DNA from: Erysipelothrix sp.
Lineage (GTDB): Bacteria; Bacillota_I; Bacilli_A; Erysipelotrichales; Erysipelotrichaceae
Assembly (NCBI GenBank): GCA_012512595.1
Contig: JAAZDW010000017.1
Span: 1-49,879 of the forward strand
DNA: 49,879 nt
Reading direction: 5' to 3'
A program made the position numbers and the translations under genes. Below are positions 1 through 49,879 of the stretch, one piece after another. Each line of letters starts with the position of its first letter. The stretch's first letter is position 1. The notes beneath the pieces were generated by a model, which saw nothing but the letters and a program-made list of their open reading frames with translations, did no database searches and was not told the origin of the DNA.

Positions 1-57
1 AAATAGAACACCTTTTTATTAAGGAACATATTATTAAAATTTATAAAAATTCTGCTT

Positions 58-963
58 TTATAGTAGTTTTGAATAATCTATGACCCTATCTTTTGCTGTT
101 GTGTTTGGATACTTATTTAAATAATCTATTACTTGCTGTGTAATTGAAGTAGGGGTACTTGCACCAGCTGTAACTCCTATTCTTTTAATGTTGTTTAAAT
201 CAATGTCTTTAATATCCATAACACTTTCAATTAATTGAACTTTGCTTACATTGGTCTTAGCTATTTTTACTAAATTATTTGAATTATTTGATAGGTGGTC
301 TCCTACTACATATACCATGTCAAAGTCCTTTAAATCTAAGAGTGCCTCTTGACGCATTTTAGTCGCGTTACAAATTTCATTAATAACTAAAACATTAGGA
401 TTTTTTGCTCTTATTGCATCCATTATATCTTTAGTATCATAAATTGACATTGTCGTTTGATTTGTAACTATCGTATTATTTTTAATATCAAGTTTTTCTA
501 TATCATTAAGGTTTGTAACGAGGGCGATTTTTTTAGGGTTTATTGAGAGCATTGCTTCAGCTTCTGGATGTTTTTCTTTGCCAATATATAAAACATCAAA
601 GTTTTTATCTAAGTACTCTTTAACAATGTCTTGAGTTTTTATAACATCACGGCATGTAGCATTATATACAATTAAGCCTTTTTCTATGGCCTTATCAACA
701 ACTTCTTGACTAATTCCATGCGCACTAAAAACAACAACACCCTCATTAATTTGATCTAAAAGTTCGAGTTTTGTTTTATTATTATCATAGAGTGAAATAA
801 CACCTAATCTATCTAAGGCTTCTTTAATAAACTTATTATGGATAATTATTCCTAATACATAGATTTTTTGTTGGGGATGATCTTTTACTGCATCTTTAAC
901 AACATTTAAAGCATTCACAACCCCATAACAATATCCTCTTGGCCTTATTGCGACAACTTCCAT
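58..963 (-). CDS. ispH: 4-hydroxy-3-methylbut-2-enyl diphosphate reductase (IspH)
   Basis: Last enzyme of the MEP isoprenoid pathway; it reduces HMBPP to IPP and DMAPP with a [4Fe-4S] cluster in the cytoplasm. The three expected cluster cysteines are visible: C12 in RPRGYCYGV, the one in NATCRDV, and the one in EICNATKMRQ. The IHNKF and AHG motifs are also present. Length 301 aa is normal for the short Firmicute form. The start is the ATG at 963, because a GGAGG (minus strand, opposite 972-976) lies 8 bases upstream; a TTG five codons earlier lies inside that site. The gene is divergent from the helicase gene and has its own extended -10 promoter. Together with ispG it shows that the organism makes isoprenoids by the MEP route. 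Confidence 0.96.
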   Translation of the reverse strand: MEVVAIRPRGYCYGVVNALNVVKDAVKDHPQQKIYVLGIIIHNKFIKEALDRLGVISLYDNNKTKLELLDQINEGVVVFSAHGISQEVVDKAIEKGLIVYNATCRDVIKTQDIVKEYLDKNFDVLYIGKEKHPEAEAMLSINPKKIALVTNLNDIEKLDIKNNTIVTNQTTMSIYDTKDIMDAIRAKNPNVLVINEICNATKMRQEALLDLKDFDMVYVVGDHLSNNSNNLVKIAKTNVSKVQLIESVMDIKDIDLNNIKRIGVTAGASTPTSITQQVIDYLNKYPNTTAKDRVIDYSKLL

Positions 964-991
964 TATATATACCTCCAATTAAATCTATAAT

Positions 992-1000
992 ATTATAACA
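992..1000 (-). promoter_or_regulatory. ispH promoter, extended -10
   Basis: Read on the minus strand, TGT precedes TATAAT (992-997). No good -35 hexamer lies 16-18 bases upstream. The predicted transcript would start near 985, about 20 bases before the ATG. Confidence 0.6.
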
Positions 1001-1034
1001 AATATTCACTCTTTTATATAATTAATGATTAATC

Positions 1035-1063
1035 TATGATAAATAGCGTATTTATCGTATAAT
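1035..1063 (+). promoter_or_regulatory. Promoter of the helicase gene with an operator-like palindrome
   Basis: TATAAT lies at 1058-1063, with a weak -35 (TATGAT) at 1035-1040. The spacer is filled by a perfect inverted repeat: GATAAATA (1038-1045), GCG, TATTTATC (1049-1056). It overlaps the -35 and ends one base before the -10, as a repressor operator would. The binding protein is unknown. Confidence 0.5.
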
Positions 1064-1082
1064 GTCACAGGACGGTGATTAG

Positions 1083-2441
1083 ATGTCAAATATTAATAAA
1101 CATAGTTTTTCAGACAAAGTTTTAAAGTTTTTACAAGTAAATGAATTTAGTGAATTAACTCCAATCCAAGATAAAGTTATTGGCTCTATTTTAAAAGGTG
1201 AAGATGTGATTGCGGTTTCTGATACGGGTACCGGAAAAACACATGCTTTTTTAATACCAATTTTAGAAAAAATTGATAGCAGTGAAGATCGAGTACAAGC
1301 TGTTATAACAGCACCAACTAGAGAATTAGCAATGCAACTTTATGACTTTGCGAAAGTCATGAATGAAGTTGACGATAAAATAAAGATTGAATTAGTAACA
1401 GGTGGCATGGATCGCGAAAAAATGGCGAGTAAACTTGCAAGTAATCCTCATGTTGTAATTGGAACGCCAGGTCGTATTAAAGACATGTTTGTTGATCAAG
1501 GTATCTTAAGAATTGATCAAGCAGATTTTATGGTAATTGATGAGGCAGACATGACTTTTGAATTTGGGTTTTTAGATGAGGTTGACAATATTGTTTCTCG
1601 TATGAAAAAAGATGTTCATATGGCAGTTTTTTCAGCGACTATTCCTAAAGATGTCAATAAGTTTTTAGATAAGTATATGACAAACCCAAAAACAGTTAGA
1701 GTTGAAACTGCTGGCGAGTTCTCGCCTAATATTGACCATGTTTTAATTAGTACTAAGCATAAAAAATATGAACAAACTTTAGCTGATTTATTAAAAACGA
1801 TAAATCCATATGTTTGTTTAATTTTTGCCAATACAAGAAATCATGCAAGTGAAACCGCAGAATATTTAAGAGGTGAAGGTTACAAGATTTTAGAAATTCA
1901 TGGTGGCTTGACTTCAAGAGAGCGAACCAGGGCTCATCGTGACTTACAGTCGCATGACTTTACTTACATTGTCGCAAGTGACATTGCGGCACGTGGCTTA
2001 GATATTGAAGGAATTACCCATGTTATTAGTTTGGGACTTCCTAGTGACTTAAACTTCTATACACATCGAAGTGGGAGAACCGGTCGAACTAAACGTCATG
2101 GAACTAGTTATATAATTTATAGTAAGCAAGATTTAAACGCAATTTATGAACTCAGAAATAGGGGATTAGAATTCTCTTTTGCCCAAACGAGAAATAGTGA
2201 ATTAGTACCGGCAAAGAGTATTTTTACAGTTAGAAAACCAGATTATACTGAAGACATTGAAATCGGTAAAATTTTAAATCGAAAAAATGTAAAAGTTAAA
2301 CCTGGTTATAAAAAGAAAAGAAAACAAGAAATCGATAGAATTAAAAGTCAAAGAAGAAGAGCTATGATTAAAGATAATATCAAAGAAGCTCAAAAAGAAC
2401 GCGGTAAAAAACGTCAAATTGCAAAAAAGAAGGGGAAGTAA
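1083..2441 (+). CDS. cshB: DEAD-box ATP-dependent RNA helicase, CshB-like
   Basis: RNA helicase that probably remodels structured RNA during ribosome assembly, mRNA decay or cold adaptation. All core motifs are in order: Q-motif region (LTPIQ), Walker A DTGTGKT at residues 47-53, PTRELA, TPGR, DEAD at 153-156, SAT, then ARGLDI and HRSGRTGR in the second RecA domain. A basic tail of about 60 residues (many K and R) should bind RNA. The CshB assignment rests on the neighbours: in Bacillus subtilis ispH, cshB and nfo also lie together. The stop codon abuts the nfo start, so the two are probably translationally coupled. Ribosome binding site is weak (GGTG). Confidence 0.93.
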   Translation: MSNINKHSFSDKVLKFLQVNEFSELTPIQDKVIGSILKGEDVIAVSDTGTGKTHAFLIPILEKIDSSEDRVQAVITAPTRELAMQLYDFAKVMNEVDDKIKIELVTGGMDREKMASKLASNPHVVIGTPGRIKDMFVDQGILRIDQADFMVIDEADMTFEFGFLDEVDNIVSRMKKDVHMAVFSATIPKDVNKFLDKYMTNPKTVRVETAGEFSPNIDHVLISTKHKKYEQTLADLLKTINPYVCLIFANTRNHASETAEYLRGEGYKILEIHGGLTSRERTRAHRDLQSHDFTYIVASDIAARGLDIEGITHVISLGLPSDLNFYTHRSGRTGRTKRHGTSYIIYSKQDLNAIYELRNRGLEFSFAQTRNSELVPAKSIFTVRKPDYTEDIEIGKILNRKNVKVKPGYKKKRKQEIDRIKSQRRRAMIKDNIKEAQKERGKKRQIAKKKGK

Positions 2442-3284
2442 ATGTTAAAATTAGGATCACATTGTTCAATGAAAGCTCCAGATTACTTACTAGGGTCAGT
2501 ACAAGAAGCCCTATCATACGGTGCAACTGCATTAATGGTATATACGGGGGCTCCACAAAATAGTCGACGCACAGCTTTGGATAAACTTAATATTGAAGCA
2601 GCTCATAAGTTGATGGCAGAAAACAATATTGAAAAACAGGACTTAATTATTCATGCTCCATACTTAATTAACTTAGCTAATACAAAAAAACAAGCAACTT
2701 TTGATTCAGGTATTGAGTTGTTGCAAATTGAAATACAACGTTCAATAGGCTTTGGAGCCAAGTACATGGTTTTACATCCAGGAGCGCATGTGAGTGCTGG
2801 GGTAGAATTGGGAATTGAATCAATTGTTAAAGGCTTGGACATTGTTAATCAAGACAATAATGAACTTATAATTGCGCTTGAGACAATGGCGGGCAAGGGT
2901 ACTGAAATTGGCAGAAGTTTTGAAGAAATTGCCGAAATTATTTCAAAGGTAAAAAAACCAGAAATGTTAGGCGTTTGCTTAGACACCTGTCATATTCATG
3001 ACGCAGGCTATGATGTTAGTGACTTTGATCAAGTATTAGAAGAGTTTGATGCAATTATTGGCTTAGATAAATTAAGCGTAATCCACGTTAATGATTCTAA
3101 AAACATCAAAGGCGCTAAAAAGGATCGTCATGCAAATATCGGGGATGGTGAAATTGGTTTTGACATTTTACAATATATCGTCCATCATCCTAAATTAGCT
3201 CACTTAGCAAAGATATTAGAAACACCTTACATTGATGACAAACCACCTTACAAAGAAGAAATAATAGCACTAAAGAACATATAA
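2442..3284 (+). CDS. nfo: Endonuclease IV (AP endonuclease)
   Basis: Zn-dependent apurinic/apyrimidinic endonuclease of base excision repair. It nicks DNA 5' to abasic sites. Family zinc-ligand motifs are visible: [38 protein letters not shown] and [13 protein letters not shown]. At 280 aa it is full length. It starts at the base after the helicase stop (TAAATG), with a ribosome binding site inside the helicase 3' end (AAGGGGAAG). A strong bidirectional terminator follows the gene and separates it from the convergent ispG. Confidence 0.96.
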
Positions 3285-3290
3285 TGTAGA

Positions 3291-3319
3291 AAAGCCACAA
3301 CTTTGAAAGTTGTGGCTTT
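3291..3319. terminator. Bidirectional intrinsic terminator between nfo and ispG
   Basis: Perfect 14-base inverted repeat: AAAGCCACAACTTT (291-304 of this kilobase), one base, then its reverse complement at 306-319. The arms begin with AAA and end with TTT, so it can end transcription from both sides. Confidence 0.85.
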
Positions 3320-3343
3320 AATCTTATGTATTTATAATGGGTT

Positions 3344-4408
3344 TTATTGTTCACTGACCATGATTAAGATTTCTTTGGTTAATTCATCATATAAATCTGC
3401 CTGAGCAACTTTTTTAAAGATTTCACCTTTTTTAAAAATGATTCCTTCTTTATTTCCACCAGCTACACCAATATCAGCTCTTTTGCCCTCTTGCAAGCCA
3501 TTAACAACACAGCCCATAATTGCAACAGTAATATCACTTTTGATATCATCTAAAAACTTTTCAATTTTATTAGCAAGTGGAATCATATCAAACTGAATTC
3601 TTCCGCAAGTAGGGCAACTAACTAAGTTGGGAGTATTGATAGCTAAATTAAATTGGCTTAACAATAATTTTGCGACCCTAATTTCATCAACTGGGTCTCC
3701 TGTGATCGAGATTCTAATTGTATCACCAATTCCTTCTTCTAAAAGAATACCCAAGGCACTACTTGATTTGATAGTACTAGATAAAAGGGTGCCGGCTTCT
3801 GTAACACCTAAATGTAGTGGGTAGTTGAAAGTTTGGGCAGCTAATCGATAAGCATCAATCGTTAGTCTAACATCACTGGCTTTTAAAGAGAGAATAATGT
3901 CAAAAAAATCTAAATCTTCAAGAATTTTTACATGTGATTTTGCACTTTCTACCATCATTTGGGCAGATACCTCTTTACTATCCTGTAATAAGCGCTCTTC
4001 AATTGAACCAGAATTAATACCAATTCTAATTGGTACACCATATTGTTTACATTTTTCAACTACTTTTTGAACATTTTCAACTTTACCGATATTGCCAGGA
4101 TTAATTCTAATCTTATCAGCACCAGCTTCAATTGCAGTAATTGCGAGTTTATAATTAAAATGAATGTCTGCGACTAAAGGAATGCTTATGTGTTTTTTTA
4201 TTTCCTTGATTGCTAAAGCATCTTCATTATCTAAAACAGCGACTCTAATGACTTGACAGCCTTTAGCTTCAAGTTCATTAATTTGTTTGATTGTTGCCTT
4301 TGTGTCTTTTGTCTTAGTATTTGTCATTGATTGAATAACTACTTTATTTTGATTTCCGATTTGGATATTACCTATTTTTACCTTACGGGTATTTTCTCTT
4401 ATATGCAT
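3344..4408 (-). CDS. ispG: 4-hydroxy-3-methylbut-2-enyl diphosphate synthase (IspG)
   Basis: Sixth MEP-pathway enzyme. It converts MEcPP to HMBPP, the substrate of IspH, using a [4Fe-4S] cluster. It has the N-terminal TIM barrel (NTRKVKIGN near the start, then QSMTNT) and the C-terminal cluster domain with SCPTCGR and MGCVVNG, which provide the cysteines. At 354 aa it is the usual short bacterial form. I choose the ATG at 4408 because GAGGTG lies just upstream; a longer reading frame to 4438 would run through the promoter. It is convergent with nfo and divergent from the PBP gene. Confidence 0.95.
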   Translation of the reverse strand: MHIRENTRKVKIGNIQIGNQNKVVIQSMTNTKTKDTKATIKQINELEAKGCQVIRVAVLDNEDALAIKEIKKHISIPLVADIHFNYKLAITAIEAGADKIRINPGNIGKVENVQKVVEKCKQYGVPIRIGINSGSIEERLLQDSKEVSAQMMVESAKSHVKILEDLDFFDIILSLKASDVRLTIDAYRLAAQTFNYPLHLGVTEAGTLLSSTIKSSSALGILLEEGIGDTIRISITGDPVDEIRVAKLLLSQFNLAINTPNLVSCPTCGRIQFDMIPLANKIEKFLDDIKSDITVAIMGCVVNGLQEGKRADIGVAGGNKEGIIFKKGEIFKKVAQADLYDELTKEILIMVSEQ

Positions 4409-4426
4409 AACTTTCACCTCAAATAA

Positions 4427-4435
4427 ATTATACCA
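4427..4435 (-). promoter_or_regulatory. ispG promoter, extended -10
   Basis: On the minus strand TGG precedes TATAAT (4427-4432). Its upstream part overlaps the -35 of the divergent PBP promoter. The implied leader is only about 12 bases. Confidence 0.6.
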
Positions 4436-4438
4436 CAA

Positions 4439-4468
4439 TTAACATTAAGCAAAATTTTATGTTATAAT
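4439..4468 (+). promoter_or_regulatory. PBP gene promoter
   Basis: TTAACA (4439-4444), 18-base spacer, TATAAT (4463-4468) preceded by TGT. It is one of the best promoters in the window. Confidence 0.65.
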
Positions 4469-4492
4469 ATCTAATAGTCTGGAGGAATGAAA

Positions 4493-6556
4493 TTGGACAA
4501 ATTTTTAGAAAAACTAGGGCTTAAAAGAGCAAGAAATAAAACTACTAAAACAACCAATCCGAATCTTGTAGCTGGTGAAGTACAAAATCGAATTATTGTT
4601 TTAGGTTTTATTATCTTTTTAAGTTTGGCAGTGATCGTTGGCAAGCTATTTTTAGTTCAAGTTTCCTCCAATGAGGCTTATATAGAAAAGTTGGCGGCTT
4701 ATACTAGACGTTTTGAGACAATCACAACTCCAAGAGGCGAGTTTTTAGATCGTAATGGAAATTTAATTGTCGGCAATGAAATTTCAAAGGCAATAATCTA
4801 CTATCCGCCAGTTGGCCATGAATCAAAAGAAAAATGGGAAATGGCAATAAAGTTTTCAGAAAACTTCAATGTTGATGAAAGTAATTTAAATAAAAGTGAT
4901 CTTCAGGATTTATATATGTTTTTGTATAAAGATGAAGTTGATGCTAGAATTAGTGAGAAAGAAAATGCAGACCATAAAAAAGGTGACATATCTATTAGTG
5001 AATTTCACAATTTAAAGAAGAGTAAGATTAGTGAAAAAGACTTTGAAAAACTCACAGTTGCCCAAAGAAAAGCTTATACAATTTATCAAAGAATGAATAT
5101 GTCAACTTCCGGTGGAATGAAAATGATTTTATCTTCCGTAAGTAATGAAGAAATTGCTTTTTTAGCTGAAAATAACTTAGACTATCCGGGCTTTGAATCA
5201 TACACTAACTGGGAACGTCACTACCTTGAAGACTTAGGATTAAGGACAATTATTGGTTCGGTCTCAACTGAAACTCAAGGATTACCAGCTGAAAAGGCTG
5301 ACTACTATTTGGCCAAAGATTATTCACGAAATGAGAGAATCGGCAGAAGTGGTTTAGAATTATATTATGAAGATATCGTTAGTGGTAATAAAAAAGTCCA
5401 AGATGTTGTTTACAGTGAAGATGGGTTTGCAAAGCCTATAGAAGTTAGAGAAGGTACACGCGGAGATAATATTTATTTGACAATTGATATGGACTTGCAA
5501 AAAAAGGTTGAAGAAATAGCCCTAAGTTATATTGAAAGATATAAAAATGACCCTCGAAGGCTTTATTTTCAAACAATTCATTTTGTTGTAAGTGATCCAC
5601 ATAATGGTGATATTTTGGCTTCAGTGGCTATTAAGCCTGACAGTGAAGGAAATCTATATAATGATCCTTCAGCTAATCACTTAGATACTATAATCCCTGG
5701 TTCAACGATAAAAGGCGCAACTGTTTACTTAGGGCTAAAAGAGGGTGTCGTATCACCTTATGAGATGATTTCTGATGATCCAATTAAAATCGCCGGGACT
5801 GAATCAAAAAGCTCCTATAGCTATCTTGGAGCAACAAATGCGATAACATCCTTATCACGTTCAAGTAATGTTTACATGTACCATGTAGCAATGCGGGTAG
5901 CAAATGCCAGATATCAGTATAATCAACCACTTTATGGGGTTGATATGGAAGACTTCCATAAATTTAAACAAAATTTCTCTAGTTTTGGTTTAGGTACTAA
6001 AACTGGAATAGATATGCCATCAGAGGCAGAAGGCTATGTTGGTAAAGTTTTACAAGCAGGATTTTTGCTAGACTATGCCATGGGCCAGTTTGATAGTTAC
6101 TCTCCAATGCAGCTTGCAGCCTATGTCAATACAATTGCAAATGATGGAATAAGAGTTAAACCGCGCTATGTGCAGTATGCAACTGATCCTATAACAAATA
6201 TTAAAGTATTTGAAAATGCAACTGAAGTTGTTTCTATTTTAGAAGATAAAGAAGCCTTAGGCTATGTCCAACAAGGCTTTAGAGCCTGTGTAACATCAGG
6301 TTTGTGTCAAGGAATGAATACTTCCCAATATGAGGTCGCAGCCAAGACTGGAACAGCTGATAATACCTATACAACAAAAGAGGGTGTTGTAACTTTAGAT
6401 GCTCCGCATAGTTTATTAGTTTCTTATGCACCTTATGAAAATCCAGAGATATCAGTTGTATGTGCAGCACCCAATGCAACCAATGGACCATTGATTGGAA
6501 ATATTTGTCAACCAATGGCAAGTGAAGTATATGATTATTATTTCAACAATAAATAA
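4493..6556 (+). CDS. Class B penicillin-binding protein (D,D-transpeptidase)
   Basis: Membrane-anchored transpeptidase that cross-links peptidoglycan. One transmembrane helix lies at about residues 36-57. The class B pedestal motif PRGEFLDRNGN follows. The active-site motifs, numbered from the ATG at 4487, are SxxK as STIK (S406), SxN as SSN (459-461) and KTG (620-622). The start is decided by the ribosome binding site: GGAGG ends at 4485, 7 bases before TTG 4493 but only 1 base before ATG 4487. The gene sits between ispG and rpmG, as pbpA does in Bacillus subtilis. Whether it serves elongation (PBP2) or division (FtsI) is not clear. It shows the cell builds a wall. Confidence 0.92.
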   Translation: MDKFLEKLGLKRARNKTTKTTNPNLVAGEVQNRIIVLGFIIFLSLAVIVGKLFLVQVSSNEAYIEKLAAYTRRFETITTPRGEFLDRNGNLIVGNEISKAIIYYPPVGHESKEKWEMAIKFSENFNVDESNLNKSDLQDLYMFLYKDEVDARISEKENADHKKGDISISEFHNLKKSKISEKDFEKLTVAQRKAYTIYQRMNMSTSGGMKMILSSVSNEEIAFLAENNLDYPGFESYTNWERHYLEDLGLRTIIGSVSTETQGLPAEKADYYLAKDYSRNERIGRSGLELYYEDIVSGNKKVQDVVYSEDGFAKPIEVREGTRGDNIYLTIDMDLQKKVEEIALSYIERYKNDPRRLYFQTIHFVVSDPHNGDILASVAIKPDSEGNLYNDPSANHLDTIIPGSTIKGATVYLGLKEGVVSPYEMISDDPIKIAGTESKSSYSYLGATNAITSLSRSSNVYMYHVAMRVANARYQYNQPLYGVDMEDFHKFKQNFSSFGLGTKTGIDMPSEAEGYVGKVLQAGFLLDYAMGQFDSYSPMQLAAYVNTIANDGIRVKPRYVQYATDPITNIKVFENATEVVSILEDKEALGYVQQGFRACVTSGLCQGMNTSQYEVAAKTGTADNTYTTKEGVVTLDAPHSLLVSYAPYENPEISVVCAAPNATNGPLIGNICQPMASEVYDYYFNNK

Positions 6557-6561
6557 ATTTG

Positions 6562-6588
6562 TGGTATAATTATAAAGAAATTAGGAGG
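6562..6588 (+). promoter_or_regulatory. rpmG promoter and ribosome binding site
   Basis: TGG precedes TATAAT (6565-6570), directly behind the PBP stop. A strong AGGAGG (6583-6588) lies 8 bases before the rpmG ATG. The -35 is poor. Confidence 0.6.
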
Positions 6589-6596
6589 AAGTATAA

Positions 6597-6746
6597 ATGA
6601 GAACAAAAATAACCTTTAGATGTGTTGAATGTAAAGAAGAAAATTACATTGGTTCACGTAATAAAAGTAAAAATCCGGATCGCATGAAAATTCAGAAGTT
6701 TTGTCCAAGATGTGTAAAAATGACAGAACATAACGAAAAGAAATAG
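6597..6746 (+). CDS. rpmG: 50S ribosomal protein L33
   Basis: Small 49-residue protein of the large ribosomal subunit. The two zinc-binding pairs are present (CVEC and CPRC), so this is the zinc-containing C+ form. The basic N-terminus (MRTKITFRC) and middle fit the L33 family. It has its own promoter and strong ribosome binding site and is followed at once by a terminator. In Bacillus subtilis rpmGA also lies between pbpA and yqgX. Confidence 0.93.
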   Translation: MRTKITFRCVECKEENYIGSRNKSKNPDRMKIQKFCPRCVKMTEHNEKK

Positions 6747-6767
6747 AAAGCCGTATGGCTTTTTTTT
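6747..6767 (+). terminator. Short intrinsic terminator after rpmG
   Basis: AAAGCC (6747-6752), GTAT loop, GGCTTT, then a run of T to 6767. The next gene starts two bases later, so some read-through must occur if it has no promoter of its own. Confidence 0.7.
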
Positions 6768-6768
6768 C

Positions 6769-7356
6769 ATGGTAGTAAAACAATTAACCTTAGGTGCAAT
6801 GGCATCTAACTGTTATATCGCAAGAAAAAACAATCAGGTCATCATCATTGATCCCGGTGATATGCCAAAAACAATTATAGAAAATATTAAACAATCGGAA
6901 AAGGTTTTAGGAGTACTGTTAACTCATGGTCACTTTGATCACATTCAAGCCTTGGATGCTGTAGTAGAAAAGTATCAATGTCCAGTTTTTATAAGTGAGC
7001 AGGAAAAAGACTTAATTAATAACCCAAGATTGAGCTTTTATGATGGAGTTATTAATTCTAAATTAACTTACATTAATGATAACTTTAAACTTGGTGACTT
7101 TGAAATAAAGGTTCATCACACACCAGGCCATACCAAAGGCAGTGTTATGTATCAAATAGAAGATCATTTGTTTACAGGCGACACCTTGTTTGATAGTTCA
7201 ATTGGAAGAGTAGATTTTCCAACTGGTGATATAAATGAAATGCAAAAATCTTTGGACTACATTAAAACATTGGATCCAGATTTATTTGTATACCCAGGTC
7301 ATAATCGTATCACTACATTAAAAAGACAACTAGCAATTAACCCATATTTAAAATAG
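6769..7356 (+). CDS. Metallo-beta-lactamase-fold hydrolase, YqgX/GloB-like
   Basis: Cytoplasmic metal-dependent hydrolase of the hydroxyacylglutathione hydrolase-like group. The metal site is visible: HGHFDH (residues 53-58, within THGHFDH), then HTPGHTKGS, FTGDTLF and YPGHN. The N-terminus (LTLGAMASNCYI) is typical of YqgX-like proteins, so the ATG at 6769 is needed for the fold. No Shine-Dalgarno sequence precedes it, and the start touches the U-tract of the rpmG terminator. The substrate is unknown; a thioester such as lactoylbacillithiol is possible. It precedes comGA, as yqgX does more distantly in Bacillus subtilis. Confidence 0.9.
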   Translation: MVVKQLTLGAMASNCYIARKNNQVIIIDPGDMPKTIIENIKQSEKVLGVLLTHGHFDHIQALDAVVEKYQCPVFISEQEKDLINNPRLSFYDGVINSKLTYINDNFKLGDFEIKVHHTPGHTKGSVMYQIEDHLFTGDTLFDSSIGRVDFPTGDINEMQKSLDYIKTLDPDLFVYPGHNRITTLKRQLAINPYLK

Positions 7357-7391
7357 GTAATGTAAAAATAAAAGCCTATATTAAAATAGGT
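7348..7391 (+). repeat. Direct repeat TTAAAATAGGT, two copies
   Basis: Identical 11-base copies at 7348-7358 and 7381-7391, starts 33 bases apart. The first spans the hydrolase stop, the second carries the comGA ribosome binding site. No promoter is clear here. Confidence 0.7.
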
Positions 7392-7398
7392 GGTTAAT

Positions 7399-8337
7399 AT
7401 GCTATTAAGGTTTGAAGAGTTGTTACATTTTGCATTAATAAATAAGTCGACCGATATCCATTTTGAAATAATTAGAAGTAAATTAGAAATAAGCGTTAGA
7501 GCTATTAGTGGGTTTAAAAGTTTCAAAGTTAAAAATAATGATTATCAATTATTGGAGTATATTAAATACATCAGTAACCTTAACTTAATTGAATCTGAAC
7601 TACCCCAAAGTGGCTCTTTTTCTTATGTTTTTAGTGACCAAGAATATTTTTTTAGAGTTGCAAGTATAAAAAGTGCTTTTATGGAAACTTGTGTTATTAG
7701 AATTCTTAATAAATTTTTCCTGGATATAAATATTTTTAATAACGTTATCGATGATATTTATAACCTTTTAAATAAAGAAACAGGAATGATTGTTTTTAGC
7801 GGTCCGACAGGATCAGGAAAAACTACTTCTTTATATAGTTTTATTCAGATGTTTACTGGTAAAAAAATATATTCAATCGAAGACCCAATTGAGATATTTT
7901 TTGACAATATTGTCCAAATTAGTGTTAACAAAAATCGTGGCCTTACATATAAATCAGGGATTAAGCAGGTTTTAAGGCATGACCCTGATATAATCGTAAT
8001 AGGGGAGATAAGAGATGAAAACGCAGCGCAGATGGCCATTAGAGCTGCAATAACAGGACATCTAGTTGTGACCACAATCCATTCTAAAAACGCAATCGGA
8101 GTAATAAACCGTTTGCATGATCTTGGAGTTAGCTATAATGACATTTATGAAAATATAATATTTATTTCTAACCAAAGATTACTAAAAGCTTTAGAAAAAA
8201 ATGAGAGATGGTGTGTCTATGAAGTCATTAATGAAAAAGCTATTGAAAAAATTTCAAAAGAGGGAAGGACAAACTACAAACAACCTGATATCCAAACTAT
8301 TGTCCAAGGACTTAAAAATCAAAACAAAGTCCAATAG
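7399..8337 (+). CDS. comGA: ComGA, competence pilus assembly ATPase
   Basis: Cytoplasmic secretion ATPase that powers assembly of the competence pseudopilus. Features, numbered from ATG 7399: an N-terminal DIHFE motif, Walker A GPTGSGKT at 135-142, the SIEDPIE Asp-box region, Walker B region DPDIIVIGEIRD and the His-box TGHLVVTTIHS. At 312 aa it is a compact GspE/PilB family member like Bacillus ComGA. AGGTGG lies 5 bases before the chosen ATG; a GTG at 7390 is inside that site. First gene of a seven-gene comG operon, probably read from the hydrolase promoter or one I could not see. Confidence 0.95.
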   Translation: MLLRFEELLHFALINKSTDIHFEIIRSKLEISVRAISGFKSFKVKNNDYQLLEYIKYISNLNLIESELPQSGSFSYVFSDQEYFFRVASIKSAFMETCVIRILNKFFLDINIFNNVIDDIYNLLNKETGMIVFSGPTGSGKTTSLYSFIQMFTGKKIYSIEDPIEIFFDNIVQISVNKNRGLTYKSGIKQVLRHDPDIIVIGEIRDENAAQMAIRAAITGHLVVTTIHSKNAIGVINRLHDLGVSYNDIYENIIFISNQRLLKALEKNERWCVYEVINEKAIEKISKEGRTNYKQPDIQTIVQGLKNQNKVQ

Positions 8338-9238
8338 AAAACAATTAAAAATACTAAATGAAATAACCTACTTGGCCAATAGCAGTTTGAGCATCAATGA
8401 AATAGAAAACTTTTTAAATATTGAAATAGGCATGTTTGACAGAGATTATTTTGACAGGTACTTTAAGGAATACTCTCAGCTTTTATCCCACTTAAATAAT
8501 TTAGAACTAATCGCCTATATAAGTTTTACTCAAAATTTAAAATTAGAGTTAATCAAAAATCTTCTAAACAAAATTGTCTATCCTTTCGTACTAATTAGTT
8601 TTGCCTTTTTGACGCTAATTACTTTTAAGTTTTCTGTAATGCCACTTTTTGAAAGTTTTAGTGATAAAAACTTTATTTCAATAATAAATATTTTCTTCTA
8701 TCTTTCGGTCATTGTTTTTGTTATTCTCATATTATTGTTATTTTTCGCTATTTATATATTTAAAAAACCAACCTACTTTATAATTCTCTATTATCGTTTT
8801 TATCAATTTAGAATCTTAAAGATCATTGAACTTTACTATATAAGCATTCTAAGCCATCTTTTAATTTTATTTGATAAACAAGGACTATCAACCTATCAGA
8901 CCTTTGACCTTATCAATAAGTTTAAGGGTAATACTATCATTGCCAATCTTGCCTATTTTGTAAGTGTCGATCTTGAAAAAGGTAGTGGATTAGAAACAAG
9001 TATTCAAAACATGCATATTAATCAAAACTTTAAAAATGTCGTTTTGTTGGGAATGAAGACCAATAATTATGTGAAACTGCTTTCTCAATATAGTGAAAAA
9101 ACATTTAACGATATTTTAAGTGAGATAGGCTTTCTTTCCAAATTTTTATTAATGACATCTTATCTCTATATTGGAATTATTGTTTTGTTATTGTACAAAA
9201 TATTGAGTTTGCCAATTGGTTTGATTGATAATATCTAA
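8219..9238 (+). CDS. comGB: ComGB, competence pilus inner-membrane platform protein
   Basis: GspF-family membrane protein that forms the platform for pseudopilus assembly with ComGA. Three hydrophobic segments are visible: one around FAFLTLITFKFSVMPLF, a second around FFYLSVIVFVILILLLFF, and a C-terminal one around LYIGIIVLLLYKIL. The start is uncertain. ATG 8219 has a weak GGTG upstream and overlaps comGA by about 120 bases; ATG 8201 is longer. TTG 8300 would give a 38-base overlap and an N-terminus closer in length to other ComGB proteins, but it lacks a ribosome binding site. Confidence 0.85.
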   Translation: MKSLMKKLLKKFQKREGQTTNNLISKLLSKDLKIKTKSNRKQLKILNEITYLANSSLSINEIENFLNIEIGMFDRDYFDRYFKEYSQLLSHLNNLELIAYISFTQNLKLELIKNLLNKIVYPFVLISFAFLTLITFKFSVMPLFESFSDKNFISIINIFFYLSVIVFVILILLLFFAIYIFKKPTYFIILYYRFYQFRILKIIELYYISILSHLLILFDKQGLSTYQTFDLINKFKGNTIIANLAYFVSVDLEKGSGLETSIQNMHINQNFKNVVLLGMKTNNYVKLLSQYSEKTFNDILSEIGFLSKFLLMTSYLYIGIIVLLLYKILSLPIGLIDNI

Positions 9239-9251
9239 AGGAGGGCTTTAA

Positions 9252-9545
9252 ATGCGTAAAGGCTTTACACTATTAGAAATGATTGTTGTTATTATGATAA
9301 TTGCTTTGTTAATGTTAGTAACTATCCCTAATATTCAAAAAGTAATTACTATCGTCCAAGACAAAGGTTGTGAATCGCAAGTTAAATTGGTTGATGCAGC
9401 GATTTTGCAGTACATGGTAAAAACAGATGAAATCCCAGCAGCTATTGACCAGTTAATCGAAGAGGGTCTTTTAGACCAAAAACAATATAAGTGTCAAAAT
9501 AATAAACAAATTTATATTGATGATGGCCAAGCTTATGCTGAATAA
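9252..9545 (+). CDS. comGC: ComGC, major competence pseudopilin
   Basis: Main subunit of the transformation pseudopilus. It has a short positively charged leader and the prepilin peptidase site RKGFTLLEM, with Glu at +5 of the mature protein, followed by a hydrophobic helix to about residue 25. C40 and C81 could form the intramolecular disulfide known in Bacillus ComGC. At 97 aa it is full length. A strong AAAGGAGGG precedes the ATG, the best ribosome binding site in the operon, as expected for the most abundant product. Confidence 0.95.
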   Translation: MRKGFTLLEMIVVIMIIALLMLVTIPNIQKVITIVQDKGCESQVKLVDAAILQYMVKTDEIPAAIDQLIEEGLLDQKQYKCQNNKQIYIDDGQAYAE

Positions 9546-9870
9546 AGGTTTTACAATGATTGAAGCCTTAGTAGTAGTATTAATTGTTTCCTTATTCAAC
9601 AGTCTAGCTTTTTATAATCTTAAAGATCAAACCTTTCAAAATCAAGTTGAAGTTTATAAGCTTAGTGACAAATTAGTTAATCTCCAAATAGAGAGCCTAC
9701 TTTTAAAAGAGAAAAATTGTTTGTCAAAAGGTCAGTATACTTCTAAATATTCAGTTTGTTTTAATCAACATGGAAATATAAATATGTCACAAAATCTACT
9801 ATTAATAAACAATAATTTATTTATAACTATATTTTTAGGAGCTGGAACCCATGAAGTTAAACAAAGGTAG
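9535..9870 (+). CDS. comGD: ComGD-like minor pseudopilin
   Basis: Minor pseudopilin. The leader MLNKGFTMIEAL carries the prepilin cleavage site, and the hydrophobic helix runs to about residue 27. I choose ATG 9535 because it gives a short basic leader; ATGs at 9517-9523 would add six residues deeper inside comGC. The start overlaps the comGC stop by 11 bases, so translation is coupled. Assignment to ComGD rests on position after comGC and the 111-residue length. Confidence 0.85.
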   Translation: MLNKGFTMIEALVVVLIVSLFNSLAFYNLKDQTFQNQVEVYKLSDKLVNLQIESLLLKEKNCLSKGQYTSKYSVCFNQHGNINMSQNLLLINNNLFITIFLGAGTHEVKQR

Positions 9871-9994
9871 TATTCTGATTGAAACATTAGCCGCTCTTTT
9901 AATTTTAGCGATAATGACACAGACAATTTTAGGACTGTCACAACTTGATAGTATCAAGCTAGACATCGTTAATAAGTATGAACAAGGGATTTAG
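9851..9994 (+). CDS. comGE: ComGE-like mini pseudopilin (47 aa)
   Basis: Very small prepilin-like protein. It begins MKLNKGSILIETLAAL, with a basic leader, Gly cleavage site, Glu at +5 and a hydrophobic helix. It ends after only 47 residues (TAG 9992-9994), whereas ComGE in Bacillus is about 115 aa. AGGAG at 9837-9841 lies 9 bases before the ATG, so translation is plausible. It overlaps comGD by 20 bases and the next gene by 17. Its place, fourth of five pilin-like genes, is that of comGE. Almost the whole globular domain is absent. Confidence 0.75.
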   Translation: MKLNKGSILIETLAALLILAIMTQTILGLSQLDSIKLDIVNKYEQGI

Positions 9995-10361
9995 TTTAGT
10001 AGAAGTTTTAATTGGGATTGTTTTATCATTTTTTGTTTTAGATTTATGTTTAAGTGTTTTTACATATACAAAGACTGACCTAAAAGATTACAGCAGTCAA
10101 GATTTAATCTCAAGCTTTCAAATCCATCAGATTTTAAATCTAAGTACAGAGATTGATGTGTTTGAAGATGAAATTTCTTTTCGATACTTAAATGAAATAA
10201 GAACTCTGTACTTTGTCAACGACAAAGTGACTATAAAACCGGGGACGCTCATATTTTTTATTAAGGTTGATAGGTGTTTATTTTTTGTTGAGGATGAGAA
10301 AATATATATAAAACTATTTAGAAATACCCAAGAATCAGTCTTTTTGATAGGCCTTCTATGA
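9978..10361 (+). CDS. comGF: ComGF-like minor pseudopilin
   Basis: Prepilin-like protein of 127 aa. The leader MNKGFSLVEVLIG has the processing site and Glu, followed by a hydrophobic helix to about residue 28. The rest is a beta-rich domain without clear motifs. Its position between the ComGE-like and ComGG-like genes and its size match ComGF. Its TGA stop overlaps the next ATG (ATGA), so the two are coupled. Confidence 0.8.
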   Translation: MNKGFSLVEVLIGIVLSFFVLDLCLSVFTYTKTDLKDYSSQDLISSFQIHQILNLSTEIDVFEDEISFRYLNEIRTLYFVNDKVTIKPGTLIFFIKVDRCLFFVEDEKIYIKLFRNTQESVFLIGLL

Positions 10362-10702
10362 AAAAAGGTTATATATTAATTTTCTCACTCAAACTTTTTA
10401 TCATTATTTCAAGTTTATACTTAGTCAAGTTTAATCAAGTTCAAACGACAGCCTATGTATACAACCAAGCGCAAGAAATATATGCACGTCTAGATGCAGA
10501 AAATTTTATATTTGAAGAAGTGTTATTTAGAATGTCAATCTATGATGAAGATGATTTTTCAATAATTTATGAAGACTATTTATTTGATGTTAAATTATCT
10601 GAAACAATTATAAAAATAAAAGTTGATAATTTATCACAATACTCAATAAAACTAACTTATGACGATGATTGCATCTGTTTCACAGAGTTTTTGTATAATT
10701 AA
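10358..10702 (+). CDS. comGG: ComGG-like competence protein
   Basis: Last gene of the comG operon, 114 aa. It starts MKKGYILIFSLKLF, a basic leader followed by a hydrophobic helix to about residue 24. As in ComGG of other Firmicutes, the classic Glu at +5 is missing. The following segment (YNQAQEIYARLDAENFIFE) resembles the helical region after the membrane segment in ComGG. The assignment rests mainly on operon position. It shares four bases with comGF. Confidence 0.75.
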   Translation: MKKGYILIFSLKLFIIISSLYLVKFNQVQTTAYVYNQAQEIYARLDAENFIFEEVLFRMSIYDEDDFSIIYEDYLFDVKLSETIIKIKVDNLSQYSIKLTYDDDCICFTEFLYN

Positions 10703-10705
10703 ATG

Positions 10706-10725
10706 TGTTATAATATATAAGGTGA
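10706..10725 (+). promoter_or_regulatory. pepQ promoter and ribosome binding site
   Basis: TGT precedes TATAAT (10709-10714), with no good -35. AAGGTGA at 10719-10725 precedes the GTG start at 10730, so the leader is extremely short. Confidence 0.55.
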
Positions 10726-10729
10726 TTAT

Positions 10730-11806
10730 GTGATTAGAACAAATAAATTAGTAAGTTTTTTAGAGGAAAATGATCTTGACGGTATTTTAATTCATAACCC
10801 GGCTAATATATTTTATTATTCAAACTTTAAAGGGACAAGTGGTAGTTTATTAATGACTAAAACACTTAACTATTTAATAACTGATTTTAGATATGTAGAC
10901 CAGGCAAAGGCAAGTGCAATAGATTTTGAGATTGTAGAAACAGATACTATTGAAACAATTGACATTGCGATCAATAAGTTAAGAAAAAAGCATAAACTTT
11001 ATAAGTTAGGTTTAGAAGGCGATGTTATATCTCGAAACACTTGGCTAGATTATGAAAAGAAATTAACTTCAAGACTGGTTAATGTAAATATTGACCATCT
11101 TCGGGAAATCAAAGACCAAAAAGAAATCAATTTAATTAAAAAAGCAATTGAAATTGCAGAAACTGCTTTTTTAGACACGCTCAATAAAATTAAAATTGGG
11201 ATGACTGAAAAAACCGTAGCTAGAATTTTAGAATTTAAAATGCTAGAACTAGGGGCAGAAGCAATTGCCTTTAATACAATCGTCGCAAGTGGAAGCCGTG
11301 GTGCCTTACCGCATGGTGTAGCATCAGATAAGCTGATAGCTAAAAACGAATTAATAACAATAGATTTTGGCTGTGTCTATAAAGGTTATTGTAGTGATAT
11401 TACAAGAACTTTTGCAATTGGCAAAATAGATGAAAAATTACTTGAGATTTATGATATAGTTCTACAGGCAAATAAACTAGGTATTAAAACCCTAGCAGCA
11501 AATCAAAAAGCTTGTTATGTTGACCAAGTAGTGAGAGATTTTATTAGCGATAATGGATATGGAGATAACTTTGGCCACGGTTTAGGTCACAGTTTTGGTA
11601 TTGAAGTTCATGAAAATCCAAGACTAAATCAAATTTCAAATAAAACTCTTCAAAGTGGACACTTACTTACTGTTGAGCCGGGTATTTATGTTAGTGGTTT
11701 AGGTGGTGTTAGAATCGAAGATGATGTGTTGATTTTAGATGATGGTATTGAAGTTTTAACATCTTTAAATAAAGAACTAATTATATTAGAGGAGGAAAAT
11801 GTATGA
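10730..11806 (+). CDS. Xaa-Pro aminopeptidase/dipeptidase, M24B family
   Basis: Cytoplasmic metallopeptidase that releases residues next to proline. It has an N-terminal creatinase-like domain (to about residue 125) and a C-terminal pita-bread domain. The five metal ligands are present: two Asp in TIDFGC and YCSDITRTF, His in GHGLGHSFG, Glu in TVEPGIYV and Glu in GVRIEDDV. Length 358 aa matches YqhT/PepQ of Bacillus. GTG is the start; the only nearby ATG runs straight into TGA. The stop overlaps the efp start, the same pairing as yqhT-efp in Bacillus subtilis. Confidence 0.93.
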   Translation: MIRTNKLVSFLEENDLDGILIHNPANIFYYSNFKGTSGSLLMTKTLNYLITDFRYVDQAKASAIDFEIVETDTIETIDIAINKLRKKHKLYKLGLEGDVISRNTWLDYEKKLTSRLVNVNIDHLREIKDQKEINLIKKAIEIAETAFLDTLNKIKIGMTEKTVARILEFKMLELGAEAIAFNTIVASGSRGALPHGVASDKLIAKNELITIDFGCVYKGYCSDITRTFAIGKIDEKLLEIYDIVLQANKLGIKTLAANQKACYVDQVVRDFISDNGYGDNFGHGLGHSFGIEVHENPRLNQISNKTLQSGHLLTVEPGIYVSGLGGVRIEDDVLILDDGIEVLTSLNKELIILEEENV

Positions 11807-12360
11807 TTTTAGTAAATGATTTAAGAGCTGGAATGACTTTTGTCTTAGATGGCGAAGTTTATTCAGTTTTGGACAAAACAAATAATAAAACAGCAAGAAG
11901 TAAGATGAGTATAAAAACAAAGGTAAAAAATATGCGTACTGGTTCAATTACAGAATTATCATGGACCAGTGGCGATAAAGCCAAACGCGCCCATATGGAC
12001 AAAAAAGAAATGCAATACTTATATGATGGTGGAACTAGTCTAGTTTTTATGGATACTTCTACTTTTGAGCAACTTGAAATACCAAAGGAACAATTAGCTT
12101 GGGAAATTAACTTTATCAAAGAAAACCAAAACATTGAGATTGTTAACTTTGAAGGCGAAATTATGGGAATAAATTTACCAGATAAAATTGCTTTAAAAGT
12201 TGTAGAAACAGAGCCTGCGGTAAAAGGTGATACCGCAACTGCCGCAAGTAAAAATGCTGTTTTAGAAACGGGCCTTGAAGTAAAAGTACCATTGTTTATT
12301 GAAAGAGATGAAATAATCTTAGTAACTACAGCTGATGGAAAATATAGTTCTAGAGCTTAA
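11803..12360 (+). CDS. efp: Elongation factor P
   Basis: Translation factor that rescues ribosomes stalled on proline runs. All three domains are present (185 aa), with NDLRAG at the N-terminus and VKVPLFIERDE in domain III. Ungapped counting against the E. coli sequence as I remember it puts R32 at the place of the modified lysine. The surrounding tip is KTARSKM instead of the usual KPGKG. So the normal lysine modification cannot occur at that place. GAGGAGG precedes the ATG, which overlaps the pepQ-type stop (ATGA). Confidence 0.95.
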   Translation: MILVNDLRAGMTFVLDGEVYSVLDKTNNKTARSKMSIKTKVKNMRTGSITELSWTSGDKAKRAHMDKKEMQYLYDGGTSLVFMDTSTFEQLEIPKEQLAWEINFIKENQNIEIVNFEGEIMGINLPDKIALKVVETEPAVKGDTATAASKNAVLETGLEVKVPLFIERDEIILVTTADGKYSSRA

Positions 12361-12412
12361 AAGTATGGTTGGAAAAAGAAATGTTTAGTAATTAGAAGTT
12401 TATTGGTAGTTT

Positions 12413-12435
12413 TGATATAATATTATGTATGGAGG
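12413..12435 (+). promoter_or_regulatory. Promoter and ribosome binding site of the tail-anchored protein gene
   Basis: TGA precedes TATAAT (12416-12421); TTAGAA at 12392-12397 is a possible -35 with 18-base spacing. GGAGG at 12431-12435 fixes the ATG at 12444. Confidence 0.55.
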
Positions 12436-12443
12436 TAGAGCCA

Positions 12444-13448
12444 ATGAGTGAATTTTCAAGAGTCAAAAAGAATAAAGATTTATATAAAGAAATAATAGAA
12501 GATGATAAAACAATAATTATAGAATCTTCCTTGCGTGACTATGAAAGAAGAACCACTGACCCGCATTCAAATGAAAGTAAGTATCAAGCTAGTCGTTATC
12601 GCAAAAATCATAAACTAGAAAGCGATAAAGAACAGTTTGACCAAATTTTTGACTTGGAAAATAAAGAAAGTCAACCTGAAAGCTTGTCTAAAAAAGAAAT
12701 ATTGCGAGATCGTGACTTGCTAGAAGAGTTTATAGAGGAAGTCAAACATTACAATATTAATCGTGGTTTGAGAAATGTTCAAGATACACAAATGAATATC
12801 CTTCAAAATTTAGGCAAGACTCCAACAGAAAATATAGAGAAGGATTTAAGTGAAACTTTTAAAGAAGTTGAAAACATCACTAAGAGTGATCAAGATTTAA
12901 CTAGAGAGATACAAGCGATCATTTCAGATTTAGATAATGAAATTGAAGAAATTACCTTACCTGAGCCAGATGGTTTTGTTTTTACACCCCTTGACGAGGA
13001 AAAGGATAAAATATTATATAGTATTTTTGAAGAAATAGAAGAAAACGCAGATAAAAAACCAAAAACTGATAAAGCTGTGTTTAATCGAGACGAAGTGTCA
13101 AAAACAGTTGAATTAGAAGAAGCTGAAGAAAGTCTAAAAGAAGAAGTTGTTGAAAAAACTGAGTTTGAAACGCGCGATATTAACAATGTATCTCAAGAAA
13201 TAATTACTGATGAAGTTTTAGAAACCACTAATGATAAGCGTGATTACAAATCATCTGAACTATTAGAGTTAACTCAAACATTGAATTTAAAGCTTGATTT
13301 ACAAGAAGCTGAATTAGACAACGTAACACAAAAGGTTAGTGTTTTAGACAAAATACTTTCTCTATTTGTTTTAATCCTAGTCCTTGCTTTAATTGGTATT
13401 ATCCTGTTTGGAATTTTTTGGGTTTCTAAGGAACGAGGTTTATTTTAG
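12444..13448 (+). CDS. Unknown acidic tail-anchored protein
   Basis: I do not recognise this 334-residue protein. It has no signal peptide. About 300 very acidic, mostly helical residues (many E, D, K) are followed by a coiled-coil-like stretch and one C-terminal hydrophobic helix (about residues 305-327), then a short basic tail. The bulk should therefore lie in the cytoplasm, anchored by its end. The N-terminus, MSEFSRVKKNKDLY, contains SRxxK, similar to the motif by which partner proteins bind the division regulator GpsB. It has its own promoter and runs directly into cmk. GGAGG 8 bases upstream sets the start at 12444, not the ATG at 12429. Confidence 0.8.
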   Translation: MSEFSRVKKNKDLYKEIIEDDKTIIIESSLRDYERRTTDPHSNESKYQASRYRKNHKLESDKEQFDQIFDLENKESQPESLSKKEILRDRDLLEEFIEEVKHYNINRGLRNVQDTQMNILQNLGKTPTENIEKDLSETFKEVENITKSDQDLTREIQAIISDLDNEIEEITLPEPDGFVFTPLDEEKDKILYSIFEEIEENADKKPKTDKAVFNRDEVSKTVELEEAEESLKEEVVEKTEFETRDINNVSQEIITDEVLETTNDKRDYKSSELLELTQTLNLKLDLQEAELDNVTQKVSVLDKILSLFVLILVLALIGIILFGIFWVSKERGLF

Positions 13449-14111
13449 ATGAAGTTTAATGTTGCAATAGATGGTCCAAGTGCTGCGGGTAAAAGTACGA
13501 TTGCTGAATTGATTGCTGACAAATATAATTTAATTAAAATTGATACTGGCGCAATGTACCGTTGTGTTGGCTATTTAATCAATGAAAAAAATATAGATGT
13601 TAATGATGAAGCTGCAGTTTTAACTGTCTTTAATGACTTTGATATGGACATTAAGGTTGATGGTACAATTTTATTGAATAATATTGTTATGAATGAAAAA
13701 ATTAGAAATGATAAAATTTCAATGTTGGCAAGTACGGTCTCTAAGCACTTAAAGGTTAGAGAGAAACTTGTTTCATTACAACAAGAAATAGCTAAAAATA
13801 AAGGTTATATTTTAGAAGGACGAGATATTGGAACTGTTGTTTTAAAAGATGCCTTAGTTAAAATATACTTAGAAGCCGATGTAAATATTAGAGCAAAACG
13901 CCGCTATAATGAATATATCGATAAAAATATGCAAGTAGATTTTAAATCAATTGAAGATGACATCAAAAAAAGAGATTATCAGGATATAAATCGTGAGCAT
14001 TCACCTTTAAAGAAAGCTGATGATGCTGTTGCAGTCGATGTATCTTATCTAACTATTGATGAAGTAGTAGAAAAGATTTCAAATATCATTGATAAGAAGT
14101 TAGGAGAATAA
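13449..14111 (+). CDS. cmk: Cytidylate kinase
   Basis: Phosphorylates CMP and dCMP with ATP for nucleotide supply. The P-loop is GPSAAGKST at residues 9-17. IDTGAMYR and GRDIGTVV bind the nucleotide, and ADVNIRAKRR forms the lid region. Length 220 aa is typical of the long bacterial form. It starts on the base after the stop of the tail-anchored gene, and GAGGT lies upstream. cmk-der-gpsA-HU is a conserved Firmicute order. Confidence 0.95.
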   Translation: MKFNVAIDGPSAAGKSTIAELIADKYNLIKIDTGAMYRCVGYLINEKNIDVNDEAAVLTVFNDFDMDIKVDGTILLNNIVMNEKIRNDKISMLASTVSKHLKVREKLVSLQQEIAKNKGYILEGRDIGTVVLKDALVKIYLEADVNIRAKRRYNEYIDKNMQVDFKSIEDDIKKRDYQDINREHSPLKKADDAVAVDVSYLTIDEVVEKISNIIDKKLGE

Positions 14112-14112
14112 C

Positions 14113-15426
14113 ATGGTTAGTGGAGTAGTCGCAATTGTTGGTAGACCAAATGTTGGCAAATCAACAATTTTTAACCGTTTTGCTGGTGAAAGAATTTCAA
14201 TTGTTGAAGATACACCTGGGGTTACTAGGGACAGAATATATACAACTATAGAATGGTTAACAAAAAAGTTTAATTTAATTGATACAGGTGGTATTCAGCT
14301 TGCAGATGCTGATTTTCAAACTGAAATCATGATGCAAGTTGAAATTGCTATTGATGAAGCCGATACAATTGTTTTTTTAGTAGACGGAATGAGTGGTTTG
14401 ACCAATGATGACCATCACATTGCAACACTGCTAAGAAATAGTGGTAAGCACATTATTTTAGCTGTAAATAAAATTGATGATATTGAACATTTAAATAATA
14501 TTTATGAATTTTATAATTTAGGCCTTGGCGATCCAATGGCAATTTCTGGTGAACATGGAATTGGTGTTGGGGATGTTTTAGACGAAATTGTAAAGTCTTT
14601 AGAAGGCAAAGAAGTTGCGCAACATGAAGGTATGATAAAATTTGCTGTTATTGGCCGTCCTAATGTTGGTAAATCAACCCTTGTAAATACAATTTTAAAA
14701 GAAGAACGAGTAATTGTAAGTGATATTGAAGGAACTACTAGAGATGCAGTTGATACGGTCTTTAAAGATGAAGATGGAAATGATTATGTAGTAGTTGACA
14801 CCGCCGGCATTAGAAAACGTGGAAAAGTCTATGAAAACGTTGAAAAATATTCTGTTTTAAGGGCAATGACCGCCATTGATAAAGCTGATGTAGTTGTCTT
14901 TTTAATTGATGGTGAAGTTGGCATTATTGAACAAGATAAACATGTTGCAGGCTATGCCCATAATGCTGGTAAACCAATTATCATTGCTTATAATAAATGG
15001 GATGCAGTTGATTCGGAAGAAAAAGACGTCGTTAAAATGACTGAAAAAATAAGAAATGAATTTATCTACTTAAAGTATGCTCCAATAATCTTTATTTCCT
15101 CACTAACTGGACAACGGGTTAATCGGATTGTACCTTTGGTAAAAGAGTTGTATGAAAATAGTAATCGCAGAATTTCGACCTCGGTTTTAAATGAAGTAAT
15201 TCTTGATGCTCAAATGATGACGCCGGCACCAATTCATAATGGTAGAAGGCTTAAAATATTTTACTCAACTCAAGTGGCAGTCGTGCCACCAACGTTTATC
15301 TTATTTGTAAATGATGAAACACTACTACATTTTTCTTATAAGAGACATTTAGAAAACAGACTTAGAGAAGCATTTATCTTTGATGGGACACCAATTAGAG
15401 TAATTGCACGCAAAAGAGGTGATTAA
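14113..15426 (+). CDS. der: GTPase Der (EngA)
   Basis: Ribosome-assembly GTPase needed for the 50S subunit. It has two G domains in tandem, each with a P-loop GRPNVGKS (residues 10-17 and 181-188), DTGGI and DTAGI switch II motifs, and NKID and NKWD specificity motifs, followed by the C-terminal KH-like domain. At 437 aa it is full length. One base separates it from cmk; AGGAG at the cmk end is its ribosome binding site. Confidence 0.97.
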   Translation: MVSGVVAIVGRPNVGKSTIFNRFAGERISIVEDTPGVTRDRIYTTIEWLTKKFNLIDTGGIQLADADFQTEIMMQVEIAIDEADTIVFLVDGMSGLTNDDHHIATLLRNSGKHIILAVNKIDDIEHLNNIYEFYNLGLGDPMAISGEHGIGVGDVLDEIVKSLEGKEVAQHEGMIKFAVIGRPNVGKSTLVNTILKEERVIVSDIEGTTRDAVDTVFKDEDGNDYVVVDTAGIRKRGKVYENVEKYSVLRAMTAIDKADVVVFLIDGEVGIIEQDKHVAGYAHNAGKPIIIAYNKWDAVDSEEKDVVKMTEKIRNEFIYLKYAPIIFISSLTGQRVNRIVPLVKELYENSNRRISTSVLNEVILDAQMMTPAPIHNGRRLKIFYSTQVAVVPPTFILFVNDETLLHFSYKRHLENRLREAFIFDGTPIRVIARKRGD

Positions 15427-16428
15427 ATGAAAATAGGAGTAATTGGAACCGGAAGTTGGGGAACTGCCTTAGCTCAAGTTTTATGTGACAATAACCAAAA
15501 TGTTTTAATTTGGGGTAGATCTAAAGATGAAGTTAATAAAATAAATATTGATCATCAACTATCAATATTAGGTGATGTCGATTTAAATCCTAACTTAAAA
15601 GCCACAAATAATTTTTCAGATATTGTTGATAGTGATGTAGTTTTAATCGCTACACCAAGTCAGGCAATCGATGAAGTATGTAATCAAATCAATGAACACT
15701 TTAATAAAAAAATCATTATCATAAATGTTGCTAAAGGTTTTCATGTAGAAACAAGTGAACGTTTATCAACGACAATAAGGCGTTTAATCAAGCCTGAGAT
15801 ACTAATAAATGTTGTCAGCCTTATTGGTCCAACCCACGCAGAAGAGGTTGTTATTAGGCTAGAAACAGCAATTACTGCTGTCTGTGAAGACTTAAGTATC
15901 GCAGAAGAAATTCAACACCTGTTTTCAAATGATTATTTTAGAGTTTATACCAGCGCAGATGAAATAGGGGCAGAAATAGGGGCGGCTGTTAAAAATGTTA
16001 TTGCTTTAGCAAGTGGAATTTTAGCGGGCCTTGGCCTTGGAGATAATGCAAGAGCAGCGCTAATAACACGTGGTTTAGCTGAAATTAGAAGATTAGGTGT
16101 TGCAATGGGTGGTAATGATCAAACCTTCTTTGGCTTAACTGGTGTTGGCGATTTAATCGTAACTGCTACAAGTCATCATTCAAGAAACTTTCAAGCCGGA
16201 ATCATTATTGGAAAAAATGATTCAGCGCAATATTTTTGGGAAACCAACAAAAAAACAGTTGAAGGCGTTAGAGCTGTAAAAGTTGTAAAAAAACTTGCTG
16301 AAAAATATAATGTTTCTATGCCGATCTCAAATGAAGTTTATAATGTTTTATATGACAATGAATTACCTAGTGAAGCTATAAATAAACTTATGAATCGAAG
16401 ATTGAAAAGTGAAGATGTAAACGAGTAG
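15427..16428 (+). CDS. gpsA: Glycerol-3-phosphate dehydrogenase [NAD(P)+]
   Basis: Reduces dihydroxyacetone phosphate to glycerol-3-phosphate, the backbone of membrane phospholipids. The Rossmann motif GTGSWGTAL is at the N-terminus, and GPTHAEEV, AAVKNVIALASG (with the catalytic Lys) and GLTGVGDLIVT follow. Length 333 aa is normal. It follows der without a gap and ends the operon before a long hairpin terminator. Confidence 0.96.
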   Translation: MKIGVIGTGSWGTALAQVLCDNNQNVLIWGRSKDEVNKINIDHQLSILGDVDLNPNLKATNNFSDIVDSDVVLIATPSQAIDEVCNQINEHFNKKIIIINVAKGFHVETSERLSTTIRRLIKPEILINVVSLIGPTHAEEVVIRLETAITAVCEDLSIAEEIQHLFSNDYFRVYTSADEIGAEIGAAVKNVIALASGILAGLGLGDNARAALITRGLAEIRRLGVAMGGNDQTFFGLTGVGDLIVTATSHHSRNFQAGIIIGKNDSAQYFWETNKKTVEGVRAVKVVKKLAEKYNVSMPISNEVYNVLYDNELPSEAINKLMNRRLKSEDVNE

Positions 16429-16451
16429 AATTTAAAAATAAATTATTAAAA

Positions 16452-16495
16452 AAAGGCCCAAAGTTTGGACATCCAAAATTGGGCCTTTGTTTTAT
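16452..16495 (+). terminator. Terminator after gpsA
   Basis: AAAGGCCCAA (16452-16461) pairs with TTGGGCCTTT (16479-16488). The inner TTTGG/CCAAA extends the hairpin, and GTTTT follows. Confidence 0.85.
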
Positions 16496-16521
16496 ATTAA
16501 CCCAAGATTACCAAAATAACT

Positions 16522-16552
16522 AAAGGCTATATTATTATAAAAATATGCCTTT
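16522..16552. repeat. AT-rich hairpin downstream of gpsA
   Basis: AAAGGC (16522-16527) pairs with GCCTTT (16547-16552), with more A-T pairs inside. There is no good T run, so it may be a backup or reverse-strand terminator. Confidence 0.45.
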
Positions 16553-16564
16553 ATTATGCAAAAA

Positions 16565-16600
16565 GATTATTACTATAATAATCATTGGTTTTTTCTTTTA
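16565..16600 (+). terminator. Possible AT-only terminator hairpin
   Basis: GATTATTA (16565-16572), CTA, TAATAATC (16576-16583), then a T-rich run. The stem is weak. Apart from these hairpins and the HU promoter, I see nothing in 16429-16726. Confidence 0.35.
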
Positions 16601-16671
16601 ATATCAAAAAGTGAATTATGTAAATTTTAATTATTTGATATATTTTAAAAAACTGTAAAATTGGATATATG

Positions 16672-16720
16672 TTGTATTAATAGGCTTTAAGTGATACTAT
16701 ATGTATATGAGAATGGAGGA
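16672..16720 (+). promoter_or_regulatory. HU gene promoter and ribosome binding site
   Basis: TTGTAT (16672-16677), 17-base spacer, TACTAT (16695-16700) preceded by TGA. GGAGGA at 16715-16720 is the ribosome binding site. Confidence 0.65.
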
Positions 16721-16726
16721 ATACTT

Positions 16727-17014
16727 ATGAGTAAAATTTTGAACAAGAAGTTATTGACAGACAGAATTGCTGAAGAATTTGAAAAAACTAAAAAAGAATC
16801 TGGCGAAATCGTTAATTTTATTTTAGATGAATTCACAGGAATGTTAGCAGAAGGCGGTACTGTTGAAATGAGTGGTTTCGGAAAATTTGAAGTTAGACAT
16901 CGTCCAGAAAGACCTGGGATTAATCCAGCTACAAAAGAAAGAATTACGATTAAAGCTTCAAACACTCCTGCTTTTAGAGCTGCAAAGGCACTAAGAGACG
17001 CAGTAAACGAATAA
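16727..17014 (+). CDS. hup: HU family DNA-binding protein
   Basis: Small histone-like protein that bends and compacts DNA. The 95 residues carry the family signature near GFGKFEVRHRPERPGINPAT, the beta-arm that enters the minor groove. ATG 16727 is chosen because GGAGGA lies 6 bases upstream; an upstream GTG at 16691 lies in the promoter. It is a single gene with its own promoter and terminator, next to gpsA as hbs is near gpsA in Bacillus subtilis. Confidence 0.95.
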   Translation: MSKILNKKLLTDRIAEEFEKTKKESGEIVNFILDEFTGMLAEGGTVEMSGFGKFEVRHRPERPGINPATKERITIKASNTPAFRAAKALRDAVNE

Positions 17015-17045
17015 TTTAGAAGCCTAGAAGATATATTAAAAATAA

Positions 17046-17086
17046 AAAGACTGCATACATTAATTTGTATCAGTCTTTTTTGTTTT
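17046..17086 (+). terminator. Terminator after the HU gene
   Basis: AAAGACTG (17046-17053) pairs with CAGTCTTT (17071-17078); inner ATACA/TGTAT extends the stem. TTTGTTTT follows. Confidence 0.85.
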
Positions 17087-17190
17087 AATTGACTTTTTAA
17101 CGTTAAAAGCAGGTATTTAATTAATTGGATAATTATTGTCGATATTGTAGGTACATATTGCTAAAAATATTTAAAGAAATACATTATAAA

Positions 17191-17199
17191 TGTTATAAT
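17191..17199 (+). promoter_or_regulatory. smc promoter, extended -10
   Basis: TGT precedes TATAAT (17194-17199). The -35 region (TTAAAG at 17171-17176) is poor. The leader would be about 55 bases, very AT-rich, ending in GGGAGGG before the ATG. I see nothing else in 17087-17190. Confidence 0.55.
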
Positions 17200-17261
17200 G
17201 ATTAGTGGTATATAAAAAATAATTTTAAATGTAATAATTATAATATAGATGGGAGGGTAAC

Positions 17262-20201
17262 ATGTTTCTTAAAAGAATAGAAATGCAAGGATTTAAGTCA
17301 TTTGCTGATAAAGTCGTTATAAACTTTGATCAACCTGTTACCGGGATAGTAGGACCAAATGGATGTGGAAAGTCTAATATTGCAGATGCAATCCGGTGGG
17401 TGCTTGGGGAGCAGTCTGCAAAGTCATTGCGTGGTACTAGTATGGCTGATGTAATTTTTTCAGGAACCCAAGTTAGAAAAACAGTAAATTTAGCGGAAGT
17501 TACCTTAGTTTTTAATAATCAAGACAGACATTTGAATACTGACTATGAAGAAGTCGAAATTACTAGAAAAATTCATCGTGAAAATAGTGAAGGTGAATAC
17601 TTTATAAATAAGACCGCTGTCAGATTAAAGGATATTCAAGAATTAATTATGGATACCGGCATTGGTAGAGATTCCTTAAGTATGATCTCGCAAGGTAATA
17701 TTAGTGCATTTGCTGAAGCTCGCCCTGTTGATAGAAGGGCACTTTTTGAAGAGGCTGCAGGTGTTTCAAAATATAAAAAGCGTAAAATTGAATCACTTTC
17801 AAAGCTTTCTAGAACCCAGGAAAACTTAGAAAGAGTCGAAGATATTTTAAGTGAGTTAAAAAGACAAGTAACACCACTTAAAAAGGCAAAAGATAAGGCT
17901 TTAAAATATCGTGAACTTAAAGATAATCTTCAAAAAATTGAGATTGCCGTATTAGTTTCAGATATTACATTTTTCAAAACAAAACATGAAGAACTTTTAG
18001 AAAACCTTAAGGACCTTCAATCTGATAATGCTGTTTTTGAAACATCAATCAGTGTTCATGAAGTTGCTAATACTGAAAATAAGCAAAGACAACGAAAACT
18101 AGATATTGAAATTAATCAATTACATGAAGAAATAATAAAAATAGTTAATGAAATTCAAACCTTGGAAACAAGAAAAATTGAAATTGATGAAAAACGTAAA
18201 TATCTTTTAGAGTCAGGCAGTAATGAAGTTAGAGAAAAAGAATTAAAAGCACTTTTAGCAGAAGCTAAATTTGAATATGAAGATCGTTTAAAACGATTTA
18301 GTGAAATTGATATAAATATTAAACAGTATAATAATCAATTAAGCCAAGTTTTCGACAAATTAATCAATCACAACCAACAAAGTGAAGAAGTAAAATTAGT
18401 TTTGAGAAGGTTAAACCAAAGAAAAGAAGTACTTGAAACCATGATTGACCAACCATTTCGTCAACAACAAGGTGTTAGGTCAGTTTTAGAAGCTAAAAGT
18501 AGTTTAAATGGGGTTATGGATGTAGTTGCGAGTGCCCTAAGGCCAATTGATGGTTATGAAGAAGCAATCTCAACCGCTTTAGGTGGTGCTATGTATCACA
18601 TTATCGTTAAAGATCCCGCAAGTGCTAGAAATGCAGTTAACTTTCTTAAAAATAATAAAAGTGGCCGCGCAACTTTTCTTCCCGCTTCAGTATTAAAAGA
18701 ACGTTATGTTAGAAGAGAAGACGAAATCGTTATGGATAATACAAAAGGCTTTCTCGGACTTGCTAGTGATTTTGTTGACTGTGATGTTGAGTATGATATT
18801 ATTAACCAATCACTATTGGCAAATGTGCTTGTAAGTGAGGATTTAAAAGATGCTCAAGAATTAGCTAATCGGCTACAGTTTAGATATAAGATTGTGACTC
18901 TAGATGGTGAAGTAATCCACCGCGGCGGTTCAATTACCGGTGGTTCAATTAAAGATAGTTACTCGCCTTTAACAATGCAAAAAGAGTTGCGGAAAATTGA
19001 AGAAAATATTGAAAGAAATAACCAACTTTCATTTAAATTTAATAACGTCAGTACAGAAATTGAAACAACCAAAAATAATCTTGAAACTCAATTAATGAAT
19101 AATCGGATTAATTTAGCAACACTTGAACCAATTGTAGAAGCTAAACGCTCTAAGTATGAGCATTTACAAAGTGAATATGATCTGATTATTCCTAAAGAAT
19201 TACAAGAAGAAGAAACTTTTTCTGATGAACTTATTACAATGTTAAATAAATCTTACTCAAAACGAGATGAAAGTAATGTTGAGATAAAATCAAAAAGAAG
19301 TGAAAGAATTAACCTATCAAACGAAATAGAACGCCGCGAAGCACAAATCAGACAAATTAGAAACCAATATAAAGATGTTGTTGAACAACTAAATAACATT
19401 AAAATTAATATTGCAAGAGCTGAAACTAAACTTGAAACCGATTTATCACGCCTTGCTTCTGAATATCAAATGACCTATGAACGAGCTAAGGCTAATTATG
19501 AAAATAGTGATTTTGCAGAAGCTAAGTCAGAAGTTTTGCAACTAAGACAGGCAATTGAAAGCTTGGGCAATGTCAATATGAGTGCTCCTGAAGAATATGC
19601 TGAGGTAAGTGAGCGTTATGAATTTATCAAACACCAATTTGATGACCTTCAATCCTCTCGTAAAAATCTAATTGAGGCAATAGATAGTATGGACGAAGTA
19701 ATGATTGAAAAGTTTGAAGATATGTTTCATAAAATCAATACGGAACTTCAAGGGGTCTTTAGTAAGCTATTTGGAGGCGGAACTGCAAATCTAATTATGG
19801 AAGATCCAGATGATGTTTTAAATACTGGTATTGATATCGATGTAAAACCACCAGGTAAAACAGTTCAAAACATTCGCCTATTTTCAGGTGGAGAAAAAGC
19901 CTTAATCGCAATTTCAGTTTTGTTTGCGATATTAAAGGCAAGACCGGTACCTTTATGTATTTTTGATGAGGTAGAAGCTGCCTTAGACCAAGCGAATGTT
20001 GAAAGATTTTCTGCTTATCTAAGAGAGTTTAGTCATGATACGCAGTTTATTGTAGTAACACATAGACCTGGTACCATGGCACGGGCAGATGTTTTATATG
20101 GGGTGACAATGCCACTTGAAGGTGTTTCACAAATGCTAAAAGTTGAATTAAAAGATGCAAAAGAATATGCTGATGAGGTGAATTTAAATGGGATTTCTTA
20201 A
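17262..20201 (+). CDS. smc: Chromosome segregation protein SMC (short form)
   Basis: ATPase that compacts and segregates chromosomes with ScpA and ScpB. The N-terminal half has Walker A GPNGCGKS (31-38). Two long coiled coils flank a hinge that begins near residue 400 (GVRSVLEAK, then the glycine-rich GGAMYH and HRGGSITGGS). The C-terminal half has the signature LFSGGEKAL (about 873-881) and Walker B CIFDEVEAALD. At 979 aa it is about 200 residues shorter than most bacterial SMC proteins, but all functional motifs are present. The missing length is therefore in the coiled-coil arms. It overlaps ftsY by 14 bases. Confidence 0.95.
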   Translation: MFLKRIEMQGFKSFADKVVINFDQPVTGIVGPNGCGKSNIADAIRWVLGEQSAKSLRGTSMADVIFSGTQVRKTVNLAEVTLVFNNQDRHLNTDYEEVEITRKIHRENSEGEYFINKTAVRLKDIQELIMDTGIGRDSLSMISQGNISAFAEARPVDRRALFEEAAGVSKYKKRKIESLSKLSRTQENLERVEDILSELKRQVTPLKKAKDKALKYRELKDNLQKIEIAVLVSDITFFKTKHEELLENLKDLQSDNAVFETSISVHEVANTENKQRQRKLDIEINQLHEEIIKIVNEIQTLETRKIEIDEKRKYLLESGSNEVREKELKALLAEAKFEYEDRLKRFSEIDINIKQYNNQLSQVFDKLINHNQQSEEVKLVLRRLNQRKEVLETMIDQPFRQQQGVRSVLEAKSSLNGVMDVVASALRPIDGYEEAISTALGGAMYHIIVKDPASARNAVNFLKNNKSGRATFLPASVLKERYVRREDEIVMDNTKGFLGLASDFVDCDVEYDIINQSLLANVLVSEDLKDAQELANRLQFRYKIVTLDGEVIHRGGSITGGSIKDSYSPLTMQKELRKIEENIERNNQLSFKFNNVSTEIETTKNNLETQLMNNRINLATLEPIVEAKRSKYEHLQSEYDLIIPKELQEEETFSDELITMLNKSYSKRDESNVEIKSKRSERINLSNEIERREAQIRQIRNQYKDVVEQLNNIKINIARAETKLETDLSRLASEYQMTYERAKANYENSDFAEAKSEVLQLRQAIESLGNVNMSAPEEYAEVSERYEFIKHQFDDLQSSRKNLIEAIDSMDEVMIEKFEDMFHKINTELQGVFSKLFGGGTANLIMEDPDDVLNTGIDIDVKPPGKTVQNIRLFSGGEKALIAISVLFAILKARPVPLCIFDEVEAALDQANVERFSAYLREFSHDTQFIVVTHRPGTMARADVLYGVTMPLEGVSQMLKVELKDAKEYADEVNLNGIS

Positions 20202-21162
20202 ACGACTAAAAGATAGTGTTTTAGGTAAGGATAGTAAAGACCAATATTTAAGTGGCTTTAAAAAGACTAGTGATGTCTTTACTGAAGGCGCAGAAGAGTT
20301 AGCAAAAAGGTTTAAAAGAGTTGATGATGAATTTTTAGAAGACTTTATGATTTTATTATTACAGAGTGATACTGGTTATGAAACTGCTGAGAAAATTATT
20401 AAAAGACTTAGACAGTATAATAAAGACTATACAATTAGAAACTTTAGAATTGCTATGGAGTTTGTTATTGAAAGTATGGCTGATATTTATGGAGAACAAC
20501 AAGATAATTTTGAATTTTTAAATGATGATGGAATTAAAGTTATCTTATTAGTTGGAGTTAATGGTAGTGGCAAAACAACAAGTGCTGCAAAGTTAATGTC
20601 AAAGTATAAAAATGAAGGCTATAGTGTGGCTGCTGTCGCTGCTGATACCTTTAGAGCCGGAGCCATTGAACAGCTAGCTAAATGGGGTCAACGTTTAGAT
20701 GTACCCGTAATTAAAGGACTTGAAAATGGCGATCCAAGTGCAGCATTAGTCGATGGAGCCAGATTTGCCAAAGAAAATAACATTGACATACTAATTTGTG
20801 ACACAGCTGGAAGACTTCAAACTAAAAAGAATTTAATGCTAGAGCTCTCAAAAATGCGGCGAGTTCTAGACCGGGAAATTCCTGGTTCTCCACATGCAGT
20901 TTGGCTAGTGATCGATGCTACTACCGGTCAAAATGGTTTAAGTCAAGCAGAAGTTTTTCTTGAATCTACTAAGGTTACTGGAATAATTCTTTCAAAGATG
21001 GATGGAACCTCAAAGGGTGGAATTGTAATTGGAATTAAAAACGTTTTAGATCTACCAGTTGTCTTTGTTGGAGTTGGTGAAAAACCAGAAGATATTGAAG
21101 AATTTGATATTAATAGTTACTTATTTGGAATCACGCAAGGTTTAGATTATGTTAAAAAGTAA
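20188..21162 (+). CDS. ftsY: Signal recognition particle receptor FtsY
   Basis: Membrane-associated GTPase that docks the signal recognition particle at the translocon. The N domain starts after a short basic amphipathic N-terminus (MGFLKRLKDSVLGK). The G domain has GVNGSGKTT from residue 123, DTAGRLQ and SKMDGTSKGG. At 324 aa it lacks the large acidic A domain of E. coli, as usual in Firmicutes. It overlaps smc at its start and ylxM at its end, so smc-ftsY-ylxM form one coupled unit. Confidence 0.96.
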   Translation: MGFLKRLKDSVLGKDSKDQYLSGFKKTSDVFTEGAEELAKRFKRVDDEFLEDFMILLLQSDTGYETAEKIIKRLRQYNKDYTIRNFRIAMEFVIESMADIYGEQQDNFEFLNDDGIKVILLVGVNGSGKTTSAAKLMSKYKNEGYSVAAVAADTFRAGAIEQLAKWGQRLDVPVIKGLENGDPSAALVDGARFAKENNIDILICDTAGRLQTKKNLMLELSKMRRVLDREIPGSPHAVWLVIDATTGQNGLSQAEVFLESTKVTGIILSKMDGTSKGGIVIGIKNVLDLPVVFVGVGEKPEDIEEFDINSYLFGITQGLDYVKK

Positions 21163-21463
21163 TGAGTGGATTAATGATTTAATTGTTTGGTATGGAAGTT
21201 TGTTAACTGAAAACCAATTAAATATTATGGAAAGTTATTACCAAGCTGATTTATCCTTAGCTGAAATAGCTGAGAACAATCAAGTAAGTAGATCTGCGAT
21301 TCATGCTACAATCAAGCGATCTGAAGAGTTATTATTAGGATATGAAGCAAAATTAAAGGTTGTTGAAAAATTTAAAGAACGTAGCAAAAAATATATACTA
21401 TTAAAAGATTTAAAAATTAGTGAAGTCGACAAGATAGTCAAAGACTTAGAAAAAATAGAATAG
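21149..21463 (+). CDS. ylxM: YlxM/UPF0122 family putative SRP-operon regulator
   Basis: Small 104-residue protein with a sigma-factor-like helix-turn-helix (LSLAEIAENNQVSRSAIHAT) near residues 35-55. Its family is normally encoded just before ffh, and has been shown to influence signal recognition particle function in streptococci. The start overlaps ftsY by 14 bases. Here ackA follows instead of ffh, so the usual partner is not in the window. Confidence 0.92.
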   Translation: MLKSNEWINDLIVWYGSLLTENQLNIMESYYQADLSLAEIAENNQVSRSAIHATIKRSEELLLGYEAKLKVVEKFKERSKKYILLKDLKISEVDKIVKDLEKIE

Positions 21464-21474
21464 AGGAAAATGAC

Positions 21475-22671
21475 ATGTCAAAAATTTTATCAGTAAACGC
21501 AGGTAGTTCATCACTAAAGTATCAATTATACGAAACACCAGAGTTTGATGTTTTAGCAAGTGGCCAAATTGAAAGAATTGGCAAAGAAGATGCAATTGTT
21601 ACAATTACAACAAATGGCGACAAGCATAAAAAAACTGTTTCAGTTTTAGATCACCAAGCGGCAGTTGCAACTGCCTTAGAGGATATTTTAAAATATAGTG
21701 AAATAGAATCTTTAGATGAAATAGTCGGTGTCGGTCACCGTATTGTCCATGGTGGAGAGATATTTTCAGAATCAGTAAAAACTACTGACAAAGTAGTTCA
21801 AGATGTTGAAGATTTATCACAGCTTGCACCACTGCACAATCCAGCCAATTTAACTGGATACTATGAGTTTAAAAAAGCACTAAAATCAGCAGAACATGTC
21901 TTTGTCTTTGACACAGCATTTCACCAAACTATGGAAGCAAAGGCTTTTATGTACCCACTTCCTTATTCATATTATGAAAAATACCATGTTAGAAAATATG
22001 GAATGCATGGGACATCGCACAAGTATGTTGCCAATAGAACCGCAGAACTTTTAGGTAAAAATCCAAAAGATGTCAATATTATTGTCTGTCATCTTGGAAA
22101 TGGCGCATCCTTATCAGCTGTAAAGGCAGGAAAAGTTATTGATACTTCAATGGGCTTTACACCGCTTTCAGGAGTTATGATGGGTACTAGAACTGGTGAT
22201 GTAGATCCAGCTGTCTTTCCATACTTACTCGAACAAACAGGTCTTGACCCACAAGAATTAATAGATGTTTATAATAAAGAGTCAGGGATGTTAGGTGTTA
22301 GTGATATATCAAATGATGCTAGAGATATTGAAGAAGCAACTGAAGCTGGCGTACCAAGGGCAATCTTAACTTCCGAAATGTATGCATATCGAATCGCAAA
22401 CTTTATTGGATCATATTTAATTCAATTAGGTAGAGTTGACGCAATTGCATTTACCGCAGGTATTGGTGAATATGATAAGGGCGTTAGAAGAAGAATTATT
22501 GAGATTGTCAGTGAAGCATTAGGTATTGTCTTTGACTATGAATTAAATGCCAAAGTAAGAGGCGTAGAAGTTGAATTAAGTAAACCAAATTCTAAAACCA
22601 AGGTCTTTATTGTTCCAACTGATGAAGAGTTAGTAATAGCTCAAGATACCCAAAGAATTTTAGGCATATAA
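21475..22671 (+). CDS. ackA: Acetate kinase
   Basis: Makes ATP from acetyl phosphate and ADP, releasing acetate; the last step of fermentative acetate production. The ASKHA-fold signature VNAGSSSLKYQL is at the N-terminus. HRIVHGG, MHGTSHKYV, CHLGNGAS and FTAGIGEY are also present. Length 398 aa is normal. GAGG lies just upstream, and 11 bases separate it from ylxM, so it may belong to the smc transcript. No pta gene is in the window. Confidence 0.96.
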   Translation: MSKILSVNAGSSSLKYQLYETPEFDVLASGQIERIGKEDAIVTITTNGDKHKKTVSVLDHQAAVATALEDILKYSEIESLDEIVGVGHRIVHGGEIFSESVKTTDKVVQDVEDLSQLAPLHNPANLTGYYEFKKALKSAEHVFVFDTAFHQTMEAKAFMYPLPYSYYEKYHVRKYGMHGTSHKYVANRTAELLGKNPKDVNIIVCHLGNGASLSAVKAGKVIDTSMGFTPLSGVMMGTRTGDVDPAVFPYLLEQTGLDPQELIDVYNKESGMLGVSDISNDARDIEEATEAGVPRAILTSEMYAYRIANFIGSYLIQLGRVDAIAFTAGIGEYDKGVRRRIIEIVSEALGIVFDYELNAKVRGVEVELSKPNSKTKVFIVPTDEELVIAQDTQRILGI

Positions 22672-22672
22672 G

Positions 22673-23611
22673 ATGTTAAATGAATTCAAAGCTTTAATAT
22701 CAACAAGTGATACAATAATTGTTTTTAGACACTTAGATGGCGACGGTGATGCCTTAGGCAGCCAGTGGGCAATGTATTACTATCTAAAAGAGAAATATCC
22801 AGATAAAGAAGTTTATGCAGTAGGCGATGATACCGATGGCTATCGTGACCAATTTGAAAAGCCCCATGATATCGCGGATGAAAAGTTTAAAGATGCTTTA
22901 GCTGTTGTTGTAGATACCGCAAATATTGACCGGATATCTGATCAAAGAGTTAAACTTTGTAAAACAATAGTAAAAATAGACCATCACTTAGATGTCGATG
23001 CATATGGAGATTTAGAATTTGTCTTTCCTAAAGTTTCAAGTGCCGCCGAGATTGTCGCAAATATTTTAAGAGTCTTTGAACATGATCAACCTTTAAGTGA
23101 AAAAGTTGCTAAATGTCTTTACACTGGTATTATTAGTGATACCCAAATGTTTAGTATTGCTGGGGTAAATGAAAAAACTTTTAAAACAGTTGCTTATTTA
23201 AGCGAGTCAAATATTGATGTAGGCAAAATATGTCGAAGTTTAAATGCAATTGACTTAGACTTATACAAGTTTAGGATAGCAATTTCTAATCAGATTATCT
23301 TTGATGACAGTGGACTGGCATATTTGATAATTTCAAATAAAACCTTAGCTACCTATAACGTTTCGCACTCAATGGCTAAAAGAAATACCGACTTAATGAA
23401 AAACATTAAAGGTATTGATATTTGGGTATTATTTATTGAAGACAAAGAAAAACCAAATACTTATTCCGCAAGTTTACGCTCTAATGAAATAGTAATTAAT
23501 GATACTGCTCAAGCCTTTGGTGGCGGTGGCCATAACTTTGCAAGTGGAATTAAGGGTTTAGATGAAGAAAAATTAAAAGAATTAATAAAAGAATTGAAAA
23601 CGAAACTTTAA
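22673..23611 (+). CDS. nrnA: DHH family phosphoesterase, NrnA-like oligoribonuclease/pAp phosphatase
   Basis: Degrades very short RNAs and probably dephosphorylates pAp. DHH-domain motifs are visible: HLDGDGDALGS (from residue 20), VVDTAN, DHH at 103-105, then the DHHA1 motif GGGGHNFASG near the C-terminus. At 312 aa it fits NrnA (YtqI), which lies next to dnaE in Bacillus subtilis too. Only one base separates it from ackA. A terminator begins at its stop codon. Confidence 0.93.
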   Translation: MLNEFKALISTSDTIIVFRHLDGDGDALGSQWAMYYYLKEKYPDKEVYAVGDDTDGYRDQFEKPHDIADEKFKDALAVVVDTANIDRISDQRVKLCKTIVKIDHHLDVDAYGDLEFVFPKVSSAAEIVANILRVFEHDQPLSEKVAKCLYTGIISDTQMFSIAGVNEKTFKTVAYLSESNIDVGKICRSLNAIDLDLYKFRIAISNQIIFDDSGLAYLIISNKTLATYNVSHSMAKRNTDLMKNIKGIDIWVLFIEDKEKPNTYSASLRSNEIVINDTAQAFGGGGHNFASGIKGLDEEKLKELIKELKTKL

Positions 23612-23639
23612 AAGACTGAGAAATCAGTCTTTATTTTAT
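23611..23639 (+). terminator. Terminator after nrnA with GAAA tetraloop
   Basis: AAAGACTGA (23611-23619), GAAA loop, TCAGTCTTT (23624-23632), then ATTTT. The stem starts at the last base of the nrnA stop. Confidence 0.85.
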
Positions 23640-23645
23640 ATTAAA

Positions 23646-23654
23646 TGTTATAAT
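23646..23654 (+). promoter_or_regulatory. dnaE promoter, extended -10
   Basis: TGT precedes TATAAT (23649-23654), just behind the nrnA terminator. No good -35. Confidence 0.6.
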
Positions 23655-23678
23655 GAAAAAAAGAAAAGAGGGGTTATT

Positions 23679-26600
23679 GTGTTTGCGATTCTTGATGTAA
23701 AAAGTGCATATTCTTTATTTGATGGAACAATAAGTCCTAAAGATATTGTTGAAATAGCTGTCCAAAAGGGCTATCGGGCAGTTGCGATTAATGATTTAAA
23801 TACCTTGCATAGTTTGATGGAGCTAAAAAGTCTTGCAGAAAAAAACAAGATACAACCTCTTTATAGTCTTAGAGTTATTATTGAAAATCAAGATAATCTA
23901 ACATATTTACTATATGCCAAAAATAATGATGGCTATAAAGACTTATTAAAATTATCAACATTTTTAGCAAGGTTAGATACCGTCCTCACTTATGAAAACT
24001 TAATTGAATATACAAATGACTGTGTTGTAATTGTTTATGGCGAAGGTGGTATTATTGAAAATGATAGTATTGATACTGTTGGCTATTTAGAATTATTTAA
24101 AAAAACACTTAGAGATTTTTATATAGGTATTTCTAATAACACCTCAAACAAGTGGAAAGTTGATAACGATAAACTAAAAGACTTATGTAATATTATGAAT
24201 GTAGAAACAGTGGCACTACCTAAGGTTGAATTTAAAAGTTTAGAAGATGTTGATGTTAAAAGACTATACATAGCAATGGCTAATAGCCGCTTATTTTTAG
24301 ACCACCAAAATTATGTCAATGAGAAAAATTTCTTTTTAAATTTAGATCAAATAGAAAAGTTTTATGATAAAGCTGATATTCAAAACACAATAGAAATTGC
24401 GAATAAATGTCAAGTTAATTTTAATACCATTGAAAAAGCTGACCTACCGGTTTACAAAAATCCTGCCGGAGTCTCAAGTGAAAAGTATCTTTCAAACTTA
24501 TGTATAAAAGGGTTGAATAAAAGGCTTGACAATCTGGTTACCTATGAATACTCCAACCGACTTAAACATGAACTCCAAATAATAAATGAAATGGGCTTTG
24601 CCGATTATTTTTTAATTGTTTATGATTTTATCTTGTTTGCAAGAAAAAATAATATTTATGTTGGCCCAGGTAGGGGAAGTAGTGCTGGATCTTTAGTTGC
24701 CTATGTCTTGGGCATCACTCATATCGATCCAATTAAATATGGTCTTTTATTTGAAAGATTTCTAAATCCAGAGCGAGTTAGTTTACCCGATATTGACATT
24801 GATTTTCCTGACAACAAAAGATCACTTATCATTGACTATGTTTCCAGCAAGTATGGAAGTGAGCAAGTGGCACATATTATTACTTTTGGAACCTTTGCGG
24901 CTAAGCAGTCGATTAGAGATGTTGGAAAGGCTTTAAATATTCCAACCTACCAACTAGACCGAGTTTCCAAGATGATTCCAAATACGCCTAAAATAAAATT
25001 ATCCGATGTTTACAATAAAAATCATAATTTCAAAAAGTTCATTAAAGAGGACGCTAAACTAAAACAACTATATTACTTAGCATCAAAAATAGAAGGCTTG
25101 CCACGACACACTTCCCTTCATGCGGCTGGGATTGTCTTATCAGATAAGCCCTTAGTAAATTATGTCCCACTAATGCAAATTGATAAAGAACATAACGTAA
25201 CCCAATATTCAATGGACTACTTAGAAGCAATTGGATTAAATAAGATGGACTTTTTAGGCTTAAGAAACTTAACTATTATCGCAAATGTTGTTGAGAAAAT
25301 TCCAAACTTTAATATTTTTAATATTCCTTTAGATGACAAAAAAACATATGACTTAATTGCCGATGGCCAAACATCGGGTATTTTTCAACTTGAATCCTAT
25401 GGAATGACAAAACTATTAAAGCAAATGCAGCCCTTTGAATTTAATGATATCGTTGCTGCAATTGCCTTATATCGACCAGGCCCCATGGAAAATATTCCGA
25501 CATACTTAAAGCGCCGATTTACAAAAAATGAAATTACTTACTTACATCCTGATTTAAAGCCTATTTTACAAGAAACCTATGGGATTATTGTTTATCAAGA
25601 ACAAATAATGCAAATAGCTCAAAAAATGGCAGATTTCTCGCTGGCAAAAGCTGATATCTTAAGAAAAGCGATGTCAGATAAAAATGCAACAGCTTTAGGC
25701 TCACTTAGAGAAGAGTTTATCCTTGGTAGTGTAAAAAAAGGTTATTTAAAAAAAGATGCGATTGAAGTCTATAATTTAATTGAAAAGTTTGCTAACTATG
25801 GCTTCAATAAGGCCCATAGTGTTGCTTATTCACTAATTGCCTACCAACTCGCTTACTTGAAAACTAATCATTACTTTCAGTTTTATATAGCTCTTTTAAA
25901 TAGTGTAATTGGTGGACCTAAAAAAACTCGAGAATATGTTTTAGAATGTAGGCGCCGTGAAATCAAAATTTTAAAACCACATATAAATTACAGCATCGAT
26001 GAATATATTGAACATCAAGGCGCAATTTTATTTCCACTTTTGTCTATAAAAAGCGTTGGTAAACTTGTTTGTGACAAACTTTTAAATGAACGAAAAAACG
26101 GACTTTTTAAAGACTTTTTCGATTTTGTTGCTAGAGCTAATGTTATTAAAATAAATAAACCTATAATTGAAGCATTAATTTATGGGGGAGCCTTGGATAG
26201 TTTTGGTCATAATCGAACAACTATGATAAAAATGCTAGACCAAGCCCTAATGTATGCTGACTTAGTAAAAGTAGATGCCAAAGAAGTAACCCTCGACTTT
26301 AACATTGTTTCTAAGCCAAAGATTTTAATACATAAAGCAGATAACTTTTTTGAACTTGAAAAAGAGAAAGAAATGCTAGGTTTTTATCTGTCAACCCATC
26401 CAATTGCACAAAAGAAAAGTGATTTAAACTATCACGGGGACAGTATTATCGAAGTTAAAAATACAAGAAAAACAAAAGATCTTTTAGTCTATGTCACAAA
26501 CATAAAACAACACCGCACTAAAAATGGATTTTTGATGGCCTTTGTTAGTGTTAATGATGATACTGATAATATTGATCTAGTTTTAATGCCAAACATCTAC

Positions 26601-26705
26601 AAAAATATTGAAGATAAACTAAAGTCAGAAAGTTATATAAGAATTAGTGGCAAAATTGATCGAAAAGATTCTATCTTAGTTAACTCTTTAAACTTTATTG
26701 AGTAA
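23679..26705 (+). CDS. dnaE: DNA polymerase III subunit alpha (DnaE type)
   Basis: Second replicative polymerase of low-GC Firmicutes, which extends primers before PolC takes over. The catalytic aspartates are in PDIDIDF (D371, D373, D375). GPGRGSSAGSLVAYVLGI, YRPGPM and the fingers region follow, and an OB-fold lies near the C-terminus (from about residue 925). The N-terminal PHP domain is degenerate: it begins ILDVKSAYSLFDG, without the His-x-His metal site. At 1008 aa it is about 100 residues shorter than Bacillus DnaE. GTG start with AGAGGGG upstream. A separate PolC lies at 41674. Confidence 0.95.
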   Translation: MFAILDVKSAYSLFDGTISPKDIVEIAVQKGYRAVAINDLNTLHSLMELKSLAEKNKIQPLYSLRVIIENQDNLTYLLYAKNNDGYKDLLKLSTFLARLDTVLTYENLIEYTNDCVVIVYGEGGIIENDSIDTVGYLELFKKTLRDFYIGISNNTSNKWKVDNDKLKDLCNIMNVETVALPKVEFKSLEDVDVKRLYIAMANSRLFLDHQNYVNEKNFFLNLDQIEKFYDKADIQNTIEIANKCQVNFNTIEKADLPVYKNPAGVSSEKYLSNLCIKGLNKRLDNLVTYEYSNRLKHELQIINEMGFADYFLIVYDFILFARKNNIYVGPGRGSSAGSLVAYVLGITHIDPIKYGLLFERFLNPERVSLPDIDIDFPDNKRSLIIDYVSSKYGSEQVAHIITFGTFAAKQSIRDVGKALNIPTYQLDRVSKMIPNTPKIKLSDVYNKNHNFKKFIKEDAKLKQLYYLASKIEGLPRHTSLHAAGIVLSDKPLVNYVPLMQIDKEHNVTQYSMDYLEAIGLNKMDFLGLRNLTIIANVVEKIPNFNIFNIPLDDKKTYDLIADGQTSGIFQLESYGMTKLLKQMQPFEFNDIVAAIALYRPGPMENIPTYLKRRFTKNEITYLHPDLKPILQETYGIIVYQEQIMQIAQKMADFSLAKADILRKAMSDKNATALGSLREEFILGSVKKGYLKKDAIEVYNLIEKFANYGFNKAHSVAYSLIAYQLAYLKTNHYFQFYIALLNSVIGGPKKTREYVLECRRREIKILKPHINYSIDEYIEHQGAILFPLLSIKSVGKLVCDKLLNERKNGLFKDFFDFVARANVIKINKPIIEALIYGGALDSFGHNRTTMIKMLDQALMYADLVKVDAKEVTLDFNIVSKPKILIHKADNFFELEKEKEMLGFYLSTHPIAQKKSDLNYHGDSIIEVKNTRKTKDLLVYVTNIKQHRTKNGFLMAFVSVNDDTDNIDLVLMPNIYKNIEDKLKSESYIRISGKIDRKDSILVNSLNFIE

Positions 26706-26797
26706 AGAATATATAAAAACATTATTAATAACTAAGTTAAATTAGACTTTTTTCTAAATACTTTTAACTTTAAACATTTAGGACTTTTTGATAATAA

Positions 26798-26806
26798 TGA
26801 TATAAT
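26798..26806 (+). promoter_or_regulatory. Two-component operon promoter, extended -10
   Basis: TGA precedes TATAAT (26801-26806); TTAGGA at 26778-26783 is a possible -35. Upstream, 26735-26790 holds repeated CTTTTAA- and CTTTAAA-like words that could bind a regulator. Confidence 0.5.
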
Positions 26807-26859
26807 GAGAATAACAACAATCACGCCAATAATGACAAAAAGTAAAGTGAGGTTATAAT

Positions 26860-27522
26860 ATGGTTAAAATATTAATCGTGGACGACGAAAAAAGAATTAG
26901 AAGTGTTATAAAAACATATGCCGAAAACGAAGGATACTATGTTTATGAAGCAAATGACGGATATCAGGCTATTGAAATTGTCGAAAACAACGAAATTGAT
27001 CTGATTATTTTAGATATAATGATGCCAAAGCTTGATGGGTTTTCAACCTTAAAGCGCATTAAAGCAATTAAAGACATCCCAACAATTATGCTTTCTGCAA
27101 GAAATGAAGAGTATGACAAACTTCATGGTTTTGACCTTGGAGTAGATGATTATGTAACAAAACCCTTTTCACTAAAAGAACTAATGGCAAGAATTAAAGT
27201 TATTTTAGAACGACATAATATTTCTGCTAATAAAACTTATAGTTTTGAAGGTTTATTTGTAGACTTCGACTCGCATGTAGTTAAAGTTGATGATGAGGTG
27301 ATTCATTTAACTCCTAAGGAATTTGAATTATTGCAATTTTTGATTGTAAATCAGGGTAGAGTTATTTCGCGTGAACAATTTCTAAGTGAACTTTGGAACT
27401 ATGATTATTTTGGTGACGACAGAACGGTTGATACTCACATAAAAATGTTACGTGCAAGTTTAGGTGAATATCGAAAATTTATTGTTACTGTGAGAGGTAC
27501 TGGTTATAAATTTGAAGCTTGA
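26860..27522 (+). CDS. OmpR/PhoB family response regulator
   Basis: DNA-binding partner of the adjacent kinase. The receiver domain (residues 1-118) has the acidic pair D8-D9, the phosphorylated Asp D52 in LIILDIMMP, and the Lys in VTKPF. A winged-helix domain follows (about 125-220), with the typical TVDTHIKMLRASLG and VRGTGYKFE. Length 220 aa is normal. Its TGA stop overlaps the kinase start, so the two are coupled. The regulated genes cannot be told from the sequence. Confidence 0.95.
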   Translation: MVKILIVDDEKRIRSVIKTYAENEGYYVYEANDGYQAIEIVENNEIDLIILDIMMPKLDGFSTLKRIKAIKDIPTIMLSARNEEYDKLHGFDLGVDDYVTKPFSLKELMARIKVILERHNISANKTYSFEGLFVDFDSHVVKVDDEVIHLTPKEFELLQFLIVNQGRVISREQFLSELWNYDYFGDDRTVDTHIKMLRASLGEYRKFIVTVRGTGYKFEA

Positions 27523-28945
27523 TGAAAAATCAATAAAATCTAAACTTGGTGGTTTAAGATTTAATACATGGCTAATATTCACTTTGTTTGCAAGTGCTAT
27601 TTTAGTTATGCTTTGGTTTTTACAATTAAACTTACTGCCACCTTATTATCGTGCTGCAAAAATTGGCACGGTAAGATCGATTGCAGACAATGTCGAAACA
27701 ATGGTTATTTCAGACCAACCGTTAAGTTCGATGTACCAAGTAGCTCGTGACAATTCACTTTGTATCCAATTAGCTGATAATTATGGAAATAAGAGCAATT
27801 TTAACGGGATTGGAACAGGCTGCTACATTGATAAGTCTTTACCAAATAATACCGGTGACTTTGATTATACTGAAATGCTAGAAAAAATCAAAGAAAGCAG
27901 TGATGGTGAATATAACTATTTGATTGACTATGGCTCACAAATGATAGTTTATGGAAGACTTGTTGACGCTCACTTGGGTCGTTATATCTTGCTAATAAAT
28001 TCGCCAGTTACGCCAGAAAAAGCAGGGCTCGAGTTAATTCAAAATCAGTTTGTGGCTTTGACTGTTTTAGTTTTAGCTTTTGCGACAATCGCCTCGATTA
28101 TTTTGGCTAGAAGAATTTCAAGGCCATTTATTACAATGACTAAAAGCGCTAAAAAACTAGCTGAAAGAAACTTTGATGTTAGTTTTGATGCTAAAGGAAT
28201 TAAATTTAATGAGTTTGAAGAATTGGCCGATTCGCTTAACTATGCAACCGCAGAATTAAAAAAAGTTGATGAACTGCGGCTTGATCTAATTGCAAATGTT
28301 TCCCATGATATAAAAACGCCTTTGACAATGATTATGGCCTATACTGAAATGATTCAAGACTTTTCAAAAGATGATAAAAATCTACTTTTAGAACATTTAG
28401 ATGTAATTAGTTTGGAAGCAAAACACTTAGATAACTTAGTTGAAAATATGTTAGAACTATCAATGTTACAATCAGGAACAATAACATTAGAACTAATTGA
28501 TTTTAATCTAAATGATTTAGCTAACGAAATAATTAAGTTATTTACTCATAAAAACCAAGAAGTTGTGTTTGAAGCTGACAATACATATATTATCAATGCT
28601 GATCGAGTTAAAATTGGACAAGTAATTTATAATTTCATTAATAACGCAACGAAGTATCGCCGCCACAAACCAATTAAACTTAAGCTTTCTCAAAATGATA
28701 ATGCGGTTAGACTCAGTGTCATTGATGACGGAGTTGGAATTAGTCCAGAAGACTTGGACTTTATTTGGGATCGTTATTATCGAATCGATAAAAACTTTGC
28801 AAGAGAGCAAGAGGGTAGTGGTTTAGGACTATCAATCGCCCGCGGTATTATTATTGCACATAATGCGAAATATGGAATCGTTAGTAAAGAAAATGTTGGC
28901 AGTGAATTTTACTTTGATATAAATTTTATTTCAATTCTTAAATAA
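27512..28945 (+). CDS. Membrane sensor histidine kinase
   Basis: Sensor kinase of the two-component pair. One membrane helix lies at about residues 20-40, an extracellular domain of about 130 residues follows, and a second helix lies at about 180-200, then HAMP. The phosphorylated His is H265 in NVSHDIKTPL. The ATPase domain has NFINNATKYR (N box), DDGVGIS (G1) and GSGLGLSIA (G2). No PAS domain is visible. It starts with TTG inside the regulator gene (11-base overlap) and has a weak ribosome binding site. The signal is unknown. A chromate transporter pair follows with its own promoter. Confidence 0.94.
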   Translation: MKLDEKSIKSKLGGLRFNTWLIFTLFASAILVMLWFLQLNLLPPYYRAAKIGTVRSIADNVETMVISDQPLSSMYQVARDNSLCIQLADNYGNKSNFNGIGTGCYIDKSLPNNTGDFDYTEMLEKIKESSDGEYNYLIDYGSQMIVYGRLVDAHLGRYILLINSPVTPEKAGLELIQNQFVALTVLVLAFATIASIILARRISRPFITMTKSAKKLAERNFDVSFDAKGIKFNEFEELADSLNYATAELKKVDELRLDLIANVSHDIKTPLTMIMAYTEMIQDFSKDDKNLLLEHLDVISLEAKHLDNLVENMLELSMLQSGTITLELIDFNLNDLANEIIKLFTHKNQEVVFEADNTYIINADRVKIGQVIYNFINNATKYRRHKPIKLKLSQNDNAVRLSVIDDGVGISPEDLDFIWDRYYRIDKNFAREQEGSGLGLSIARGIIIAHNAKYGIVSKENVGSEFYFDINFISILK

Positions 28946-28955
28946 TTAAATAAAA

Positions 28956-28964
28956 TGTTATAAT
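28956..28964 (+). promoter_or_regulatory. Promoter of the chromate transporter genes
   Basis: TGT precedes TATAAT (28959-28964) in the 35-base gap after the kinase gene. The implied leader is about 10 bases. Confidence 0.5.
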
Positions 28965-28980
28965 TTTAGATGGTGGTTAA

Positions 28981-29571
28981 ATGCAAAAAAATGTATATTA
29001 CAATTTATTTAAAACAACTTTTGTCTTAAGTGCTTTCACCTTTGGTGGAGGCTATGTGATTATACCTTTAATGAAACAAAAATTTGTAGAAGAATTACAG
29101 TGGATCAATGAAAAAGAAATGATGGATCTTATTTCAATTGCCCAGTCTTCGCCAGGATCTTTAGCAGTCAATGCCTCAATTTTAGTTGGCTATCGAATGA
29201 AGGGGATTAAAGGTTCACTTTTAACTGTGTTAGCGACAATTACGCCACCATTATTTATCATATCTTTTGTTTCAGCCTTTTATGACATTTTTACTTCAAA
29301 TCCTTTAATTATCAAAGTTTTAGCAGGTATGAATGTTGGAATCGCTGCTATTTTAATCGATGTAGCTTATACGTTGGGCTATAGTGTTATCAAAGACTTT
29401 AAATTTTACTCTGTTTTTATTATCTTAGGCACGATAATAGCATCTTTTATGGAAGTAAATATAATGATAATTGTTTTTACTGGAGGACTTTTAGGTTTGC
29501 TGTACTTTTCCTTTATATTTAGAAAGAAATTATTTAGAGAAAAAGATAAAAATCGTGGTGAAGTTGTATGA
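28981..29571 (+). CDS. Chromate transporter, first half (short-chain CHR)
   Basis: Membrane protein of the CHR family, which carries chromate or related anions. The 196-residue chain has the family motif FTFGGGYVIIPLM near the N-terminus, AQSSPGSLAVNAS, and several hydrophobic helices. Short-chain CHR proteins usually occur as a pair of half-length genes that act together; the partner follows at once. Real substrate in this organism is uncertain; sulfate-like oxyanions are possible. TGA stop overlaps the next ATG. Confidence 0.9.
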   Translation: MQKNVYYNLFKTTFVLSAFTFGGGYVIIPLMKQKFVEELQWINEKEMMDLISIAQSSPGSLAVNASILVGYRMKGIKGSLLTVLATITPPLFIISFVSAFYDIFTSNPLIIKVLAGMNVGIAAILIDVAYTLGYSVIKDFKFYSVFIILGTIIASFMEVNIMIIVFTGGLLGLLYFSFIFRKKLFREKDKNRGEVV

Positions 29572-30125
29572 TGGAACTGTTATCTTTATTTTGGGTCTTC
29601 TTTAAAATAGGGTTATTTACAATCGGAGGCGGTATTGCATCACTGCCTTTAATCGAAACAATTATTGTTAAACAACAAGGATGGATTTCTTATGATGAGT
29701 TTTCACATTTAGTTATAATATCTGAAATGACGCCAGGACCAATTGGCATTAATGCATCAACCTTTGTCGGCAACAAGCTAGCAGGATTTATCGGTGGGGT
29801 TGTCGCAACCTTAGGAAATGTGCTACCTTCAATTATAATTGTTATTTTACTAGCTAAGGTCTATTTTAAGTATAAAAACTTAAAAGTAGTAAACTCAGTT
29901 TTAAATGGCTTAAAACCGACAATTGTTGGACTAATTACTAGTGCCACCGTTGGAATTGTCTTAGTAGCCTTATTTAATACAAGGGCATTTGACCTTAGTC
30001 AGTTTGAAATAAGTTATATAAAAATTGCTTTACTGCTTCTTTATCTCTTTATTTTAAGAAAGTTTAAACCAAATCCAATTTTAATAATTTTGTTGAGTGG
30101 TGGCTTAGGTTTAGTGTTGTTGTAG
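29568..30125 (+). CDS. Chromate transporter, second half (short-chain CHR)
   Basis: Partner of the preceding half transporter, 185 aa. It repeats the same family motifs: LFTIGGGIASLPLIE near the N-terminus and SEMTPGPIGINASTFVG, followed by hydrophobic helices. The four-base overlap (ATGA) with the first half points to coupled, equal synthesis. It ends just before the rplU promoter. Confidence 0.9.
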   Translation: MMELLSLFWVFFKIGLFTIGGGIASLPLIETIIVKQQGWISYDEFSHLVIISEMTPGPIGINASTFVGNKLAGFIGGVVATLGNVLPSIIIVILLAKVYFKYKNLKVVNSVLNGLKPTIVGLITSATVGIVLVALFNTRAFDLSQFEISYIKIALLLLYLFILRKFKPNPILIILLSGGLGLVLL

Positions 30126-30133
30126 AACAGATT

Positions 30134-30167
30134 AACAGTTGACTATTTGACTGTTTAGTGGTAAAAT
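30134..30167 (+). promoter_or_regulatory. rplU promoter with inverted repeat at the -35
   Basis: TTGACT (30139-30144), 17-base spacer, TAAAAT (30162-30167) preceded by TGG. It is the best promoter in the window. AACAGT (30134-30139) and ACTGTT (30150-30155) form an inverted repeat around the -35; it may be an operator or a weak terminator for the upstream genes. Confidence 0.75.
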
Positions 30168-30173
30168 CTTTAT

Positions 30174-30264
30174 GTTGTATCACTATGGTACAACCGCTCA
30201 TAATAAGGTCTAAGTGGAAAGATCCCACCTTATGTGGCGAGTCTGACAAAAGGAGGTGCAATAT
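30174..30264 (+). ncRNA. Probable L21 leader of the rplU mRNA
   Basis: Structured 5' leader between the promoter and rplU. It has a hairpin GTTGTA (30174-30179) with TACAAC (30189-30194), a second with GTGG (30214-30217) and CCAC (30225-30228), and then the ribosome binding site AGGAGGTG. Firmicutes often carry an L21 leader at this place, thought to bind L21 and give feedback. I assign it by position and structure only. Confidence 0.6.
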
Positions 30265-30576
30265 ATGTACGCAGTAGTAGAAACAGGCGGAAAACAAATC
30301 AAGGTGGTTGAAGGTGAATTCATCTTCACAGAATTGTTGGATGTCGAAGAAGGTAGTGAATATGTTTTTGACAAAGTAGTCTTAACTTCAGGAAATACAA
30401 CTAAAATTGGAACACCATACGTAAGTGGTGCTAAAGTAGTTGCAGAAGTAGAAAAACACGGAAAACATAAAAAAGTAAGAACATTTAAATATGTAGCTAA
30501 AAGTCCATCGTCCCATCGTAATCAAGGACATAGACAACCATATACAAAACTATTAATTAAAAGAATTGAGGCTTAA
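30265..30576 (+). CDS. rplU: 50S ribosomal protein L21
   Basis: Large-subunit ribosomal protein, 103 aa, beginning MYAVVETGGKQIKV and ending with the typical SHRNQGHRQPYTKLLIKRI. ATG 30265 is chosen because AGGAGGTG lies 7 bases upstream; a GTG at 30256 is part of that site. First gene of the conserved rplU-prp-rpmA operon. Confidence 0.96.
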   Translation: MYAVVETGGKQIKVVEGEFIFTELLDVEEGSEYVFDKVVLTSGNTTKIGTPYVSGAKVVAEVEKHGKHKKVRTFKYVAKSPSSHRNQGHRQPYTKLLIKRIEA

Positions 30577-30577
30577 T

Positions 30578-30892
30578 ATGATTTCGGTTATATTTAATAA
30601 GCAAGATGATAAGTTTGTCTCAATGACAGTTACTGGACATGCAAACTTCGATGATTTAGGTGAAGATGTTGTTTGTGCAGGAGTTAGTTCAATTATATTT
30701 GGAGCTTTAAATGGCTTTGATGAATTGGCTAAAGACAATTTTGATATTGTTGTTACTGAAAATTTAATTACAGTCAATGTCTTAGAGTCAGTATGTATTT
30801 CTGATAAATTACTAAGTTTTGTTCATTTGCAATTAAAAACAGTAGAACAACAATATTCTGATAATATTGGAATTACTATAATGGAGGTGTAA
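30578..30892 (+). CDS. prp: Prp cysteine protease for L27 processing (YsxB)
   Basis: Ribosomal-processing protease that removes the N-terminal extension of L27. The likely catalytic pair is visible: H21 in TGHANF and C33 in DVVCAGVS, close to the positions known in Staphylococcus aureus (H22 and C34). The chain has 104 residues. ATG 30578 has GAGG 6 bases upstream, overlapping the end of rplU. It lies between rplU and rpmA as in other Firmicutes, and the L27 here does carry the extension it cuts. Confidence 0.94.
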   Translation: MISVIFNKQDDKFVSMTVTGHANFDDLGEDVVCAGVSSIIFGALNGFDELAKDNFDIVVTENLITVNVLESVCISDKLLSFVHLQLKTVEQQYSDNIGITIMEV

Positions 30893-30895
30893 CCA

Positions 30896-31177
30896 ATGAA
30901 GTTTATATTAGATATTCAATTCTTTGCTTCAAAGAAGGGAGTTGGGTCTTCGAGAAATGGTCGTGACTCACACTCAAAAAGATTAGGGGCAAAAATGTCG
31001 GATGGACAATTTGCTAGCGCAGGTAGTATAATTTATCGTCAACGCGGAACGAAAATTCATCCAGGCCAAAACGTTGGTCGTGGTAGTGACGATACATTAT
31101 TCGCAACAGCTAACGGAATTGTGAAATTTGAAAGAATGGGCAGACGAGCAACTCGTGTATCCGTTTATCCAGCATAA
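30896..31177 (+). CDS. rpmA: 50S ribosomal protein L27 with cleavable N-terminus
   Basis: Large-subunit protein whose N-terminus reaches the peptidyl transferase centre. The precursor begins [19 protein letters not shown]. In Firmicutes Prp cuts after the FF, so that the mature protein starts ASKKG. The rest is standard L27 (93 aa in all). GGAGG upstream; three bases separate it from prp. An intrinsic terminator follows. Confidence 0.96.
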
Positions 31178-31182
31178 TAATT

Positions 31183-31208
31183 AAATCCCTATAGTAGGGA
31201 TTTTTTTT
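31183..31208 (+). terminator. Terminator between rpmA and obgE
   Basis: AAATCCCTA (31183-31191), TAG loop, TAGGGATTT (31195-31203), then T to 31208. obgE starts 15 bases later and no promoter fits between, so it should act partially. Confidence 0.8.
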
Positions 31209-31223
31209 ATAAAAGGAGAATTT

Positions 31224-32498
31224 ATGTTTGTAGACAGAGTAAAAATAAAGGTTAAAGGTGGCAATGGTGGTAATGGTATCGTTAGTATGCGCCGTGAAAA
31301 GTTTGTTCCCCTTGGTGGACCAGATGGTGGAAGTGGTGGCGATGGCGGTAATGTTATCCTTAAAGCTGATAGTAACAAATCAACGCTTTTAGATCTTAGA
31401 TATAATAAACAAATATTTGCCAAAAAAGGTGGCAGTGGTAAGTCAAAGAAAATGTCAGGTAGAACTGGTGAAGATGTTGTCTTAGCTGTACCGGTTGGAA
31501 CTGTTATTAGAGATATTGAAAATGATATTTTAATTGCAGATCTAAAAGAACATGGTCAAGAAGCTATTGTTGCTAAAGGTGGCAGAGGTGGAAAAGGAAA
31601 CTTTGCGTTTATGTCAAATAAGTATCCGGCCCCAGATTTTGCCCAACAAGGTGAAATCGCAGTTGCAAGAGAAATAGAAATAGAACTTAAACTTTTAGCT
31701 GATGTTGGATTGGTAGGATTTCCATCAGTTGGTAAAAGCACCTTTTTATCTGTTGTAAGTAAGGCTAAGCCTGAAATTGCTGACTATCCATTTACAACCA
31801 TAACTCCAAACTTAGGTGTTGTAATGACTAAAGATGGCCGTTCTTTTACAATTGCTGACCTTCCAGGTTTAATTGAAGGAGCCAGCTTAGGAAAAGGTTT
31901 AGGTCATCAATTTTTAAGACATATCGAACGGACACGAGTTATTATCCATATGTTAGACATGGGAAATGAAACCGGTCGAGATCCAGTTGAAGATTATGAA
32001 ATAATTAATAATGAATTAAGTTCATATCAATATCACTTAATGTTAAGACCTCAAATCGTGGTTGCCAATAAAATGGATTTAGAAGGCGCAAAAGAAAATT
32101 TAGCTCGTTTTAAAGAAACTTATCCAGATATTGAAATATTTGAGACAACGACAATTTTTCAAGCGGGTGTAGATAAAGTTTTGTACAAAGCCGCCGACCT
32201 ACTTGAAACAACTCCAGCCTTTCCACTATTGGATGGCGCAAGCAAGGGTGTTGTTTATAAATTTATTGAAGAAAAAGAAGACTTTAAAGTTGTTGATCTT
32301 GGTAATGGGAGCTTTGAACTATTTGGAGATAAGCTTTTAAGAGAGTTTAGAATGTTAGATTTTGAAAGTGACAAAGCTAGCTTCCACTTTGCCAGAAGAC
32401 TTCGGATAATGGGAGTCGATGCTCGCTTGCGAGCCTTGGGTGCAAAAGATGGCGACACGATAATAATTGATAATTATGAATTTGAATTTATTGATTAG
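31224..32498 (+). CDS. obgE: GTPase Obg
   Basis: Essential GTPase of 50S assembly and stress control. The glycine-rich Obg fold fills residues 1-157 (VKGGNGGNG, GGPDGGSGGDGG). The G domain has GFPSVGKST, DLPGLIEGA and NKMD, and a C-terminal OCT domain of about 70 residues follows. At 424 aa it is full length. AAAGGAGAA is the ribosome binding site. It follows rplU-prp-rpmA as in Bacillus (there with spo0B between), and leads into ruvAB. Confidence 0.97.
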   Translation: MFVDRVKIKVKGGNGGNGIVSMRREKFVPLGGPDGGSGGDGGNVILKADSNKSTLLDLRYNKQIFAKKGGSGKSKKMSGRTGEDVVLAVPVGTVIRDIENDILIADLKEHGQEAIVAKGGRGGKGNFAFMSNKYPAPDFAQQGEIAVAREIEIELKLLADVGLVGFPSVGKSTFLSVVSKAKPEIADYPFTTITPNLGVVMTKDGRSFTIADLPGLIEGASLGKGLGHQFLRHIERTRVIIHMLDMGNETGRDPVEDYEIINNELSSYQYHLMLRPQIVVANKMDLEGAKENLARFKETYPDIEIFETTTIFQAGVDKVLYKAADLLETTPAFPLLDGASKGVVYKFIEEKEDFKVVDLGNGSFELFGDKLLREFRMLDFESDKASFHFARRLRIMGVDARLRALGAKDGDTIIIDNYEFEFID

Positions 32499-32509
32499 GG
32501 AGTGAAATA

Positions 32510-33079
32510 ATGATCGCATTTATTAAAGGAATTGTTTTTGATGTTGGTGTTGATTTTGCAATAGTTGAAAATAATGGAATTGGCTATCATTTAGTCATGT
32601 CAAAAACTAACAATATCAGTTTAAATGATGAAGTTTTAATTTACACTTATCAACATGTTAGAGAAGATGATCTCACTTTATTCGGATTTGAAGATATCGA
32701 GTCTCGAGAAATGTTTTTAAAGTTGATTAGTGTTAAAGGGGTTGGACCAAAAACAGCTAATAATATTTTGGCAAAAGCAAACGCAAAAGAATTGATTTTA
32801 GCTATTGAAGGTAATGACGTCGATTTTTTGAAAACTTTACCCGGTATTGGCGCCAAATCTGCAAAACAAATTATTTTAGATTTACAAAATAAACTAACTA
32901 CAGAAACAATCCCAATCTTAAATCAAGACTTAGATGATGCTATTGAAGGATTAAAAGGTTTAGGATATAGTGCAGCTGAATTAAAGTCTGTAAAAAAACA
33001 ATTAATGACCAAAGTTATGACAGCCAGTGAATATTTAAAAGCTGGCTTAAACATCTTAAATAAGCGAAAGGGTGGCTAA
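32510..33079 (+). CDS. ruvA: Holliday junction DNA helicase RuvA
   Basis: Binds four-way DNA junctions and loads RuvB for branch migration. It has the N-terminal OB-fold ([24 protein letters not shown]), two helix-hairpin-helix motifs ([13 protein letters not shown] and [12 protein letters not shown]), and the C-terminal domain that contacts RuvB ([12 protein letters not shown]). Length 189 aa is normal. GGGAGTG lies upstream. One base separates its stop from ruvB. Confidence 0.96.
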
Positions 33080-33080
33080 A

Positions 33081-34061
33081 ATGGATGATGTTCTCTCAAC
33101 AAAGGAAAGTCAATTTGATGATGAAATAAGTATTAGACCAGCTTTTTTAAAAGACTATATTGGCCAAACAACAATAAAAGATAACTTAAGTATTTTTATG
33201 CAAGCAGCTAAAGTTAGACAAGAAACCTTAGACCATTTGCTTTTTTATGGGCCACCCGGCTTAGGTAAAACGACCTTAGCTTATATAATCGCCAATGAAA
33301 TGCAAGGTAACATTAAAACGGTATCAGGACCAACTATTGAAAAACAGGGTGACTTAGCTGCAATCTTATCATCTCTAGAACCTGGAGATGTACTTTTTAT
33401 TGATGAAATTCATCGTCTTCCAAAAGTCGTTGAAGAGATTCTCTATCCGGCGATGGAAGACTTTTATATTGACGTTGTAATGGGTAAAGATGCCAGTTTA
33501 AGAAGTGTCAGGCTGGAGTTGCCACCATTCACACTAGTTGGAGCAACAACGCGCATAGGTGACTTAAGTGCACCTTTGAGAGACCGGTTTGGAATCGTCA
33601 ATAAATTAGAATACTACAGTGAGGATAATTTAAAACAGATTGTCCATAGAACTTCACATGTGCTAGAATGTATTATTGATGAAGATGCAGTCCTTGAAAT
33701 TGCGAGAAGGTCACGTGGTACACCTAGAATCGCAAATCGTTTACTTAGAAGAGTTAGAGATTTTGCCCAAGTATTAAATGATTCATACATTGATTTACAA
33801 ATCGCACAAAAAGCCTTAGGCCGTTTAGAAATAGACAAGTTAGGCCTTGATGCGGTTGATATAAACTATCTAATTGGAATTATTGATCGTTTTGATGGAG
33901 GACCGGTGGGGGTTGATGCAATCGCGGCAAGTATATCTGAAGAAGTTCAAACTTTAGAAGATGTATATGAGCCATATTTGCTTCAAATAGGTTTTATTAA
34001 TCGAACACCAAGAGGACGAATTGTAACAGAAAAAGCTTACAAACATTTAAATAGAAAGTAA
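33081..34061 (+). CDS. ruvB: Holliday junction DNA helicase RuvB
   Basis: AAA+ motor that drives branch migration with RuvA. Walker A is in [12 protein letters not shown], Walker B in LFIDEIHRL, sensor I in GATTR, and the arginine finger region in PLRDRFG. A winged-helix domain closes the protein ([13 protein letters not shown]). ATG 33081 is chosen, with GGTGG upstream; a GTG at 33072 lies in the ribosome binding site. Length 326 aa. No ruvC is present, as in other Firmicutes, which use RecU. Confidence 0.97.
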
Positions 34062-34082
34062 TCGAAGATTAGGAGAGATTTT

Positions 34083-35162
34083 ATGAAAGTAATTTTTACA
34101 ACCGGAGGTACTGGGGGCCATATTTATCCCGCCTTAGCCTTAGCAAAAAGATTAAAAGAAGTAAATCCAAACTATGAAATTTCATTTGTCGGCTCAAGTA
34201 ACCGAATGGAAAAAGATATAATCGAAAAAAGTATTTTTGATTTTTATGGATATAACTTATCGAGTGGAATGCAAAGTAAATTTGATAAAATTAAGCAATA
34301 TATCCAAATGGTTTTAGCACTTTTGAAAACTTATTTCAAATTTGTATTTAATCGACCAGACTTAGTGATTGGCTTTGGTGCTTATATTACAGCTCCAACC
34401 TTAATGGCCGCAAAATTTTTAAATATTCCAATTATGCTTCATGAACAAAACTCAAGTTTGGGAAAAGTAAATAAAATGTTTTATAAAAGTGCTGATCAAG
34501 TGATAGTCTGTTATGAAAGTTTATTTGAAGAATATCCTGATGCAAAAGTTAAACTTTTAGGCAATCCACGCGCAAGTGAAGTCAAAGATATAACTTATAA
34601 TAGCCAAGATTTAATTGAATTAGGTTTAGACCCAAAGCTTAAGACTGTTTTAATTGTAATGGGGTCACAAGGTTCACAGTCAGTTAATGATGCAATGTTT
34701 GAATTAATGCCTTTATTTAGTGAGCAAGATTTCCAAGTTATATATGTAACTGGAAAACAACACTACGACCTATATAAATCAAACATTGATATTAAAAATG
34801 TTGTTATCTTACCTTATGTAGACCAACCGCAAATGTTAAAAAACAGTGATTTAGTTATTGCAAGAGGGGGCGCTACAACAGCTGCTGAAATATGTGCTAT
34901 TGGAGTTCCAAGTATAATAATCCCAAGTCCATATGTTGCAAATAACCATCAATACATTAATGCTCACCAACTTGAAAAAGTTTCTGCAACTAAGATTATT
35001 AAAGAAGCAGATTTAACCGCAAAAGTTTTGTTAGCGAGTATTAAAGAAATTATCTTTGACGATAATAAATTAACATCAATGAAAAAAGCAGCCTTAAGTT
35101 TAAGTAGTCCAAATGCTAGTGATGACATAATTAAATTAATTAAAGGATATGCTAATGATTGA
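34083..35162 (+). CDS. murG: UDP-GlcNAc:lipid I GlcNAc transferase MurG
   Basis: Makes lipid II from lipid I on the inner face of the membrane. The two-domain GT-B fold shows the N-terminal glycine loop TGGTGGHIYPALA, the region LHEQNSSLGKVN, and the UDP-GlcNAc site near RGGATTAAEICAIGVPSIIIP. Length 359 aa is normal. AGGAGA upstream; 21 bases separate it from ruvB. Its TGA stop overlaps the murB start. Good evidence for peptidoglycan synthesis. Confidence 0.96.
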   Translation: MKVIFTTGGTGGHIYPALALAKRLKEVNPNYEISFVGSSNRMEKDIIEKSIFDFYGYNLSSGMQSKFDKIKQYIQMVLALLKTYFKFVFNRPDLVIGFGAYITAPTLMAAKFLNIPIMLHEQNSSLGKVNKMFYKSADQVIVCYESLFEEYPDAKVKLLGNPRASEVKDITYNSQDLIELGLDPKLKTVLIVMGSQGSQSVNDAMFELMPLFSEQDFQVIYVTGKQHYDLYKSNIDIKNVVILPYVDQPQMLKNSDLVIARGGATTAAEICAIGVPSIIIPSPYVANNHQYINAHQLEKVSATKIIKEADLTAKVLLASIKEIIFDDNKLTSMKKAALSLSSPNASDDIIKLIKGYAND

Positions 35163-36039
35163 GCAATTAAAAGCCTTTGGAAATGTTGAAACAGATCGTT
35201 CTTTTAAACAATTAACAACCCTAAAAGTAGGTGGTAATGTTAAAATATTTTTTGAACCAATTGATATTCGCTCATTAGTTTTAGGTTTAGAAATTATAAA
35301 AAAGCATCAATTGCCTTACAAGATTATTGGTTTTGGAAGTAATATTCTTTGTTCGGATAATGATTATAATGGCGTAGTTATTAAGCTAAGTAATTTAAAT
35401 CACTTTGAAATTAATGATAATGAATTATACACAGAAGCTGGGACTCCAATTATAACTATCGCCAATTTTGCGATAAATAACGGTTTAAGTGGCTTGCAAT
35501 TTGCTACTGGAATACCAGCTATGGTTGGTGGAACCATTTTTATGAATGCTAGCGCTTATAATGAAGGCATCAGTGATGTTATTTCAGAAGTACTTGTTTA
35601 CAAAAATCACAGTTTAAAATGGATTGCTGCAAAAGACTTAGAGTTTGCATATCGAAATTCAATTTTTCAAAGAAAAAAAGATTGGATAATTGTTGCTGCA
35701 ACCTTTAATTTAAAGCCAGATAGTATTTCCAGATTAAAAAAAATATCAGTTGACCGCAATACCCGTAGATGGCAAACCCAGCCCATTAAATACCCTAATT
35801 GCGGGAGTATTTTTAGAAATCTTGAAAACTACCAAATTTGGAAGTTAGTAGATGATTTAAAACTACGAGGTAAGATTATTGGTCAAGCGCAAATAAGTGA
35901 AAAACATAGTAATTTTATTGTAAACTTGGGCAATTGTCAGGCAAAGGATATTAATACTTTGATTGACCTAATTTGTGAGAAAGCCAAAAGTGAAAAAAAT
36001 ATAGACTTAAAACTGGAAGTGGAGAAGTTTAATTGGTAG
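35155..36039 (+). CDS. murB: UDP-N-acetylenolpyruvoylglucosamine reductase (MurB)
   Basis: FAD enzyme that completes UDP-MurNAc. FAD-binding motifs are visible: TTLKVGG, IIGFGSNIL, ATGIPAMVGGTIFMNASAYN and YPNCGSIFRN. The C-terminal KIIGQAQISEKHSNFIVN carries the conserved end of the active site. Length 294 aa fits the type II MurB. ATG 35155 lies 7-8 bases after AAAGGA, better than ATG 35149. Overlaps murG and divIB on both sides. Confidence 0.95.
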   Translation: MIEQLKAFGNVETDRSFKQLTTLKVGGNVKIFFEPIDIRSLVLGLEIIKKHQLPYKIIGFGSNILCSDNDYNGVVIKLSNLNHFEINDNELYTEAGTPIITIANFAINNGLSGLQFATGIPAMVGGTIFMNASAYNEGISDVISEVLVYKNHSLKWIAAKDLEFAYRNSIFQRKKDWIIVAATFNLKPDSISRLKKISVDRNTRRWQTQPIKYPNCGSIFRNLENYQIWKLVDDLKLRGKIIGQAQISEKHSNFIVNLGNCQAKDINTLIDLICEKAKSEKNIDLKLEVEKFNW

Positions 36040-36818
36040 ACAGTAAAGATAGAGTTTTAGATTTGGTATTAAAACAAAAATTAGACCAAAAAGCTAAACA
36101 AAAAAAACTTAAAGCAAAACGAAAAAGAAGAAAGATCTCTATAGTCATTCTTGTTTTAGCATTGGGCTATCTTTATTGGGCAACTGATGCTTCTAAACCT
36201 AAGATTATTAGTGTTTCTGGTAATTATGTCTTAAGCAAGGATGAGGTTGTTTTAGCCAGTGATGTTGATTTAAACACAATGTTAATTGTCGCAAATCCCT
36301 TAGTAATAAAGAGTCGACTCTTAAAACACCCGTTAATAGAGGATGTAAAGGTTAATTGGTCACTAGTAAATCGCTATGTGAATATTGTTATTAAAGAAGT
36401 GGCAGTATTTGGATATCGACAAGGTGATGTTAGTGCAAAAATGCTAATGTTAGATGGATCACATGTTGAACTAACGGCTGATTATTATAAATTTATGCCA
36501 AATTTAATCTTTATTGAAGGATTTAATGAACCATCACTTGAAGTTAGATTAATTGAAGCTTTTAAAGACTTAGATCGAAATGTCATTAATCAGATTTCTG
36601 AAATTCATCAAAAGTCTGTTTCCTTTGATGACAATTATATTGAGTTGCGGATGAATGATGGCAACAAAGTTTATACTAGTTTTCAAACGGTGACTCGCCT
36701 TGATTATTATTTTGACATTATTACAAACTTAAAGGCGTCCAATACTTGTCTAATAATTGATGAAATGAGTGGAGAAGTCTACAGCCAACCTTGTATTGAC
36801 GTTGAAATTAGTGAATAA
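36033..36818 (+). CDS. divIB: Cell division protein DivIB/FtsQ
   Basis: Bitopic division protein that, with FtsL and DivIC, controls septal wall synthesis. A lysine- and arginine-rich cytoplasmic N-terminus (about 35 residues) is followed by one membrane helix (about 36-50), a POTRA domain (ISVSGNYVLSKDEV onward) and the FtsQ/DivIB beta domain. TTG start inside murB (7-base overlap) with GTGGAG upstream. murG-murB-divIB is a typical Firmicute dcw order, but no ftsA or ftsZ follows. Confidence 0.9.
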   Translation: MVDSKDRVLDLVLKQKLDQKAKQKKLKAKRKRRKISIVILVLALGYLYWATDASKPKIISVSGNYVLSKDEVVLASDVDLNTMLIVANPLVIKSRLLKHPLIEDVKVNWSLVNRYVNIVIKEVAVFGYRQGDVSAKMLMLDGSHVELTADYYKFMPNLIFIEGFNEPSLEVRLIEAFKDLDRNVINQISEIHQKSVSFDDNYIELRMNDGNKVYTSFQTVTRLDYYFDIITNLKASNTCLIIDEMSGEVYSQPCIDVEISE

Positions 36819-36860
36819 TAGGTGAAATTGTTCGCTTTTGTGTAAATGCACACTGAATTT

Positions 36861-36869
36861 TGGTATAAT
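36861..36869 (+). promoter_or_regulatory. yloU promoter, extended -10
   Basis: TGG precedes TATAAT (36864-36869). A small inverted repeat TGTG/CACA lies just upstream (36839-36852). TAGGAGG follows as ribosome binding site. Confidence 0.6.
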
Positions 36870-36894
36870 ATAATATGGTATAGGAGGTAATAAT

Positions 36895-37257
36895 ATGCCA
36901 GTAAACAAAAAAACAAATTATGGTGAAATTAATATTTCTACTGAAGCAATCGCAAATTTAACCGGCGGTATCGTTTCAGAAGCTTACGGAATCGTTGGTA
37001 TGGCTTCGCAAAATATGTTAAAAGATGGTTTTGCGGAACTTTTAGGAAGAGATAATTACAGCAAGGGTGTTATTGTTAAAAATGTCGAAGGTGGTTATGA
37101 AATTGACCTATACGTTGTTATTAGCAGTGGTGTAAGAATTTCTGAAGTAGTTAGTGAGGTTCAAAAAAGAGTTAAATATGAGCTGTCAAAACATTTAGAA
37201 GTTGACTTTAAAGCTGTAAATATTTATGTTCAGGGAATAAAGGTGACAGATAAGTAA
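36895..37257 (+). CDS. Asp23/YloU family protein
   Basis: Small conserved Firmicute protein (120 aa) of the Asp23/YloU (DUF322) family, often linked to the cell envelope. It shows the family pattern: an early GEINISTEAIANLTGGI helix, EAYGIVGM, and the C-terminal VQGIKV. It is followed directly by the fatty acid kinase gene, as yloU-yloV in Bacillus subtilis. Its precise function is not known. Confidence 0.92.
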   Translation: MPVNKKTNYGEINISTEAIANLTGGIVSEAYGIVGMASQNMLKDGFAELLGRDNYSKGVIVKNVEGGYEIDLYVVISSGVRISEVVSEVQKRVKYELSKHLEVDFKAVNIYVQGIKVTDK

Positions 37258-38883
37258 ATGGAAAATCTTGACATAAGTATATTTAAAAAAATGCTTCAAA
37301 ATGGCACAAACAATTTAAACAATCACAAGGATCATATTAATGCTTTAAATGTATTTCCAGTACCTGATGGTGATACCGGCACAAATATGAGCCTGACTTT
37401 TAATAATGGAAACAAGAGTGCTTTTCAAAAAGACGGTAAAGACATGTCTGCAGTTACAAAATCTTTATCCAAAGGACTTTTAATGGGAGCGAGAGGAAAC
37501 TCAGGAGTTATTTTATCTCAAATATTTAGAGGTTTTGCCCAAGCCTTAGATGGTTTAGAAGTTGCTAATGTAAAAGATGTAGCAAAAGCTTTTAAACGCG
37601 GTAGTGAAGTTGCTTATAGTGCGGTTATGAAACCTGTTGAAGGAACTATATTAACCGTAATTCGTGAAGGTAGCGCTGAAGCTTTTAAATTTAGCGAAGA
37701 AAACCCAGGTGTTTCAATGTCTGAGTATTTTGATGTTTTAGTTAGAGCATCAAATGTATCACTTGAAAATACTCCCGAATTACTTCCAGTCCTTAAGGAA
37801 GTTGGAGTTGTCGATAGTGGTGGGGCAGGATTACTTTTAATTTTAGAAGGTTTTGCCGATGCCTTACATGGAAAAACAATTGATCTTTTAGATCAAGAAG
37901 AAATTCAAGTTAATGCTCAAGCCAGAATGCAATCTGAAGAATATGGTTATTGTACGGAAATGATTTTAAGACTTGATAGTAAAGGCAAAATGACCTTTAG
38001 TGAAGACAAGATGAAAGCAAGTTTAGCCGCTCAAGGCGACTCAATTGTCCTAGTTCAAGATGATGACCTAGTTAAGGTTCATATTCATACCTTAAGTCCT
38101 GGAACAGTGTTAAACATGGTTCAAAAGTATGGTGAGTTTGTAACTTTAAAAATCGATAACATGCAAGAACAACATGAGGAAATTTTACACAATGAATTAA
38201 AACTTGATAGTGAAAAACAAGTTAAAAAACCTTACGCTCTAGTTGCAGTTGCAGCTGGTGATGGCTTAAGTGACTATTTTAAAGATTTAAGAGTTGATGT
38301 CGTTATTAGTGGTGGACAAACAATGAATCCATCGACAGAAGACTTTATGGAAAAAATAAAGGACATTAATGCTGAAAACATTATTATCTTACCTAACAAC
38401 TCAAATATTATTTTAGCGGCTGAACAAGTAAAGGCTGTTGCTGAAGATAAAAACATTCATGTTATTCCAACTAAGTCGATTATTCAAGGAATATCAGCTT
38501 GTATAAACTTTAATCCAGATGAAACAATTGATAATAACATTGAAAATATGATGTCAGTCTTAGAATATGTTAAAACTGGTGAAGTTACTTATGCGATTAA
38601 AGATACAAAATTTGAAGGTGTCGAAGTTGCTTTAGGCGACTATATGGCCATTTCAAATGGTAGTATTGCCGCATCAGGAAAAGATCTCTTTGAGACGGTT
38701 AAAACTTTAATCAAGTCAATGATAACAGAAGATGATGAAATCTTAACACTTGTAGTTGGTCAGGATACATATCCAAAGATAGTCGAAGATATCGTGGAAT
38801 ATGTTGAATCTGAATATGATTTTGAAGTTGAACTGATTCAAGGAAATCAGCCAGTATACTACTTTATAGTAGGAATTGAATAA
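37258..38883 (+). CDS. fakA: Fatty acid kinase FakA-like protein (YloV, DAK2 domain)
   Basis: Kinase that probably phosphorylates fatty acids held by a FakB (DegV) protein for membrane lipid synthesis. The N-terminal DhaL-type nucleotide domain shows FPVPDGDTGTNMS with metal-binding aspartates, LMGARGNSGVILSQIFRG and DSGGAGLL. The middle and C-terminal parts fit YloV/FakA. Length 541 aa is normal. No FakB is in the window. It begins at the base after the yloU stop. Confidence 0.92.
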   Translation: MENLDISIFKKMLQNGTNNLNNHKDHINALNVFPVPDGDTGTNMSLTFNNGNKSAFQKDGKDMSAVTKSLSKGLLMGARGNSGVILSQIFRGFAQALDGLEVANVKDVAKAFKRGSEVAYSAVMKPVEGTILTVIREGSAEAFKFSEENPGVSMSEYFDVLVRASNVSLENTPELLPVLKEVGVVDSGGAGLLLILEGFADALHGKTIDLLDQEEIQVNAQARMQSEEYGYCTEMILRLDSKGKMTFSEDKMKASLAAQGDSIVLVQDDDLVKVHIHTLSPGTVLNMVQKYGEFVTLKIDNMQEQHEEILHNELKLDSEKQVKKPYALVAVAAGDGLSDYFKDLRVDVVISGGQTMNPSTEDFMEKIKDINAENIIILPNNSNIILAAEQVKAVAEDKNIHVIPTKSIIQGISACINFNPDETIDNNIENMMSVLEYVKTGEVTYAIKDTKFEGVEVALGDYMAISNGSIAASGKDLFETVKTLIKSMITEDDEILTLVVGQDTYPKIVEDIVEYVESEYDFEVELIQGNQPVYYFIVGIE

Positions 38884-38892
38884 ATATTACTC

Positions 38893-38917
38893 AAGACAAT
38901 CCATTGATTGTCTTTTT
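38893..38917 (+). terminator. Terminator after fakA
   Basis: AAGACAATC (38893-38901), CATT loop, GATTGTCTT (38906-38914), then TTT. Confidence 0.85.
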
Positions 38918-38937
38918 AAATGAATTAACAAGATTAA

Positions 38938-38946
38938 TGTTATAAT
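38938..38946 (+). promoter_or_regulatory. recG promoter, extended -10
   Basis: TGT precedes TATAAT (38941-38946); no clear -35. The leader would be about 11 bases. Confidence 0.6.
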
Positions 38947-38963
38947 TATACATAGGAGTTGCT

Positions 38964-40976
38964 ATGAAAGAGTTAAAAATATTAAAGAGTGAACAGAAAA
39001 TTATTGACTTTTTACAAGTTAATGATCCCCTTGAGATATTATCTATTTATCCTTATCGTTATGAGAAAAACGAAATGACAAGTTTTGATAAATGGAAGAT
39101 TGATGATCGGGTCTTTTTTAATGCAAAACTCTTAAATAAACCAAGTGTTAGCCGCTTTAATAGAATAAGTATGGCTCGTTTTGAAGTGATGTATGATGAA
39201 AATATTATAAAATGTGTTATATATAATCGGACTTGGATTTCAAATTTAAATATTGGCAATCAAATAAATATTACAGGAAAATATACTGGTCAAAATCGAG
39301 TTACTGTTTCTAACTACAATACTAATGACTTAAAGTCAGAATTAGGTTTACACCCCATTTATCGTTTAGCAAGTGGCATAACAATAGCCAGTTATCAAAA
39401 ATTTACAAAAAAAATCTTCAATCATTACAAAGATACCATAAAAGATAATTTGCCAAATTGGATCAAAGAAAAATATAAACTTTTAGATTTAGCTGTAGCT
39501 TTAAAACTGATTCATTTTCCTAAAAATGAGAGCGAAGTTTTGCTGGCTGTGAGAACTTTAAAATACCATGAATTTATCCGTTTTCATTTAATTAACATCT
39601 TACAAAAATCTAGTCATACTAATCAAAAACTAATTAAAAAGTTTGATTATGATGATGTGTTTTCAGTCGCCAACTCACTAAAATTTAATTTAACAAATGA
39701 TCAAATAAAGACAACCCATGAAATATTAGAAGATTTAAGCAGTGATAAAATTATGACAAGACTGTTACAAGGAGATGTCGGAAGTGGAAAAACACTAGTA
39801 GCGGCCTTAGCTATGTATGCGACAGTTTTGTCAGGCCAGCAAACGGCATTTATGGCGCCCACTGAAATATTAGCCATCCAACAAACAAAATATTTAAAAC
39901 AAATGTTTAAAAGTTTTGATATAAATATCGTTTGTTTATATTCAGCCTTAAAATCTTATAAAAAAAATGTAGTCTTAGAGGAAATTGCTGATGGAAGTGC
40001 GCAAATTATTGTCGGCACCCACTCTTTAATCCAAGATAAAATAAAGTTTAATAACCTTGGTTTTGTAGTCATTGATGAGCAACAACGCTTTGGCGTTAAA
40101 CAAAGATCTTCTTTAAGTCAAAAAGGTCTAGATGTAGACCAACTATTAATGTCCGCAACACCGATTCCAAGGACAATGGCATCTGTTTTATTTTCTGATA
40201 TGGATGTCTCGACCATTGAAGAACTACCTTTAGGTAGAAAAGACATTAAGACCAAACTTATTTTAGAAAATTCAATGAAGCCGATCTTAAATAAAGTTCT
40301 TGCTAAAGTTAATGATGGCGACCGAGTCTATGTTGTATGTCCTGCAATAGAAGATAATCCAAATTCAGAAGTCGCTAATGTCACTGCTATTTATAAGGCT
40401 TTAGTCCAAAGCTTAAATAAAAAGGCCAAGTTAGATATTAATTTAGGACTTTTACATGGTAAACTTGATTCAAGTCAAAAAGCAGAAGTAATGAAACAAT
40501 TTAAGACAGGGGAGATTGAGATTTTAGTCACGACAACTGTCATTGAAGTTGGAATTGATGTTAAACAAGCTAATATAATGGTGATTTATGATGCTGATCG
40601 GTTTGGACTTTCACAATTACATCAGCTTCGAGGCCGAGTCGGTAGGGGCAGTCGTCAAGGATATTGTTATTTACTAACAGATACAAAGGATGAAGAAACT
40701 TTAAAAAGGCTAAAAGTAATTGAAAATAACTTAGATGGCTTTGAAATTTCAAAATATGATCTAAAATTAAGAGGGGCTGGCGATATTATTGGAGTTCGCC
40801 AAAGTGGAATCGATAACTTTGTTCTTGGAGATATTTTAAAGGATCAAGTAATGCTGGAGTATGCCTTAAAAGATGCAAAAGAAATTTTAGATAACCCGAA
40901 TAAAGTTGATAATAATGTTATAATAAATGACGTACGCAATTACATGCAAAAACACAAAGATGTGTTAGAAAGATAG
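38964..40976 (+). CDS. recG: ATP-dependent DNA helicase RecG
   Basis: Helicase that regresses stalled replication forks. The N-terminal wedge OB-fold is followed by two helicase domains. Walker A is GDVGSGKT (270-277), motif Ia APTEILA, motif III SATPIPRT, motif VI QLRGRVGRG, and the TRG region follows. Motif II reads DEQQ (371-374) instead of the usual DEQH. Length 670 aa is slightly short. recG lies downstream of yloV in Bacillus as well, and runs into rnc here. Confidence 0.95.
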   Translation: MKELKILKSEQKIIDFLQVNDPLEILSIYPYRYEKNEMTSFDKWKIDDRVFFNAKLLNKPSVSRFNRISMARFEVMYDENIIKCVIYNRTWISNLNIGNQINITGKYTGQNRVTVSNYNTNDLKSELGLHPIYRLASGITIASYQKFTKKIFNHYKDTIKDNLPNWIKEKYKLLDLAVALKLIHFPKNESEVLLAVRTLKYHEFIRFHLINILQKSSHTNQKLIKKFDYDDVFSVANSLKFNLTNDQIKTTHEILEDLSSDKIMTRLLQGDVGSGKTLVAALAMYATVLSGQQTAFMAPTEILAIQQTKYLKQMFKSFDINIVCLYSALKSYKKNVVLEEIADGSAQIIVGTHSLIQDKIKFNNLGFVVIDEQQRFGVKQRSSLSQKGLDVDQLLMSATPIPRTMASVLFSDMDVSTIEELPLGRKDIKTKLILENSMKPILNKVLAKVNDGDRVYVVCPAIEDNPNSEVANVTAIYKALVQSLNKKAKLDINLGLLHGKLDSSQKAEVMKQFKTGEIEILVTTTVIEVGIDVKQANIMVIYDADRFGLSQLHQLRGRVGRGSRQGYCYLLTDTKDEETLKRLKVIENNLDGFEISKYDLKLRGAGDIIGVRQSGIDNFVLGDILKDQVMLEYALKDAKEILDNPNKVDNNVIINDVRNYMQKHKDVLER

Positions 40977-40985
40977 GGGATAAAG

Positions 40986-41666
40986 ATGGATATTTTTAAC
41001 TGGCTTAAAAAGCGTGATTTAGAATTTAATAATAAGCAATTAATTGAAGATGCTTTTGTGCACGCTTCATATTTAAATGAAAACCCAAGTGTCGTTTCAG
41101 ATAATGAACGCTTAGAATTTATTGGCGATGCTGTTTTACAACTATGGGTCAGTGAAAAACTATTTAGCTTAAAACCAAAACTAAATGAAGGTGAAATGAC
41201 AACTTTTAGAGCTTCTATTGTCTGCGAAGAAGCGCTTGTTCAATATGGAAAGCAGTTAGAGTTAAATAAGTATTTAAAACTTGGTCAAGGTGAAGAGCGA
41301 ACTGGTGGTAGAAATCGCGACTCAATTGTTGCAAATATGGTTGAAGCTTTTTTAGGAGCTTTGTACATTGATTCAGGCTATCAAGCTGTCTCAAAAGTAT
41401 TAAGTGAAGTAATAACTTTTGAAAACAAAAGTCAAATTGAACCGGCTATTATCGACTATAAAACAAAATTACAAGAATATATTCAAAGTGATGATCGTAA
41501 AAGTTTAACATATGAAGTATTAAAAGTAACTGGGCCACCAAATAATCCAGTTTTTAAAATTGCGGCCAAAACTGAAGATATTACACTTGGCGTTGGCGTT
41601 GGAACTAGTAAGAAAAGAGCAGAACAAAATGCTGCTAAAGATGCATTTGATAAATTAGTGAAGTAG
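40986..41666 (+). CDS. rnc: Ribonuclease III
   Basis: Cuts double-stranded RNA, including rRNA precursors. The nuclease domain has NERLEFIGDAVL and the second metal motif SIVANMVEAFLGALYID. In the latter, N117 stands where the family has Asp, while E120 is kept. A double-stranded-RNA-binding domain follows (from about residue 155, ending SKKRAEQNAAKDAFDKL). Length 226 aa is normal. AGGGGATA lies upstream; nine bases separate it from recG. It is joined to polC here instead of smc. Confidence 0.93.
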   Translation: MDIFNWLKKRDLEFNNKQLIEDAFVHASYLNENPSVVSDNERLEFIGDAVLQLWVSEKLFSLKPKLNEGEMTTFRASIVCEEALVQYGKQLELNKYLKLGQGEERTGGRNRDSIVANMVEAFLGALYIDSGYQAVSKVLSEVITFENKSQIEPAIIDYKTKLQEYIQSDDRKSLTYEVLKVTGPPNNPVFKIAAKTEDITLGVGVGTSKKRAEQNAAKDAFDKLVK

Positions 41667-41673
41667 GGGTAGG

Positions 41674-44600
41674 ATGAATTTAGAAAAAATTGCTATCAAG
41701 ATTGGAATCCAAGATACATTGCTCCATTACTTTTTTGGTGCAACAATTTCAAAACCAGTTTTTGATCGAAGTAATAAAATTTTAAATTTGAATATAAGTG
41801 TTGCCAAGCCATTACCATATAACTTATATATAGAATTTAAGGAAAAAATGTCAAAGACTTTCAATAATTATAAAGTTGAGTTGTTAATTGAAACAAAAGA
41901 GCGAGATATATCAGTTTCTGACATTCAAGCATACTTTAACGAGTTTATGCACTTTAGTAATGGTGTTAGTTCAAATGATTTTTTAATTAACTTGAATGAT
42001 GAAACAATTTGTATTTTAGTAAATAATCCACAAGCAAAAGAAAAACTTAGAAGTTCATTAAGTGACCTCGAAGCGTTTTTTAAACAATGTGGCATTTACA
42101 ATCATATTGATGTCGTAAAAAGTGTACCTGTAGTTAAAATGGAAGAAAAAAAGAGTGAGCCAAAACCTGTAAATACTGAAGTTGAAATCAAACCCTTTAA
42201 TTATGCCCAAGCAAATCATTATGAAAAAGTTTTAATTAAAGACTTAAAGGATGGTTTAGAAAGAGTTCATATTGAAGGTGAAATATTTAAAATTGAAAAC
42301 ATTAAAACAAGAACTGGCAAGATTATGCAAATAATCACAATTCAAGATAATACCAATGCTTTTATTGTAAAAAGATTTGAGGGACGCTATCACAGTAAAG
42401 AAACTATCGAAGCCTTAAAAACTAATGACTATGTCAGTATTAAGGGCAAGCTACAATATGATAGTTATGCAAAACATAATATTATAATGGCCGATCAAAT
42501 CACTCAAAGTGTTGATAAAAATATTCACACTGATGATGAAGTGGAAAAAAGAGTCGAACTCCATGCCCATACGAATCGTTCAGAAATGGATGGAGTAACA
42601 CCGGTTTCTGATTTGATTGACTATGCCTATAATTTTGGACACAGGGCTGTCGCAATCACTGATCATATGGTTATTCAAGCCTTTCCAGAAGCTTATAATC
42701 ATTTAAATAAATTAAAAAGAAAAAAAGACTTCAAGGATTTTAAAATTCTATATGGCACAGAATTTAATGTCGTAAAAGATATTCAAAATATCGTTTATAA
42801 TTATGATCAAGATCAAATTATTGATGATGAGTTTATTGTTTTTGATCTTGAGACAACTGGACTTTCTACCCAATATGATAAAATAATCGAGTTTGGGGCG
42901 GTCAGAATTAAAAATAATACAATTATTGATAAACTCCAAATGTTTATAAATCCAAAACAAGAACTTTCCCAACAAATTATGAATTTAACAAAAATCAATC
43001 AAAGTGAAGTAAACCAAGCTTTGACAATTGATAAAGAAATCCAAAAAATCTTAAACTTTTTTGGAGATTTGCCAATTGTTGCCCACAATGCCAGTTTTGA
43101 TATTGGCTTTATGGAAAAGGCAATGGAAGAGTCAAACTTGGGTAAACTATCAAATACAATAATTGATACAATGTTGCTTTCAAGGGCCATAAACCCACAG
43201 CGACGCTATCACAGCCTTGGTAGTGTAGCTAGGTTTTATAACATTAGCTATGACAACTTTGTTGCTCACCGGGCCGACTATGACGCTGAGGTGACAGCCT
43301 ATGTGTTTTTAAGTATGTTAAACCAAATTCAATTATTAAAACTTAAAACTTATGACCAAATTCAAGCTTTTGTTGATACAGAATTTTTAATAAATTCATT
43401 TACAACTCATGCAAATGTTTTAGTTAAAAATCAAAAAGGCTTAAAAGATTTATACAAATTAATCACTTTATCACACACAGAATATTTAGCAATTAGAAGT
43501 AATGCTAGTTCAGAAAATGATGGCGCCGATATAGTTGCTGAACCAAGACTTTTAAAAAGTGTTTTAAACCAATATCGAGAACACTTACTTATTGGATCAT
43601 CTTGTCAAAATGGCGAGTTATTTGAAACGGCTTTAAATAGGAGTCAAAAAGAGTTAGAAAAAGAAATAGAATTTTATGACTATATTGAAGTAATGCCACC
43701 TGAAAATTATCGTAACTTAGTTGAACGATATAAATTTGATAAAAACCGCATTAAACTAGTCTTAGAAAACATCGTTTTGACCGCAAAACGCTTAAATAAA
43801 ATTGTGGTTGCGACAGGAGACACTCACTATTTAATGCCAAATCAAAAAATAATTAGAGATATTTATATAAATGCGAATGGAATTGGTGGAGTTAGACATC
43901 CACTATACATTAGAAATAAAGATGCAAGAATAGAAAGTCATGCTCCAGATCAACACTTTAGAACAACAAAAGAAATGTTAGATGCCTTTAAGTTTTTACC
44001 AAATGACATTGCCTTTGAGATTGTTGTTACAAATACAAACAAGATCGCAGATAGTATCGATGAAGTAAAACCACTTGCCGACAAACTTTACACTCCATCA
44101 ATTAAAGATGCCGAAGAAAAGTTAATCGATATTTGCTACACAAATGCTAAAAATATCTATGGAGAAAATTTACCAAAGCTGGTTGAAGATCGCTTAGAGA
44201 AAGAATTAGGTAAAATAATTAAACATGGATTTGCAGTTATTTACTATATATCATATCTTTTAGTTAAAAAATCACATGAGGATGGCTATATTGTCGGATC
44301 AAGAGGTTCAGTTGGTTCAAGTTTTGTGGCCACAATGGCAAATATTACTGAAGTAAACCCACTGCCACCACATTATGTCTGTAAAAACTGCCACTACAAT
44401 GAATTCTTTTTGGATGGTAGTGTCTCAAGTGGTTATGACTTAGAGGATAAGTTGTGTCCAACATGTAACCATCCAATGGATGTTGATGGCCAAGATATCC
44501 CCTTTGAAACCTTTTTAGGTTTTGAAGGTGACAAGGTACCTGATATTGATTTAAACTTTTCTAGTGTTTATCAAGAAAAAGCACATAATTTTACAAAAGA

Positions 44601-45987
44601 AATCTTTGGCGAAGACTATGTTTTTAAAGCCGGCACAATAGGAACCGTTGCCGAAAGAACAGCTTTTGGTTATGTACTTGGCTATGCTGAAGAAAAAGAA
44701 TTAGAAGAGATGAGTCGACCACAACGCGAAGCCCTAGCCGCAAGTGCAGAAGGGGTTAAACGAACTACTGGTCAGCATCCTGGTGGAATCATTGTTATTC
44801 CACAAGGAATGGATGTTCACGATTTTACGCCAGTTCAATATCCGGCCAACAACATTTACAGTGAGTGGAAAACTACCCATTTTCAATATGGAGATATTGA
44901 AGAAAATGTTTTAAAATTGGATATTCTTGGTCATGTTGACCCAACGGCAATGAAACTTTTAGAAGATATTTCTGGATTTGATGTAACCAAAATTCCGATG
45001 AACGATCCAAAGGTAATGGCGATTTTTAACTCCCTAGATACATTAAATATCGATGACCGCTATTACTCTGAAACAACAGGAGCAGCTGGCTTGCCAGAGT
45101 TTGGCACTCCCTTTGTAAGAAGAATGCTTGAAGAAACAAAACCAAAGAATTTCTCTGATCTCTTAATTATTTCAGGTTTATCGCATGGAACTGATGTTTG
45201 GGCAAATAATGCGCAAAATCTTATCAAAGAAGGTATTTCGCTAAACGAAGTTATTGGATGTCGTGATGATATAATGACATACTTAGTTATGATGGGATTA
45301 AAGGATAAAGATGCCTTTGATATAATGGAGTCAGTTAGAAGAGGCCGCGGTCTAAATGACCGTTGGTTAAAAACAATGCAAGAGCATGATGTTCCAGAAT
45401 GGTATATCGATTCTTGTCAAAAAATAAAATATATGTTTCCAAAGGCCCATGCTGTTGCTTATGTAATTATGGCAGTTAGAGTTGCTTGGTTTAAGGTATA
45501 TCACCCACATTATTATTATGTTTCATATTTTACATTAAGAGCTAGTGCCTTTGAAATTGATGTAATGATAGCAGGCAAAGAGGCTGTTGAAAATCGTTTG
45601 GCCGTAATTAAAAACATATTAGCTGATCGTAGTACAATTGCTGCTGAAAGAAATAAGCTTTCAAGAGTATTAAATACCCTTGAAGTAACCTTAGAAATGT
45701 ATTTAAGGGATTATAGATTTAGCAATATAGATATTAATAAATCTTTAGCATCAGAGTTTTTAGTTGACCCAAAAGATCAAAAGACGATAATTCCGCCCTT
45801 TACTACAATTGATGGCTTGGGTGAAGGTGTAGGACAGTCAATCGTTGATGCGCGAGTCAATGGTGGGTTTATTTCTAAACAGGATTTAATGGAAAGAACT
45901 CAAGTAAGTAAAAGTGTTTTAACTAAGTTAGATGAATTAAATGTTTTAGAAGGCATGCAGGAAGCTAATCAGCTTTCGCTATTTTAG
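41674..45987 (+). CDS. polC: DNA polymerase III PolC
   Basis: Main replicative polymerase of low-GC Gram-positives, with built-in proofreading. After an N-terminal domain and OB-fold, the PHP domain keeps HAHT, split by the 3'-5' exonuclease (FDLETTGLS; HNASFDIGF). The zinc motif is CKNC and CPTC. The palm aspartates lie in PDIDLNFSS, and TGQHPGGIIV and PKAHAVAYV follow. Length 1437 aa is normal. Weak site GGGGTAGG upstream. Confidence 0.97.
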   Translation: MNLEKIAIKIGIQDTLLHYFFGATISKPVFDRSNKILNLNISVAKPLPYNLYIEFKEKMSKTFNNYKVELLIETKERDISVSDIQAYFNEFMHFSNGVSSNDFLINLNDETICILVNNPQAKEKLRSSLSDLEAFFKQCGIYNHIDVVKSVPVVKMEEKKSEPKPVNTEVEIKPFNYAQANHYEKVLIKDLKDGLERVHIEGEIFKIENIKTRTGKIMQIITIQDNTNAFIVKRFEGRYHSKETIEALKTNDYVSIKGKLQYDSYAKHNIIMADQITQSVDKNIHTDDEVEKRVELHAHTNRSEMDGVTPVSDLIDYAYNFGHRAVAITDHMVIQAFPEAYNHLNKLKRKKDFKDFKILYGTEFNVVKDIQNIVYNYDQDQIIDDEFIVFDLETTGLSTQYDKIIEFGAVRIKNNTIIDKLQMFINPKQELSQQIMNLTKINQSEVNQALTIDKEIQKILNFFGDLPIVAHNASFDIGFMEKAMEESNLGKLSNTIIDTMLLSRAINPQRRYHSLGSVARFYNISYDNFVAHRADYDAEVTAYVFLSMLNQIQLLKLKTYDQIQAFVDTEFLINSFTTHANVLVKNQKGLKDLYKLITLSHTEYLAIRSNASSENDGADIVAEPRLLKSVLNQYREHLLIGSSCQNGELFETALNRSQKELEKEIEFYDYIEVMPPENYRNLVERYKFDKNRIKLVLENIVLTAKRLNKIVVATGDTHYLMPNQKIIRDIYINANGIGGVRHPLYIRNKDARIESHAPDQHFRTTKEMLDAFKFLPNDIAFEIVVTNTNKIADSIDEVKPLADKLYTPSIKDAEEKLIDICYTNAKNIYGENLPKLVEDRLEKELGKIIKHGFAVIYYISYLLVKKSHEDGYIVGSRGSVGSSFVATMANITEVNPLPPHYVCKNCHYNEFFLDGSVSSGYDLEDKLCPTCNHPMDVDGQDIPFETFLGFEGDKVPDIDLNFSSVYQEKAHNFTKEIFGEDYVFKAGTIGTVAERTAFGYVLGYAEEKELEEMSRPQREALAASAEGVKRTTGQHPGGIIVIPQGMDVHDFTPVQYPANNIYSEWKTTHFQYGDIEENVLKLDILGHVDPTAMKLLEDISGFDVTKIPMNDPKVMAIFNSLDTLNIDDRYYSETTGAAGLPEFGTPFVRRMLEETKPKNFSDLLIISGLSHGTDVWANNAQNLIKEGISLNEVIGCRDDIMTYLVMMGLKDKDAFDIMESVRRGRGLNDRWLKTMQEHDVPEWYIDSCQKIKYMFPKAHAVAYVIMAVRVAWFKVYHPHYYYVSYFTLRASAFEIDVMIAGKEAVENRLAVIKNILADRSTIAAERNKLSRVLNTLEVTLEMYLRDYRFSNIDINKSLASEFLVDPKDQKTIIPPFTTIDGLGEGVGQSIVDARVNGGFISKQDLMERTQVSKSVLTKLDELNVLEGMQEANQLSLF

Positions 45988-45996
45988 GAGGATTAT

Positions 45997-46311
45997 ATGG
46001 TAGTACATAAGTGTGTTCGTTGTGGCAATGATATTAAAATTGAAAAAATTAAAGAAGTCGAAGCAATCAAGTGCAAACACTGTAATAAAGAATATGACTT
46101 GGATAAAAAGACCAAAAGAGTTGCGTTTATCTACTTACTATTTGTCGTGCTTTTCCTTTCTTTTACAATCGTAGCACTCTCGCAGTGGTTAAATATATCA
46201 GCTTATATTTTAATGTTGCCACTAATTGTGATAAGCTTTTTTCTTAACAAATGGGTTTTGTTTTTGATGGCGAAAACAGGTAAAGTTTCATACAAGCCAA
46301 TTGATGAATAA
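45997..46311 (+). CDS. Small zinc-ribbon membrane protein, unknown function
   Basis: I do not recognise this 104-residue protein. The N-terminus has two Cys pairs (CVRC and CKHC) that should bind zinc like a ribbon. Two hydrophobic helices follow (about residues 43-63 and 69-89), then a short polar tail. Both ends would be in the cytoplasm. TAGGAGG 5-10 bases upstream supports translation. It follows polC by nine bases and may share its transcript. Confidence 0.8.
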   Translation: MVVHKCVRCGNDIKIEKIKEVEAIKCKHCNKEYDLDKKTKRVAFIYLLFVVLFLSFTIVALSQWLNISAYILMLPLIVISFFLNKWVLFLMAKTGKVSYKPIDE

Positions 46312-46314
46312 TAT

Positions 46315-46343
46315 TTGTAAGTAAGTGTAAAATATAGTATAAT
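46315..46343 (+). promoter_or_regulatory. rimP-nusA operon promoter
   Basis: TTGTAA (46315-46320), 17-base spacer, TATAAT (46338-46343). It lacks the TG extension seen in most others but has a usable -35. Confidence 0.65.
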
Positions 46344-46357
46344 AAACATAGTGAAAG

Positions 46358-46401
46358 AGGAGTGGTGCGAACCACTCCTTGCTTTATGATAAAAAAGGAG
46401 T
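46358..46401 (+). promoter_or_regulatory. rimP leader hairpin with alternative ribosome-site pairing
   Basis: AGGAGTGGT (46358-46366), GCGA tetraloop, ACCACTCCT (46371-46379): a perfect 9-bp hairpin. The rimP ribosome binding site AGGAGT (46396-46401) repeats the start of the 5' arm, so ACTCCT can pair with either. The hairpin would free the site; the other pairing would hide it. Confidence 0.55.
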
Positions 46402-46406
46402 ATTAA

Positions 46407-46874
46407 ATGTCTAATTTAAATGTAGTGAAACAAGCTTTAGAAGCAGTTGCGAAGCCTTATAACATCGTTGTGACAAACCTGTTATGGAGACAAGACCAAG
46501 GAAATAGAATTCTAGAAATACCGATCATGTTTAATGATGGAAGTATGGACTTGGAAACTTGTGGATTAATGTCAAAATATTTTATTGATGCTTTAGAAGA
46601 TTTAGAGGAATTAGACTTTGAATACTTCATTGATGTTTGCTCACCTGGGGCTGAAAGAGTTCTAGAAACAGTTGCAGATCAAAAACGTGAAATCGGACAG
46701 TATGTGTATGTAAAGTTTTTAAACCCAAAGTCAGGTTTTCATGAAATCGCAGGAATATTAAGTAAAGTTGAAGAAGACCATATCGTAGTTGAATATATGG
46801 ATAAAACAAGAAAGAAAGAGTTTGAAATTGCTAACGATAATATTAATTTAATTAGACTAGCAGTAAAAATTTAA
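46407..46874 (+). CDS. rimP: Ribosome maturation factor RimP
   Basis: Assists assembly of the 30S subunit. The 155-residue chain has the N-terminal alpha/beta domain with the signature region VCSPGAERVLE (family SPGxxRxL) and the C-terminal SH3-like barrel. It starts the rimP-nusA-ylxR-ylxQ-infB operon, conserved in nearly all Firmicutes. AAGGAGT lies 5 bases before the ATG. Confidence 0.95.
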   Translation: MSNLNVVKQALEAVAKPYNIVVTNLLWRQDQGNRILEIPIMFNDGSMDLETCGLMSKYFIDALEDLEELDFEYFIDVCSPGAERVLETVADQKREIGQYVYVKFLNPKSGFHEIAGILSKVEEDHIVVEYMDKTRKKEFEIANDNINLIRLAVKI

Positions 46875-46883
46875 GGAGAGAGT

Positions 46884-48560
46884 ATGAAACTTAGTGAATT
46901 TATAGGTGCTATGGAATCGATCGAAGAAGATCGTCGGATTAGTATTGATGTTATTAAAGAAGCTTTAATCGAAGCTTTATCAAAGGCTCTTAAAAAGCAT
47001 ATTGATGCTAGCGAAGCTAATGTTAGAGTTGTAATGGATGAAGAAAAAGATGAAATGAAAATCTATCAAGTTTTTGTAGTGGTTGAAGAAGTTCAAGACT
47101 TCGATACGCAACTAACACTTGAAGAAGCACTAGATGATAAACCAGATGCTAAAATTGGTGATGAGATTCTTTTAGAACATGACATAAGTGACTTAGGCCG
47201 TCCAGCGGCACTATTAGCTAAAAATGTTTTGAAACAACAAATTCGTGAAGCTGAAAAACAAGGTATTTATGATGAATATATTGATCAACTTTATGAAATG
47301 GTTACAGTTTCAATTGAGACTGTTGAAGACCGCTTTTTGTTTGTTAACTTAGGAAGAGCTTATGGAATTATGCCTTTATCAGCACAAATCCCTGGCGAAC
47401 ACTACTATGAAGGTCAAAAACTTAAAGTTGTGATTACTGAAGTTAATATGGACTCAAAAGGTGCCCAAATCATTGTTTCAAGAGCTGATGACCATTTTGT
47501 TAGAAGATTATTTGAATTAGAAGTTCCTGAAATTTATCAAGGCATTGTTGAAATAAAAGCCATCGCCAGAGAAGCTGGAACTAGAACTAAAATCGCTGTT
47601 TATTCAAAAGATGAAAGTATCGATCCAATTGGAGCTTGTATTGGTCCACGTGGAAGCCGTGTCCAAGAAGTTATTGAAGAACTCCAAGGTGAAAAAATTG
47701 ATATCTTTGAATGGAGCAATGATGTTGACCAATTAATTAAAGCATCACTAGCACCAGCTGAAGTCTTATATGTTTTACCAACTGATGATGAACGAAGTGT
47801 AGTTGTAGTCGTTAATGATGACCAACTTTCACTAGCAATTGGTCGCGGCGGTAAAAATGCAAAACTGGCGGTTAAGTTAATTAATAAAAAGATTGATATC
47901 AAACCAATAAGTGAAATTATTGAGTCTGGTATTGACTATAAAAAGATTGCCCTTGCCAATCAACCAGTAATTGAAGTTGAACCTACAGTTGTTTTGGCAA
48001 AAGAGCCAACAGTTGAAGCTATCATTACAGAAACTGTAGTTGCTGATGAAGAAGTCGTCGAGCAAGTAAAAGAGATTATTGAAGTTGAAGCAATCAAACC
48101 TGAAAAAGTTGAAACAATAGTAAAAGTTCCAACAGTAAAAACAGGTGTAGAAACAGGAGTTGTTACTACTGCTGCTAAAACGGTTAAAGCCAGTGATGTC
48201 TTTAAAAAAGTTGAATCTGAAACAAAACCAAAAGTCGAAGTCAAAAAACCTGAACCTAAGAAAGTTGAACGTAAGGCAAAAACTACTTATGTTTCAAAAT
48301 TTGAACGTTTAGCCGATCCTACTATTGCACTTGAAAGACTTGCACAACAAGAAGAACGAGCAGCTAGAAGAAATTTGCGCCAAGATGGACGGAAAAAAGA
48401 AGATGAAGAATTTGATGATAGTGGTCTTGAGTATGAAATCGAACCAGAATATACTGAAGAAGAACTAGAAGAAATTGAAAACAGAATTGCCGAAGAAGAA
48501 AGCACATGGATTGAAGATGAAATAGACTTTGAAGAATTTGAAGACTATTACGAAAATTAA
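46884..48560 (+). CDS. nusA: Transcription termination/antitermination factor NusA
   Basis: Binds RNA polymerase and modulates pausing and termination. The N-terminal polymerase-binding domain (1-125), S1 domain, KH1 (GACIGPRGSRVQEV) and KH2 (LAIGRGGKNAKLAVKL) fill about residues 1-345. A further 210 residues follow, rich in Val, Glu and Lys, ending in a strongly acidic stretch. Bacillus NusA (371 aa) lacks this tail. The tail has no motif I recognise and is probably disordered with some helix. AGGAGAG upstream. Confidence 0.96.
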   Translation: MKLSEFIGAMESIEEDRRISIDVIKEALIEALSKALKKHIDASEANVRVVMDEEKDEMKIYQVFVVVEEVQDFDTQLTLEEALDDKPDAKIGDEILLEHDISDLGRPAALLAKNVLKQQIREAEKQGIYDEYIDQLYEMVTVSIETVEDRFLFVNLGRAYGIMPLSAQIPGEHYYEGQKLKVVITEVNMDSKGAQIIVSRADDHFVRRLFELEVPEIYQGIVEIKAIAREAGTRTKIAVYSKDESIDPIGACIGPRGSRVQEVIEELQGEKIDIFEWSNDVDQLIKASLAPAEVLYVLPTDDERSVVVVVNDDQLSLAIGRGGKNAKLAVKLINKKIDIKPISEIIESGIDYKKIALANQPVIEVEPTVVLAKEPTVEAIITETVVADEEVVEQVKEIIEVEAIKPEKVETIVKVPTVKTGVETGVVTTAAKTVKASDVFKKVESETKPKVEVKKPEPKKVERKAKTTYVSKFERLADPTIALERLAQQEERAARRNLRQDGRKKEDEEFDDSGLEYEIEPEYTEEELEEIENRIAEEESTWIEDEIDFEEFEDYYEN

Positions 48561-48573
48561 GCGAGGTAATGAG

Positions 48574-48831
48574 ATGAAGAAAACTCCACAGCGAAAATGT
48601 TTAGTATCAAATGAAATGTTTGATAAAAAAGATTTAGTTAGAGTTGTTAGAACCCCAGATAAAGAAGTAATTGTTGATCTAAGTGGTAAAGCTAATGGTC
48701 GGGGTGCTTATCTTAAGCTAAGTCTTGAAAATATTGAAAAGGCCAAAAATAAAAATATCTTTAAAAGAGCCTTACAAGTAGACATCCCTGAGGAAATATA
48801 CTCAGAGTTAAGGAGTCTTTTAAATGATTAG
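48574..48831 (+). CDS. ylxR: YlxR family putative RNA-binding protein
   Basis: Small basic protein of the nusA-infB operon, 85 aa. Family signatures are PQRKCLVSNE near the start and GRGAYL in the middle. In Bacillus it has been proposed to bind RNA or act as a regulator. ATG 48574 is chosen because GAGG lies 7 bases upstream; the open frame to 48529 lies inside nusA. Its end overlaps ylxQ. Confidence 0.93.
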   Translation: MKKTPQRKCLVSNEMFDKKDLVRVVRTPDKEVIVDLSGKANGRGAYLKLSLENIEKAKNKNIFKRALQVDIPEEIYSELRSLLND

Positions 48832-49129
48832 TCAAGATAAGTTATTTGGATTACTTGGTCTTGCAAACCGTGCAAACAAAATTGTTTATGGTGAAAAAGC
48901 ATTTGAAACCATTGCAGATAAGAAGGCTTCATTACTTTTAATAAGTGATAAGGCTTCTGAAAGGACTACCGAGAAACTAATTAATCGAGCTAACTATTAT
49001 AAAAAACCTTACTTTGTTATCGATGACGAAACACTAAATGACGCCACTGGTAATCAGGTAAGAAAGTACTTAGTTTTGATTGACAAAGGTTTTTCAAAAG
49101 GAATTATAGACATATGTAGAAAGAGGTGA
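48824..49129 (+). CDS. ylxQ: YlxQ, L7Ae-family ribosomal-like protein
   Basis: L7Ae/L30e-fold protein of 101 aa that probably binds kink-turn RNA. The fold's typical start [20 protein letters not shown] is followed by [14 protein letters not shown]. It overlaps ylxR by 8 bases, and AAGGAG lies upstream. It is followed by infB after four bases. Confidence 0.93.
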
Positions 49130-49133
49130 AGAT

Positions 49134-49879
49134 ATGGCTAAAAATTATAACAGAAATAGAAATCGTAGAAAGAAAAGAAGTGCACCAAAGATAATTAATT
49201 ATCCTACTACTGTATCTTATTATGAAGGTATAACAGTTGGAACATTAGCTAAAAGGTTAGAACGTAAGGCTAGTGACATTATCAAAATCTTATTTAAAAT
49301 TGGCTCAATGGCAACTATCAATGATGCTTTAAGTTCTGAGGTTGTTGAATTGATTGCCCTTGAACTTGGCGTTGAGGCAACTTTAGAAGTGGACGAATTT
49401 GAACAAGCCATGGACTTAGAAGATGATGATGTTAAGGATGATCCAAAATCACTTAAAAAACGGGCACCAGTAGTAACTATTATGGGCCATGTTGACCATG
49501 GAAAAACATCTTTATTAGATGCTATTAGAAAAACTGATGTCACAGAAGGCGAATTTGGTGGAATTACTCAACATATTGGAGCTTATCAAGTAAAGGTAAA
49601 TGACAAACCAATTACTTTTTTAGATACACCAGGACATGAGGCATTTACTGCCATGCGTGCTCGTGGGGCAAAGGTAACTGATCTTGTTGTTATTGTTGTA
49701 GCTGCTGATGATGGGGTTATGCCTCAGACAAAAGAAGCTATTGATCATGCTTTAGTTGCAAAAGTACCAATTATTGTTGCGGTTAATAAAATTGACAAGC
49801 CAGGTGTAAATACTGAACGAATTAGAAATGAAATGGCCGACTTAGGCTTAATGTCAGAAGCTTGGGGTGGAGATACAAT
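49134..49879 (+). CDS. infB: Translation initiation factor IF-2, 5' part (cut by window end)
   Basis: GTPase that brings initiator tRNA to the ribosome. The first 248 codons are in the window. A short basic N-terminus ([15 protein letters not shown]) is followed by an IF2N domain ([19 protein letters not shown]), then the G domain: [20 protein letters not shown] and NKIDKP. The G domain starts near residue 120, so the N-terminal region is much shorter than in Bacillus, like the compact forms of reduced genomes. AGAGGTGA lies 5-10 bases upstream. Confidence 0.96.

Follow-up and report, generated by a model that had tools for sequence, protein, structure and literature searches.

The single gene for elongation factor P (EF-P) in the analysed window, a stretch of 49,879 nucleotides of Erysipelothrix sp. 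(contig JAAZDW010000017.1), encodes a protein with Arg at the loop tip, where a modified Lys is located in most bacteria, and without Pro at the second position before the tip (position -2; hereafter Pro-less EF-P). The best explanation, with a probability of about two in three, is that this protein serves the cell as housekeeping EF-P and belongs to a Pro-less subfamily, in which the modified Lys has been replaced by a bare Arg or Met tip, and that it works as a full EF-P in the unmodified form. Its activity and modification state we infer from the observed sequences, distribution and gene linkage. R32, or M32 in the sister proteins, would contact the end of the P-site tRNA directly, without modification, and many cells, including that of the window, would rely on Pro-less EF-P alone, while Lys-type EF-P and the aminopentanol genes would form a separate cassette, kept by some relatives and missing in others. 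A modified tip residue is generally regarded as necessary for EF-P; this branch, which includes relatives of the mycoplasmas, appears to manage polyproline synthesis with a bare Arg or Met.

The efp gene and its loop

The features of the window relevant to this analysis are as follows.

10730 to 11806, + strand: upstream gene resembling an M24 aminopeptidase (ORF list), with an overlap of 4 bases with the start of efp
11803 to 12360, + strand: efp, elongation factor P, 185 amino acids, Pro-less NKTAR-loop type (TIGR00038 score; whole-length match to solved EF-P structures)
11887 to 11907, + strand: beta3/beta4 loop K29-M35 (KTARSKM), replacing KPGKGQA (ungapped alignment, predicted structure)
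11896 to 11898, + strand: R32 codon AGA, loop tip, equivalent to Lys34 of Escherichia coli and Lys32 of Bacillus subtilis (alignment, AlphaFold model, and CGA in the same-genus locus L003)

Only one EF-P gene was identified in the ORF list of the window, and its product scored 218.8 bits against TIGR00038, the EF-P equivalog of NCBIfam (cut-off, 185.8), and also passed the cut-off of Pfam EFP. The AlphaFold model (mean pLDDT 88.7) has the three-domain fold, and all 185 residues were aligned with solved EF-Ps (Z up to 22). Upon ungapped alignment, the loop N28-K29-T30-A31-R32-S33-K34-M35 stands against V-K-P-G-K-G-Q-A of E. coli, with K29-T30-A31-R32-S33 on K-P-G-K-G and R32 on the modified lysine. 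The E. coli and B. subtilis sequences served as yardsticks for this alignment, and the same register was obtained with the PGKG EF-Ps read in relatives. In the model, strands 18-30 and 33-43 flank a turn formed by A31-R32. The original prediction, that Arg occupies the modification site of a loop devoid of PGKG and gives EpmA-type enzymes and the aminopentanol route no lysine to act on, was thus confirmed by the alignment and, for the position of R32, also by the predicted structure. The loop itself had been correctly recognized, but the positions assigned to KTARSKM, 11890-11910, encode TARSKMS and should be moved one codon upstream. A lysine at the tip, either K29 or K34, had been named as the arrangement that would speak against the prediction; such a misalignment was ruled out by both alignment and model. 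K29, the equivalent of E. coli K31, was invariant among the aligned EF-Ps (70 of 70).

The TARS sequence is kept in both of the same-genus genomes, in one of them (L003) with CGA as the Arg codon in place of AGA, and the comparison of the window EF-P with the same-genus EF-Ps gave dN of about 0.15 and dS above 1. The window efp is under purifying selection, and the Arg loop is not a product of chance, since TARS is retained with a different codon at these dN and dS values. A pseudogene or an artefact was ruled out because efp is one intact ORF under purifying selection.

Distribution and phylogeny of Pro-less EF-P

EF-P was found in 58 of 60 relatives within the order and in 290 of 296 genomes of the class; two genomes (G018 and G269) gave matches to neither EF-P nor ValS, probably due to unreadable sequence, and were left out of the losses. 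The Pro-less loops read in the order were NKTAR(S/A), NKTAMR(Q/K/G), NKTAMAK, and NKQ(G/A)R. The other EF-Ps read in the order were a second copy of PGKG type, which in one genome (G044) was the only copy, and one very divergent extra homologue. The latter, the third EF-P homologue of a member of Erysipelotrichaceae (L051, G024:C35:6160-6690; 26% identity, loop KAGNG), is possibly a contamination, its assembly being 6% contaminated.

By sampling across families of the class, NKTAM loops were detected in families f8, f19, and f23, and SK(S/T)GR, TKTGR, and SKQGR loops in f5 and f16, the families that read UGA as Trp. KSARS was present in f9 and one member of f11, KSANS in one member of f17, and odd loops in f20 and f21, while most other sampled families carried PGKG. 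The EF-Ps of f9 (L119-L122), f11 (L125), and f17 (L137), with the loops VKSARSAA, VKSARSGA, and VKSANSMA, represent independent losses of PGKG. The unusual loops of the f21 copies (L148, L250, L257, L259) and the f20 copies (L251, L253) are VLQNK-VA (shorter by one residue), VPTKR-GS, and VPKYRGGS, and in one genome (G224) an EF-P with such a loop exists beside a canonical PGKG copy.

In the tree constructed without the loop columns, a total of 92 Pro-less EF-Ps of f1, f2, f5, f8, f16, and f19 formed one clade (SH-aLRT 99), adjoining the PGKG EF-Ps of f10. This clade is composed of Erysipelotrichaceae (the family of the window), a second family of the order, the UGA-Trp mollicutes, and two further families, so that the early guess of a related loop in mollicutes proved right. 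In a careful tree of 83 rows, the Pro-less EF-Ps were separated from the PGKG outgroup with support of 100/100. The tips within the clade are Arg or Met, never Lys, and reversion to Lys was found in none of the sampled members. Over the whole tree Pro at -2 changed at least five times, each time together with loss of the tip Lys, except for the short loop of f21, which is not securely alignable. This pattern agrees with published work that links the identity of the tip to Pro at -2 and in which Met or Arg is combined with this Pro rarely or not at all (PMC6544042). The alternation between Arg and Met required at least three changes on the best tree, and a single Arg/Met split was not rejected (p-AU 0.24 and 0.50); several independent switches are favoured by the tree but not proven. 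In the TAMR members, Arg was ruled out as the tip because M32 sits in the middle of the predicted loop (29-35), and in the TAMAK members Arg is absent both at and beside the tip. Judging from these sequences, the replacement by Arg is the state of a large clade that includes Met tips, and no peculiarity of the genome of the window.

Known modification enzymes and the PGKG-type EF-P

Within the order, EpmA was detected above the cut-off in none of 118 genomes, in a search with a working control, and the matches below the cut-off had the length of lysyl-tRNA synthetases. EarP (PF10093) was searched for in 149 genomes of the class, that of the window (66% complete) among them, without a single match, a weaker result because no control genome gave a match either. 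It was not present among the window ORFs or the neighbours of efp. The genome assembly of the window is partial (0.95 Mb in 35 contigs, 66% complete), and the absence of modification genes rests mainly on the relatives. With Met at the tip, neither lysylation nor rhamnosylation is possible.

A second EF-P, with the loop VKPGKGAA and only 34-42% identical to the window EF-P, is present in many genomes of the order. In all 27 genomes where both genes could be placed, an SDR gene is located 1-32 bases downstream of this PGKG efp on the same strand. The SDR scored about 165 bits against the YmfI model, below its cut-off of 238, and is FabG-like in NCBIfam, with no model over the cut-off among those listed; its linkage to efp suggests an aminopentanone reductase. 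A strong homologue of YnbB (PF06838, 490-526 bits), the product of a 5-aminopentanol modification gene of B. subtilis (PMC5885033), was identified in 45 of 118 genomes, that is, in all 44 SDR-bearing genomes and one more. In 42 of the 44, this homologue and the SDR share a contig, and in most cases it is encoded on the opposite strand at a distance of up to 100 bases. Neither the SDR nor a strong YnbB match was found in the 35 genomes holding only Pro-less EF-P, nor was YnbB or the efp-linked SDR found in the 66% complete assembly of the window's genome; two of the Pro-less-only genomes (G034 and G253) lack any strong FabG/YmfI-like SDR. The association between SDR and EF-P type gave a Fisher p near 1e-17 with genomes counted as independent, which overstates the evidence since relatives are not independent; the patchy pattern over two families helps in this respect. 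GsaB/HemL was rejected as a candidate, its distribution tracking neither EF-P. Likely, the PGKG efp, the SDR gene, and ynbB constitute a cassette for 5-aminopentanol EF-P, which genomes of the order have either as a whole or not at all. From the linkage, Erysipelotrichales are predicted to have a 5-aminopentanol system with its reductase, and the relatives with and without Lys-type EF-P and its likely modification genes make natural pairs for testing the purpose of the modification.

Examples of the set of PGKG efp, FabG-like SDR, and ynbB are L164 (G004:C4:137736-140260) and L163 (G037:C1:1054658-1060416). The efp-SDR arrangement was also observed outside the order, in f20 (L174, 1492-3370), with one small gene between efp and SDR, and in f17 (L175, 1492-2837). 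The EF-Ps of these loci group with the PGKG copies of the order, and horizontal transfer of the cassette to f20 and f17 is possible.

Comparison with known systems

The 5-aminopentanolylated Lys-type EF-P of B. subtilis shares fold and family with the window EF-P, and PGKG paralogs of that kind exist in many relatives. In contrast, the window EF-P has R32 and T30 in place of the tip Lys and Pro at -2, lacks PGKG, and was found together with neither EpmA nor the pair of YnbB and YmfI-like reductase; YnbB and the efp-linked SDR are absent where Pro-less EF-P is the only EF-P. E. coli EfpL (YeiP) has an Arg tip in the same TAR motif (SPTARGAAT, compared with NKTARSKM), and its R33 was found by mass spectrometry to be unmodified in the functional protein (PMC11611912). 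EfpL is, however, an accessory paralog with a longer loop and a conserved upstream Pro, whereas the window EF-P is of housekeeping type with a seven-residue loop, and scored below the cut-offs of NF003392 (125.3 against 216 bits) and TIGR02178 (104.1 against 264 bits). The Arg32 EF-P of Borrelia burgdorferi, which lacks EarP (PMC4739656), is likewise an Arg tip without a known Arg enzyme, in this case in a Spirochaete. Besides such Arg tips without EarP, Met tips (PMC6544042, PMC11611912) and mollicutes without EpmA-type enzymes (PMC4014445) were already known. No report on this clade or on the linkage of the PGKG copy with SDR and YnbB was found in the literature searchable without subscription.

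The EarP-type EF-P with rhamnosylated Arg32, known in Pseudomonas, Shewanella, and Neisseria, resembles the window EF-P in the Arg tip (R32), the absence of Pro at -2 (T30), and the seven-residue loop, and small residues precede the Arg in both (GGR in Neisseria, PMC4739656; KTAR in the window). The likeness to rhamnosylated EF-P, as noted originally, holds, but the flanking residues, said then to differ, do so to a lesser degree: K-[STQ]-[GA]-R is similar to the rhamnosylated type in its lack of Pro at -2. The differences are that EarP was not found in the class (again with no control match), that the lineage is on the Firmicutes side, and that sister proteins carry Met tips.

Modification state and activity

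Function without modification is suggested by the variety of tip residues and the lack of known modifying enzymes, with EfpL as a precedent (PMC11611912), and the original proposal that this EF-P could be unmodified agrees with the searches for EpmA, EarP, YnbB, and the efp-linked SDR. This reading has to assume that the loop or the ribosome is adapted, because the Arg-type EF-P of Neisseria has little activity when unmodified and does not act on E. coli ribosomes, some function being retained by the unmodified Arg32 protein in N. meningitidis (PMC4739656). Alternatively, R32 may carry a lineage-specific modification, the product of an enzyme yet to be discovered or of a distant EarP analogue encoded away from efp. 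The K-[STQ]-[GA]-R motif is without Pro at -2, a feature shared with EarP-type EF-Ps, which have been tied to rhamnosyl-arginine (PMC6544042), a known modification enzyme is missing in more than half of bacteria (PMC6544042), and similar Arg loops arose again within the class (KSARS in f9 and f11). Such a modification is nevertheless unlikely in view of the Met tips of sister proteins, the TAMAK loops without Arg near the tip, the lack of a conserved efp neighbour plausible as a transferase, and the lack of PF10093 matches (with the reservation on the control given above), although an enzyme of unknown type that is unlinked to efp would escape these searches. A wider form, in which an undescribed modification of the tip Arg or another loop atom is compatible with either Arg or Met as tip residue and activates EF-P throughout the branch, is still less probable. 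If the target were another residue, K29 at -3, the only loop residue shared as a possible enzyme target, would come into question, as would S33 or K34, the latter following the tip in the window; one report describes phosphorylated EF-P in Streptococcus suis (PMC12595652). This is very improbable, since K29 is as invariant in canonical EF-Ps, where the modified lysine is three residues further on, and S33 and K34 are unconserved (Q34 within the same genus, R33 in the TAMR members).

Synthesis of PPP stalls without help. ValS retains its PPPNVTG motif both in the window's genome and in each of the 35 ValS sequences read, those of Pro-less-only genomes among them, so that polyproline must still be made and Pro-less EF-P is the obvious candidate for this task. 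Alternatively, Pro-less EF-P may be mostly devoid of polyproline activity, the cells using ABCF factors of YfmR type or tolerating stalls. ABCF factors may contribute to stall rescue (PMC11381351), loss of efp is mild in B. subtilis, which has YfmR and YkpA as further stall-resolving factors (PMC6613710, PMC11381351), and Pro-Pro motifs are few in the long open frames of the window, with 15 in about 15,000 residues, some of them in spurious frames. The chance of this is small, however, given the conserved ValS motif, the presence of EF-P in nearly the whole class, and the purifying selection on the window efp. In addition, EF-P is retained by every mollicute studied, where the beta-lysylation enzymes have no homologues, and it is essential in Mycoplasma genitalium and M. 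pneumoniae (PMC4014445).

Genes around efp

The gene at 10730-11806, presumably a peptidase of PepP/YqhT type, is genomic context and no modification gene, and such a gene is located beside efp in few other genera. Across genera, the commonest neighbours of Pro-less efp are com pseudopilins, cmk, a membrane transport protein, and an uncharacterised gene. None is a conserved neighbour plausible as a modifying enzyme, and this candidate was dropped, the PepP linkage being confined to few genera. Upstream of the peptidase-efp pair, the window carries comG-like type IV pilin and competence genes (7390-10702), and pseudopilin-like genes are the commonest upstream neighbours of Pro-less efp in other genera. 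The gene between efp and cmk (12429-13448) encodes an uncharacterised acidic protein, hydrophobic over a stretch at its C-terminal end. In about 21 genera efp is followed by a comparable acidic gene, with sequence similarity to the window protein detected in only 12 loci.
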